From Bacteroidales bacterium (GTDB lineage: Bacteria > Bacteroidota > Bacteroidia > Bacteroidales > Bacteroidaceae), in NCBI GenBank assembly GCA_024690405.1, contig JAILCU010000072.1, positions 1 to 45,682 on the forward strand: a stretch of 45,682 bases of DNA, given 5' to 3'. Numbering within the stretch: the first letter of the stretch is position 1; each line of letters begins with the position of its first letter. Both the position numbers and the translations under genes were made by a program. Below the pieces are notes generated by a model, which saw nothing but the letters and a program-made list of their open reading frames with translations, was not told where the DNA came from and ran no database searches. Positions 1 to 45,682 of this stretch are shown one piece after another.

Positions 1-276
1 CAGCTTATTAGTTCCTTTGATGACGACCTTCAGTCCTTCGATACCTTTATTATATATAAGGTATTGGCCGGTGACTTTCATCGTCACGTTGTCAAAGGTG
101 AGCGTGTTGCTTGAGAAACTGATCTTACCGGCCGTCAGACCGCTCGGCTTGATGTCGGACTTGTTGGCGTCCGTCACAGTCACGCCGCCTACCGAAAGGT
201 CGTATTCGGCGGCTTGTGTCGTGATGCTGCACAGCATCGCTGTCAGTACCATCAGGGAAGTAAATAATCGTTTCAT
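1..276 (-). CDS. Secreted protein of unknown function, 5' part only
   Basis: The minus strand reads an open frame of 92 codons from an ATG at 276 to the window edge, so the C-terminus is missing. It starts with a clear Sec signal peptide (MKRLFTSLMVLTAMLCSITTQA, likely cleaved near residue 22). The mature part (EYDLSVGGVTVTDANKSD...) has the alternating pattern seen in Bacteroidales secreted beta-helix or carbohydrate-binding-like proteins; this family guess is inference. The plus-strand frame over the same bases is a shadow. The gene is divergent from the lipid locus and has a plausible -7 element at 460-467. The specific function is not recognisable. Confidence 0.7.
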   Translation of the reverse strand, partial: MKRLFTSLMVLTAMLCSITTQAAEYDLSVGGVTVTDANKSDIKPSGLTAGKISFSSNTLTFDNVTMKVTGQYLIYNKGIEGLKVVIKGTNKL

Positions 277-309
277 AACGTAAATTTTAAGTTGTTGAGT
301 TTTTAAGTA

Positions 310-358
310 TTTGAGGTTATGAGGTTTTGAGGTTTTGAGGTTATGAGGTTTTGAGGTT
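310..358. repeat. Short direct repeats (TGAGGTT units)
   Basis: The stretch is built from TGAGGTTAT and TGAGGTTTT units in alternation, about six copies. It lies in the presumed leader of the minus-strand secreted gene. Such simple repeats are prone to copy-number change; no function is evident. Confidence 0.7.
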
Positions 359-459
359 AGTCTTAGCGGCCGGAAGTCGAGCGTACGAGTTACTGTCAAC
401 TCGTCAACATGTTAACTTGTTAATTAAAGAAGCAACTCGCCAGTAATAGTTTGACGCTG

Positions 460-467
460 CAAAGATA
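460..467 (-). promoter_or_regulatory. Putative Bacteroidota promoter -7 element of the left-edge gene
   Basis: The minus strand reads TATCTTTG, a full match to TAnnTTTG, about 185 bases before the start at 276. No clear -33 TTTG is visible upstream, so this is a moderate call. If correct, the transcript has a leader of about 180 bases that includes the TGAGGTT repeats. Confidence 0.4.
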
Positions 468-776
468 CACTTTTTTTTTGAGAATTACACTTGGATTAAA
501 ATGACAATTTATAGGACAAAAATGACAAAAGCTCCTTTTTTTTAATATATCTCTCATCAATTCCCACTAAAACTATCACCAAATCCCACGAATAACTTTC
601 ACCTCTCTCATCATTCAACTCAAATCCGCCCCCCCCCCTTGCGCTGCCTTCGTCGTACGCTCCCTCCGTTCTATTAGTTCATTAAGTCCAATGGTAATTG
701 ATTTTGGATTATTTATCAAAAATCGCCCATTTCATCGGCGCTGCTTCCATCCGGTTGCCTTAGGTATTGTAGTACT

Positions 777-860
777 CCCATCAATTTCCACAAATTTCTC
801 CCACCAATTGCTACAAATATACCCACTAATTGCCACAAATAATCCCACTAATTGCCACTC
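777..860. repeat. Tandem repeat, four units of 22-23 nt
   Basis: Units begin at 777, 800, 822 and 844 and share the pattern CCCAcyAATTgCcACaAAT. Units 3 and 4 are nearly identical over their first 17 bases. There is no coding sense across them. Confidence 0.75.
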
Positions 861-950
861 TAAGTGCCCAAGATAAATCTAACAGAGTGCCCCCACCCAA
901 AGAAACTCTACGATACGAAAAGAGCATCTTGTGGAGAGGATGCAACCACA

Positions 951-1010
951 ACCCTCCACACCCTCCACCTGAAAACCCGCATGGTTACTAGGGTGTGGAG
1001 GGTTGGAGGG
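951..1010. repeat. Inverted repeat, 12-bp perfect stem
   Basis: CCCTCCACACCC (952-963) is the exact reverse complement of 991-1002, with a 27-base loop. The motif CCCTCCAC is repeated inside the left arm, and the right arm continues with a degenerate second copy. There is no U-tract directly after the stem on the plus strand (ATTTTTG follows at 1011), so it could be a dispersed repeat or a weak terminator. Confidence 0.6.
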
Positions 1011-1130
1011 ATTTTTGCAAAACTTTTTTTATGCAAAAAAAGAGACGGGAGATGATTCAGAAGGATGACCAACAGCAGGCATGACAACGAATCTAACCAT
1101 AAAATTTTCGCCTACAGAAAAAATAAAAAC

Positions 1131-1158
1131 GCTGCGCGCAGCCCCTACTGCGCGCAGC
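1131..1158. terminator. GC-rich hairpin, possible terminator reading leftward
   Basis: GCTGCGCGCAG (1131-1141) pairs perfectly with 1148-1158 around a 6-base loop. On the minus strand the hairpin is followed by GTTTTTATTTTTTC, the layout of an intrinsic terminator, but no minus-strand gene is visible immediately upstream of it. It may insulate the lipid locus or be a dispersed repeat. Confidence 0.45.
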
Positions 1159-1330
1159 TGGTTCCTCTATATCCAATTGAGCGAATTTCTTTTCCAAATG
1201 GTCTAAAGGTCTTTAAAAGTCGAATGGAAGAATAGTCTGTTTTTCCCTTCTTTTATCCTTTTCGGCATCCATTTCTTAAATCAAACATTAAGCATTACAT
1301 AAAGGACATCCACCTTCTACTTTGTTTGCC

Positions 1331-1338
1331 TACTTTTG
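1331..1338 (+). promoter_or_regulatory. Promoter -7 element of the lipid locus
   Basis: TACTTTTG matches TAnnTTTG exactly. Its position rules out the upstream in-frame start at 1326 and supports the ATG at 1368, which leaves a leader of roughly 25 bases. A -33 TTTG at the right distance is not evident. Confidence 0.55.
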
Positions 1339-1367
1339 CGGCTGAATTCAAAAAAGCAGGCATCTTC

Positions 1368-2501
1368 ATGAGTCACGAAATATACGTAAAAGCCGTCAGT
1401 TCTTCCCGCGAGAAGAAGGACTTCATCGGTATCGTGGATTCTATCTATCGCCTTATTCCACAATATGTCCCAGACTTGGAATCAGACATTCAGGAATGGC
1501 TGAATGGTAAAGTCGCGGAAGGCCTGGATTTTATCGAGATGCAACCTTTTGTTGCTTATCGCGACGGTGTCGTTGCAGGGCGTGTAATTGGCATCATCAA
1601 TAAGCAAGCCAATCAACGATGGAATATTTCAGCCGTCCGGTTTTCCATGTTAGAATTCATCGATGACGACGACGTTTCCAAGGCTTTGCTTGAAACCATT
1701 GCCACCTGGGGGCGTGAGCGCGGAATGACTACGATGATCGGCCCCATGGGAATCACTGATTTCGACAAGGAAGGTATGCTGGTTGAAGACTTTGAACTTA
1801 CCGGCACGATGAACACCTACTACAACCCGCCCTATTATCCGCGTCACCTTGAGCGCTTAGGGTTTACCAAGGAAACAGATTGGATTCAAATCCGCCTTGA
1901 CATTCCATCCGAACTGCCGGCCCGCTATATGCGTGTGGCGCAATATGTGCGTGAGCAGATGGGGTTACGTGTCATCAAACTCACCCACGCTGACATTCGT
2001 CACGGCCGCGGCCACGAGATTTTCGAGTTGCTCAATGAAGCCTACAGCCCACTATTCGGATTCTCCCCACTGACTCCGACACAAATCGACCGATATGTAA
2101 AGAAATACCTCAGCCTCATCGACCTCAACCTCATTCCCGTTGTTGTCAACGAAAAGAACGAATGCGTCGGAGTGGCAGTAACGATGCCCACGCTCACCCG
2201 TGCTATGCAACGCAGCAAGGGAAGATTGTGGCCTACGGGCTGGTTCCATTTGATGCGCTCACTCAAATGGAAGCACGAGGAGTCGGCAGAACTACTACTT
2301 ATTGCGATCAGACCCGACATGCAGGGAATGGGCGTGAACGCGCTATTCTTCGAGGAGCTTATCACCTTATATAATAAGATGGGGATCCTATGGGCTGAAA
2401 CAGGACCTCAACTTGAAAACAACAGCCGAGAATTGTCGCAATGGACAGCGCTCAAACCGAAATTCGTCAAGCGGAGGAGATGCTATCAGCGCCCCCTATG
2501 A
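1368..2501 (+). CDS. Large GNAT-superfamily-like acyltransferase (about 377 aa)
   Basis: A protein of 377 residues in the style of large GNAT-fold proteins. It contains the block GPMGITDFDKEGM (from residue 125) and TYYNPPYYPRHLERLGF (from about residue 150), which I associate with an uncharacterised GNAT-like family of about 370-390 residues. A C-terminal acetyltransferase-like half ends in IRPDMQGMGVNALFFEEL, resembling the GNAT acyl-CoA-binding loop. It is the first gene of the lipid locus, 57 bases ahead of the ketoacyl synthase. The start at 1368 is preferred because the upstream alternative at 1326 overlaps the promoter. By context it may move an acyl group onto a lipid amine; the Caulobacter ceramide synthase is also a GNAT-fold protein, but orthology is only a hypothesis. 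The substrate is not determinable from sequence. Confidence 0.7.
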   Translation: MSHEIYVKAVSSSREKKDFIGIVDSIYRLIPQYVPDLESDIQEWLNGKVAEGLDFIEMQPFVAYRDGVVAGRVIGIINKQANQRWNISAVRFSMLEFIDDDDVSKALLETIATWGRERGMTTMIGPMGITDFDKEGMLVEDFELTGTMNTYYNPPYYPRHLERLGFTKETDWIQIRLDIPSELPARYMRVAQYVREQMGLRVIKLTHADIRHGRGHEIFELLNEAYSPLFGFSPLTPTQIDRYVKKYLSLIDLNLIPVVVNEKNECVGVAVTMPTLTRAMQRSKGRLWPTGWFHLMRSLKWKHEESAELLLIAIRPDMQGMGVNALFFEELITLYNKMGILWAETGPQLENNSRELSQWTALKPKFVKRRRCYQRPL

Positions 2502-2558
2502 CCTCACTGCAATAAACAAAGACAAACCATATCATTCCTATCATCATTTTTTTCAACC

Positions 2559-3794
2559 ATGCAAAATAGAGTTGTTATTACAGGACTGGGCATTTGGTCG
2601 TGCTTGGGAACGACCCTGGCCGAGGTACGGGAATCGCTGTACCACGGCAAGAGTGGCGTTATCTTCAGCCAGCAGCGTAAGGACGCCGGCTTCCGTTCGG
2701 CCCTTTGCACCGACGTGCCCTGCCCAGACTTGAAACCTTATCTCAACCGTGATTTGCGCAAACTTATTCCCGAGGAGGCCCAATATGCATATATCTCCAC
2801 ACGTCAGGCACTGGCACACGCACACCTTGACCAATCGTATATCGATGCACACGAAGTGGGCGTGATTTTCGGCAATGACAGTGTAGCAGAATCTACGATG
2901 CGTGCCCTCGACAAGTTCCGTCAAGCCGGTTCTACACTGGCCTGTGGCAGCGGTGCTATCTTTCAGTCGATGAACTCGACAGTAACGATGAACCTGGCTA
3001 CGCTATACCATTTTAAAGGCATTAACTTGACGGCTTCAGCCGCCTGCGCCTCAGGTTCCCAAGCCGTTGGTCTGGGTTACTTGCTGATTCGCGACGGCTT
3101 GCAAGATTGTATTGTATGCGGAGGGGCTCAGGAAAATAATATGTATTGTGTGGCTGCCTTTGACGGTCTTATGGCTTTTTCTACCCGCGAAGGAGAACCC
3201 ACGCGGGCGAGCCGTCCCTTCGACCGCGACCGCGACGGTCTCGTGCCTGGTGGCGGTGCCGCTACATTGGTGCTGGAAAGTTACGACCATGCTGTCCGGC
3301 GCGGGGCGCCTATCCTGGCAGAAATCGTCGGCTGGGGATTCTCCGGCAACGGCGATCATATCTCCACACCAAACGTGGATGGTCCGGCACGCTCATTGGA
3401 ACTAAGCCTGCAACACGCCGGCCTCACCCCGAGGGATATCGGCTACATCAATGCCCATGCCACTTCCACCCAAGCCGGCGACGGAAAGGAAGCCCTTGCC
3501 ATAGCGCGTCTTTTCGGCGACTACCGCGTGCCTGTCACCTCCACCAAGGGACAGACCGGACATGAGATGTGGATGGCAGGCGCCTCGGAACTCATCTATT
3601 CGATCTTAATGATGAAAAATGATTTCATCGCCGGCTCACTCAATTTCGAGAACGCCGACGAGGATACGGCCTGCATCCATGTAGTCCCCGAGACTTATGA
3701 CACGCACTTTGACACATTCCTAAGCAATTCGTTCGGATTTGGAGGCACCAACTCCACTCTCATCGTAAAGAACCTCGGGGAGCAGGGATTGTAG
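2559..3794 (+). CDS. Beta-ketoacyl-ACP synthase (KAS I/II type)
   Basis: 411 residues, the full length of a FabB/FabF-type condensing enzyme. The catalytic triad is intact: nucleophile C163 in SAACASGSQ, H300 in NAHATST and H335 in GQTGHEMW, with the conserved K330 of STKG. The C-terminal SFGFGGTNSTLIV is the usual glycine-rich thiolase-fold motif. It should elongate ACP-bound acyl chains using malonyl-ACP. The next gene is an ACP, 146 bases downstream. It differs from the housekeeping copy in context: it lies beside inositol-lipid genes rather than fabD/fabH/acpP. It could be a secondary-metabolite KAS (aryl polyene style), but the partner set here is much smaller than such clusters. Confidence 0.9.
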   Translation: MQNRVVITGLGIWSCLGTTLAEVRESLYHGKSGVIFSQQRKDAGFRSALCTDVPCPDLKPYLNRDLRKLIPEEAQYAYISTRQALAHAHLDQSYIDAHEVGVIFGNDSVAESTMRALDKFRQAGSTLACGSGAIFQSMNSTVTMNLATLYHFKGINLTASAACASGSQAVGLGYLLIRDGLQDCIVCGGAQENNMYCVAAFDGLMAFSTREGEPTRASRPFDRDRDGLVPGGGAATLVLESYDHAVRRGAPILAEIVGWGFSGNGDHISTPNVDGPARSLELSLQHAGLTPRDIGYINAHATSTQAGDGKEALAIARLFGDYRVPVTSTKGQTGHEMWMAGASELIYSILMMKNDFIAGSLNFENADEDTACIHVVPETYDTHFDTFLSNSFGFGGTNSTLIVKNLGEQGL

Positions 3795-3940
3795 GAAGCA
3801 TATAAGAGCAAAGAAGTTATTATAAGATTATGCGATGCGTCCATCAGGTGTAAAAGACCTAAAAGATCTCTCATCCTAAAGGCTTAAAAACCACTATAAA
3901 GACCAAATAAATATACTATTCACTATAAAAACAATTGTTT

Positions 3941-4186
3941 ATGACACGTAATGAAATCATTGAACAAGTAAACCAACTGCTCTCGGAAGAGTACGAAATC
4001 GATCAAAAGGACTTCTCACCAGAAGCCTCGCTGAAAGAGACGCTCCAACTCGACAGCATCAATCTCGTAGACCTTGTGGCCCTGGTACAATATACCTATA
4101 AGATTACAATACCAGCCGAAGACCTGCATCAGATTAAGACCTTCAACGACTTATACGACTACATCGAAAAGCATCAAACTGCATGA
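3941..4186 (+). CDS. Acyl carrier protein
   Basis: 81 residues with a typical four-helix ACP pattern. The phosphopantetheine attachment serine is S39 in LQLDSINLVDL. The motif is DSI rather than the housekeeping DSL, as in specialised carrier proteins. The ATG at 3941 is chosen over an upstream in-frame TTG at 3935. The stop overlaps the next start (ATGA at 4183-4186), implying translational coupling to the dehydratase. It probably carries the chain made by the adjacent ketoacyl synthase; which lipid receives that chain is unknown. Confidence 0.9.
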   Translation: MTRNEIIEQVNQLLSEEYEIDQKDFSPEASLKETLQLDSINLVDLVALVQYTYKITIPAEDLHQIKTFNDLYDYIEKHQTA

Positions 4187-4605
4187 AATATCTCGGCGAG
4201 GATATTCTGAGGCTCATTCCACAACGTAATCCGATGATTATGATTGACGAGTTTGAGCCCTTGGACGGAGAATGCGGGAGGACAGCGCTGACTGTGCGGT
4301 CGGACAATCTGTTCATCACTCCTTTCCACGAATTGTCGGAGACGGGAATGATTGAACATATTGCACAATCGTGTTCTGCTCTCGCCGGTTATCAGTCGCT
4401 TCAGCGTGAAACCATTCACCCCCCTATAGGACTTATTGCCGAAGTGAAGCACTTCAGTTGCGCACGCAGGCCCCGTCCGAGCGAGAAAATGGTGACCACG
4501 GTCACCTTCCACTTGCATGTCGGAGCAATGGTGATGGCCCACGGTACGACAACGGTCAATCACGAAACAATCGCCGAAGCCCAATTGAAAATCTTTGTGC
4601 AATGA
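4183..4605 (+). CDS. Hot-dog fold 3-hydroxyacyl-ACP dehydratase-like protein
   Basis: 140 residues, the length of FabZ/ApeP-like single hot-dog proteins. The N-terminal LIPQRNPMIMIDEFEPLDG matches the family opening (LLPHRxPxxxIDR). E58 in MIEHIAQ matches the catalytic acidic residue on the central helix. The usual histidine 14 residues earlier is not there: position 44 is Phe, and the nearest His is H49. It may therefore be an atypical dehydratase or thioester-binding protein, or use H49. It overlaps the genes on both sides by 4 bases, so it is made in step with the ACP and the flavoprotein. Confidence 0.75.
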   Translation: MKYLGEDILRLIPQRNPMIMIDEFEPLDGECGRTALTVRSDNLFITPFHELSETGMIEHIAQSCSALAGYQSLQRETIHPPIGLIAEVKHFSCARRPRPSEKMVTTVTFHLHVGAMVMAHGTTTVNHETIAEAQLKIFVQ

Positions 4606-6035
4606 TTTACGACGTCGTCATCATAGGTAGCGGTTTTGGTGGTCTGGCATGTGCCCACGAACTCTCCCGGTCAGGCAGAAGCGTACTTCTGCTCGAGCGT
4701 CAGGGAATGCCCGGAGGGTGCCTGCAAAGTTTCCGCCGAGGCAACTACACTTTTGATACGGGGTTCCATTACATTGGCGGTCTGGCCGAAGGACAACCCC
4801 TGCACGACATCTTTGCACGACTAGGTTTGTTGCAATTGCCTTGGAAGCGTCTCGATCCGGCAGGTTCTGAACGCGTAAGCATCGGCAACGAAACGTTTGC
4901 CCTTGCTGAAGGTTTCGAGGCCTATACCGAATCGTTGGCACGCCGTTTTCCGGCAGAGCACACAAATTTGCAGCGTTTCACTTCCATGCTGGCCAATATA
5001 CCATCATGGCAGGAAGGAGGCGAAGTCAACGCTTATACTTACCTGCGAAACTTATTTAGCGACCCGCTGCTGACGGATATCGTTGCCGGACCGGCGTTGA
5101 AGATGGAACTGCGGCGCGAATCACTGCCGCTATACACGTTAGCGCACACCTTGGCAAGCAATATATTAAGCAGTTGGCGACTACAAGGGCCTGGCAACCT
5201 TCTTGTGGATACCCTTGTCGAGGGCATCAGACGTCAAGGAGGTCAACTGGTTTGTCATGCCGAAGTGGAGGAACTGATTGAGCAGGACGGCCGTATCGTT
5301 ATGGCACGATGTGCCGACGGCAGATGTTTTGAAGGACGTCTGTTCGTGAGCGACGTTCATCCGCAGATTACTTTTGATTGGGTGAAGACGTCAGCCCTGC
5401 TCAGACCCCTCTTCCGCCGTAGGATTCGTGCTCTCGAGAACACAGGAGGCATCTTCACCGCCTCGTTGGTGCTCAGAAGCGGGGCCTTATCCTATTTCAA
5501 CCATAATAAATATATCTATCGACACCCCGACATTTGGACGCCTCCTTCACCTGATATCATTGCGCAAGGCACAGTGGATCGTGTGATGGTGAGTTGTCGT
5601 GTACCTGAACTCACCGATAACAGCACGTCCGGTTATCCGCTGCAATTAGACTTGCTCACGCCACTACCTTGGCAGGTATGCAAGGCATGGGAGTCCACAC
5701 GCAGCGGTCATCGCGGACCAGAGTATGAACTTATGAAACAGCGACTGGCCAATGCTTGCATCGAATTGGCAGAACGCGCCATACCGGGCCTTGCGGACAT
5801 GGTTGAGAAGCGCGTCACGCACACGCCCCTCACCTATCGCGACTTCACAGGCACTCCCCAGGGTTCGGCCTATGGTGTTCGCAAGGATAGCCGCCAAATG
5901 ATGCTCACCATGCTCTCACCCAAGACACCCATACCTAACCTATTTCTCACAGGGCAGAGTCTGGCCGTGCATGGACTGGAAGGAGTGGCGATGACAGCAA
6001 TAGAAACTACCAACCTTATTTATAACATAAAATGA
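4602..6035 (+). CDS. FAD-dependent oxidoreductase, phytoene desaturase / retinol saturase-like
   Basis: 477 residues. The N-terminal dinucleotide-binding motif is GSGFGG (residues 9-14), followed by the acidic residue of beta-2 and LERQGMPGGCLQSF, typical of the CrtI/carotenoid isomerase/retinol 13,14-reductase group. The C-terminus (FLTGQSLAVHGLEGVAMTAIET) is the second FAD-contacting motif. Family members desaturate, saturate or isomerise conjugated double bonds in lipids. No carotenoid synthase (CrtB) is nearby, so a carotenoid role is unlikely. Next to a ketoacyl synthase and a dehydratase it could act on an enoyl or polyenyl chain (inference). The ATG at 4602 overlaps the upstream stop and its own stop overlaps ino1; a longer frame to 4458 would run through the dehydratase gene and is rejected. 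Confidence 0.8.
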   Translation: MIYDVVIIGSGFGGLACAHELSRSGRSVLLLERQGMPGGCLQSFRRGNYTFDTGFHYIGGLAEGQPLHDIFARLGLLQLPWKRLDPAGSERVSIGNETFALAEGFEAYTESLARRFPAEHTNLQRFTSMLANIPSWQEGGEVNAYTYLRNLFSDPLLTDIVAGPALKMELRRESLPLYTLAHTLASNILSSWRLQGPGNLLVDTLVEGIRRQGGQLVCHAEVEELIEQDGRIVMARCADGRCFEGRLFVSDVHPQITFDWVKTSALLRPLFRRRIRALENTGGIFTASLVLRSGALSYFNHNKYIYRHPDIWTPPSPDIIAQGTVDRVMVSCRVPELTDNSTSGYPLQLDLLTPLPWQVCKAWESTRSGHRGPEYELMKQRLANACIELAERAIPGLADMVEKRVTHTPLTYRDFTGTPQGSAYGVRKDSRQMMLTMLSPKTPIPNLFLTGQSLAVHGLEGVAMTAIETTNLIYNIK

Positions 6036-7345
6036 CTAAAACAACAAATTCTGTACGTCCTGCCGAAGGTCGGATAGGCGTAATGATTGTAGGCAACGGT
6101 GCTGTTGCCACTACTTTTATGACAGGCGTGCTCATGGCACGCAAGGGTCTTGCGAAACCTATCGGTTCCATGACACAGTATGACAAAATCCGTGTAGGAA
6201 GCGGGACTGATGCACGCTACCTGCATTATGGTGAAATTGTGCCACTGGCATCGCTCAACGACATCGTCTTCGGCACCTGGGACGTTTATCCCGCCAATGC
6301 CTTCGAGGCAGCCGTCAATGCCGAAGTGTTGCGCGCCAAGGACATTCTACCCGTCGAGGAAGAACTACGCGCCATCGTACCCATGCCCGCTGCTTTTGAC
6401 AAACGCTTTGCCAACCGACTGGATGGTGACAACGTTAAGAACTGCGCCACCCGGTGGGATATGGTAGAAGCACTTCGCGAGGACATCCGCCGTTTCAAAG
6501 CGGCCAACGGCTGCAGCCGCATTGTCGTGCTTTGGGCTGCTTCTACAGAAATCTACGTACCTGTGAACATGAAAGTCCACGACACGCTGGCCCATCTCGA
6601 ACAAGCCATGCGCGACAACGACACCGACAACATTGCCCCCTCAATGTGCTATGCCTACGCCGCTTTGGCCGAAGGAGCACCCTTTATCATGGGCGCGCCC
6701 AACACCACCGTTGACATTCCTGCCATGTGGGAAATGGCCGAGCGTCAGCAGCTGCCCATCGCCGGCAAAGACTTCAAGACTGGTCAGACGTTGGTGAAGA
6801 GCGGCTTTGCCCCGATTATCAGCACCCGCTGCTTAGGGTTGAACGGGTGGTTTTCCACCAACATCCTGGGCAACCGCGATGGCCTTGTCCTCGACGAGCC
6901 TGCCAATTTCCACACGAAGGAAGTCTCGAAACTCTCCACGCTGGAATCCATCTTATGCGCAGACAAGCAACCCGACCTTTACAGCGACTATTACCACAAG
7001 GTGCGTATCAACTATTATCCGCCGCGCGGCGACGCGAAGGAAGCGTGGGACAACATCGACATCTTCGGTTGGATGGGCTATCCCATGCAGGTGAAAATCA
7101 ACTTCCTCTGCCGCGACTCCATCCTGGCCGCGCCTGTATGCCTCGACCTGGTGCTGCTCTCCGACCTGGCCGCACGCGCCGGTCATTCAGGCATCCAACG
7201 TTTCATGTCCTTCTTCCTGAAGTCCCCCATGCACGACTATACGCAGGACGAGACGCCCATCAATCATCTCTATCAGCAATACACCTTGCTTAAGAATGCC
7301 ATTCGTGAAATGGGAGGTTACGATGCTGACGAACCCCTCGACTGA
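6032..7345 (+). CDS. ino1: myo-inositol-1-phosphate (1D-myo-inositol-3-phosphate) synthase
   Basis: 437 residues. It converts glucose 6-phosphate to inositol phosphate with bound NAD. The N-terminal Rossmann segment is GVMIVGNGAVATTFMTGV (from residue 16). The catalytic block IAGKDFKTGQT holds K246 and K249, and LGNRDG and the family-typical LNGWFSTNILGN follow. Length and motifs match the Bacteroides and mycobacterial enzymes. It overlaps the flavoprotein gene by ATGA. Together with the four genes downstream it matches the inositol-lipid cluster known from Bacteroides thetaiotaomicron (BT_1522-BT_1526, from memory). Confidence 0.95.
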   Translation: MTKTTNSVRPAEGRIGVMIVGNGAVATTFMTGVLMARKGLAKPIGSMTQYDKIRVGSGTDARYLHYGEIVPLASLNDIVFGTWDVYPANAFEAAVNAEVLRAKDILPVEEELRAIVPMPAAFDKRFANRLDGDNVKNCATRWDMVEALREDIRRFKAANGCSRIVVLWAASTEIYVPVNMKVHDTLAHLEQAMRDNDTDNIAPSMCYAYAALAEGAPFIMGAPNTTVDIPAMWEMAERQQLPIAGKDFKTGQTLVKSGFAPIISTRCLGLNGWFSTNILGNRDGLVLDEPANFHTKEVSKLSTLESILCADKQPDLYSDYYHKVRINYYPPRGDAKEAWDNIDIFGWMGYPMQVKINFLCRDSILAAPVCLDLVLLSDLAARAGHSGIQRFMSFFLKSPMHDYTQDETPINHLYQQYTLLKNAIREMGGYDADEPLD

Positions 7346-7386
7346 TGTAATAGTATTTTCATTCCGCTCAACATTCTTCAAAAACG

Positions 7387-7866
7387 ATGAACAGAAACAA
7401 AACCCGTTTCTACCAAATCATCGCCACCGGGTTTGGCACTGGCTTTTCGCCAGTGGCCCCCGGGACGGCTGGGGCACTGCTGGCATGGTTGGTATGGATT
7501 GGCTACGCATTCTTTTTGTCGCCAATCTGGTGTCTGGCAGTGACGGCTGTACTGGTTGTGGCGTTCACGATAGTGGGCGTACCTGCCAGTACAGCCTGTG
7601 AGCGGTTATGGGGCCCCGACCCCTCGCGTGTCGTCGTTGATGAGATGGTGGGCACATGGATCGCCCTGTTGGCGGTACGCTATGACAGCTGTTGGCTCTT
7701 GTGGAGCCTGGCTGCTCTTATCGCCTTTCGCGTTTTCGACATTTTCAAGCCCTTCGGTATCCGGCGAATGGAATCGCTGCCGGAAGGTTGGGGAATCATG
7801 GCAGACGACATCTTGGCCGGCGTTTATAGCGCATGCCTTCTGTTGCTGCTGCAATGTCTGTTGTAG
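7387..7866 (+). CDS. PgpA-family phosphatase, probable phosphatidylinositol-phosphate phosphatase
   Basis: 159 residues, membrane embedded. All PgpA hallmarks are visible: GTGFSPVAPGTAG near the N-terminus, DPSRVVVDEMVGT (D85-E86), FRVFDIFKP and GIMADDILAG. PgpA normally removes the phosphate of phosphatidylglycerophosphate, but between inositol phosphate synthase and a CDP-alcohol transferase the expected substrate is phosphatidylinositol phosphate, as shown for the Bacteroides homologue. It starts 41 bases after ino1 and its end overlaps the GtrA-like gene. The reassignment from PG to PI metabolism rests on context. Confidence 0.85.
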   Translation: MNRNKTRFYQIIATGFGTGFSPVAPGTAGALLAWLVWIGYAFFLSPIWCLAVTAVLVVAFTIVGVPASTACERLWGPDPSRVVVDEMVGTWIALLAVRYDSCWLLWSLAALIAFRVFDIFKPFGIRRMESLPEGWGIMADDILAGVYSACLLLLLQCLL

Positions 7867-8294
7867 AGATGCGCGAGTGGCGGCTTTTCATCAAGGCTCA
7901 GGCAGCCTCCGTCATGGCCACAGCCCTGGACTTCGGGCTGACGGCCCTGTTGGCATACGTAGGTTGCAACTATGTCCTGGCGACCGCTTGCGGAGCCCTG
8001 CTTGGCGCGTTGTTCAACTGCGTCTACAACTACCTTCTCGTTTTCCGTTGGCAGAAACGTCCCCGCAAGATCATCGCCCTGCGTTACGTGATGACCTGGT
8101 GCTGCAGTCTGCTCCTGAATACCGGGGCCACCTTTGTGCTGACGGAATGTCTGACCGGCGTGAGTCTGTTCCTCGGAGCCAAGGTCATCGCAGCCATCCT
8201 CGTGGCCCTCTGCTGGAACTATCCCATGCAAAGGTTTTTCGTTTTCGCAGAATTCTGCCGCGACGACGTGCCCCCCTCACGTCCCAAGAACTAA
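7854..8294 (+). CDS. GtrA-family small membrane protein
   Basis: About 146 residues with four hydrophobic segments and the GtrA-like ending NYPMQRFFVF (compare NFxxxRxxVF). GtrA proteins are linked to moving lipid-linked sugars across the inner membrane. Here it may help present or flip an inositol lipid or its precursor (inference). The ATG at 7854 overlaps the phosphatase gene by 13 bases; an ATG at 7869, two bases after that gene's stop, is equally possible. The start at 7833 is less likely because of its longer overlap. Confidence 0.8.
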   Translation: MSVVEMREWRLFIKAQAASVMATALDFGLTALLAYVGCNYVLATACGALLGALFNCVYNYLLVFRWQKRPRKIIALRYVMTWCCSLLLNTGATFVLTECLTGVSLFLGAKVIAAILVALCWNYPMQRFFVFAEFCRDDVPPSRPKN

Positions 8295-8309
8295 AAAGCA
8301 AATGAATTT

Positions 8310-8960
8310 ATGAAACCAAGAGATCAACTGGATGTCTTTCTGCATCGCGTCATCACCCCTCTGGCCGACCTCTTCATCAAGCTTGGCATTACCCCCAACA
8401 TGCTCACTGTTGCGGGTGCCGTGATTAGTCTTGTTGCCGCCGCCATGATCGCCGTTGAAGGCTGGGAAGGCTATCAGACAGGCCTGGCCGGCACGAGCGT
8501 CCTGGCCTGGGCTTCGCTGGTGATGCTCCTCGGCAGCCTCTTCGATATGTTCGACGGGCACGTGGCCCGTTGCGGCCACATGCACAGCCAGTTCGGCGCA
8601 TTGCTGGACTCCGTCACCGACCGCCTGTGTGAGATCGCGACCCTCCTGTCCATCTCCTTCTACTTCTTCGGTGCAGACGAGCTGGAATGGGTGCTGGTCA
8701 CCTTCCTGGCCCTGCTGGGATCGGTGATGGTGAGTTACGTGAGGGCCCGTGCCGAAGGACTGGGCGTAGAGTGCAAGACCGGTCTCATGCAACGCCCCGA
8801 GCGCGTGGTCATCACCTGCCTGGGCTGTCTGCTTTCCGGACTCTTCGCTTGCAGCAGCATTCTGGGATGGAGCCTGGCCGTCATTGCCCTTTTTGCCAAC
8901 GCCACGGCCCTGAAGCGCCTCGTCCACTGCCGGCGCGAGCTCGCCAAGAGAGAATCATAG
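8310..8960 (+). CDS. CDP-alcohol phosphatidyltransferase, probable phosphatidylinositol-phosphate synthase
   Basis: 216 residues with several membrane spans. The full catalytic signature DxxDGxxAR-x8-GxxxDxxxD is present as D79, D82, G83, A86, R87, G96, D100 and D104. These aspartates bind metal and CDP-diacylglycerol. With ino1 and a PgpA-like phosphatase beside it, the acceptor is most likely inositol 3-phosphate, giving PI-phosphate, rather than glycerol phosphate. It lies 15 bases after the GtrA-like gene and 24 before the PAP2 gene. Acceptor choice is inferred from the cluster. Confidence 0.88.
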   Translation: MKPRDQLDVFLHRVITPLADLFIKLGITPNMLTVAGAVISLVAAAMIAVEGWEGYQTGLAGTSVLAWASLVMLLGSLFDMFDGHVARCGHMHSQFGALLDSVTDRLCEIATLLSISFYFFGADELEWVLVTFLALLGSVMVSYVRARAEGLGVECKTGLMQRPERVVITCLGCLLSGLFACSSILGWSLAVIALFANATALKRLVHCRRELAKRES

Positions 8961-8984
8961 ACCCCGAAACATCAGAAACAAGAT

Positions 8985-9782
8985 ATGCATCGCATCACCT
9001 CTTATGCGGGACGGTTAATACTGGCCCTGGTCCCCTTTGCCCTGTTCGGCATCATCTACGGTCTCCTGGGGCTCTATCCCAATTATCTGGTCAACGAGAT
9101 TGACATTCACGACCTCTACACCCACGAGCTGGCCTGGTTTGGCATGGCGGACAGCGGTACGCGTGTCATCCCAGGAGCCTATTTCATGCACCACCACTGG
9201 CCCGTGGCCGACCTGTTTGCCGGCATCCTCTACCTGTGCTGGGTTCCCGTTCCCATGGCTTTTGCCATCTGGCTCTTTGTCCGCCGCCGCTATGAGTGGT
9301 GCGCCCGTATGAGCTGGGCCTTCCTTACCGTGAATCTCATAGGCTTTGCCATCTATTATATTCACCCTGCGGCCCCACCCTGGTACGTGCTCCAGCACGG
9401 TTTCGAACCGATCCTGCACACGCCCGGTTCTGCGGCCGGTCTGGCGCGCTTCGACGAACTTACCGGCGGCAACTTTTTCCATAGTTTCTACGACCGCAAC
9501 TGCAATGTTTTCGCAGCGCTGCCATCACTTCATGCCGCCTATCCGCTGGTGGCCCTGATCTATAGCCTTTGCAGCCGCAGCCCCCGTTGGCTCAGCGCGG
9601 TGCTGGCCTTCGTCAGCGTCGGCATCTGGTTCACGGCAGTCTATAGTGCCCACCACTACGTCATTGACGTGCTGGCCGGCATCCTCACCACCTTCGCCGG
9701 CATCGCCCTGTTTGAACTCATTACCCGAAAGACCCGTTGGGGACACAACACTTTCACTCATTACACGCATTGGATTTCATGA
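8985..9782 (+). CDS. PAP2/AUR1-like enzyme, probable inositol phosphorylceramide synthase
   Basis: 265 residues, about six membrane segments. It carries YYIHPAAPPWY, like the PCAPPWY block of fungal AUR1, then ALPSLHAAYP with H183 and SAHHYVIDVLAG with H224 and D228, the PAP2 catalytic triad. AUR1-type enzymes transfer phosphoinositol from PI to ceramide. The Bacteroides homologue in the same cluster is reported to have this role. Its stop overlaps the start of the DUF5686 gene (ATGA). A simple lipid phosphatase role is the alternative. Confidence 0.85.
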   Translation: MHRITSYAGRLILALVPFALFGIIYGLLGLYPNYLVNEIDIHDLYTHELAWFGMADSGTRVIPGAYFMHHHWPVADLFAGILYLCWVPVPMAFAIWLFVRRRYEWCARMSWAFLTVNLIGFAIYYIHPAAPPWYVLQHGFEPILHTPGSAAGLARFDELTGGNFFHSFYDRNCNVFAALPSLHAAYPLVALIYSLCSRSPRWLSAVLAFVSVGIWFTAVYSAHHYVIDVLAGILTTFAGIALFELITRKTRWGHNTFTHYTHWIS

Positions 9783-12466
9783 TACGCAAAGCGCTATTGT
9801 CCATCACCCTCATGTTCGCACTCCTCTGTCCGTCCGGGGCACAGAAACTCACCGGCGTAGTGACAGATGATGCCACTGGCGAGAGCATCCCCTTTGCCAA
9901 TGTCTTCTACAAGGCTATAGGCAAAGGAGTAACGACGAACAACCGCGGCCGTTTCTCCATAGACCGGTACAACGGACGGGAACTCACCATATCCATCATG
10001 GGCTATCAGCCACAACTCATCAAAATCACTGCCAAGACGAAATCGCCGCTCAGCATCCGGCTGAAAGAAAGCACGGCAGTGATGACAGAGTTTGTGGTCA
10101 GTGCTCCCAAGAAACGCTACAGCCGCAAGAATAATCCTGCCGTAGAACTGATGAAGCACGTCGTGGCAGCCCGGGAGCAGACGAAGCTGGAGAACCACGA
10201 CTACTACCAATACACCAAATACCAGAAGATCTCGCTCGCCCTGAACGACTACCGTGCGGGCCAAACGACGGGCAACAGCCTCCATCACGACAGCCTCAGT
10301 TCCGACAGCATCACTCAAGGCCTACCGACCAATGCCCTTGACACGATAATCACATCCCCGGATAGTACTGCTCTTTCCCAAAACAGTGGTTGGGCGGTGG
10401 AGGTTCCGACAGATTCTTCCCACGTCAAGCGCCGTTTTGACTGGGGTGAGCACACCGAGATCAGTCCCTACAACGGTAAACGAATCATGCCGCTGATGTA
10501 CAACGAAGTCGTCACGCAGCATGTCTTTCGCAAGCAGCCACACGCAGAGAAGGACATTGTCCATGGCGAACAGGCATCGGGCCTCAACCAACTGCTCACG
10601 ACAGGCGAAATGGCTAACACCGTGCTCAAGGAAGTATTCCAGGACATCAACATCTACGACGACTACGTTCGTCTGCTTCAGTATCCTTTCGTGAGTCCCA
10701 TCGGCAATCATGCCGTGAATTTCTACCGGTTTTTCATTCAAGACACCGTTGAGGTGGCCGGACAACGATGCTATCATCTTGAGTTTGCGCCCAACAATGT
10801 TCAGGACTTCGGGTTCAGCGGCGAATTATATATCCTGGCCGACAGCTCGCTGCACGTGCGCAAGTGCCGACTGTCGGTCCCCCGTAAGAGCGACGTCAAT
10901 TTTGTCGACAACCTGCAGATCGAGCAGGAGTTTGTGCAGCTGGAGAACGGCGAGTGGGCCCTTGCCACGGACCTCATGTGGGCTGAACTGCGGATTGCTC
11001 GCGTCAAGGCGCTGGCCGTAAGAGACACGCGCATCAGCAATTATGCCTTTGACGCCCTGCCCAACGCCCTCTTCCGTGGAAGGACGGAAAAACGGATGGT
11101 GGCCAACGCACGCAATCGTGACGATGAATTCTGGAACGAATACCGCGCCGTAGCGCTCACCGCCAAGGAGGCCGGTGTAGGCGGGTTCATGGAAAAGCTG
11201 AAGAACCACAAAGGCTTCAAAGTGCCCCTTTTCATCATCAAAGCCGTGGGCGAGAACTATATCGAGACAGGCCCTAAGGACAAACCCAGCAAGTTTGATT
11301 TCGGCCCCGTCATGAGTTCTGCTTCCTATAATTTTGTCGACGGATTCAGGCTGCGTTTGAGCGGTCGTACCATGGCAGCACTCCATCCCCGCCTTTTCTG
11401 GCACGGATATGCCGCCTACGGTTTCAAATCTCGCCAGCCCTATTATGGCAGCACCATCACTTGGTCGTTCAATAAGAAGAAACTCTCTCCCTTTGAGTTC
11501 CCTATGCGCAATATCATCTTCGAAAGCGCTTACGATGTCATGTCACCATCTGACAAGTTCCTTATCAACGACAAGGACAACCTGCTCATGGGCATACGCA
11601 CGCAGACGGTAAAACAAATGTACTTTTACAACCGCCAACGCCTCAGTTTTGTCTACGAGACGGAGAACGGACTGAACCTAAAGACATCCCTGAAGACCGA
11701 GAGCAACGAAGTCACCGGTGACCTGCATTTCAAGCATCTCCACGACGGAGGAGAGACACGCCGCCTCAGGACCACCGAATGGAGCGTCGGTCTACATTAT
11801 GCGCCGGGACAAACTTTTGTCAATACGAAGCAGAACAGATACCCCATCAATTTCGACAATCCCGAGTACTATCTCCGTCACACCATGGGTTTCGATGGCT
11901 TTCTCGGCGGACAATATCGGATGAACATGACTGAAGCCGGCATCTATAAGCGCCAATGGCTCGGCAGTTGGGGACATATCGACCTCCACATTGATGTCGC
12001 CGCACAGTGGAACAAACTCCCGTTCCCGCTGCTCATGACGCCCCCCATCTCACTCACCTATATCCAACAGGAAGGCACCTTCAGTATGCTGCGCAATATG
12101 GAGTTCTTCATGGACCGTAAGTTGTGCTGGATGGTGGCCTGGGACCTCAACGGCAAGATTTTCAACCGCATCCCGCTGCTCAAGAAACTCAAGTGGCGCG
12201 AATATGTCGCCTTCAAGGGGGTATGGGGACAGTTGACCGACAAGAACAACCCCACGCTGCGCGAGAATGCAGGTGACCAGGAGCTCTTTCAGCTGCCTCA
12301 GGGCTCTTATCCCATCGACCCCAAGCGCCCCTATATGGAAGTCAGTGCAGGCGTCCACAACATCTTCAATTTATTCTCTGTGGAATGGGTGCATCGCATC
12401 AACTACCACGAACACCCCGACACGAAGACCGACGGTGTCCGCTTCGGCTTCCAGTTCAGTTTCTGA
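9779..12466 (+). CDS. DUF5686 outer-membrane protein with carboxypeptidase-regulatory-like domain
   Basis: 895 residues. A signal peptide covers residues 1-21 (ending GAQ). Next is a CarboxypepD_reg-like beta-sandwich (about 22-105, GVVTDDATGESIPFANVFYK...), then the long DUF5686 region, probably an outer-membrane beta-barrel ending in VRFGFQFSF with a terminal Phe. The exact function of DUF5686 is not known. The start at 9779 overlaps the stop of the IPC-synthase-like gene, so the two are translationally coupled. That suggests a role linked to the lipid product, for example placement in the outer membrane (inference). Confidence 0.85.
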   Translation: MIRKALLSITLMFALLCPSGAQKLTGVVTDDATGESIPFANVFYKAIGKGVTTNNRGRFSIDRYNGRELTISIMGYQPQLIKITAKTKSPLSIRLKESTAVMTEFVVSAPKKRYSRKNNPAVELMKHVVAAREQTKLENHDYYQYTKYQKISLALNDYRAGQTTGNSLHHDSLSSDSITQGLPTNALDTIITSPDSTALSQNSGWAVEVPTDSSHVKRRFDWGEHTEISPYNGKRIMPLMYNEVVTQHVFRKQPHAEKDIVHGEQASGLNQLLTTGEMANTVLKEVFQDINIYDDYVRLLQYPFVSPIGNHAVNFYRFFIQDTVEVAGQRCYHLEFAPNNVQDFGFSGELYILADSSLHVRKCRLSVPRKSDVNFVDNLQIEQEFVQLENGEWALATDLMWAELRIARVKALAVRDTRISNYAFDALPNALFRGRTEKRMVANARNRDDEFWNEYRAVALTAKEAGVGGFMEKLKNHKGFKVPLFIIKAVGENYIETGPKDKPSKFDFGPVMSSASYNFVDGFRLRLSGRTMAALHPRLFWHGYAAYGFKSRQPYYGSTITWSFNKKKLSPFEFPMRNIIFESAYDVMSPSDKFLINDKDNLLMGIRTQTVKQMYFYNRQRLSFVYETENGLNLKTSLKTESNEVTGDLHFKHLHDGGETRRLRTTEWSVGLHYAPGQTFVNTKQNRYPINFDNPEYYLRHTMGFDGFLGGQYRMNMTEAGIYKRQWLGSWGHIDLHIDVAAQWNKLPFPLLMTPPISLTYIQQEGTFSMLRNMEFFMDRKLCWMVAWDLNGKIFNRIPLLKKLKWREYVAFKGVWGQLTDKNNPTLRENAGDQELFQLPQGSYPIDPKRPYMEVSAGVHNIFNLFSVEWVHRINYHEHPDTKTDGVRFGFQFSF

Positions 12467-12585
12467 GGAATTCTCCGCACTCACGAGATGATTTACACGG
12501 AGTCACTTCATTTTTTATGCATCCCACCCCCCCCCGTTTGTTTAAAAATATTTACTCATTTATCACTCTCCTCATCCTTCAAGGA

Positions 12586-13131
12586 ATGAAAAAAAGTCCT
12601 GCGAAAATCCTCAATGGGAGTCCCCGATCCATATCGTTCCTCTATCGGGCTCTGCTACTATGTATTGCCTTCATTCCATCCCTTACAATCTCAGCCGCCG
12701 AGCCTGAAGGTCGGTTGTTCCGCTTCGAGCGGAGCACCAACCGCAATTACATCTGCTATGACGTCCGGCAAGTCAACGGGAGGCTCGACACAAAAGAGCC
12801 CATCCATGTCTATTGGATTCGTGCTGAGGAGGATGGCAGCCAAAAGGAACTCTCTTTTGTCCAGCGCAAACTTGCCTTCGGGTACAAGGTTGTAAAAAAA
12901 GGCGGCAACGAAGCGGTTGTTCATCTCACCGCCTACAGCAAGTTCAACATCCGCATCTGTCAGCGCCACGGCAAATGGATAGCCCTTGCCAGCATCAACG
13001 GTAAAGAAGCCCAACTCCACAAACTCTTCGCTCAGATGCGCTCTCCCACATCGTTGCACGTTGAATATGTGGATATTTTCGGGACGGGCCTCGACACACA
13101 CAAGCCTGTGAGCGAGCGCATCCGCAACTGA
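12586..13131 (+). CDS. DUF4833-type secreted or periplasmic protein
   Basis: 181 residues. A long N-region and hydrophobic segment (FLYRALLLCIAFIPSLTISAA) suggest a signal peptide or anchor. The mature part (LFRFERSTNRNYICYDVRQVNG...PIHVYWIRAEEDG) resembles the DUF4833 family, whose function is unknown. AAGGA directly abuts the ATG at 12586. An alternative in-frame ATG at 12517 would place a run of nine C inside the coding region, where slippage would switch the frame. It follows DUF5686 by 119 bases and ends the lipid locus before a terminator. Confidence 0.7.
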   Translation: MKKSPAKILNGSPRSISFLYRALLLCIAFIPSLTISAAEPEGRLFRFERSTNRNYICYDVRQVNGRLDTKEPIHVYWIRAEEDGSQKELSFVQRKLAFGYKVVKKGGNEAVVHLTAYSKFNIRICQRHGKWIALASINGKEAQLHKLFAQMRSPTSLHVEYVDIFGTGLDTHKPVSERIRN

Positions 13132-13160
13132 TCGGCCTCGCATCAGCACCTGAATTATAG

Positions 13161-13188
13161 GGCATGCTTTCTTAGGTATGCCTTTTTT
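13161..13188 (+). terminator. Intrinsic terminator ending the lipid locus
   Basis: GGCATGC (13161-13167) pairs with GTATGCC (13176-13182), one G-U pair, 8-base loop, followed by six T (13183-13188). Confidence 0.8.
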
Positions 13189-13309
13189 GCGTTCTCCCTG
13201 CCCGTATCTACGGCCCTGTACGGAATCCGACATTCTTGATTCTGCACAAGCAGAATGTCCTTATTTGCATTTTTTTGGAGGTTTCTTCGGTGTTCTCGTA
13301 AAAATGAAC

Positions 13310-13317
13310 TAACTTTG
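13310..13317 (+). promoter_or_regulatory. Promoter -7 element of pgi
   Basis: TAACTTTG fits TAnnTTTG. It lies after the terminator and 70 bases before the pgi start, so pgi begins a new transcript. The -33 region is weak. Confidence 0.6.
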
Positions 13318-13387
13318 CGGCGCAAAGGTGAGGGGTTTCTTCATCTGCGAACACAGAGCAAAGTCATTTAAACTCATTCATAAAAAC

Positions 13388-14728
13388 ATGGTAAAATTAG
13401 ATTTGACGAAAGTGGCCCCCGTGGTAGAGGCTGCAGAAATAAAGGAATTGTGCGCGCGCGTAGAGAAAGCGCAGGAGTCCCTGGAACAGGGCACCTGTCC
13501 GGGTAACGACTATCTGGGCTGGCTGCATCTGCCCTCCAGCATCATGCCGGAGTTCATCGCGGAGGTCAAGGCTACGGCCGAGGTCCTGCGCAAGGAGTGC
13601 GAGGCCGTGGTGGTGGCTGGAATTGGCGGTTCGTACCTCGGTGCCAAGGCCGTGATCGAAGCCCTTCAGAACAGCTTCCAATGGCTCACCGGAGACGGCA
13701 AGAATCCCGTGATCCTCTTCGCTGGAAACAATATCGGCGAGGACTACCTGGCAGAACTGACCGCCTACCTGAGTACAAAACGTTTCGGCGTAATCAATAT
13801 CTCGAAGAGCGGTACGACCACGGAGACGGCCCTGGCTTTCCGTCTGCTCAAGCGTCAGTGTGAGGAGCAGCGCGGCAAGGAGACAGCCCGCAAGGTGATC
13901 GTGGCCATCACTGACGCCAAGCGCGGCGCTGCCCGCACCTGTGCCGACAAGGAAGGCTACAAGAGTTTCGTTATTCCCGATAACGTTGGCGGCCGTTTCT
14001 CGGTGCTCACCCCCGTAGGACTGCTGCCCATTGCCGTGGCAGGATTTGATATTGAAGCACTCGTGCGCGGCGCCCAGGACATGGAGAAAACCGCCGCTCA
14101 GCCTTTCGAAGAGAATCCCTCCGCACAATATGCCGCTGCCCGATATGCGTTGTATACGAAAGGCAAGAAGATAGAAATCTTGGCGAACTACCAGCCCAAA
14201 TTGCACTTCATGGCAGAATGGTGGAAGCAACTCTTCGGCGAGAGCGAGGGCAAGGACGGCAAGGGCATCTATCCCGCCAGCGTGGACCTCACCACCGACC
14301 TGCACTCCATGGGCCAGTGGATCCAGGACGGCGAGCGCTCCATCTTCGAAACCGTCATCAGCGTGGAGCAACCCGAGCACAAGCTGCTGTTTCCCTCTGA
14401 CGAGGAGAACCTCGACGGTCTGAACTTCCTTGCCGGCAAGCGCGTGGACGAGGTGAACAAAATGGCTGAACTCGGTACGCAACTGGCGCACGTTGACGGC
14501 GGCGTGCCCAACATCCGCATCGCCATCGAACGACTCGATGCCTACCATTTGGGTCAGCTCATCTATTTCTTCGAGCGCGCCTGTGGCATTCACTGCCAGT
14601 TGCTCGGTGTCAACGCCTTCAACCAGCCCGGTGTGGAGGCCTACAAGAAGAACATGTTCGCATTGCTGGGCAAGCCCGGTTATGAGGCCGAGACAAAAGC
14701 CATCAAAGCCCGCTTGGGTGAAGCCTAA
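13388..14728 (+). CDS. pgi: Glucose-6-phosphate isomerase
   Basis: 446 residues, the length of the short bacterial enzyme. It interconverts glucose 6-phosphate and fructose 6-phosphate. Sugar-phosphate isomerase motifs are present: [42 protein letters not shown], and the C-terminal block [18 protein letters not shown] with the conserved lysine. The ATG at 13388 is preferred to an upstream in-frame start at 13328 that lies too near the promoter. Glucose 6-phosphate is also the substrate of ino1 just upstream. A HAD phosphatase gene follows within 25 bases. Confidence 0.97.
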
Positions 14729-14752
14729 AAAACGCAGTAAGGATTGAATCAT

Positions 14753-15514
14753 TTGATCAACGAAGTTAAGAAAGAGCGCCCCGCGACACTTCTGCCGCTG
14801 CCCAAGAAGCTGAAAGCGGTGTTGTTCGACATGGATGGCGTGTTGTTCGACAGTATGCCAGGCCATGCCTACGCCTGGGCCAAGGTAATGACCGACTATG
14901 GTCTGCCCATGAAACCCGTTGACGCCTTCGAGAATGAGGGCCGCACGGGCATCGGCACCATCAGTATCTTCACCCAGCGCTATTGGGGTCGCGAGGCGAC
15001 CGAAGAGGAAGCGCGCGAATTGTATATCCGCAAGACCGCGGTGTTCAACGAATACCAAGCCGCCCACGGAGGCGAGGCTCCGGAAATACCCGGGGCTGCA
15101 GCCGTGCTCGACAAAGTCCGTGAAGCAGGTCTCCTACGTATGCTCGTCACAGGTTCGGCACAGCAATCTCTGCTGTCGCGCCTCGACCGCCATTATCCGG
15201 GACATTTCAAGCCGGAACTGATGGTAACGGGCGATGATGTCCGATATGGCAAGCCCAACCCCGAGCCCTATCTGATGGCGCTACAGAAAGCAGGTATCTC
15301 TGCTGACGAAGCCGTCGTCGTGGAAAATGCGCCGTTGGGCGTACGGGCTGCCGTAGCAGCAGGCATCACTACCATTGCCGTTAATACGGGTCCCCTCGAT
15401 CCGCAGCTGCTGGCCAACGAAGGCGCTGCCGTGGTGCTGGAGTCCATGGAAGAGCTGGCAAAGCGTCTCGACTATTTACCTGCCGACCCCCAAATCAAAA
15501 CTTTAGATAATTAA
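14753..15514 (+). CDS. HAD-superfamily hydrolase, beta-phosphoglucomutase-like
   Basis: About 253 residues. Motif I is FDMDGVLFDSMP with nucleophile D26 and acid/base D28 (counted from 14753). VTGSAQQS supplies motif II, KPNPEPYL motif III and VVENAPLGVRAA motif IV. The Asp pair and helical cap fit the PgmB/phosphatase subgroup; the substrate is unknown, though sugar phosphates are plausible next to pgi. No ATG precedes the conserved domain. A TTG at 14753 sits 9 bases after AAGGA (14739-14743), better than the TTG at 14744. The start is therefore uncertain. Confidence 0.85.
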   Translation: MINEVKKERPATLLPLPKKLKAVLFDMDGVLFDSMPGHAYAWAKVMTDYGLPMKPVDAFENEGRTGIGTISIFTQRYWGREATEEEARELYIRKTAVFNEYQAAHGGEAPEIPGAAAVLDKVREAGLLRMLVTGSAQQSLLSRLDRHYPGHFKPELMVTGDDVRYGKPNPEPYLMALQKAGISADEAVVVENAPLGVRAAVAAGITTIAVNTGPLDPQLLANEGAAVVLESMEELAKRLDYLPADPQIKTLDN

Positions 15515-15544
15515 GACACCCAACCAATAGAACATAAGAATAAT

Positions 15545-16555
15545 ATGAAAATCGCTATTGTAGGCGCCAGCGGCGCCGTAGGTCAGGAATTTCTGCGCGT
15601 CTTGGATGAACGTCAGTTCCCCATCGACGAGTTGGTGCTTTTCGGAAGCCAGCGCAGCGCGGGCCGCAAGTACACCTTCCGCGGCAAGGAATACGAAGTG
15701 AAACTGCTGCAGCACAACGACGATTTCCGCGGTGTGGATATCGCCTTCGTCTCCGCCGGCGGCGGAACCTCAAAAGACTTTGCAGAAACCATCACCAAGC
15801 ATGGCGCCGTGATGATTGACAACAGCAGCGCTTTCCGCATGGACAAGGATGTACCTTTGGTGGTGCCTGAATGCAACGCAGAAGACGCCCTGAACCGTCC
15901 GCGAGGTATCATCGCCAACCCCAATTGCACCACTATCATGATGGTGGTTTGTCTGCAGCCCCTGGAGCGCCTCAGTCACATCCGCCGCATTCACGTAGCC
16001 AGCTACCAGGCCGCAAGCGGTGCCGGTGCAGCAGCCATGGCTGAGTTGGAACAGCAGTACCGCGAGGTACTCGACGGCAAAGAGCCCACGGTGGAGAAAT
16101 TCGCCTACCAGCTGGCCTATAACGTGATCCCGCAGATCGATGTGTTCACCGACAACGGCTACACCAAGGAAGAGATGAAGATGTTCAACGAGACGCGCAA
16201 GATTATGCACACCGATGCCGCCTGCTCGGCGATGTGCGTGCGTGTGCCCTCGCTGCGCAGCCATTCCGAGGCCGTATGGATCGAGACGGAACGTCCCATT
16301 ACCCCCGAGGAGGCTCGCGAGGCCATGAGCAAAGCCGAAGGCATCACCGTCATCGACGATCCCGCCAACAAGAAATACCCGATGCCGCTGTTCACCGCCG
16401 GCAAGGATGACGTCTATGTCGGTCGCATCCGTCAGGACCTGGCCTGCGAGAACGGGCTTACTTTTTGGCTCTGCGGCGATCAGATCAAGAAAGGCGCGGC
16501 CCTCAATGCCGTGCAGATTGCAGAATATCTTATTAAGGTGGGGAATATCGGCTAA
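15545..16555 (+). CDS. asd: Aspartate-semialdehyde dehydrogenase
   Basis: 336 residues. NADPH-dependent reduction of aspartyl phosphate to aspartate semialdehyde, for lysine, diaminopimelate, threonine and methionine synthesis. N-terminal Rossmann motif [13 protein letters not shown], nucleophile C128 in IANPNCTT, catalytic H240 in LRSHSEAV, and [10 protein letters not shown] binding NADP. It lies 30 bases after the HAD gene and is probably co-transcribed with pgi. Confidence 0.97.
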
Positions 16556-16647
16556 CCGGTATCCCCAGCCTTCACCGCTCCCGTCCGTCCGGAGGGAGAC
16601 GACTTCGAATCAACCACCCTTTTATTTACCCAACAAACACGAACGCT

Positions 16648-17421
16648 ATGAAAAAACTGATGTTTACCCTGATGGCTGCTGTGCTGATGAGTGTACCCGC
16701 CCTGGCACAGAACCGCACAAAGTACCTGTCCACCACCAGTGCGTCGCTCGACGTGAGCGTATTGCAGACTGCGGAGCAACCCGTGCAGATTAACCGATAC
16801 CTTTTCGCAGGCTACAATACGTTGTGCCTGCCTATGACGCTCAGCGCAACGCAGCTGCAGACGGCAGCCCCCGATGTGCGCGTAGAACGTCTGGCAGCCA
16901 TTCGCCAGGAAGGCGCTACGCTGTGCCTCTATTTCCTCGACTGCACCAGCGAAGGCATTCAGGCCGGCATGCCCTACCTTATTTATTCGCCAAAGACACA
17001 GAATCTGCGTGCCCGCACGAACGACGCCCTGCTCGTCGATACGGAGTTGCAGAGCGTGACCATGAGCGACAATCAAGGCAACCGCATCCTTTTCGCTGGC
17101 AGCTGGGAGAGTCTCGCAGGCGATGCGCAGCGTTATGGCATACCTGCCAAGCAGGACGTGGAAATCCTGGAGAGCGTGCTGCTTCCCACCAGTGCCGACA
17201 AGACTTTCCTGCCGACCCGCTGCGGCGTTGTATGGCTGCAGCAGAACGCTACCGCCAGCCAGATCGCGATTTGCCATGCCACGGGCGCAGATGTCACGGC
17301 AATCAATGCCATTAACGGGAACAGCAAGGAAGCTGAGATCTACGACCTCGCAGGGCGTCGCGTCAGTCATGCCCAGCGCGGCGTTTATGTCGTGGATGGC
17401 AAGAAGAAGGCTAGAAAGTAA
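16648..17421 (+). CDS. Small secreted protein with C-terminal sorting-like tail
   Basis: 257 residues. Signal peptide 1-21 (MKKLMFTLMAAVLMSVPALAQ). The middle part is not recognised. The last 30 residues (IYDLAGRRVSHAQRGVYVVDGKK) closely resemble the end of the 1,717-residue repeat protein in this window (VYDMAGRKV...GVYIVNGKK). This resembles the type IX secretion tail family, though shorter than the canonical domain. It is probably exported to the surface. It sits 92 bases after asd, without a clear promoter, and is followed by a terminator. Confidence 0.8.
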   Translation: MKKLMFTLMAAVLMSVPALAQNRTKYLSTTSASLDVSVLQTAEQPVQINRYLFAGYNTLCLPMTLSATQLQTAAPDVRVERLAAIRQEGATLCLYFLDCTSEGIQAGMPYLIYSPKTQNLRARTNDALLVDTELQSVTMSDNQGNRILFAGSWESLAGDAQRYGIPAKQDVEILESVLLPTSADKTFLPTRCGVVWLQQNATASQIAICHATGADVTAINAINGNSKEAEIYDLAGRRVSHAQRGVYVVDGKKKARK

Positions 17422-17539
17422 CCATCGGACGGGTTCGGCGGACCGGAAGACGGAGGCCGAATCGTAAGAAATGTTCCATTTTGGCTGGTTTCATCCGCCG
17501 GCGCTCTGCCGAAGGGAGGTGATCCGCTCCCCCTATTTT

Positions 17540-17582
17540 GTTCCCCTGTCATGGCATTCCTTGGCAGGGGAACAGACTTTTT
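17540..17582 (+). terminator. Intrinsic terminator after the secreted-protein gene
   Basis: GTTCCCCTG (17540-17548) pairs perfectly with CAGGGGAAC (17565-17573), followed by AGACTTTTT. Confidence 0.75.
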
Positions 17583-17626
17583 AGGCATCTTTTTGGTCGG
17601 AAAGCCAAAATGTGCGTCACTTTTTC

Positions 17627-17657
17627 TTGTGGAATGTCTGTTTTTGCCATACTTTTG
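17627..17657 (+). promoter_or_regulatory. Promoter of the TPR-AraC regulator
   Basis: TTG at 17627-17629, 20 bases, then TACTTTTG at 17650-17657: good -33 and -7 elements. The leader to the chosen start at 17880 is about 215 bases; the region 17422-17879 holds only the terminator, this promoter and that leader. Confidence 0.65.
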
Positions 17658-17879
17658 CACTGGAGTCTAAAATCAATATCGATCGTCGGCGGACGAGGAT
17701 GTCATTAAAAAGTCATGCGAACTGAAGAGAAGGAAGGGCTGAAAAGAAGTGGTAGAGAAATAAATGATAAGAATAACAGCAAGACCTCTCTTAAAAAGAA
17801 CTCAAAACCGTCAAGACTAGGCATCCTCCCGTCCGGCAATCATTGTACTTTCTTGAAACACTCGTCAGCGAACCGTTAT

Positions 17880-19796
17880 ATGCGTAATATTCTTTTCTAT
17901 ATTATGATCTTATGTGCCCTCATCGGCTGCGGAGAAACAGAACAGCCGGCGAGGTCTTCGGCGCAGCTCGGCAACACCCCGTATCAGCAAGATACGATCA
18001 TGGTGGAATATGCTGTACATCCTGAGCGGGCGCTCGTACTGCTGGATTCCGCGGCGTTGCTGGGGAATATAGACCCCTTCCACGAGCAGCTGTACAGGGC
18101 CGTCATTTACAGCAAGTCGCTGGTGGCACAGAACCAGGATTCGGCGCAGAGTATCTGCGAAACGTTGCTGCAACATGATTCGGTGAAGGCGAGAATAGAG
18201 AACCGGGAGGCGGTCATTGATGTGCTGCTGGCCATCTGCCGTTCCAAAGCCGACGACAACGAATACCTCAGATGGGCAACGGAGAAGGCCGAGGTCTGCC
18301 GCGCTCTGGACGAGGAGGTGGAACTGTTGCGCGCAGAGGCGGAGGTCGGTGTCGTGATGACCCATATCGGGCGCACCGAGGAAGGCCTGGAAAAAATCAA
18401 TCACAGCATACAGGAGCTGGATCAGCCGGGGAGCTTAGACCGGATGGACGCTTTCATCGTTGCTTCCAAACGCAAGATACACGTGCTGGGCGATTTGGAA
18501 CGCTATGCCGAAATCATCCCCGTGGCACAACATATTCTGGACAGACTTACACACTATGAAAAGCACGCTGATGCATACGTAGAAGACAGCTACCGGCTGT
18601 TATGGAGCGAGATCCCGGAGGACTGCGAACGTTACATAGATTTCTACAGGGCGCAGGCTAACGGGTTTCTCGCTAATGCGTATGCGATGATGGGGGAAAG
18701 GGCCAGGGCGCTGGAGTATCTGACACGTTTCGAGCAAAGCAACTACGCGAAAACGTGGAGCGCAAGGCGGATGATCGAACCCACGCAGATGGCGCTGGGA
18801 CTGTATGACGAAGCCATGCAGACAGATGACCGCATCGTGGAGGGGATGCAGGAGGATACGATGAACATGAACTATGCCATTATCCTGCGCAACCGCGCCG
18901 TAGTGGCTTACGCCAGCGGACGTACGGACGAGGCTTATCATCTGATGAACCGCCACGCCCTGCTGAGCAAAGCCCTCAGCGACAGCCTGCACCGCAGCGA
19001 GGCGCACGAGTATGCTGCGCGTTATCATGACCAGGAACAGGATATGAAGATTCGGGAGATGGAGAGCGAGAACCGGCAGAAAACCATTGTCGTTGTTCTT
19101 ATCGCCTTGCTCCTGCTTGTCACTCTGACTGCCGTGGTCTACTTCTGGCACCAGAAACGGCTGATCGCTCGCAAAAACCATGCCCTGGTGCGCATGATTA
19201 GCGAGGCGCATCTGCTGCCTATGGCTGATAGCGTCGCTGAGGACCGCCTCGATGGCGATTTGTCCGAGGATCTGCTGGAAGAAGGAGCAGGAGAGCAGCT
19301 GGCCGGGAGGGCAGGAGAGCAGCTGGTCGGGAGAGCAGGAGAGCGGTTGAATGGTGGAGCAGGAGAGCAGTTGGTCGGGAGAGTAGGAGAGCAGTTGGCA
19401 GATGCCGTCCCCCATTCGGCTGCGGACCTACAGAGGGAACAGCGGCAGACTGCGGCCGCGCCCGTTGATGCACAACTGTTCAACTCGATAGACAGCATCA
19501 TCCGCAGAGAACGCCTATACGCCAACCCCAATCTCCAGCGGCAGGATATCTGCGACCGTTTCGGCATCAACCGCATCACCCTCAATAATATGCTTCTGCA
19601 GTGCCGCAAAAATGCTTCGCTACCGCAGTATATTAATGCGTTGCGCATGGAAGAAGCGATCAAATTCCTGCGCGAACAGCCCGACCTTTCGATCACCGCC
19701 ATTGCGGAGAGGGTGGGCTTCTCGCCTGCTAATTTCCGCAGGCAGTTTACTCGCCATTTTGGCATGACGCCAATGGAATTCCGACTGAATCTCTAA
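17880..19796 (+). CDS. Membrane-tethered TPR-AraC family transcriptional regulator
   Basis: 638 residues from the ATG at 17880. MRNILFYIMILCALIGC is a lipoprotein-like signal with lipobox LIGC (C17). The long periplasmic part is helical and TPR-like. A transmembrane segment lies at about 402-424 (TIVVVLIALLLLVTLTAVVYFW). Next come a repetitive linker (about 470-508, five AGEQLVGR units) and a C-terminal AraC-type double helix-turn-helix (about 530-638, ITAIAERVGFSPANFRRQFTRHFGMTP). This layout occurs in Bacteroidales sensors that read the periplasm and bind DNA directly; ligand and targets are unknown. A longer frame to 17715 would bury the signal sequence and is rejected. A lipobox together with a transmembrane helix is unusual and would anchor it in two places. 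Confidence 0.85.
   Translation: MRNILFYIMILCALIGCGETEQPARSSAQLGNTPYQQDTIMVEYAVHPERALVLLDSAALLGNIDPFHEQLYRAVIYSKSLVAQNQDSAQSICETLLQHDSVKARIENREAVIDVLLAICRSKADDNEYLRWATEKAEVCRALDEEVELLRAEAEVGVVMTHIGRTEEGLEKINHSIQELDQPGSLDRMDAFIVASKRKIHVLGDLERYAEIIPVAQHILDRLTHYEKHADAYVEDSYRLLWSEIPEDCERYIDFYRAQANGFLANAYAMMGERARALEYLTRFEQSNYAKTWSARRMIEPTQMALGLYDEAMQTDDRIVEGMQEDTMNMNYAIILRNRAVVAYASGRTDEAYHLMNRHALLSKALSDSLHRSEAHEYAARYHDQEQDMKIREMESENRQKTIVVVLIALLLLVTLTAVVYFWHQKRLIARKNHALVRMISEAHLLPMADSVAEDRLDGDLSEDLLEEGAGEQLAGRAGEQLVGRAGERLNGGAGEQLVGRVGEQLADAVPHSAADLQREQRQTAAAPVDAQLFNSIDSIIRRERLYANPNLQRQDICDRFGINRITLNNMLLQCRKNASLPQYINALRMEEAIKFLREQPDLSITAIAERVGFSPANFRRQFTRHFGMTPMEFRLNL
19287..19403 (+). repeat. Five in-frame 24-nt tandem repeats in the regulator linker
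   Basis: Units of 24 bases encode AGEQLAGR, AGEQLVGR, AGERLNGG, AGEQLVGR and VGEQLAD. They lie between the membrane helix and the DNA-binding domain. Units differ by a few substitutions; copy-number change would alter linker length by eight residues without shifting the frame. Confidence 0.85.
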
Positions 19797-20076
19797 TTGC
19801 AAACATTATAGTACTTGTGTGAAATGAAGAGGAACTGGGGAGAAACACCGTAATCCGGATAACACGAATACACAATAACAAGATAACAGTTGAGACAGGC
19901 ATATTTTGGACTAGTCCAATCTATGCCTGTCACTCATATACAGAAGAACTGGGCAAGGGAGCGCGGAGCGCGAGTGAAGAGGGAAGAGGAAAGAGGAAAG
20001 AATTTGGTCTGGCGTGGTGTGGGGGACCGTGGCAAGGCATAAAATGGGGCTGCAAAAGCAAAATGTTTGTTAAAAC
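19797..20076. other. Non-coding gap between the regulator and rpsU
   Basis: No gene seen. It contains the nested palindrome at 19894-19931 and a purine-rich run (about 19976-20000, GAAGAGGGAAGAGGAAAGAGG). The rpsU promoter follows. Confidence 0.7.
19894..19931. repeat. Nested palindrome (38 nt)
   Basis: GACAGGCATA (19894-19903) pairs with TATGCCTGTC (19922-19931). Inside it, TTGGACTAGTCCAA (19906-19919) is a perfect 14-base palindrome. Only the TT/TC pair between them is mismatched. No T-run follows, so it is not a standard intrinsic terminator. Confidence 0.8.
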
Positions 20077-20108
20077 TTTGGTGGTGAAGGGAAAAAGTTG
20101 TAATTTTG
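20077..20108 (+). promoter_or_regulatory. Strong promoter of rpsU
   Basis: TTTG (20077-20080), 20 bases, TAATTTTG (20101-20108): an ideal Bacteroidota housekeeping promoter. Confidence 0.8.
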
Positions 20109-20173
20109 CACCCGCTTTTCGACTCTGTCGTAGCAAGTTTACATTATTTAATCACTTAAACAAACAGAACAAC

Positions 20174-20365
20174 ATGATTGTAGTACCTGTTAAAGAAGGC
20201 GAGAACATTGAGCGCGCCCTGAAGAAGTTCAAGCGTAAGTTTGAAAAGACGGGTGTGGTCAAGGAACTCCGCCGTCGTCAGCAGTTCGACAAGCCCTCCG
20301 TGCTGAAGCGCCTGGCTAAAGAACACGCTGTTTACGTGGAGCAGTTGCGCCGCGTGGAAGACTAA
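20174..20365 (+). CDS. rpsU: 30S ribosomal protein S21 (bS21)
   Basis: 63 residues, rich in Lys and Arg, MIVVPVKEGENIERALKKFK start typical of bS21. The ATG at 20174 is chosen; a longer frame back to 20063 would start inside the promoter. bS21 sits near the anti-Shine-Dalgarno of 16S rRNA. It leads the rpsU-xerC-hpf group. Confidence 0.95.
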   Translation: MIVVPVKEGENIERALKKFKRKFEKTGVVKELRRRQQFDKPSVLKRLAKEHAVYVEQLRRVED

Positions 20366-20398
20366 AAACACAAAGAACATTAAATTTCGCTGATTTTA

Positions 20399-20430
20399 TT
20401 TGGCGGTCTGAAGAAAAACCTCTAATTTCG
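20399..20430 (+). promoter_or_regulatory. Probable promoter of xerC
   Basis: TTTG (20399-20402), 20 bases, TAATTTCG (20423-20430), one mismatch to TAnnTTTG. It would allow xerC to be transcribed independently of rpsU. Confidence 0.5.
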
Positions 20431-20458
20431 CATCGTTGATATCAGAAATGTGAGGGAA

Positions 20459-21346
20459 ATGTTGCTCAAGGCTTTCTTCGATTACCTGCGCTATGAGCGC
20501 GGGGCCTCGCCGATGACGGTGGGGGGGTATCGGAGCGACTTGATGGCGTTTGAGTCGTTTTACAAGCACCTTGACAATACTCTTACCTGGCAAACCATTG
20601 ACACGGATGTGGCGCGGGAATGGATGATACAGATGATGGACAGCGGCAATAAAGCCAGTTCTGTACAACGTCGGATGTCTGCCCTGCGTTCGTTCTACCG
20701 CTTCCTGCTCTTGCGGGGCTACGTGGAACACAATCCGGTGCAGGCCCTGGCCGCTCCGAAGAAGGAGCGGGTGTTGCCCGCTTTCGTCCGTGAGGACGAT
20801 ATGACGCGGCTGCTGGACGGGGACGGCATGTTCGATGATACGTATGACGGGCGCCGGAATCACTTGATCGTTGCGATGTTCTATGAAACAGGACTTCGGC
20901 TGAGTGAACTGGTGAACCTGAATATGGCCGATGTCAACGCGGGTGCACAAACGCTACGCGTGGTGCACGGCAAGGGTAACAAGCAAAGGATCGTGCCTTT
21001 CGGTGACGCCCTTTTACACCTTATTAATATATATATAGGGGAAAGGACCACAGAAAAGGAGGATGACAATGCACCGTTTTTTGCCACGAGACATGGACAG
21101 CGGCTGAGGCCGGAGTACGTGCGCAACATGGTGAAACGGCAGTTGGGGCTGGTTACGTCGCAACGTAAACGCAGCCCGCACGTCCTGCGGCACACCTTCG
21201 CAACAACCATGCTCAACCATCAGGCAGACCTTGAGTCAGTGAAGGAACTGCTGGGTCACGAGAAGCTGTCAACGACAGAGATCTACACCCACACGACCTT
21301 TGAGGAGCTTAAGAAAGTGTATCAAACCGCCCACCCCAGGGCGTAA
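20459..21346 (+). CDS. xerC: Tyrosine recombinase XerC/XerD type
   Basis: 295 residues. N-terminal SAM-like core-binding domain (about 1-85) and catalytic domain with the full tyrosine-recombinase set: R147 (TGLRLSEL), K172 (GKGNKQR), H241 and R244 (HVLRHTF), H267 (LLGHEKLS), nucleophile Y276 (EIYTH). It resolves chromosome dimers at dif. The ATG at 20459 is preferred over GTG at 20450 because MLLKAFFDYLRYERG matches the usual start. A run of seven G at 20521-20527 encodes Gly-Gly and is a possible slippage site. Its place between rpsU and hpf marks it as the housekeeping copy, not a mobile integrase. Confidence 0.92.
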   Translation: MLLKAFFDYLRYERGASPMTVGGYRSDLMAFESFYKHLDNTLTWQTIDTDVAREWMIQMMDSGNKASSVQRRMSALRSFYRFLLLRGYVEHNPVQALAAPKKERVLPAFVREDDMTRLLDGDGMFDDTYDGRRNHLIVAMFYETGLRLSELVNLNMADVNAGAQTLRVVHGKGNKQRIVPFGDALLHLINIYIGERTTEKEDDNAPFFATRHGQRLRPEYVRNMVKRQLGLVTSQRKRSPHVLRHTFATTMLNHQADLESVKELLGHEKLSTTEIYTHTTFEELKKVYQTAHPRA

Positions 21347-21381
21347 ACATTTACTCACCATTAAAGAAAAAGGAGGTTACT

Positions 21382-21678
21382 ATGGAAGTTAAACTTCAGG
21401 CAATCCGTTTCGAACCCACAGAGAAGCTGCAGGACTTTGTTCAGAAGAAAGTGGGAAAACTCGAGAAGTTCAGCGACGAAATAAGAAAGGTAGAGGTGTC
21501 ACTGAAAGTCGTAAAACCTGAGACGGCAATGAACAAAGAAGCCAGTATCCGCGTCAATGCGGGAACCGAGCTTTTCGCAGCCAAGGTGTGCGACACTTTT
21601 GAAGAAGCAATCGATAATTGCGTGGATGCACTGCTCCGTCAGTTGCAAAAAAGCAAAGAAAAACAGGCGAACCGATAA
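21382..21678 (+). CDS. hpf: Ribosome hibernation-promoting factor, short form
   Basis: 98 residues, beta-alpha-beta-beta-beta-alpha fold of HPF/YfiA: MEVKLQAIRFEPTEKLQDFVQKKV..., with a basic C-terminal helix. It binds the 30S decoding region in stationary phase. It is preceded by AAGGAGG at 21369-21375, an unusually strong Shine-Dalgarno for this phylum. It lies 35 bases after xerC. Confidence 0.92.
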   Translation: MEVKLQAIRFEPTEKLQDFVQKKVGKLEKFSDEIRKVEVSLKVVKPETAMNKEASIRVNAGTELFAAKVCDTFEEAIDNCVDALLRQLQKSKEKQANR

Positions 21679-21695
21679 AAAAACACCAAAAAGTT

Positions 21696-21725
21696 TTTGT
21701 GGTTCAAAAATTATACCTACCTTTG
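21696..21725 (+). promoter_or_regulatory. Promoter of the tRNA-tuf operon
   Basis: TTTG (21696-21699), 18 bases, TACCTTTG (21718-21725). The -7 element is part of the left arm of a perfect 11-bp inverted repeat (21721-21731/21757-21767). Confidence 0.65.
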
Positions 21726-21767
21726 CAGCCGTTTCGAGACAGTTTGCTGTTTTAAGCGGCTGCAAAG
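21721..21767. repeat. Perfect 11-bp inverted repeat over the tRNA-tuf promoter start region
   Basis: CTTTGCAGCCG (21721-21731) and CGGCTGCAAAG (21757-21767) with a 25-base loop. The left arm includes the -7 bases CTTTG; the right arm ends 7 bases before tRNA-Tyr. Confidence 0.75.
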
Positions 21768-21774
21768 CCCGGAA

Positions 21775-21857
21775 GGGCGGATACCAGAGTGGCCAAATGG
21801 GGCAGACTGTAAATCTGCTGGCGCACGCCTTCGGTGGTTCGAATCCATCTCCGCCCA
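21775..21857 (+). tRNA. tRNA-Tyr (GTA)
   Basis: Class II tRNA. Acceptor GGGCGGA pairs with TCCGCCC (21850-21856). The anticodon arm GCAGA-CTGTAAA-TCTGC gives anticodon GTA, with a long variable arm and a T-loop TTCGAAT. Discriminator A; the CCA end is not encoded. Confidence 0.95.
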
Positions 21858-21905
21858 CCGAGTGTCAGGGACGACAGGCATGGCTGTCGTACGCGGACCG
21901 ATGAT

Positions 21906-21978
21906 GCGGAAGTAGCTCAGTCGATAGAGCACTAGCCTTCCAAGCTGGGGGTCGCGGGTTTGAGCCCCGTCTTCCGCT
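21906..21978 (+). tRNA. tRNA-Gly (TCC)
   Basis: Acceptor GCGGAAG/CTTCCGC. Anticodon loop CTTCCAA gives TCC. T-arm GCGGG-TTTGAGC-CCCGT. The spacer before it holds a small CGACAG/CTGTCG hairpin. Confidence 0.95.
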
Positions 21979-21999
21979 CATAAATTCGGAACGATATTC

Positions 22000-22071
<72 letters not shown>

Positions 22072-22126
22072 CACTTGCTTAAGTAAAGATCATTCTACAA
22101 CTTTTTATAATAACGAAGAAATAGCT

Positions 22127-23311
22127 ATGGCTAAAGAAAAATTCGAAAGAACCAAACCGCATGTAAACATCGGTACGATTGGTCACGTCGATCACGGTAA
22201 GACTACCCTGACCGCCGCTATTACCACTGTTCTGGCTAAGAAGGGCCTCTCCGAGGTGAAGAGCTTCGACCAGATCGACAACGCTCCCGAAGAGAAGGAG
22301 CGCGGTATCACTATTAACACTGCTCACGTTGAGTACGAGACCGCTAAGCGTCACTACGCTCACGTGGACTGCCCGGGTCACGCTGACTATGTAAAGAACA
22401 TGGTAACGGGTGCTGCCCAGATGGATGGTGCTATCATCGTTGTTGCTGCTACTGACGGTCCTATGCCTCAGACCCGTGAGCACATCCTGCTCGCTCGTCA
22501 GGTGAACGTTCCCCGTTTGGTGGTGTTCCTTAACAAGTGCGATATGGTTGAGGACGAGGAAATGCTCGAACTCGTTGAGATGGAGATGCAGGAGCTTCTC
22601 GCTGCTTATCAGTTTGAGGCTGACACCCCCATCATCCGCGGTTCCGCTCTCGGTGCTCTCAATGGTGTGCCTGAATGGGAAGACAAGGTGATGCAGCTCA
22701 TGGACACCTGCGACGAATGGATCCAGGAGCCTGTTCGCGATATCGATAAGCCCTTCCTGATGCCTGTGGAGGACGTGTTCTCCATCACCGGTCGTGGTAC
22801 TGTTGCTACGGGCCGTATCGAGACTGGTATCGTGAAGGTCGGTGACGAAGTCCAGATTCTTGGTCTGGGTGAGGATAAGAAGTCCGTTATCACCGGTGTT
22901 GAAATGTTCCGTAAGATCCTCGATGAGGGTGAAGCTGGCGATAACGTCGGTCTGCTCCTCCGCGGTATCGATAAGAACGAAGTGAAGCGTGGTATGGTAA
23001 TCACCCACCCGGGTGTGATCAAGCCCCATAAGAACTTCAAGGCTTCTATCTATGTCCTGAAGAAGGAAGAAGGCGGCCGTCACACTCCGTTCGGCAACAA
23101 GTATCGTCCTCAGTTCTACCTCCGCACCATGGACTGCACGGGTGAGATTCACCTCCCCGAAGGCACCGAGATGGTGATGCCTGGTGACAACGTGGAGATC
23201 ACTGTTGAACTGATCTACGCTGTGGCCCTGAACGTCGGTCTTCGTTTCGCTATCCGCGAAGGTGGCCGTACGGTCGGTTCCGGTCAGATCACCGAGATCC
23301 TCGACGATTAA
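22127..23311 (+). CDS. tuf: Elongation factor Tu
   Basis: 394 residues. GTPase motifs: GHVDHGKTT (19-27), DCPGH, NKCD, and the effector segment with RGITI. It delivers aminoacyl-tRNA to the ribosome. It is preceded by three tRNA genes and followed by a hairpin and tRNA-Trp. The frame is complete and its codon use is that of a very highly expressed gene. Confidence 0.99.
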
Positions 23312-23371
23312 TCACTCTAGACCTTCTAGTGTCTCTGGATTTTTTAGATATCCTAGATTTTACTAGATAAC

Positions 23372-23410
23372 AAATGAGCCCCCGTTTTCTTTTGGGCGGG
23401 GGCTTCATTT
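23372..23410 (+). terminator. Hairpin between tuf and tRNA-Trp
   Basis: AAATGAGCCCCCG (23372-23384) pairs with CGGGGGCTTCATTT (23397-23410), with a small asymmetry in the middle. A-rich and T-rich flanks fit a bidirectional terminator; partial read-through into tRNA-Trp-secE is possible because no separate promoter is evident. Confidence 0.7.
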
Positions 23411-23483
23411 ACGGGAATAGCTCAGTTGGTAGAGCACTGGTCTCCAAAACCAGGTGTCGGGAGTTCGAGCCTCTCTTCCCGTG
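23411..23483 (+). tRNA. tRNA-Trp (CCA)
   Basis: Acceptor ACGGGAA/TTCCCGT. Anticodon arm CTGGT-CTCCAAA-ACCAG gives CCA. It begins directly after the hairpin and ends 18 bases before secE. Confidence 0.95.
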
Positions 23484-23501
23484 CAATAAAAGAAAGTAAG
23501 T

Positions 23502-23693
23502 ATGTTAAAGAAGATTTTAAACTACTGCAAGGAATCTTACGACGAACTCGTGCATAAGACCACTTGGCCTACACGTTCAGAACTTTTAAACAGCGCCATT
23601 GTTGTATTAGCTGCTTCCCTCATCATTGCGCTGGTAGTTTTCGTCATGGATTTCACTTTTCAGCATGTGATGGAGTTTGTATACCCCAACTAA
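23502..23693 (+). CDS. secE: Preprotein translocase subunit SecE
   Basis: 63 residues with the conserved amphipathic part (YDELVHKTTWPTRSELLNS) and one C-terminal membrane helix (AIVVLAASLIIALVVFVMDF). This is the short single-span form. It clamps SecY in the inner membrane. nusG starts 14 bases after its stop. Confidence 0.95.
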   Translation: MLKKILNYCKESYDELVHKTTWPTRSELLNSAIVVLAASLIIALVVFVMDFTFQHVMEFVYPN

Positions 23694-23707
23694 TCTGGTC
23701 GTAACTT

Positions 23708-24259
23708 ATGGCTGAACAGAAAATGCGGTGGTACGTCTTGCGTGCCATTAGCGGTAAAGAAGGAAAGGTCAAAGAGTACGTTGACGCGCAGGTTGCTCAG
23801 GGCGATTATGGCGACAAGGTATCGCAGGTGCTGATTCCGAAAGAGAAGTATGTCGATGTCAGAAACGGCAAACGGATCGTGAAGGAACGCTGTCACCTGC
23901 CGGGTTATGTTTTGGTGGAATGCGTGCTCACGCCTGATGTTCAAGCGATGTTGCGCTATACTCCCAACGTGCTGGGATTCCTCAGCGAGGCCAAGGGCAG
24001 TGAAACCCCGCTCCCCATCCGTGAGGGCGAGATGAAGCATCTGCTTGGCATCGTGGACGAGATGGCTGATGTGCCGGAGGATCTGACGATCCCGTTTGAA
24101 GTGGGTGAAGCCGTGAAGGTCACGGATGGCCCCTTCTCTGGTTTCGAAGCTGTCGTAGAGGAAGTGAATGACGAGAAGAAGAAGCTGAAGGTGTCGGTGA
24201 AGATTTTCGGAAGAAAGACTCCTCTGGAGCTCGGTTTCATGCAGGTAGCGAAAGAGTAG
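23708..24259 (+). CDS. nusG: Transcription elongation/antitermination factor NusG
   Basis: 183 residues. N-terminal NGN domain ([36 protein letters not shown]) and C-terminal KOW domain ([21 protein letters not shown]). It links RNA polymerase to ribosomes or Rho. Confidence 0.97.
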
Positions 24260-24320
24260 GACGATTTGTTACACGTTCGCACTCTCTCGTGTTTATATCA
24301 ATCATTAATGAATAATAACA

Positions 24321-24758
24321 ATGGCTAAAGAAGTTGCTGGATTAATCAAGCTACAGATTAAAGGAGGCGCTGCAAATCCATCTCCCCCAGTGGGTCCTGC
24401 TCTTGGTTCCAAGGGTATTAACATCATGGATTTCTGCAAGGCGTTCAATGCCAGAACTCAGGATAAGGCCGGCAAAGTGCTCCCTGTTGTTATCACCTAC
24501 TACACCGATAAGTCTTATGACTTCATCGTCAAGACACCCCCTGTGGCTGTTCAGCTGTTGGAGGCTGCCAAGGTAAAGGGTGGTAGCGCAGAGCCTAACC
24601 GTAAGAAGGTTGCTGCCATTACCTGGGATCAGGTGCGCGCTATCGCCACCGACAAAATGCCTGACTTGAACTGCTTTACAGTGGAGTCAGCGATGAGATT
24701 GGTTGCAGGCACAGCCAGAAGTATGGGTATCACCGTAAAGGGTGACTTTCCCGCATAA
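24321..24758 (+). CDS. rplK: 50S ribosomal protein L11 (uL11)
   Basis: 145 residues. The N-terminal domain [21 protein letters not shown] and the C-terminal rRNA-binding domain ending [16 protein letters not shown] are complete. It forms the factor-binding stalk base. rplA begins 20 bases later. Confidence 0.98.
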
Positions 24759-24778
24759 CCATTAACTTCAATTGAACT

Positions 24779-25477
24779 ATGGCTAAATTGACAAAAAATC
24801 AAAAACTGGTCGCAGAGAAGGTTGAAGCGGGGAAAGCATACACCCTCAAGGAAGCTTCACAGCTGGTCAAGGACATCACAACGACCAAGTTTGACGCTTC
24901 CGTGGATATCGACGTACGTCTGGGTGTTGACCCCCGTAAGGCCAATCAGATGGTCCGCGGTGTCGTGTCGCTTCCTAACGGAACGGGTAAGGTAACCCGT
25001 GTCCTCTGCCTCTGCACTCCCGACCAGGAGGCTGCTGCGAAGGAAGCCGGTGCCGACTATGTTGGACTGGACGAATACATTGACAAAATCAAAGGTGGCT
25101 GGACCGATATTGACGTCATCATCACCATGCCCGCAATTATGGGTAAGATCGGTGCTCTCGGACGTATTCTCGGTCCCCGCGGTTTGATGCCAAACCCCAA
25201 AAGCGGCACCGTGACCATGAATGTGGCACAGGCCGTGAAAGAGGTCAAGCAGGGTAAGATCGACTTTAAGGTCGACAAGACTGGTATCGTACATGCCTCC
25301 ATCGGCAAGGTCTCCTTCTCCGCTGAGAAGATTGCAGAGAACGCCAAGGAGTTTATCGCTACGATTATCAAGCTTAAACCCGCTGCCGCCAAGGGTACTT
25401 ATATGAAGAGTATTTATCTTTCAAGTACGATGAGTCGTGGTATTAAGGTTGATACCAAGGCCGTCGATGAAATCTAA
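24779..25477 (+). CDS. rplA: 50S ribosomal protein L1 (uL1)
   Basis: 232 residues with the L1 signature ([15 protein letters not shown]). It binds 23S rRNA at the L1 stalk and may also repress its own operon mRNA, as known in other bacteria; a target structure was not identified here. Confidence 0.98.
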
Positions 25478-25495
25478 TTTTAAGACGTTACAATC

Positions 25496-26029
25496 ATGAG
25501 AAAGGAAGATAAAGCCCTCATTATCGAACAGCTGGGCAAGACCCTGAAGGAGTTTCCCCATTTCTACCTCGTTGATGTAACTGGCATGGACGCTGCCCGC
25601 ACGAGCGCTATGCGTCGTCAGTGCTTCAAGAACGAAGTGAAGATGGTGGTGGTCAAGAACACCCTCCTTCATAAGGCCTTCGAAGCCAGTGATATCGACT
25701 ATTCACCACTTTATGACACCCTCAAGGGCACAACGGCGGTGATCTTTACCTCCGTGGCCAACGCTCCCGCCAAGATGCTGAACGAGCTCACAGCTAAGAA
25801 CCCCAAGGGTGTGACGATCCCCGAACTGAAGGCAGCCTATGCCGAGGAGAGCTTCTACGTAGGAGCCGACCAGCTGGACGCCCTCTGTTCCATCAAGAGC
25901 AAGAGCGAAGTCATCGCAGAGATCGTGGCTATGCTGCAATCTCCGATGCAAGGCGTGCTCTCCGCTCTCGAGTCTGGAGCCGGCACTATTCACGGTGTCC
26001 TCGAGACCCTCGCCAAGAAGGGCGAATAA
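25496..26029 (+). CDS. rplJ: 50S ribosomal protein L10 (uL10)
   Basis: 177 residues. N-terminal rRNA-binding domain (MRKEDKALIIEQLGKTLKEF; VVVKNTLLHKAF) and a C-terminal helix for L7/L12 dimers. It starts 18 bases after rplA, with no long L10 leader visible. Confidence 0.97.
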   Translation: MRKEDKALIIEQLGKTLKEFPHFYLVDVTGMDAARTSAMRRQCFKNEVKMVVVKNTLLHKAFEASDIDYSPLYDTLKGTTAVIFTSVANAPAKMLNELTAKNPKGVTIPELKAAYAEESFYVGADQLDALCSIKSKSEVIAEIVAMLQSPMQGVLSALESGAGTIHGVLETLAKKGE

Positions 26030-26082
26030 TCAAATTTATAATTACCCTAAAGTCAAACAAAACAAAATTTTCATAAATTATT

Positions 26083-26460
26083 ATGGCAGACATTAAAGCT
26101 ATTGCTGAAGAGTTGGTTAACTTGACAGTGAAGGAAGTAAATGATTTGAAGAACCTCCTGAAAGAGGAGTATGGTATTGAACCCGCTGCAGCTGCTGTTG
26201 CTGTTGCTGCTGGCCCCGCTGCCGGCGCTGCTCCCGCTGCTGAAGAGAAGACTGATTTCGACGTCGTCCTCAAGAGCGCTGGCGCTGCTAAGTTGCAGGT
26301 CGTCAAGGCTGTGAAGGAAGCTTGCGGTCTCGGCCTGAAGGAAGCTAAGGAGCTCGTTGACGGCGCTCCCAGCACCCTGAAGGAAGGCATGCCCAAGGCT
26401 GACGCTGAGGCTCTGAAGAAGACCCTCGAAGAGGCTGGTGCAGAGATCGAGCTCAAGTAA
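26083..26460 (+). CDS. rplL: 50S ribosomal protein L7/L12 (bL12)
   Basis: 125 residues: N-terminal dimer domain, an Ala/Gly-rich hinge (about residues 35-58) and the C-terminal factor-binding domain ([24 protein letters not shown]). It is followed by a strong hairpin before rpoB. Confidence 0.98.
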
Positions 26461-26492
26461 GAGCGCGAACCCGACACCGTCGGATATTATAG

Positions 26493-26528
26493 GTAGAGAA
26501 CTCTCTGGTAGAGAGTCCTCTACTTTTT
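26493..26528 (+). terminator. Terminator/attenuator between rplL and rpoB
   Basis: GTAGAG-A-ACTCTCT (26493-26506) pairs with AGAGAGT-C-CTCTAC (26510-26523): 13 pairs and one A/C mismatch around a GGT loop, then TTTTT. It probably reduces rpoBC transcription relative to ribosomal proteins, as attenuation does in E. coli. Confidence 0.8.
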
Positions 26529-26634
26529 GCGTCTTTACAAGTCCGTAGCCCCTACAAACCAACGCCTGAACTGACAACGCCCTTTTCCTGCTACAGAAAA
26601 TCCTTATTATCCATTCTATAAATCATCATTCTTG

Positions 26635-29600
26635 ATGGCTAAGAAAATCAACCAACGCGTTAACTTTGCTTCGGTGAAGAATCCGATGCCTTATCCGGAT
26701 TTCCTCGAGGTGCAGCTCAAGTCGTTCAATGACTTCCTGCAGCTCGACACGCCGCCGGAGCTGCGTAAGAACGATGGCCTTTACAAGGTGTTCTCCGAGA
26801 ACTTCCCCATCGCCGACACGCGCAACAACTTTGTCCTCGAGTTCCTCGACTACTACATTGATCCGCCTCGCTACTCCATCGAGGAGTGCCTGGAGCGCGG
26901 ACTCACCTATGCTGTGCCTCTCAAGGCCAAGCTGAAACTCTATTGTACGGATCCTGACCACGAGGATTTCGACACCGTCATCCAAGATGTCTTCCTTGGC
27001 CCGATTCCTTATATGACGGCCAACGGAACCTTTGTCATCAATGGTGCCGAGCGTGTTGTCGTGAGTCAGTTGCACCGCTCTCCTGGCGTGTTCTTCGGCA
27101 GCAGCCTGCACGCCAACGGCACTCAGCTCTACAGCGCCCGTATCATCCCCTTCAAGGGCTCCTGGATAGAGTTTGCCACGGATATCAACAACGTGATGTA
27201 TGCTTACATCGACCGTAAGAAGAAGCTGCCCGTGACGACACTCCTGCGTGCCATCGGTTTCGAAAACGACAAGGATATCCTCGAGATCTTCAACCTGGCA
27301 GAGGAGGTGAAGGTCAACAAGACCAACCTCAAGAAGTATGTCGGTATGAAACTGGCCGCCCGTGTGCTGAAGTCCTGGATTGAAGACTTCGTGGACGAGG
27401 ACACCGGTGAAGTGGTGTCAATTGAGCGCAACGAGGTGATTATGGACCGCGAGACCGTGCTGACGAATGAGAATATTGCAGATATCCTCGACAGCGGTGC
27501 TGCCACGATTCTCGTTCACAAGGAAGACCCCGACGGCAGCGACTACAGTATTATCTTTAATACGCTGGCCAAAGACCCTTCCAACTCCGAGAAAGAAGCT
27601 GTGCTCTACATCTATCGTCAGCTGCGCAATGCTGACCCGGCCGATGATGCCAGTGCACGCGAGGTCATCAACAACCTCTTCTTCTCCGAGAAACGCTATG
27701 ATCTGGGCGAGGTCGGACGTTACCGCATCAACCGCAAGCTGAACCTTGATACCGATCCGGGCGTGCGCGTGCTCACCCAGCAGGATATCATTGAGATTAT
27801 CAAATACCTCATCGAACTGGTCAACTCCAAGGCTCAGGTTGATGATATTGACCACCTCTCCAACCGGCGCGTACGTACCGTTGGCGAGCAGCTCTCCAAT
27901 CAGTTCGCCATCGGTCTGGCCCGCATGAGCCGCACCATCCGCGAGCGTATGAATGTGCGCGACAACGAGGTCTTCACCCCCACCGACCTGATCAACGCCA
28001 AGACTATTTCCAGCGTCATCAACTCGTTCTTCGGTACGAACGCCTTGAGCCAGTTCATGGACCAGACCAACCCCTTGGCGGAAGTCACCCACAAACGTCG
28101 CCTCTCGGCCCTCGGTCCCGGCGGTCTTAGCCGCGAGCGTGCCGGCTTCGAGGTGCGCGACGTGCACTATACTCACTACGGCCGTCTGTGTCCTATCGAG
28201 TCTCCTGAAGGACCTAACATCGGTCTGATCTCCTCGCTCTGCGTCTATGCAAAGATCAACGACCTCGGTTTCATCTCCACACCTTACCGTAAAGTCAACA
28301 ATGGTGTGGTAGACCTGACTCCCGAAGGCATCTCCTATTTCACTGCCGAGGAGGAGGAGAACCTCATCATCGGACAGGGTAATGCCCCGCTGCGAGACAA
28401 CGGTCATTTCATCCGCAAGGTTGTGAAATGCCGTCAGGACGATGATTATCCTGTCGTGCCCCCCACAGAGGTCAACCTCATGGACGTAGCTCCGCAGCAG
28501 ATTGCCTCTATCGCCGCTTCGCTCATCCCGTTCCTTGAGCACGATGATGCTCACCGCGCACTCATGGGTTCCAACATGATGCGTCAGGCTGTGCCTCTTA
28601 TCCGTACCGAGGCTCCTATCGTGGGCACAGGTATCGAAAAGCAAGTCTGCGAGGACAGCCGGACGATGATCGTGGCCGAGGGTGCTGGTGTCGTAGAATA
28701 TGTGGATGCTACCACCATCCGTATCCTTTACGACCGTACCGAGGAGGAAGAGTTCGTGAGCTTCGAACCCGCCCTCAAGGAATACCGCATTCCTAAGTTC
28801 CGTCGCACCAACCAGAATATGACCATCGACCTGCGCCCGATCTGCAATAAAGGTCAGCGCGTGAAGGCTGGAGATATTCTTACCGAAGGCTACTCCACCG
28901 AGAACGGAGAACTGGCCCTTGGTCGCAACCTCCTCGTGGCTTACATGCCTTGGAAGGGTTACAACTACGAAGATGCTATCGTCCTGAACGAGCGCGTTGT
29001 ACGCGAAGACCTGCTCACCAGCGTCCACGTTGAGGAGTTCAGCCTTGAGGTGAGAGAGACAAAGCGCGGTGTGGAAGAACTCACTTCCGACATCCCCAAT
29101 GTCAGTGAAGAAGCCACCAAGGACCTCGATGAGAACGGTATTATCCGCGTCGGTGCACAGGTACTGCCCGGTGATATTCTCATCGGTAAGATCACGCCGA
29201 AGGGCGAAAGCGATCCCTCGCCCGAGGAGAAACTGCTCCGCGCAATCTTCGGTGATAAGGCCGGTGATGTGAAAGATGCCTCCTTGAAGGCTTCTCCCTC
29301 GCTGTCTGGTACGGTCATTGACAAGAAACTCTTCTCGAGAGCCATCAAGACCCGTCAGGAGAAGCTGCGCGACAAGCAGCGTCTGCCTAAGATTGACGAG
29401 GAGTTTGAAATGAAAGTCGGCGACCTCAAGGCCATTCTCATCGACAAGCTCCTGGAACTGACCAAGGATCTTCCCTCGCAGGGCGTGAAGGATTATATGG
29501 GTGCAGAGGTCATCGCCAAAGGCACCGCCTTCTCCGTGGCGAACCTCAATGCGCTCGACTATACCGGTGTGCAGTTGATCGGTTGGACCACTGACGAGCA

Positions 29601-30444
29601 CGTGAATGGTCTGATCTCGCAACTGATCATTAACTTTATCAAGAAATACAAGCTGCTGGATGCTGAACTCAAGCGCCGCAAGTTCGCCATCACTATTGGC
29701 GACGAGCTGCCTTCAGGCATCATCCAGATGGCGAAGGTTTATGTCGCCAAGAAACGTAAGATAGGTGTCGGTGATAAGATGGCCGGCCGCCATGGTAACA
29801 AGGGTATTGTCTCGAAGGTCGTGCGCCAGGAAGATATGCCTTTCATGGCCGACGGAACACCCGTGGACATCGTTCTCAACCCCCTCGGCGTGCCTTCACG
29901 TATGAACATCGGTCAGATCTTCGAAGCCGTCCTCGGCGCCGCCGGTAAGGAACTCGGCGTGAAGTTCGCCACCCCGATTTTCGATGGCGCTTCGCTTGAC
30001 GACCTTTGTGAATGGACCGACAAGGCCGGTCTGCCGCGCTACTGCTCTACTCAGCTTTACGACGGCGCTACGGGTGAGAAGTTCGACCAGCTGGCTACCG
30101 TGGGCGTGTCCTATATGCTCAAACTCGGTCACATGGTTGAGGATAAGATGCACGCACGTTCCATTGGTCCGTACAGTCTCATTACACAGCAGCCTCTCGG
30201 CGGTAAGGCTCAGTTCGGCGGTCAGCGTTTCGGTGAGATGGAGGTCTGGGCTATCGAAGCCTTCGGCGCTTCGCACGTCCTTCAAGAGATTCTCACCATC
30301 AAGTCCGATGACGTCACCGGTCGCAGCAAGGCTTACGAAGCCATCGTCAAGGGTGAGCCGATGCCTACTCCCGGCATCCCCGAGTCGCTCAACGTTCTGC
30401 TCCATGAACTTCGCGGTTTAGGACTTTCCGTCACTCTCGAATGA
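26635..30444 (+). CDS. rpoB: RNA polymerase beta subunit
   Basis: 1,269 residues from the ATG at 26635 (a TTG three bases before is less likely). Complete, ending in the conserved C-terminal block with [19 protein letters not shown] upstream. The rifampicin-pocket residues equal to E. coli Q513, D516, H526 and S531 are Q473, D476, H486 and S491, all of the sensitive type. It lies 66 bases before rpoC. Confidence 0.99.
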
Positions 30445-30470
30445 CGGATGTAAAATGTAAATGTAATACC

Positions 30471-30502
30471 ACATTTGACATTTGACATTTAACATTTAAC
30501 AT
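30471..30502. repeat. ACATTTG/ACATTTA direct repeats between rpoB and rpoC
   Basis: Four 7-base units (ACATTTG twice, ACATTTA twice) plus ACAT. The preceding ATGTAAATGT can pair with them to form a weak AT hairpin just before the rpoC start. Confidence 0.7.
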
Positions 30503-30510
30503 CAGCTATT

Positions 30511-33500
30511 ATGCCTTACAAGAAAGAAAATAAAGTCAGAAATAATTTCACCAAGATTACCATCGGGCTGGCATCGCCCGAGGAAATCAAGGAGAATTCC
30601 TTCGGCGAGGTCCTCAAACCCGAAACCATCAACTATCGCACGTATAAGCCCGAGCGCGACGGCCTTTTCTGCGAACGCATCTTCGGTCCTACCAAGGACT
30701 ATGAGTGCCATTGCGGTAAGTACAAGCGCATCCGCTACAAGGGCATTGTCTGCGACCGTTGCGGTGTTGAGGTCACTGAGAAGAAAGTCCGCCGCGAGCG
30801 CAGCGGTCACATCGAACTCGTTGTGCCCGTAGCTCATATCTGGTATTTCCGCAGCCTGCCCAACAAGATCGGCTATCTGCTCGGAATGCCGACAAAGAAA
30901 CTGGATGCTGTCATCTATTATGAGCGTTACGTGGTTATCAATCCAGGTCCTTTCCTCGAGTCAGAGGAAGAAGGAGTGCATCTCGAGAAATACGATCTCC
31001 TCTCCGAAGAGGAATACCTCGATCACCTCGACCGCCTGCCCGAAGACAACCAGTATCTCTCCGACGACGATCCCAACAAGTTCGTTGCGAAGATGGGTGC
31101 CGAGGCCATCTACGACCTCCTCGTAGGTCTTGACCTCGACAAACTCAGCTACGAGTTGCGCGACCGCGCCAACAGCGACACCGCTCAACAGCGCAAGAAC
31201 GAGGCATTGAAGCGCCTGCAGGTCGTCGAGAGTTTCCGTGCCAGCCGGGGCCGCAACAAGCCGGAATGGATGATCATGCGTATGCTGCCCGTCATTCCGC
31301 CCGATTTGCGTCCGCTCGTGCCCCTCGATGGCGGCCGTTTTGCGACCTCCGACCTCAACGACCTCTATCGTCGCGTAATCATTCGCAACAACCGTCTGAA
31401 GCGTCTCATCGAGATCAAGGCTCCGGAAGTCATTCTTCGCAACGAGAAGCGCATGCTTCAGGAAGCCGTTGACAGTCTCTTCGACAACAGCCGCAAGAGC
31501 AGCGCCGTCAAGAGCGAGAGCAACCGCCCGCTGAAGTCCCTCTCCGACTCCCTCAAAGGTAAGCAGGGACGCTTCCGTCAGAACCTCCTCGGTAAGCGAG
31601 TTGACTACTCTGCACGTTCCGTGATTGTCGTAGGTCCTGAGCTCAATATGGGTGAGTGCGGTCTGCCCAAACTGATGGCAGCCGAACTCTACAAGCCGTT
31701 CATTATCCGCAAGCTCATTGAGCGCGGCATCGTCAAGACGGTGAAATCCGCCAAGAAGATCGTTGACCGCAAGGACCCCGTCATCTGGGACATCCTCGAG
31801 CACGTTATGAAGGGTCACCCCGTGCTTCTCAACCGTGCTCCGACACTTCACCGTCTGGGTATCCAGGCTTTCCAACCCCACATGATCGAGGGCAAGGCCA
31901 TTCAGTTGCACCCGCTGGCATGTACGGCGTTCAATGCCGACTTCGACGGCGACCAGATGGCTGTCCATCTCCCCCTCTCCAACGAGGCTATCCTTGAGGC
32001 ACAGATCCTGATGCTGCAGAGCCACAACATCCTGAACCCTGCCAACGGTGCGCCTATCACTGTACCCTCGCAGGATATGGTGCTTGGTCTGTACTACATC
32101 ACCAAGATCCGTCCGGGTGCGCTCGGCGAAGGGCTCACTTTCTACGGCCCTGAAGAAGCCATCATCGCTTATAATGAGAAACGCGTTGATGTGCACGCCC
32201 CCGTCAAGGTGGTTGTTGTCGACAAACTTGAGGATGGCAAACTCGGCCGTCGTATGGTCGAGACTTCCGTAGGTCGTGTCATCGTCAACGAGATTATTCC
32301 TCAGGAAGTCGGCTTCTTCAACGACGTTATCTCTAAGAAGACTCTTCGTGACCTCATCACCAACGTCATCAAGACGGTGGGTGTGGCACGTGCCTGCTCC
32401 TTCCTCGATGGTATCAAGAACCTCGGTTACAAACTGGCGTACGACGGCGGTCTGTCCTTCAACCTCGGTGACATTATCATTCCTGAGGAGAAAGCAGCGC
32501 TTGTCCAGCGTGGTAATGACGAGGTCGAACGTATCACGGGTGACTACAATATGGGCTTCATCACCGACAAGGAGCGCTACAACCAGGTTATCGATGCCTG
32601 GACGCATGTCAACAACGACCTCTCTGCCGTGCTGATGAAGACGATGCGCGAAGCCGACCAGGGCTTCAACGCCGTCTATATGATGCTGGATTCCGGTGCC
32701 CGTGGTAGTGCCGGTCAGATCTCTCAGCTCTCCGGTATGCGTGGTCTGATGGCGAAGCCCCAGAAGGCTGGTGCCGAGGCTCAGATCATCGAGAACCCGA
32801 TTCTGTCCAACTTCAAGGAAGGTATGTCTGTGCTGGAGTACTTTATCTCTACGCACGGTGCCCGTAAGGGTCTTGCCGATACCGCTCTGAAGACAGCTGA
32901 TGCCGGTTATCTTACCCGTCGTCTGGTTGACGTCTCTCACGATGTCATCATCACCGAGGAGGATTGCGGCACGTTGCGCGGTCTCGTTTGCACAGCCCTG
33001 AAGAACGGCGACGAAGTGATCAGCTCGCTGCGCGACCGCATCCTGGGTCGTGTCAGCGTCCACGATATCATCAATCCCTCTACCAACAAACTCATCGTGG
33101 CTGCCGGCGAAGAAATCACTGAGGCAATTGCCAACGAGATTGAAGCCAGTCCTATCGAGAGCGTGGAAATCCGTTCGGTGCTCACCTGTGAGTCCAAACA
33201 CGGTGTCTGCATGAAGTGCTACGGACGTAACCTCGCCAGCAGCCGAATGGTGCAGAAAGGCGAAGCCGTTGGTGTGATTGCTGCACAGTCCATCGGTGAG
33301 CCTGGTACTCAGCTGACGCTGCGTACGTTCCACGCCGGTGGTGTGGCAGATAATGCTGCTGCCAATGCCACCATCAAGGCCAAATACGATTCCAAGCTCG
33401 AGTTCGAGGAACTGCGCACGGTAGATATCGTCGATGAGATGGGACAACCGGCCAAAATGGTCGTAGGACGTCTGGCCGAAGTCCGCTTCGTGGATATCAA

Positions 33501-34803
33501 CACCGGCATCGTGCTCCTGACGCAGAACGTTCCTTATGGCTCTACCCTTTATAAGAGGGACGGAGAGAAGGTCGAGAACGGAGATATGGTGGCTAAATGG
33601 GATCCGTTCAACGCGGTCATCGTCACTGAAAGTGCCGGTCGAATCGAATTTGAGGACGTTATTGAAGGTGTCACCTATCGTGTCGAGACAGATGATGCCA
33701 CGGGCTTGCGCGAGCTCATCGTGATGGAGTCCAAGGACAGAACCAAGGTTCCGGTCTGCCACATCCTCGACGAGAACGGCGAACTGCTCCGCACTTACAA
33801 CTTCCCCATCGGCGGTCATATCTCCGTGGAAGACAAGCAGGAAGTCAAGGCTGGTGATGTCCTCGTGAAAATCCCGCGCGCCGTAGGCAAGGCTGGTGAT
33901 ATCACTGGCGGTCTGCCCCGTGTGACTGAGCTCTTCGAGGCCCGCAACCCGAGTAATCCTGCTGTCGTCAGTGAAATTGACGGTGAGGTCAAGATGGGTA
34001 AACTCAAGCGCGGTAACCGTGAGATTATCATCACCTCCAAGGTCGGTGACGAGCGCCACTATCTCGTGCCGCTGTCCAAGCAGATCCTGGTGCAGGAGAA
34101 CGACTATGTCCGTGCCGGCACTCCTCTGTCCGACGGCGCCATTACCCCGGCCGACATCCTGGCTATCAAAGGTCCTACCGCAGTGCAGGAATATATTGTC
34201 AATGAGGTGCAGGATGTGTATCGTCTGCAAGGTGTGAAGATCAACGACAAGCACTTTGAAGTCATCGTTCGTCAGATGATGCGTAAGGTGCAGATCAACG
34301 AGCCTGGCGATACCCGTTTCCTCGAGCAGCAGATTGTCGATAAACTCGAGTTCTCTGAGGAGAACGACCGCATCTGGGGCAAGAAAGTGGTTACTGATGC
34401 CGGTGACAGCGAGACGATGCTGCCGGGTATGATCATTACCGCCCGTAAGCTCCGCGACGAGAATTCGATGTTGAAGCGTCGTGACTTGCGTCCCGTTGTC
34501 GTCCGCGACGCAGTACCTGCCACGTCAACGCAGATCTTGCAAGGTATTACCCGCGCTGCGCTGCAAACCACCTCGTTCATGTCTGCCGCTTCCTTCCAGG
34601 AAACCACCAAGGTGCTCAACGAAGCTGCAATCAACGGCAAGAGCGATTACCTCGAGGGCATGAAGGAGAACGTCATCTGCGGTCACCTGATTCCTGCAGG
34701 TACGGGTCTGCGCGAGTTTGAGCGCATCATCGTGGGCTCCAAGGAAGACTACGACCGCGTGCTCTCCAACCGCAAGGCAATCCTCGACTACGACATCGAC
34801 TGA
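30511..34803 (+). CDS. rpoC: RNA polymerase beta' subunit
   Basis: 1,430 residues. N-terminal zinc site [20 protein letters not shown], catalytic NADFDGD (475-481) holding the active-site magnesium, the second zinc cluster with DCGTLRG and [13 protein letters not shown], and the conserved C-terminal segment. Complete and directly downstream of rpoB. Confidence 0.99.
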
Positions 34804-34839
34804 TCGACGTTCACGTCGTACGACAAACAATCATCCTAG

Positions 34840-34870
34840 CAGCGCCGGTTCCTCCTTGGGGCCGGCGCTG
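34840..34870 (+). terminator. Terminator hairpin after rpoC
   Basis: CAGCGCCGG (34840-34848) pairs perfectly with CCGGCGCTG (34862-34870); the tail TCCTTCG is only weakly T-rich. Confidence 0.65.
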
Positions 34871-34886
34871 TCCTTCGATCAGTGCC

Positions 34887-34963
34887 AAGCCTCAAGGCTT
34901 TTACGCGAAAGCTTAATAGCTTTCGGCAAAAAGCCTTAAGGGTCGGGCGAAAGCCTTAAGGGT
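34887..34963. repeat. Hairpins and 20-nt period direct repeat
   Basis: AAGCCT-CA-AGGCTT (34887-34900), GAAAGCT-TAAT-AGCTTTC (34907-34924), then AAAGCCTTAAGGGT at 34930 and again at 34950. Confidence 0.75.
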
Positions 34964-35010
34964 ACCATGACGGAAAGACCACATGCCCAGAAAAAAATTT
35001 TGTTCAGAAT

Positions 35011-35052
35011 AGACTACAGACTACAGCCGCCATGTAGTCTGTAGTCTGTTTT
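35011..35052. terminator. 15-bp perfect hairpin, probably bidirectional terminator
   Basis: AGACTACAGACTACA (35011-35025) and TGTAGTCTGTAGTCT (35033-35047) with a 7-base loop, preceded by an A/T-rich run and followed by GTTTT. Each arm is itself a tandem repeat of AGACTAC. Confidence 0.7.
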
Positions 35053-35245
35053 AGAAAAAAATATTATTCGGATCTTCCTTCATTAACTTCTGCCGCCTAC
35101 GGCGCTGTTCTTTGCCGCATCGTCTTTTTGTTCTTTTTTAGCGTAGCAGATGAGTTTTTGTGCGCATAAAACAATACTCTGATACAATATTTGCGAATTA
35201 TTGCACACTTTTTTACATTTTATTCTTCCGTTAAGAAATTTTATG

Positions 35246-35253
35246 TATATTTG
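35246..35253 (+). promoter_or_regulatory. Promoter -7 element upstream of the repeat-protein gene
   Basis: TATATTTG, an exact TAnnTTTG, followed by CACCGCAGAAG. The -33 element is weak. If used, the leader is about 420 bases and includes the structured element. Confidence 0.55.
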
Positions 35254-35444
35254 CACCGCAGAAGCAGATGAAATGTAACATCAGTCCTGTTCAAACATGA
35301 TTCATTGCGAGCATTTCAAACGCTTGCGTGATGATAGTAAATACAGCTGTAAGTTATCATTTTAAACTATTAAATACATCAAATGCCTATGGGCTAAGTA
35401 AGACAATAAGGACAAATTGAAATTGAAGCGTCCGCTTGAATCTT

Positions 35445-35621
35445 GTTTCGGAAATTCGCCAAATTGAGAAACAACCAAGAGTAAAAAGCCTGGATGCTCA
35501 CGCTGGCCGCTTGGGCTTTTACTCGATATATGGTTGTTAGGTGTTTGGCGATACCTCCGAAACGTAGACGAAGTAATAAGTCCACGTTTTCTTTATGTCT
35601 CGCCAAACACACTAACAACCA
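35445..35621. repeat. Structured element with three copies of TCGCCAAA-N5/6-AACAACCA
   Basis: Copies at 35456-35477 (direct), 35531-35551 (inverted) and 35600-35621 (direct). The 8-base ends are identical in all three; the 5-6-base core varies. The middle copy can pair with either outer one. Left hairpin: arms 35445-35477 and 35531-35563, reinforced by GAGTAAAAAGCC (35479-35490) with GGCTTTTACTC (35514-35524). Right hairpin: 35531-35551 with 35600-35621, reinforced by GAAACGTAGAC and GTCCACGTTTTC. The two hairpins are mutually exclusive. Confidence 0.75.
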
Positions 35622-35684
35622 TCAATATCCATACAATCTATTTTTCCAATTAATATTAATAACTACTCATAAATCTTAATGCTT

Positions 35685-38600
35685 ATGAAAAGACTTCTAT
35701 TCTCATTCGTGATGCTCATCGCCGCAGTCGGCGCGTGGGCAGAGGACGTGCTACTGCAGGATGCAGGCAGTACGAAATTTGTGAATATGCCCCATTCAGG
35801 CAGCAACACTTTGACGCTGTCTGATGCCTCTGTCATGACATTCAAGGTCTATGACAGCGGCGGCGTGGAGAGTCAATACAGCAACTACAGCGAAGGCTAC
35901 CTTCTCATCACGGCTCCCGAGGGCTATGCCCTTCAACTGACAGGCACCGTCCAGACAGAGACCAATTACGATTATCTGACGGTCTATGACGGAACCACCA
36001 ACGAAGCTGCTGTGCTCCGCGAAAATCTATGGAGCCTTCCAAGTGACGGCGACTTAACTGACATCGGCAGCATTATCAGCACGGGCAGAAGCCTCTTGCT
36101 CTATTTCCATTCCGACGGTGGTACCACTCGGGACGGTCTCGACATTGATGTTACGTTGTTCAACCCCAACGAGGCTTTTCCCATCAACATCAATGCGGCC
36201 ACAGGCGGTGTGATGCATAGCAGCAAGGCTACATCCAAGTATAATGAGGAGATTACGCTGACGTGGACACATGAGACAGGCTATGTCCTCGAGAGCATCA
36301 CCATCACGGACGCCTACGGCAGGCCCGTAAGCTTCACCGGCGGCTCGTGGTACAACGCGGCAACGCACTTCACGATGCCTACCTCGGCAGTAACCGTCAC
36401 TCCGACCTTCGTCAAGGCCACGACATCTGTGGAAGGCCTCTTTCTCAACTTCCCCGAGACGGGACAAACAAAAACCTGCGACATTGCTACGGGTGTGACC
36501 TCATTCAAGGTCTATGACGATGGCGGTGCAGAAGGAGAATATTCCGACGACTATACTGGCTACGTCATCATCACTGCCCCAGAAGGCTTAAGAATGCAAC
36601 TGACAGGTACCATAACCGGTGAGAGCAATGACCAACTCACCGTATATGACGGCACGACCGACGAGGCCGCCTTGCTCCTCGACCATCTGGGCGGAAATGG
36701 GGACAACAGTCCAGCCAGAGACATCGGCATCATCACCACCACAGGCAACAGCATGATGCTCTATTTCCGAACAGACGGCAGCCAAACCGATCCTGGCCTG
36801 GACCTCGAAGTGACCCTGTTCGACCCCACCGAGGCCTTCCCCGTCAACATCAGCACCGTTACGGGCGGCTCCATGACGAGCGACAAGTCTACAGCCTTGT
36901 TCACTGAGACCATCGCGCTGACCGAGGCGCATGAGGATGGCTATGTGCTGAAGGATATCCTTGTGAAGGACGTCAACGACAGAATTGTAGAGGTTGAGGG
37001 CGGCACGTGGTACAAGGTTGATGCCAGCTTCACGATGCCGGCATCGGAGGTCACCGTCACCCCGACGTTCATCCCCGCCACGACCATTGCCGACGGACTC
37101 TTCATCAATATGCTGAAGGAGGGAACCATCACCACCAACATCTCAACGGGCGTGAAGTCGTTCAAGGTCTATGACAACGGCGGTGCAGAAGGAGAATATT
37201 CCGACGGCTGCAATAGCTATCTCGTGCTCAACGTTCCCGAAGGCTACCAGATACAGGTTACTGGCACGATAGACGCGGAGAACTGCGATTACCTGACCTT
37301 CTACGACGGCGCCGACGACCAAGCCCCAACGCTCAGGGAGCAAGTGACCAGCATAGACAGCCACAACCTCTCGGACATCGGCATCGTGACCAGCAGCGGA
37401 CGGAGCATGACCATCCATTTCCATTCAGACGGTAGCCAAACCGACGATGGCTATGCCCTCAACGTTTACGTCTTCAATCCCAACGAGCCCCAGCCCATCA
37501 CCATCAGCCCGGCCACGGGTGGCGCAATGGCCAGCGACGTGCCATCGGCCAAGTTCAACGACGTCGTCACCCTGACAGAGACCCACCAGAGGGGCTATAC
37601 GCTCGAAAACACCACCGCCGTGGATGCCAACGGTACGCCAGTGGCCATCAATGGCGGCACATGGTACAACGCCGCTGCCAGCTTCAACATGCCCATCTCT
37701 GGTGTGACGGTAACGCCGACGTTCACCACTGGCACAACGGCTGAAGACGGACTTTTCATCAACATGCCCAAGGAAGGCACCCTCACCACTGACATCTGCA
37801 ATGGAATCAAATCCTTCAAGGTCTATGACGACGGTGGCGCAACGGGCGAGTACAGCGACTACTGCCAGGGTTACCTCTTGCTGCAAGCGCCAATTGGCTA
37901 TAGATTGAAGGTGTCAGGCACCATAGCGTCCGAAAACAATTGTGACTACCTATACATCTACGACGGCACTGAAGTTGATGAAGCAAAGTGCCTCCTCAAG
38001 GAATTCAGCAGTCCCAATGAAAACAATAAACAGCCAACAGATATTGGTGAGCATGGCAGCACTGCCCGCACCCTGCTGCTCTATTTCCGAACAGACGGCA
38101 GCCAAACCGCGGCAGGTCTTGACCTCACCGTGGAGCTCATCCCCATCACCTACACCCTGGCCTTCGACAACGGACAGGCCGGAGCCACTGGCATCATGGC
38201 CATCGCAGGGTCGATGGAGAGCATCACGTTGACCTACGACGATCCTAAGAACCTGCCCGCCACGGGCTTCAGCCGCACAGGCTACGACTTCCTCGGATGG
38301 AGCGCCACCGTGAATGGCGATGTGGTTTATGCCGACCAGGCTGTGGTGGAGAACCTCGCCACGGAACAAGGTGCCGAGGTGACTATCTACGCGAAGTGGC
38401 AGCCCATCGTCTATCCTATCACCTACGAATTGGCTGGTGGTGCTGTGGCTACAGCCAACCCCGTTGAGTACACCATCGAGACGGCTGACTTCACGCTGGT
38501 CAAGCCGACGAAGCTGGGCTACACCTTCACCGGATGGGAAGGCACCGACCTGACGGAGAAGACCGTAGCCGTGACCGTGACTACGGGCCACTACGGCGAC

Positions 38601-40838
38601 CGCACTTACACCGCCACTTGGGAGCCGAACCCCTATAAGGTACACTTCGACATCAATGGCGGCAACGGCGGTACAATGGCCGACCAGATCCATATCTACG
38701 ACAGCGAGCTGGCACTTACTGAGAACGCCTTCACACGTACAGGCTACACCTTCAAGGAGTGGAACTCGAAGGCTGACGGCAGCGGCACAGTCTACACCGA
38801 CAAGCAGACCGTGAAGAACCTCACCGCCGTGCGCGACGAGGTCATCACGATGTACGCCCAGTGGACACCGAACCCCTACCAGGTGGCTTTCAACGCCAAC
38901 AACGGTACGGGCTCGATGGCCAATGAGGACTTCGTCTATGACACCGCAAAGAACCTGACCGAGAACGTCTTTACCCGTAGGGGCTATACCTTCGAGGGAT
39001 GGAATACCCAGGCCGACGGCAACGGCGACAGTTATGCCGACAAAGCCAGCGTGAAGAACCTCACTGCCGAGCTGAACGGCATCGTTGACCTCTACGCCCA
39101 GTGGCAGGTCATCACCTACACCATCAGCTACGACCTCGCTGGAGGTAGCGTGGCAACGGCTAATCCGACGGAGTTCACCGTGGAGACTGAGACGTTCACG
39201 CTCGTTAACCCGACACGCACGGGATACATCTTCGACGGCTGGACGGGTTATGACCTGTCGGAGGCCAACAAGACGGTGACCATTGCCAAGGGTAGCATTG
39301 ACAATCGTTCGTATGTAGCCAACTGGACGCCCATCACCTATCAGATAGCCTTCCATGCCAACAACGGCACGGGTACGATGGCCAATCAGGTCTTCACCTA
39401 CGACGTAGCGCAGGCTCTGACACAGAACATCTTCACCCGCACAGGCTATACCTACGAGGGATGGAACACCAAGGCCGACGGCAGCGGTACGCCCTATACC
39501 GACAAGCAGGAACTCCTGAACCTCACCGCAGAGAATGGAACCGTTATCGACGTCTATGCCCAGTGGCAGATCATCCCGTACACCGTCACCTATGACCTCG
39601 CCGGCGGTAGCGTCGCTACGGCCAACCCGACGGAGTACAACGTGGAGACCGCTACCTTCACCCTGACGAACCCGACCCGCGAAGGCTATGACTTCGGCGG
39701 ATGGGAAGGCACAGGCATCACAGGTACCACAACGACCGTGACCATCGCCACGGGCAGCTATGGCAACCGCACGTACACCGCCACCTGGACACCTATCGTC
39801 TATGACATCACCTACAACCTCGCTGACGGTAGCGTTGCCACGGCCAACCCGACGAGCTACACCATCGAGACCGAGACCTTCACCTTGACGAACCCGACGA
39901 AGGCCCACTGGATCTTCAAGGGCTGGACAGGTACTGGCCTCAGCGCAGCTGCGCAGACGATGACCATCGCCAAGGGTTCGATCGGCACCCGTGCATACAC
40001 CGCTACTTGGGAACGCGAGGTTTATACCGTGTCTATCACTTCGAACCTAGCAAACGCAGTGACCGCCTCGACGACCTCACCCCAATATGAGGACGACGTG
40101 GTGCTGACCATCGCTGACGACGAGGACTACGACCTCGTATCGCTCACCGTGGACGGCGTGGATGTGACGTCGCAGATCTCCGGCGGTCAGTACACCATCA
40201 ACAGCGTGAGCGCCAACGTCAGCGTCGTGGCTACCTTCAATGCCAACAAGGCGTTCATCACCATGGCTCACGCCCAGCAGACCTTCAGCTGCACGCAGCC
40301 CCTTGACTTCACCGGTGTCACCGGCCTGAAGGCTTACATCGCCAGCGGTTACATCGACGGCACGGTTGTCCTGACCCGCGTTGACAAGGTGCCGGCCTCC
40401 TCGGGTCTCTTCCTCGTGGGCACGGAAGGTGCGGAGTATAAGGTTCCGTTTGCCGCTTCGTCGGCCTTCTACAGCAACCTGCTCAAGCCAGTGCTCACCG
40501 CTCAGACCGTACCGAGCGAAGCAGACGGCTGCACCAACTTCCTCTACAGCGAAGTGAACGGCGTGAAGGGCTTCTACAAGTCCTCCGGCAGCGGCACGGT
40601 AGCAGCAGGCAAGGCTTATCTGCAACTGCCCACCTCAGCCCTCTCCAACGGCGTCAAGGCTGTCGGCTTCATCTTCGAGGGCGACGAGACGGGCATCGAT
40701 GCTACCGAGTTCAGCGGCCGTCAGCTGCCCACTGCTGTCTATGACATGGCAGGACGTAAGGTCGCCGACACGTTCGATGCTAAGAAGTTGCCGCAGGGCG
40801 TGTACATCGTGAACGGTAAGAAGATTGCCATCAAATAA
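35685..40838 (+). CDS. Large secreted CUB-like / InlB-repeat surface protein
   Basis: 1,717 residues. Signal peptide MKRLLFSFVMLIAAVGAWA. Four CUB-like modules follow (about 219-residue period; FKVYDxGGxxxxYS, LTVYDGT, LYFxTDGS), three of them with a beta domain containing GGxWYxxxxxFxMPxSxVTVTPTF. Eight Listeria-Bacteroides (InlB B-type) repeats come next, about residues 820-1450, in two types: one ending in YAQW (NANNGTG.MANQ..) and one in TATW (YDLAGGSVATANPTEY). The C-terminus ends VYDMAGRKV...GVYIVNGKKIAIK, like a type IX sorting tail. Probably a surface adhesin or structural protein; the ligand is unknown. The ATG at 35685 is favoured over 35679. Near-identical DNA blocks between modules suggest recent internal duplication. 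Confidence 0.88.
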   Translation: MKRLLFSFVMLIAAVGAWAEDVLLQDAGSTKFVNMPHSGSNTLTLSDASVMTFKVYDSGGVESQYSNYSEGYLLITAPEGYALQLTGTVQTETNYDYLTVYDGTTNEAAVLRENLWSLPSDGDLTDIGSIISTGRSLLLYFHSDGGTTRDGLDIDVTLFNPNEAFPININAATGGVMHSSKATSKYNEEITLTWTHETGYVLESITITDAYGRPVSFTGGSWYNAATHFTMPTSAVTVTPTFVKATTSVEGLFLNFPETGQTKTCDIATGVTSFKVYDDGGAEGEYSDDYTGYVIITAPEGLRMQLTGTITGESNDQLTVYDGTTDEAALLLDHLGGNGDNSPARDIGIITTTGNSMMLYFRTDGSQTDPGLDLEVTLFDPTEAFPVNISTVTGGSMTSDKSTALFTETIALTEAHEDGYVLKDILVKDVNDRIVEVEGGTWYKVDASFTMPASEVTVTPTFIPATTIADGLFINMLKEGTITTNISTGVKSFKVYDNGGAEGEYSDGCNSYLVLNVPEGYQIQVTGTIDAENCDYLTFYDGADDQAPTLREQVTSIDSHNLSDIGIVTSSGRSMTIHFHSDGSQTDDGYALNVYVFNPNEPQPITISPATGGAMASDVPSAKFNDVVTLTETHQRGYTLENTTAVDANGTPVAINGGTWYNAAASFNMPISGVTVTPTFTTGTTAEDGLFINMPKEGTLTTDICNGIKSFKVYDDGGATGEYSDYCQGYLLLQAPIGYRLKVSGTIASENNCDYLYIYDGTEVDEAKCLLKEFSSPNENNKQPTDIGEHGSTARTLLLYFRTDGSQTAAGLDLTVELIPITYTLAFDNGQAGATGIMAIAGSMESITLTYDDPKNLPATGFSRTGYDFLGWSATVNGDVVYADQAVVENLATEQGAEVTIYAKWQPIVYPITYELAGGAVATANPVEYTIETADFTLVKPTKLGYTFTGWEGTDLTEKTVAVTVTTGHYGDRTYTATWEPNPYKVHFDINGGNGGTMADQIHIYDSELALTENAFTRTGYTFKEWNSKADGSGTVYTDKQTVKNLTAVRDEVITMYAQWTPNPYQVAFNANNGTGSMANEDFVYDTAKNLTENVFTRRGYTFEGWNTQADGNGDSYADKASVKNLTAELNGIVDLYAQWQVITYTISYDLAGGSVATANPTEFTVETETFTLVNPTRTGYIFDGWTGYDLSEANKTVTIAKGSIDNRSYVANWTPITYQIAFHANNGTGTMANQVFTYDVAQALTQNIFTRTGYTYEGWNTKADGSGTPYTDKQELLNLTAENGTVIDVYAQWQIIPYTVTYDLAGGSVATANPTEYNVETATFTLTNPTREGYDFGGWEGTGITGTTTTVTIATGSYGNRTYTATWTPIVYDITYNLADGSVATANPTSYTIETETFTLTNPTKAHWIFKGWTGTGLSAAAQTMTIAKGSIGTRAYTATWEREVYTVSITSNLANAVTASTTSPQYEDDVVLTIADDEDYDLVSLTVDGVDVTSQISGGQYTINSVSANVSVVATFNANKAFITMAHAQQTFSCTQPLDFTGVTGLKAYIASGYIDGTVVLTRVDKVPASSGLFLVGTEGAEYKVPFAASSAFYSNLLKPVLTAQTVPSEADGCTNFLYSEVNGVKGFYKSSGSGTVAAGKAYLQLPTSALSNGVKAVGFIFEGDETGIDATEFSGRQLPTAVYDMAGRKVADTFDAKKLPQGVYIVNGKKIAIK

Positions 40839-40850
40839 AATGTGTGCGCT

Positions 40851-41033
40851 ATGACGAAAAAGAAATATCTGAAACCTATGGCGGTGGTGCTGGACGTCAG
40901 CACCGCCACCATGCTCGCCCTCTCCGGCAACTTCATCGAGGGCGAGACGCATGACGAGGGCGTACACCCTGAGACGCCGGTAGATGGCGAGAACGCCTGG
41001 GTCAAGTCTTCTTTCGATTTTGAGTGGGAGTAG
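40851..41033 (+). CDS. Small 60-residue protein downstream of the repeat protein
   Basis: 60 residues: basic start MTKKKYLKPMAVVLDVS, a short hydrophobic patch (TATMLALSG), then an acidic tail ending SSFDFEWE. No family recognised with certainty; short KKKYxKP-type peptides occur in Bacteroidales. It begins 12 bases after the large protein's stop and ends before a strong terminator, so it is co-transcribed. An upstream GTG at 40842 is less likely. It could be a precursor peptide or an accessory factor; function is unknown. Confidence 0.6.
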   Translation: MTKKKYLKPMAVVLDVSTATMLALSGNFIEGETHDEGVHPETPVDGENAWVKSSFDFEWE

Positions 41034-41070
41034 TCCCAACGATCCCATAAGCTCATCTAAACATGATCAA

Positions 41071-41097
41071 GCCTCTCCGCAAGCGGAGGGGCTTTTT
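41071..41097 (+). terminator. Intrinsic terminator after the small protein
   Basis: GCCTCTCCGC (41071-41080) pairs with GCGGAGGGGC (41083-41092), one G-U, followed by TTTTT. Confidence 0.9.
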
Positions 41098-41377
41098 CGT
41101 TAGAAAACAATGGGGAACAATGACCAATAATAGTATTGTTCTTGGAGTGTCGATCGACCAAGCTGGCGACTAATGGAAACAAAGGTTGCCACCGAAGAAG
41201 ACCTTTAAACCCAAATCGGTCATTAGACTGTTACGCGCTAATGAAGCCATCTTTTAGTCATCTGTTTCGTCGCTTCTCGGTTACAATGGAACCCCATTGC
41301 GCCCTCAAAGCGGCAAAACATCTGTTCTAAAATAATGGTTATTATCATCATAACGCTAATGACCGATTCGGGTTAAA
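41098..41377. other. Non-coding gap with long inverted repeat
   Basis: No gene seen. Contains a GAACAAT/ATTGTTC pair near 41115-41141, AAAGGT/ACCTTT near 41182-41207, and the 17-base inverted repeat at 41210-41226/41356-41372. It separates the two convergent transcription units. Confidence 0.65.
41210..41372. repeat. Terminal inverted repeats enclosing about 129 bp
   Basis: The left arm 41210-41226 (CCCAAATCGGTCATTAG) matches the reverse complement of 41356-41372 with one mismatch; 13 bases are perfect. Pairing continues outward with TTTAAA and TTAAA (one base shifted). The CTAATGA motif recurs inside. It resembles a small non-autonomous element but no target duplication is clear. Confidence 0.6.
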
Positions 41378-42907
41378 TTATTCTTGCGCATTGTTTTCCA
41401 ATAACTTCACGGCCTGCACGATGTTGGACGGTGAGAGATGGGTGTAGCTCGCTATGACGTTGCCTTGTCGCAGGACGGCGGTGGGGACGGGTTCGCCCTT
41501 GGCGTTGAGGACTTGTACGTCGGAGGCGGGCTGGGGGTCAGCGAAGCGTGTGTAGTGGAACTCATGGCCGCGGAACATGTGGTCGTCGAGGGTGAACTGT
41601 CGGTAGCCGAGGGAGAGGCGCCGGTCGGCCTGGCGCGCTGAGATAGAGTAGGGGAGGACGCCGCACATGGGGAAGGCGCCTTCATCGGTGACTATCGTGT
41701 CGCACAGATACATCATGCCTCCGCATTCTGCAATGATCCTACCTCCTGCTTTGGCGTAGGCATGGATCAGATGGCGAATGTCTTTGGCATTGGCCAACGC
41801 CTCTGCGTGCTTCTCGGGATAACCTCCGGGGATATAGAGGAGCGGCAAGACCTTTTGCTCTGCGTGGTCAGGACTGTCCTTTGATGAGGAGTCTTGTACG
41901 GTGATCGGGTCTGCCGTCGGCGCGGAAGTCGGTTCATTGCTGCTGTTCTCCTGTTTGCACAAGTCGATCATGGCTTGCAGCGCATCTGCTCCCTCACCTG
42001 TTTCGGGGTTGAAGAAAGAGACGGTTCCGCATTGCGACAGCAGGTCCAGTGTCTCTGCATAGATAAACGAGAACGACTCCGTATTGCGGGCCACCAGCGT
42101 ACGTAAGGTCGCGCAGGGCTTTACATCAGGTCGCACAGCCTCGAACGACGGGTCGTTTGAGGCTGTGCGACCTGATGTGTGAGGCTGCGCGTCAGCACCT
42201 GTGTTGCCGTCGTCCACTTCCGCTGCGGCCACGAGTTCTTTCCAAACCACGTTTTCCTCCAGCGTCTGCACCAACTGTTCCACTTCGGCATTCACCGAGA
42301 AATCCAGTCCGAGGTAGCGCGAACCCTGTTCCAATGCCGGTTGCTTAGGGATGCAACCGAGGCAGGGTATACCGACGTCAGCGGCTGCTTCCCGGAGCAT
42401 ATCTGCATGACGTGCGCTTCCCACCTTATTAAATATTACGCCCGCGAAACGCAGTTCCGGTTGGAAATGGATGAACCCTTGCAGCAAAGCCGCCGTCGAC
42501 CAGGCTGCCGAACGGGCATCCACCACCAGCACAACCGGCAAGTCCAGCACACGCGCTATCTCTGTCGCAGAACCGCGGTCATGGTCGTAGCCGTCGAAGA
42601 GCCCCATCATCCCTTCCACCACCGCCACGTCGGCAGGCTCGCGGGCCCCTTCCGGAGCAGTCTCGCCCCCTTCGGTGTAACGACGGAAGAGGTCGCGGAT
42701 ATGTGCCTCGGTGGACATGAAGGTGTCGAGGTTGATGCTTGGTCGGTGACAGACTGCTTCGTGGAACTTCGTGTCGATGTAGTCGGGACCGCATTTGAAA
42801 GGTTGTACTCGCAGTCCCTGCCTTGTGAGCAGAGCCATCAATCCCCGAGCTATGGTCGTCTTTCCCGACCCGCTCATGGGGGCGGCTATAAGGAACGATG
42901 CTTTCAT
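41378..42907 (-). CDS. cobB: Cobyrinate a,c-diamide synthase
   Basis: 509 residues. Glutamine-dependent amidation of the a and c side chains of cobyrinate. The N-terminal ATPase domain has APMSGSGKTT and KCGPDYIDTKFH; DVAVVEGMMGLFDG follows. The C-terminal glutamine amidotransferase-like domain has IPGGYPEKHAEAL and nucleophile C395 in IAECGGMMYL, then GHEFHYTRF. It is about 50 residues longer than typical CobB/CbiA because of two low-complexity linkers, about residues 229-268 and 318-352. The first contains an almost perfect DNA palindrome (residues 244-262). It is divergent from the cobalamin riboswitch and btuB-like gene. Other cobalamin biosynthesis genes are not in view. Confidence 0.95.
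   Translation of the reverse strand: MKASFLIAAPMSGSGKTTIARGLMALLTRQGLRVQPFKCGPDYIDTKFHEAVCHRPSINLDTFMSTEAHIRDLFRRYTEGGETAPEGAREPADVAVVEGMMGLFDGYDHDRGSATEIARVLDLPVVLVVDARSAAWSTAALLQGFIHFQPELRFAGVIFNKVGSARHADMLREAAADVGIPCLGCIPKQPALEQGSRYLGLDFSVNAEVEQLVQTLEENVVWKELVAAAEVDDGNTGADAQPHTSGRTASNDPSFEAVRPDVKPCATLRTLVARNTESFSFIYAETLDLLSQCGTVSFFNPETGEGADALQAMIDLCKQENSSNEPTSAPTADPITVQDSSSKDSPDHAEQKVLPLLYIPGGYPEKHAEALANAKDIRHLIHAYAKAGGRIIAECGGMMYLCDTIVTDEGAFPMCGVLPYSISARQADRRLSLGYRQFTLDDHMFRGHEFHYTRFADPQPASDVQVLNAKGEPVPTAVLRQGNVIASYTHLSPSNIVQAVKLLENNAQE
42123..42178. repeat. 56-bp near-perfect palindrome inside cobB
   Basis: The left arm 42123-42142 is the exact complement of 42159-42178 (20 bases), then AACGAC/GTCGTT inside (42144-42149/42152-42157), with only one mismatched pair and a GG centre. 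Weaker pairing continues outward to about 42106-42196. It reads through in frame. Confidence 0.9.
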
Positions 42908-42937
42908 TGGAGTGCCGAAAGAATAGTTAATCGATAG

Positions 42938-42977
42938 ATGTCTTTAAACGGCCGAGCGCATCAATGTCTTTAAACAG
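42938..42977. repeat. Direct repeat in the cobB leader
   Basis: ATGTCTTTAAAC at 42938-42949 and 42966-42977 (28-base spacing), each followed by a GAGCG motif, with a partial third copy (ACGTCTTA) at about 42991. It lies between the cobB promoter and start. Confidence 0.7.
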
Positions 42978-43009
42978 TTGAGCGATAGACGTCTTAGGAA
43001 TGGTCCGCA

Positions 43010-43040
43010 AATATAAATAAAAATGCTGAGGCAGAGGCAA
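43010..43040 (-). promoter_or_regulatory. Promoter of cobB
   Basis: On the minus strand TTG (43040-43038), 20 bases, then TATATTTG (43017-43010). The leader to the ATG at 42907 is about 95 bases. Confidence 0.6.
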
Positions 43041-43100
43041 GGGCAAGAAATAATTTAATTTTTTTTCGATAATTATGTATCGGGAATGGAATATTATGCT

Positions 43101-43108
43101 TATCTTTG
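43101..43108 (+). promoter_or_regulatory. Promoter -7 element of the riboswitch-btuB transcript
   Basis: TATCTTTG, an exact match, followed by CAGCCG. Transcription would begin just before the riboswitch. The -33 region is AT-rich without a clear TTTG. Confidence 0.6.
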
Positions 43109-43114
43109 CAGCCG

Positions 43115-43300
43115 AAAACAGGCAATCAGGTGATTGAATGTCGCCTGATGCAAGGGAATCCGGTGTGAATCCGGGGCTGTTCCTGCAGCTGTAATCCCCA
43201 TTAACAAAAGGTTTGCTTGTATAACGCCACTGGCTAAGCCGACAATCGGTAAGGCTGGGAAGGTAAAGCAGACTGGGGAAAGCCAGAAGACCTGCCTGCG
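43115..43300 (+). promoter_or_regulatory. Cobalamin riboswitch (AdoCbl/B12 element)
   Basis: P1 closes with CAGGCA (43119-43124) and TGCCTG (43293-43298). Conserved core: GCCTGATGCAAGGGAATCCGG, GTGTGAATCCGGGGCTGTTC and CTGCAGCTGTAATCCCC, then GCCACTGG, GGGAAGG and the B12 box AAGCCAGAAGACCTGCC (43280-43296). It should switch off the btuB-like gene when cobalamin is plentiful. A short hairpin (GGTTG-TCCG-CAATCC, about 43302-43316) follows and may be the expression-platform arm. Confidence 0.95.
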
Positions 43301-43404
43301 AGGTTGTCCGCAATCCTACGATGACGTGTGATGAACCGTTATCGTGCCGTACACCTCAAAGAACCCTATTCAGAAGGCGTCCAGGAATAGACGCACGGAC
43401 ATCA

Positions 43405-45573
43405 ATGAAAACAACAAGCCGCAACACGCTTTGGCGTGCGTTGGCAGCAGGCGTAGCACTTGTGTGCTCCGGTCTTTCTGCTCAAGCACAGGACTCCCTC
43501 GCTACGAGTCGTATGGAGGAGGTCGTTGTCACCGGTACTGGCACTCAGCACCGGCTGAAGGACGTGCCCGTGCAGACCGAGGTGATTACGCGACGCGAGT
43601 TGGAGCAGTACGGCGGACGTTCCATCGAAGAGATCCTGAGCGGCTTAACAGCCAGTTTTGCTTTCAACGAGGATGATATGGGCAGCCAGATGCAGATGAA
43701 CGGCCTCGGAAACGCCTATATTCTTATATTAATAGATGGCAAACGGCTGCACGGCGACAATGGCGGGCAGAACGACCTTGGGCTGATTGATCCGGCACGC
43801 ATCGAGCGCATAGAAATCGTGAAAGGCGCCGCCTCGGCGCTCTACGGTTCCGATGCCATTGCGGGCGTCATCAATATCATCACCCGCAAATACGACCGCG
43901 ACGGTCTGCTCCTCGAGAATACCACGCGCGGCGGGTCTTATGGCGATTTGCGTCAGCACAACAGCGTCGGCGTGGCTTTCGGCAAGTTCTCGAGCCTGAC
44001 CAATTTCCAGTTACAGCATAGCGACGGTTGGCAGAATACGGCTCACGAAGACCCTGCACAAACTGAATTCCCCATTTACGACTCGCGCAACAAAACGGTC
44101 AATCGCCACACCAACTGGCAAGTGGCCGAACGGTTGACCTATACGCCCCTTTCCAATCTGGAGTTCTATGCCGAGGGTTCCGTTTACCGTAAACGTATCT
44201 ACCGTCCGTCGGGCAAATATGCGGCTGTTGACGTGAAAACCTACGACCTCCAGTACAAGAACGCTTCGGCGGCTGTGGGGGGCAAATGGACGCCCAATGA
44301 CCGTGTTGTCGTCACTTTGGACGTCGATTGGAACCGTCATGCCTACGAGTATGTCTTCACCGACACGACCCTTGTCGACGGCTACGACCCCTATGGCAAC
44401 TTCACACACTATTTCCCTTATTTCCCCGGTCAGACCAACCTGCAAAGTGATCAGCGCCGGACGATGGGACATCTTAAAGGTGTGTTTGAACTGCCAGCCC
44501 GGAACCGCTTGAGCGCAGGGGTGGAGGTGCGCCACGATTGGCTCAACGCCCCCATGCGTGTCGATAACGGAGGCACCGTCACCGACCATACCGAGGCACT
44601 CTATGTGCAGGACGAGTATACCCCTTGGCGCATGCTTCAACTCACGGGAGGATTGCGGCTGGACCGCAACCAGCAGTTCGGTTTTCACCTGACGCCTAAA
44701 CTCTCTGCGATGCTGAAACCTACGGAATGGCTACGCCTGCGGGCGGCCTGGTCGCAAGGTTTTAAGACACCAACGCCCAAGGAGCAGCATTATCGCTACG
44801 TGCGAGAAATGAACGGCACCTACCTCTACCTGGGTAATGCCGACTTGCGCCCGCAGACCAGTAACTACGCCAGTGTTGGGGCAGAAGTGAGCGTGGGGGG
44901 ACTTTCGTTCTCGGTGACGGGATATATTAATAAGGTGGTGGATATGATTAACCTCGTCACAATCCCCAACTATCGGGCGCCGGAGGAATATCAGACGCAG
45001 TACGAACTGCACAAGACCCGGCAGTACCAGAACCTCGAGAACGCCCGCACCGTAGGTGTCGACGTGAACGTACGCTATTCTTTCCAGGACTTCGCCGTGG
45101 GCGGAAGTTATAGTTATCTCGACACCGAAGCCAACCTCTACGATACGTCGCACGACCGTATGCAGAAAGTGGTTATCGACGGGATGGCGCATCACAAGGG
45201 CAGTTGCTTTGCCACCTGGAACCATCGCTTCCGTCGCCCCTATCGCTTGGGCATAGGCCTGTACGGACGTGCTTCCTCGAAACGCTACTACCAGCTCAAC
45301 GGCAATGGCAAGGCTTACCAGATTTGGCGCCTGTCCACGACCCATGATATCTTGTGCCGGGCTCTTCAGTCTCACGGAATTACACTCCGTGGTGAAGCGG
45401 GCGTCGATAATCTCTTTAACTATGTAGATCGCACCCCCCACGGCTTGCACCTCGGTACGACCACTCCGGGCACTACCGTCTATGCTTCCCTGACCCTTCG
45501 TTTTAATCAAGGCAAAAATAAATTCCAATCATTTAAAACCAATTCAAAACAAAACTACAATGAAGAAAATTAA
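43405..45573 (+). CDS. btuB: BtuB-like TonB-dependent cobalamin receptor
   Basis: 722 residues. Signal peptide to about residue 31 (GLSAQAQ), TonB box MEEVVVTGTG, plug domain (VPVQTEVITRREL...MQMNGLGNAYILILIDGKRL...RIEIVKGAASALYGSDAIAGVINIITRK), then a beta-barrel ending in TVYASLTLRF. It imports corrinoids across the outer membrane; the assignment to cobalamin rests on the riboswitch directly upstream. The ATG at 43405 is chosen because it precedes the signal peptide; the frame upstream runs into the riboswitch. Odd: about 20 residues extend past the normal terminal Phe and overlap the next gene by 14 bases. Confidence 0.93.
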   Translation: MKTTSRNTLWRALAAGVALVCSGLSAQAQDSLATSRMEEVVVTGTGTQHRLKDVPVQTEVITRRELEQYGGRSIEEILSGLTASFAFNEDDMGSQMQMNGLGNAYILILIDGKRLHGDNGGQNDLGLIDPARIERIEIVKGAASALYGSDAIAGVINIITRKYDRDGLLLENTTRGGSYGDLRQHNSVGVAFGKFSSLTNFQLQHSDGWQNTAHEDPAQTEFPIYDSRNKTVNRHTNWQVAERLTYTPLSNLEFYAEGSVYRKRIYRPSGKYAAVDVKTYDLQYKNASAAVGGKWTPNDRVVVTLDVDWNRHAYEYVFTDTTLVDGYDPYGNFTHYFPYFPGQTNLQSDQRRTMGHLKGVFELPARNRLSAGVEVRHDWLNAPMRVDNGGTVTDHTEALYVQDEYTPWRMLQLTGGLRLDRNQQFGFHLTPKLSAMLKPTEWLRLRAAWSQGFKTPTPKEQHYRYVREMNGTYLYLGNADLRPQTSNYASVGAEVSVGGLSFSVTGYINKVVDMINLVTIPNYRAPEEYQTQYELHKTRQYQNLENARTVGVDVNVRYSFQDFAVGGSYSYLDTEANLYDTSHDRMQKVVIDGMAHHKGSCFATWNHRFRRPYRLGIGLYGRASSKRYYQLNGNGKAYQIWRLSTTHDILCRALQSHGITLRGEAGVDNLFNYVDRTPHGLHLGTTTPGTTVYASLTLRFNQGKNKFQSFKTNSKQNYNEEN

Positions 45574-45682
45574 GTACTTTATGATGGCTCTCGCAGCCGT
45601 CGCCCTTTCCGCAGGTTTCGTCTCTTGTGACGATGACGAAGATGATGCTGTTTCCTCCAACTGGGAGAAATATCAGAGCGCA
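45560..45682 (+). CDS. Surface lipoprotein, 5' part only
   Basis: 41 codons to the window edge: MKKIKYFMMALAAVALSAGFVSCDDDEDD. The lipobox-like FVSC followed by an acidic run (DDDEDD) matches the surface-export signal of Bacteroidota lipoproteins. It overlaps the btuB-like stop by 14 bases, so it is in the riboswitch operon and is a candidate corrinoid-binding partner (BtuG/BtuH style) or other accessory; too little is visible to decide. Confidence 0.75.
   Translation, partial: MKKIKYFMMALAAVALSAGFVSCDDDEDDAVSSNWEKYQSA

What the first reader, a model, noticed from the sequence alone, without database searches (positions are those of the whole stretch)
1368..9782. A dedicated ACP-based acyl module coupled to the inositol-sphingolipid genes
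Ketoacyl synthase, ACP, hot-dog dehydratase and a CrtI-like flavoprotein precede ino1 in one direction, and ACP, dehydratase, flavoprotein and ino1 overlap by ATGA at every joint. Downstream are the PI-phosphate synthase, phosphatase and IPC-synthase-like genes. Overlaps and intact catalytic residues are seen directly; the inositol pathway is known from Bacteroides. A special acyl chain made for an inositol lipid, for example its ceramide N-acyl group, is my inference.
Basis: partly seen in the sequence, partly recalled or inferred. Interest (0 to 1): 0.8.

Follow-up and report, generated by a model that had tools for sequence, protein, structure and literature searches.

The report
Lipid operon holding inositol-ceramide genes
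In an uncultured relative of rumen Prevotella, the genes for an inositol-ceramide membrane lipid sit inside a separate, widespread operon that seems to build and attach a special fatty chain; a few other species have fused the two sets in other ways, although most keep them apart.

Summary
The genes and ATGA joints are real. The "acyl module" is a free-standing lipid operon of Prevotella-type bacteria, resembling aryl-polyene operons but with one KS and a YghO-family N-acyltransferase gene. Its KAS was found in 58 of 139 genomes of the window's genus and 95 of 348 of a Prevotella genus; ino1 in 27 and 216; both in 8 and 51, not more than chance (11.3 and 59.0). In the window a B. theta-type inositol cassette (ino1-pgpA-gtrA-PIPS-AUR1) lies between the CrtI-like gene and a module-type DUF5686 gene. 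Two other genomes are fused differently: G296 (AUR1-ino1 between DH2 and CrtI-like) and G218 (ino1-LPGS-CDPPT after LolA; KAS frameshifted); a damaged contig and a relic point to another. Trees favour separate fusions but do not exclude one old fusion with losses. The GNAT is 25% identical to YghO and the genome has serine palmitoyltransferase, but a paralogue is equally close. A special N-acyl chain on an inositol ceramide is plausible, not shown. General coupling is refuted; recurrent minority coupling is supported.

The parts
1368..2501 (+). Tandem-GNAT N-acyltransferase-like protein (377 aa), YghO superfamily; module class
   Evidence: Pfam PF00583 at the C-terminus; 25% identity over 383 columns to E. 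coli YghO, E=3e-32; AlphaFold model (mean pLDDT 81.5) matches tandem-GNAT structures, the best of them acetyltransferases or of unknown substrate
2559..3794 (+). Beta-ketoacyl-ACP synthase, closest in the PDB to FabB, Cys163-His300-His335
   Evidence: PF00109/PF02801; best PDB match FabB 1dd8 E=2e-81; residues conserved in relatives
3941..4186 (+). Acyl carrier protein, Ser39 (ORF opens at 3935)
   Evidence: PF00550; conserved D38-S39
4183..4605 (+). Hot-dog 'dehydratase' (DH), FabZ-related, Glu58 kept, FabZ histidine not conserved
   Evidence: TIGR01750 match E=4e-7, no Pfam match; conservation
4602..6035 (+). CrtI/CrtD-like FAD oxidoreductase (FLAV)
   Evidence: PF13450/PF01593; TIGR02733 E=5e-34, far below its cut-off
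6032..7345 (+). ino1, myo-inositol-1-phosphate synthase (BT_1526 type); start of the inserted inositol cassette
   Evidence: PF07994 330 bits; tree places it in a clade of Prevotella-sample rows, away from the genome's other copy
7387..7866 (+). PgpA-like phosphatidylinositol-phosphate phosphatase (BT_1525 type)
   Evidence: PF04608
7869..8294 (+). GtrA-like membrane protein (BT_1524 type); start uncertain, ORF opens at 7833
   Evidence: PF04138; ORF 7833-8294
8310..8960 (+). PI-phosphate synthase (BT_1523 type), DX2DGX2AR...GX3DX3D motif present
   Evidence: NF052561 212 bits, below its cut-off of 350; motif read in the translation
8985..9782 (+). AUR1-like phosphoinositol dihydroceramide synthase (BT_1522 type); end of cassette
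   Evidence: NF052609 E=5e-102, 341 bits, below its cut-off of 480; PF14378
9779..12466 (+). DUF5686 protein (CarboxypepD_reg domain plus predicted Omp85-like barrel), of the kind that follows the acyl module
   Evidence: PF18939/PF13715; tree of 89 rows groups it with module-linked copies L087 and L059, with L072 and with L181 (98), apart from ino1-linked ones; low-confidence model matches TamA/BamA/SAM50
12583..13131 (+). DUF4833 protein, follows DUF5686 in several module loci (start inferred within ORF 12385-13131)
   Evidence: PF16117; same Pfam family after DUF5686 in L036; L181's copy recognised by eye from its translation

Best explanation
The locus is a hybrid operon. Its frame is a reduced form of a widespread Prevotella-type acyl-lipid operon (GNAT-KAS-ACP-DH-FLAV ... 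DUF5686-DUF4833). A B. theta-type inositol-phosphoceramide cassette (ino1-pgpA-gtrA-PIPS-AUR1), by its ino1 apparently from a Prevotella-like donor, sits between FLAV and DUF5686 and is joined at both ends by ATGA overlaps. Shown: gene order, joints, and related operons without a cassette at that point; supported by trees: that the other fusions are mostly separate events. Inferred mechanism: KAS elongates a chain on the dedicated ACP, with reductase and dehydratase supplied partly by the cell's own FAS; the CrtI-like flavoprotein changes its unsaturation; the GNAT moves the chain from ACP to an amine, most likely a sphingoid base, giving a dihydroceramide with a special N-acyl chain; PIPS and PgpA make phosphatidylinositol, and AUR1 passes phosphoinositol to that ceramide; DUF5686, a predicted Omp85-like barrel, helps place the product in the outer membrane. 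In other species the same module carries MMPL and LolA exporters and sometimes its own CDP-alcohol phosphotransferase.
For: Module found free-standing in many genomes with a largely constant order. Window KAS is sister to that of L059, whose operon GNAT-KAS-ACP-FLAV-DUF5686 has no cassette (SH-aLRT 93). Window DUF5686 groups with module-linked copies. Window ino1 lies in a six-row clade with Prevotella-sample genomes (99/98) while the C25 copy groups with the same genus. Two other genomes interleave the same functions: L181 GNAT-KAS-ACP-DH-DH2-AUR1-ino1-FLAV-KR-DUF5686-DUF4833, gaps -47 to 85 nt, and L243 GNAT-KAS-ACP-DH-FLAV-KR-LolA-ino1-LPGS-CDPPT with HAD and NTP-transferase genes convergent. 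With the window left out, 2 of 58 genomes carrying both have ino1 within 7 kb on the same strand, 0.14-0.17 expected (P 0.008-0.013 by a rough count devised afterwards). GNAT is homologous to YghO and SPT is present.
Against: No positive co-occurrence across genomes, and a slight deficit in the Prevotella sample. G296, whose operon holds AUR1 and ino1, has no detectable BT-type PIPS, so its pathway is incomplete or the MAG is. In L243 the KAS is frameshifted. Window and L181 share small clades for ino1 and for DUF5686, so one old fusion with losses and exchange of the front genes is not excluded. A GNAT paralogue is equally close to YghO, and SPT is found in 52 of 58 module-KAS-positive and 71 of 81 negative genomes of the genus, so ceramide is not singled out as the acceptor. 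The window lacks the KR, DH2, MMPL and LolA of the fuller operon, and its DH lacks a conserved FabZ histidine. Module-type CDPPT adjoins the module with and without ino1 in the genome (10 of 36 and 3 of 15).
Confidence: 0.45

Rival explanations
1. Neighbours without shared chemistry. The acyl module makes a separate aryl-polyene-like or N-acyl lipid exported by MMPL/LolA/DUF5686-type proteins. The inositol cassettes landed in it by recombination, helped by the DUF5686 genes that both kinds of cluster carry, and simply use its promoter.
For: The fuller module resembles APE clusters in its KR, two hot-dog proteins, thioesterase, LolA-like chaperone and RND/MMPL transporter (APE gene table in PMC8253772). 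No positive co-occurrence with ino1. DUF5686 lies next to both ino1 and the module in many loci (18 and 65 of 89 rows), a plausible recombination site, and a BT_1527 homologue lies near both inositol clusters (PMC9246714).
Against: Different insertion points and two different inositol systems are hard to explain by one recombination site; in L181 AUR1-ino1 lies in the middle of the operon, between DH2 and FLAV, away from DUF5686. The module starts with a YghO-family acyltransferase, not in the APE gene table.
Confidence: 0.38
2. One reading: the module is a dedicated acyl supply for inositol sphingolipids wherever it occurs.
For: Fused operons; a module-linked branch of CDP-alcohol phosphotransferases includes members beside ino1.
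Against: ino1 not found in 44 of 95 Prevotella-sample and 50 of 58 same-genus KAS-positive genomes; where both were found they nearly always lie apart. MAG incompleteness inflates these absences somewhat.
Confidence: 0.1
3. The joint in the window is a chimeric assembly.
For: The genome is a MAG in 150 contigs, and codon-position GC differs (GC3 0.52-0.61 in GNAT-FLAV, 0.66-0.77 from ino1 to DUF5686).
Against: Both ends of the cassette join by in-frame ATGA overlaps inside the conserved FLAV and DUF5686 flanks; other genomes hold comparable fusions.
Confidence: 0.04

Closest known systems
Bacteroides thetaiotaomicron inositol-lipid cluster BT_1522-BT_1526 (Heaver et al. 2022, PMC9246714; sections 6 and 10 and passages read)
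   Same: ino1, PgpA-like PIP phosphatase, GtrA, PIPS and PI-dihydroceramide synthase; a CarboxypepD_reg gene nearby as BT_1527
   Different: Here the five genes lie between the flavoprotein and DUF5686 of an acyl operon; the terms 'acyl carrier' and 'ketoacyl' do not occur in that paper's main text
Alternative inositol-lipid cluster of B. vulgatus/Prevotella (NTP transferase, CDP-alcohol phosphatidyltransferase, HAD; same paper)
   Same: Cluster fused to the acyl operon in L243 and, with a damaged module, in L131; relic L169
   Different: The module-linked CDPPTs and those of these loci are separated from the ordinary ino1-linked ones by one branch (SH-aLRT 95)
Aryl polyene (APE) gene clusters (PMC8253772, passages read)
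   Same: ACP, hot-dog dehydratases, KR, thioesterase, LolA-like and RND-type transporter in the fuller operon of relatives
   Different: One KS instead of three in the window; no acyl-ACP synthetase or glycosyl/acyltransferase among the genes scanned by Pfam in the window and L033, not searched for in every locus; a YghO-family N-acyltransferase, a CrtI-like flavoprotein and DUF5686 instead. Window copy lacks KR, LolA and MMPL
Ceramide N-acyltransferase CerS/bCerS (CC_1154) and YghO (PMC9386255, PMC11324152, PMC11087976, passages read; that bCerS and CC_1154 are the same protein is recalled)
   Same: Full-length homology of the GNAT to YghO, tandem-GNAT fold
   Different: 25% identity; a paralogue in the same genome is equally close; linked to KAS/ACP rather than to spt
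Pseudomonas fluorescens sgaAB polyketide-derived sphingolipids (PMC12134224, passages read)
   Same: Precedent for a dedicated chain-building system feeding a sphingolipid
   Different: Iterative type I PKS plus an alpha-oxoamine synthase making the sphingoid base, not an N-acyl chain

Membership tests
BT_1522-1526 type inositol-lipid cluster | MIPS, PIP phosphatase, PIPS and PI-DHC synthase homologues together | tested here: met
   NF052561 (212 of 350 bits) and NF052609 (341 of 480 bits) are the best named families but below their curated cut-offs
BT_1522-1526 type inositol-lipid cluster | PIPS catalytic motif DX2DGX2AR...GX3DX3D | tested here: met
   DMFDGHVAR...GALLDSVTD in the translation of 8310-8960; motif as given in PMC9246714
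BT_1522-1526 type inositol-lipid cluster | production of PI-dihydroceramide | not testable with these tools
   -
Aryl polyene cluster | three ketosynthase genes, one a chain-length factor and one for initiation | tested here: not met
   one KS in the window and one in most relatives' operons when searched with the window KAS (L221 shows a second, 33% match further on); gene list of PMC8253772
Aryl polyene cluster | acyl-ACP synthetase for the aryl starter in the cluster | tested here: inconclusive
   none among the genes scanned by Pfam in the window and L033; not searched for in every locus
Aryl polyene cluster | ACP, dehydratase, KR, LolA-like and RND transporter | tested here: inconclusive
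   present in relatives' fuller operons; KR, LolA and RND absent from the window copy
CerS/YghO ceramide N-acyltransferase | homology over the whole length | tested here: met
   25% over 383 columns to YghO, E=3e-32; the Caulobacter protein itself was not compared
CerS/YghO ceramide N-acyltransferase | being the family member that serves sphingolipid synthesis (linkage or co-occurrence with spt) | tested here: inconclusive
   spt in 123 of 139 genomes, 52 of 58 with and 71 of 81 without the module KAS; a GNAT paralogue is equally close to YghO
CerS/YghO ceramide N-acyltransferase | N-acylation of a sphingoid base | not testable with these tools
   -
FabZ-type dehydratase (DH gene) | catalytic His and Glu pair | tested here: not met
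   Glu58 conserved; no conserved histidine in the loop before it in 94 distinct sequences; which FabZ residues are catalytic is recalled

The most novel reading that the evidence does not exclude
Prevotella-type bacteria own a modular lipid factory: one acyl operon (KAS-ACP-DH-FLAV with a ceramide-synthase-like GNAT and MMPL/LolA/Omp85-like export) whose polar head is set by an exchangeable cassette. The cassette is a dedicated CDP-alcohol phosphotransferase in some species, CDPPT with ino1 in others, and a PI-ceramide synthase with ino1 in the window and in G296. The product would be a new class of inositol or polyol phospho-lipids with an operon-made N-acyl chain.
Probability: 0.3. Interest if true: 0.75.

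Novelty: new variant of a known kind. Interest (0 to 1): 0.52.

Why it matters
What the acyl-lipid operons of rumen Prevotella make is, as far as my searches show, open, and so is the source of any special N-acyl chain in Bacteroidota sphingolipids. The fused operons tie a dedicated chain-building system to a defined head-group pathway, so the unknown product can be sought as a known lipid class. They also suggest roles for two little-characterised genes: a YghO-family acyltransferase, and DUF5686 as an Omp85-like partner of lipid clusters. The report also shows that the coupling is a minority arrangement, which guards against reading it as general biology of the group.

Tried and rejected
Tried without deciding anything: sequence search of the PDB for a ceramide-synthase structure (weak matches only); literature on DUF5686 (no paper in that library); whether module-linked CDPPT depends on ino1 (10 of 36 loci from ino1-positive and 3 of 15 from ino1-negative genomes with at least 9.5 kb downstream, one of the 10, L207, on the other strand; 14 and 9 shorter loci left out; 12 further short stretches from ino1-negative genomes showed none, but only 5 of them contained module genes); whether SPT tracks the module (present in most genomes, uninformative); adjacency of ino1 and module in G141 (same contig, about 16 kb apart, opposite strands: treated as chance).

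Rejected: a true APE cluster (one KS); general coupling of module and inositol genes (counts); an early idea that all high-scoring GNAT hits mark the module, because GNATs without KAS beside them were found (L056, L057 and others), so KAS at E below 1e-150 was used for counting instead; L131 as a full case, because its KAS and ino1 carry internal deletions, which I take for a collapsed co-assembly.

Rows dropped: the KAS tree left out paralogue rows of L240, L244-L249, L046, L047 and L052, and L243 fell below the length filter because of its frameshift. Trees hold only rows from loci fetched here. Some KAS-positive loci lack a GNAT in the stretch fetched (L238, L240, L242). The FLAV tree did not show the window's own row (probably lost to a duplicate) and was used for L181 and L243 only. 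ino1 counts use E up to 0.001 and include partial genes. One search prints a capped list of places, but the KAS surroundings of all 51 double-positive genomes were fetched and searched for ino1; several of those stretches are cut short by contig ends. For the window's genus, distance was judged by contig numbers.
Full report
What is there. The run 1368-13131 is one same-strand series: GNAT, KAS, ACP, DH, CrtI-like flavoprotein (FLAV), ino1, PgpA, GtrA, PIPS, AUR1-like PI-dihydroceramide synthase, DUF5686, DUF4833. ACP/DH, DH/FLAV, FLAV/ino1 and AUR1/DUF5686 each overlap by four bases, ATGA. KAS and ACP catalytic residues are conserved among relatives. The DH keeps Glu58 (and His59) but has no conserved histidine in the loop where FabZ carries its own. 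Ino1 to AUR1 is the gene set that Heaver et al. characterised as BT_1526 to BT_1522; they found no lipid change by TLC on deleting the GtrA gene, and they note the CarboxypepD_reg gene BT_1527 in the vicinity (PMC9246714 sections 6 and 10). The window's genome also holds a second ino1 (G000:C25), a serine palmitoyltransferase (C122; best PDB matches are SPTs at E=2e-150; the other candidate, C101, is a 2-amino-3-ketobutyrate ligase) and a second GNAT at C11 near signal-peptidase and DapB genes.

What the acyl module is. In relatives the same genes form a free-standing operon. Its fuller form is AraC regulator, GNAT, KAS, ACP, DH, second hot-dog protein (DH2), MMPL transporter, FLAV, short-chain reductase (KR), LolA-like protein, 4HBT thioesterase, DUF5686, sometimes with a CDP-alcohol phosphotransferase (CDPPT) and an LPG-synthase-TM protein (LPGS) after it; single loci lack one or more of these. 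Reduced forms GNAT-KAS-ACP-FLAV-DUF5686 occur in the window's own genus. The layout recalls aryl-polyene clusters, which have LolA-like, RND, KR, dehydratase and thioesterase genes (PMC8253772 passages), but with one KS and a YghO-family GNAT. A survey reports 2,800 'aryl polyene' clusters among 14,814 in 8,160 rumen genomes (PMC8241843 passages); whether antiSMASH calls this module so was not tested.

Is it tied to inositol genes? Mostly not. In the window's genus (139 genomes, the window's own included) ino1 is in 27, module KAS in 58, both in 8 with 11.3 expected. In 348 genomes of the genus of Prevotella sp. SIG146, ino1 is in 216, KAS in 95, both in 51 with 59.0 expected. One-sided Fisher P for an excess is 0.95 and 0.98; for a deficit 0.11 and 0.03. 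These are mostly MAGs, so absences are partly gaps, and the test ignores kinship. In the window's genus the 8 double carriers show the genes side by side in the window, about 16 kb apart on opposite strands in G141, and on different contigs in the other 6. For 20 of the 25 ino1-positive genomes among 49 named genomes from the GNAT scan, the ino1 surroundings were fetched: none of the 20 stretches holds an intact module, though L169 holds its KR-LolA tail.

But fusions recur. Among the 51 double-positive genomes of the sample, all of whose KAS surroundings were fetched, two hold ino1 in the operon. L181 (G296) reads GNAT-KAS-ACP-DH-DH2-AUR1-ino1-FLAV-KR-DUF5686-DUF4833 on one strand with gaps of -47 to 85 nt; its AUR1 is best matched by the PI-dihydroceramide synthase family (340 bits, cut-off 480), and an ino1 fragment precedes the GNAT. 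L243 (G218) reads GNAT-KAS-ACP-DH-FLAV-KR-LolA-ino1-LPGS-CDPPT, with HAD and NTP-transferase genes convergent, i.e. the alternative inositol cluster, and DUF5686 divergent on the other side; its KAS is frameshifted. L131 (Prevotella sp. RGIG2926) shows module genes followed by KR-LolA-LPGS-ino1-DUF5686-CDPPT, but KAS and ino1 have internal deletions. L169 (G205) is 94-99% identical to the later parts of L131 and keeps only the last 63 residues of KR before LolA-LPGS-ino1-DUF5686-CDPPT-NTP transferase. A rough placement model gives 0.14 expected same-strand cases within 7 kb in 58 genomes with the window left out, against 2 seen (P 0.008); 0.17 and P 0.013 for a smaller genome. That test was devised after seeing the cases and ignores any general clustering of lipid genes.

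Independence. In the ino1 tree (47 rows) the linked label needs three changes, forced by well-supported branches. Window and L181 ino1 fall in one six-row clade (99/98), but in different halves of it with unlinked rows; the C25 copy groups with the same genus. The GNAT tree forces at least two changes for the three fused loci; the AUR1 tree (7 rows) puts window and L181 on different sides, at 92, below the star. Against independence: window and L181 also share a five-row DUF5686 clade (98), though the window sits in a four-row part of it (99) with L087, L059 and L072, none of which shows ino1 in the stretch fetched. As few as one old fusion with several losses and exchange of the front genes is therefore not excluded for these two; L243 belongs to the other inositol system. 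G073, the nearest relative by KAS, has ino1, a BT-type PIPS and the module on three different contigs.

Which operon hosts which. The window's DUF5686 is nearest to module-linked copies (65% L087, 61% L059, 59% L181); ino1-linked copies reach 35-50%, but most module-linked ones of Prevotella lie no higher, so the tree, not the percentage, carries this. With the FLAV side conserved too, the inositol genes appear to sit inside the module rather than the reverse.

Head-group genes of the module. One branch (SH-aLRT 95) of the CDPPT tree separates 17 rows, namely 13 next to the module plus L131, L169, L190 and L243, from 20 others, 19 of them beside ino1. With at least 9.5 kb of downstream sequence, CDPPT adjoins the module in 10 of 36 loci of ino1-positive and 3 of 15 of ino1-negative genomes. 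The module thus sometimes has a phospho-head-group enzyme of its own, not strictly dependent on ino1.

Likely function. The GNAT is 25% identical over its length to YghO; YghO and Caulobacter CC_1154, needed for dihydroceramide, are listed as the same gene type (PMC9386255 and PMC11324152 passages). Its AlphaFold model has a tandem-GNAT fold; the best PDB matches are acetyltransferases, with an N-myristoyl-histidine complex and N-myristoyltransferases further down, so acyl length is not told. This makes it a likely N-acyltransferase and a possible ceramide synthase. Against singling it out: the C11 paralogue is as close to YghO (26%); 136 of 139 genomes have a GNAT matching this alignment, the lower-scoring class being widespread (listing capped); and SPT is in 123 of 139, 52 of 58 with and 71 of 81 without the module KAS, and in 18 of 18 near-complete ones. 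I therefore read the module GNAT as an accessory N-acyltransferase fed by a dedicated ACP. DUF5686 gives a low-confidence model (pLDDT 69.7, pTM 0.45) whose best listed matches are Omp85-type barrels, TamA first, which would suit a lipid-export role; this is inference.

Limits. Genomes are mostly MAGs; contig ends hide neighbours; the fused cases are few; G296 has no detectable BT-type PIPS; no lipid has been measured. No title describing the fused operon appeared in the listings, which search open-licence PMC papers only and show the top rows.

Verdict.

Noticed in passing
G000:C25:3393-4715 (L001/L145): A second ino1, 79-80% identical to the window's, with a divergent DUF5686 gene beside it; it groups with ino1 of the same genus while the window copy groups with Prevotella-sample rows.
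   Followed up: yes
G000:C146:28000-45682 (L052): Another aryl-polyene-like cluster in the same genome: KAS-like protein, FabA-like protein, GT2, MMPL-acyltransferase fusion (1205 aa), two tandem CrtI-like flavoproteins, B12-type radical SAM, AMP-ligase.
   Followed up: partly
G000:C11:20678-21832 (L136): A GNAT paralogue near signal-peptidase and dapB genes, as close to YghO as the module GNAT, of a class that appears widespread in the genus; candidate housekeeping ceramide synthase.
   Followed up: partly
L056, L057, L066, L078: GNATs about 60% identical to the module GNAT but without KAS/ACP neighbours in the loci fetched.
   Followed up: no
window 1368-12466: GC3 steps up from 0.52-0.61 (GNAT to FLAV) to 0.66-0.77 (ino1 to DUF5686), which may reflect different histories of the two parts.
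   Followed up: partly
L181:12656-12976: An ino1 5' fragment (residues 6-58) just upstream of the GNAT in G296, perhaps a scar of duplication or rearrangement.
   Followed up: no
L087 (2512-11128): A locus with KAS-ACP-DH-FLAV first, then DUF5686, then the GNAT: a shuffled order of the module.
   Followed up: no
G296 (L181): PI-ceramide synthase and ino1 present, but no BT-type PIPS found in the genome.
   Followed up: partly
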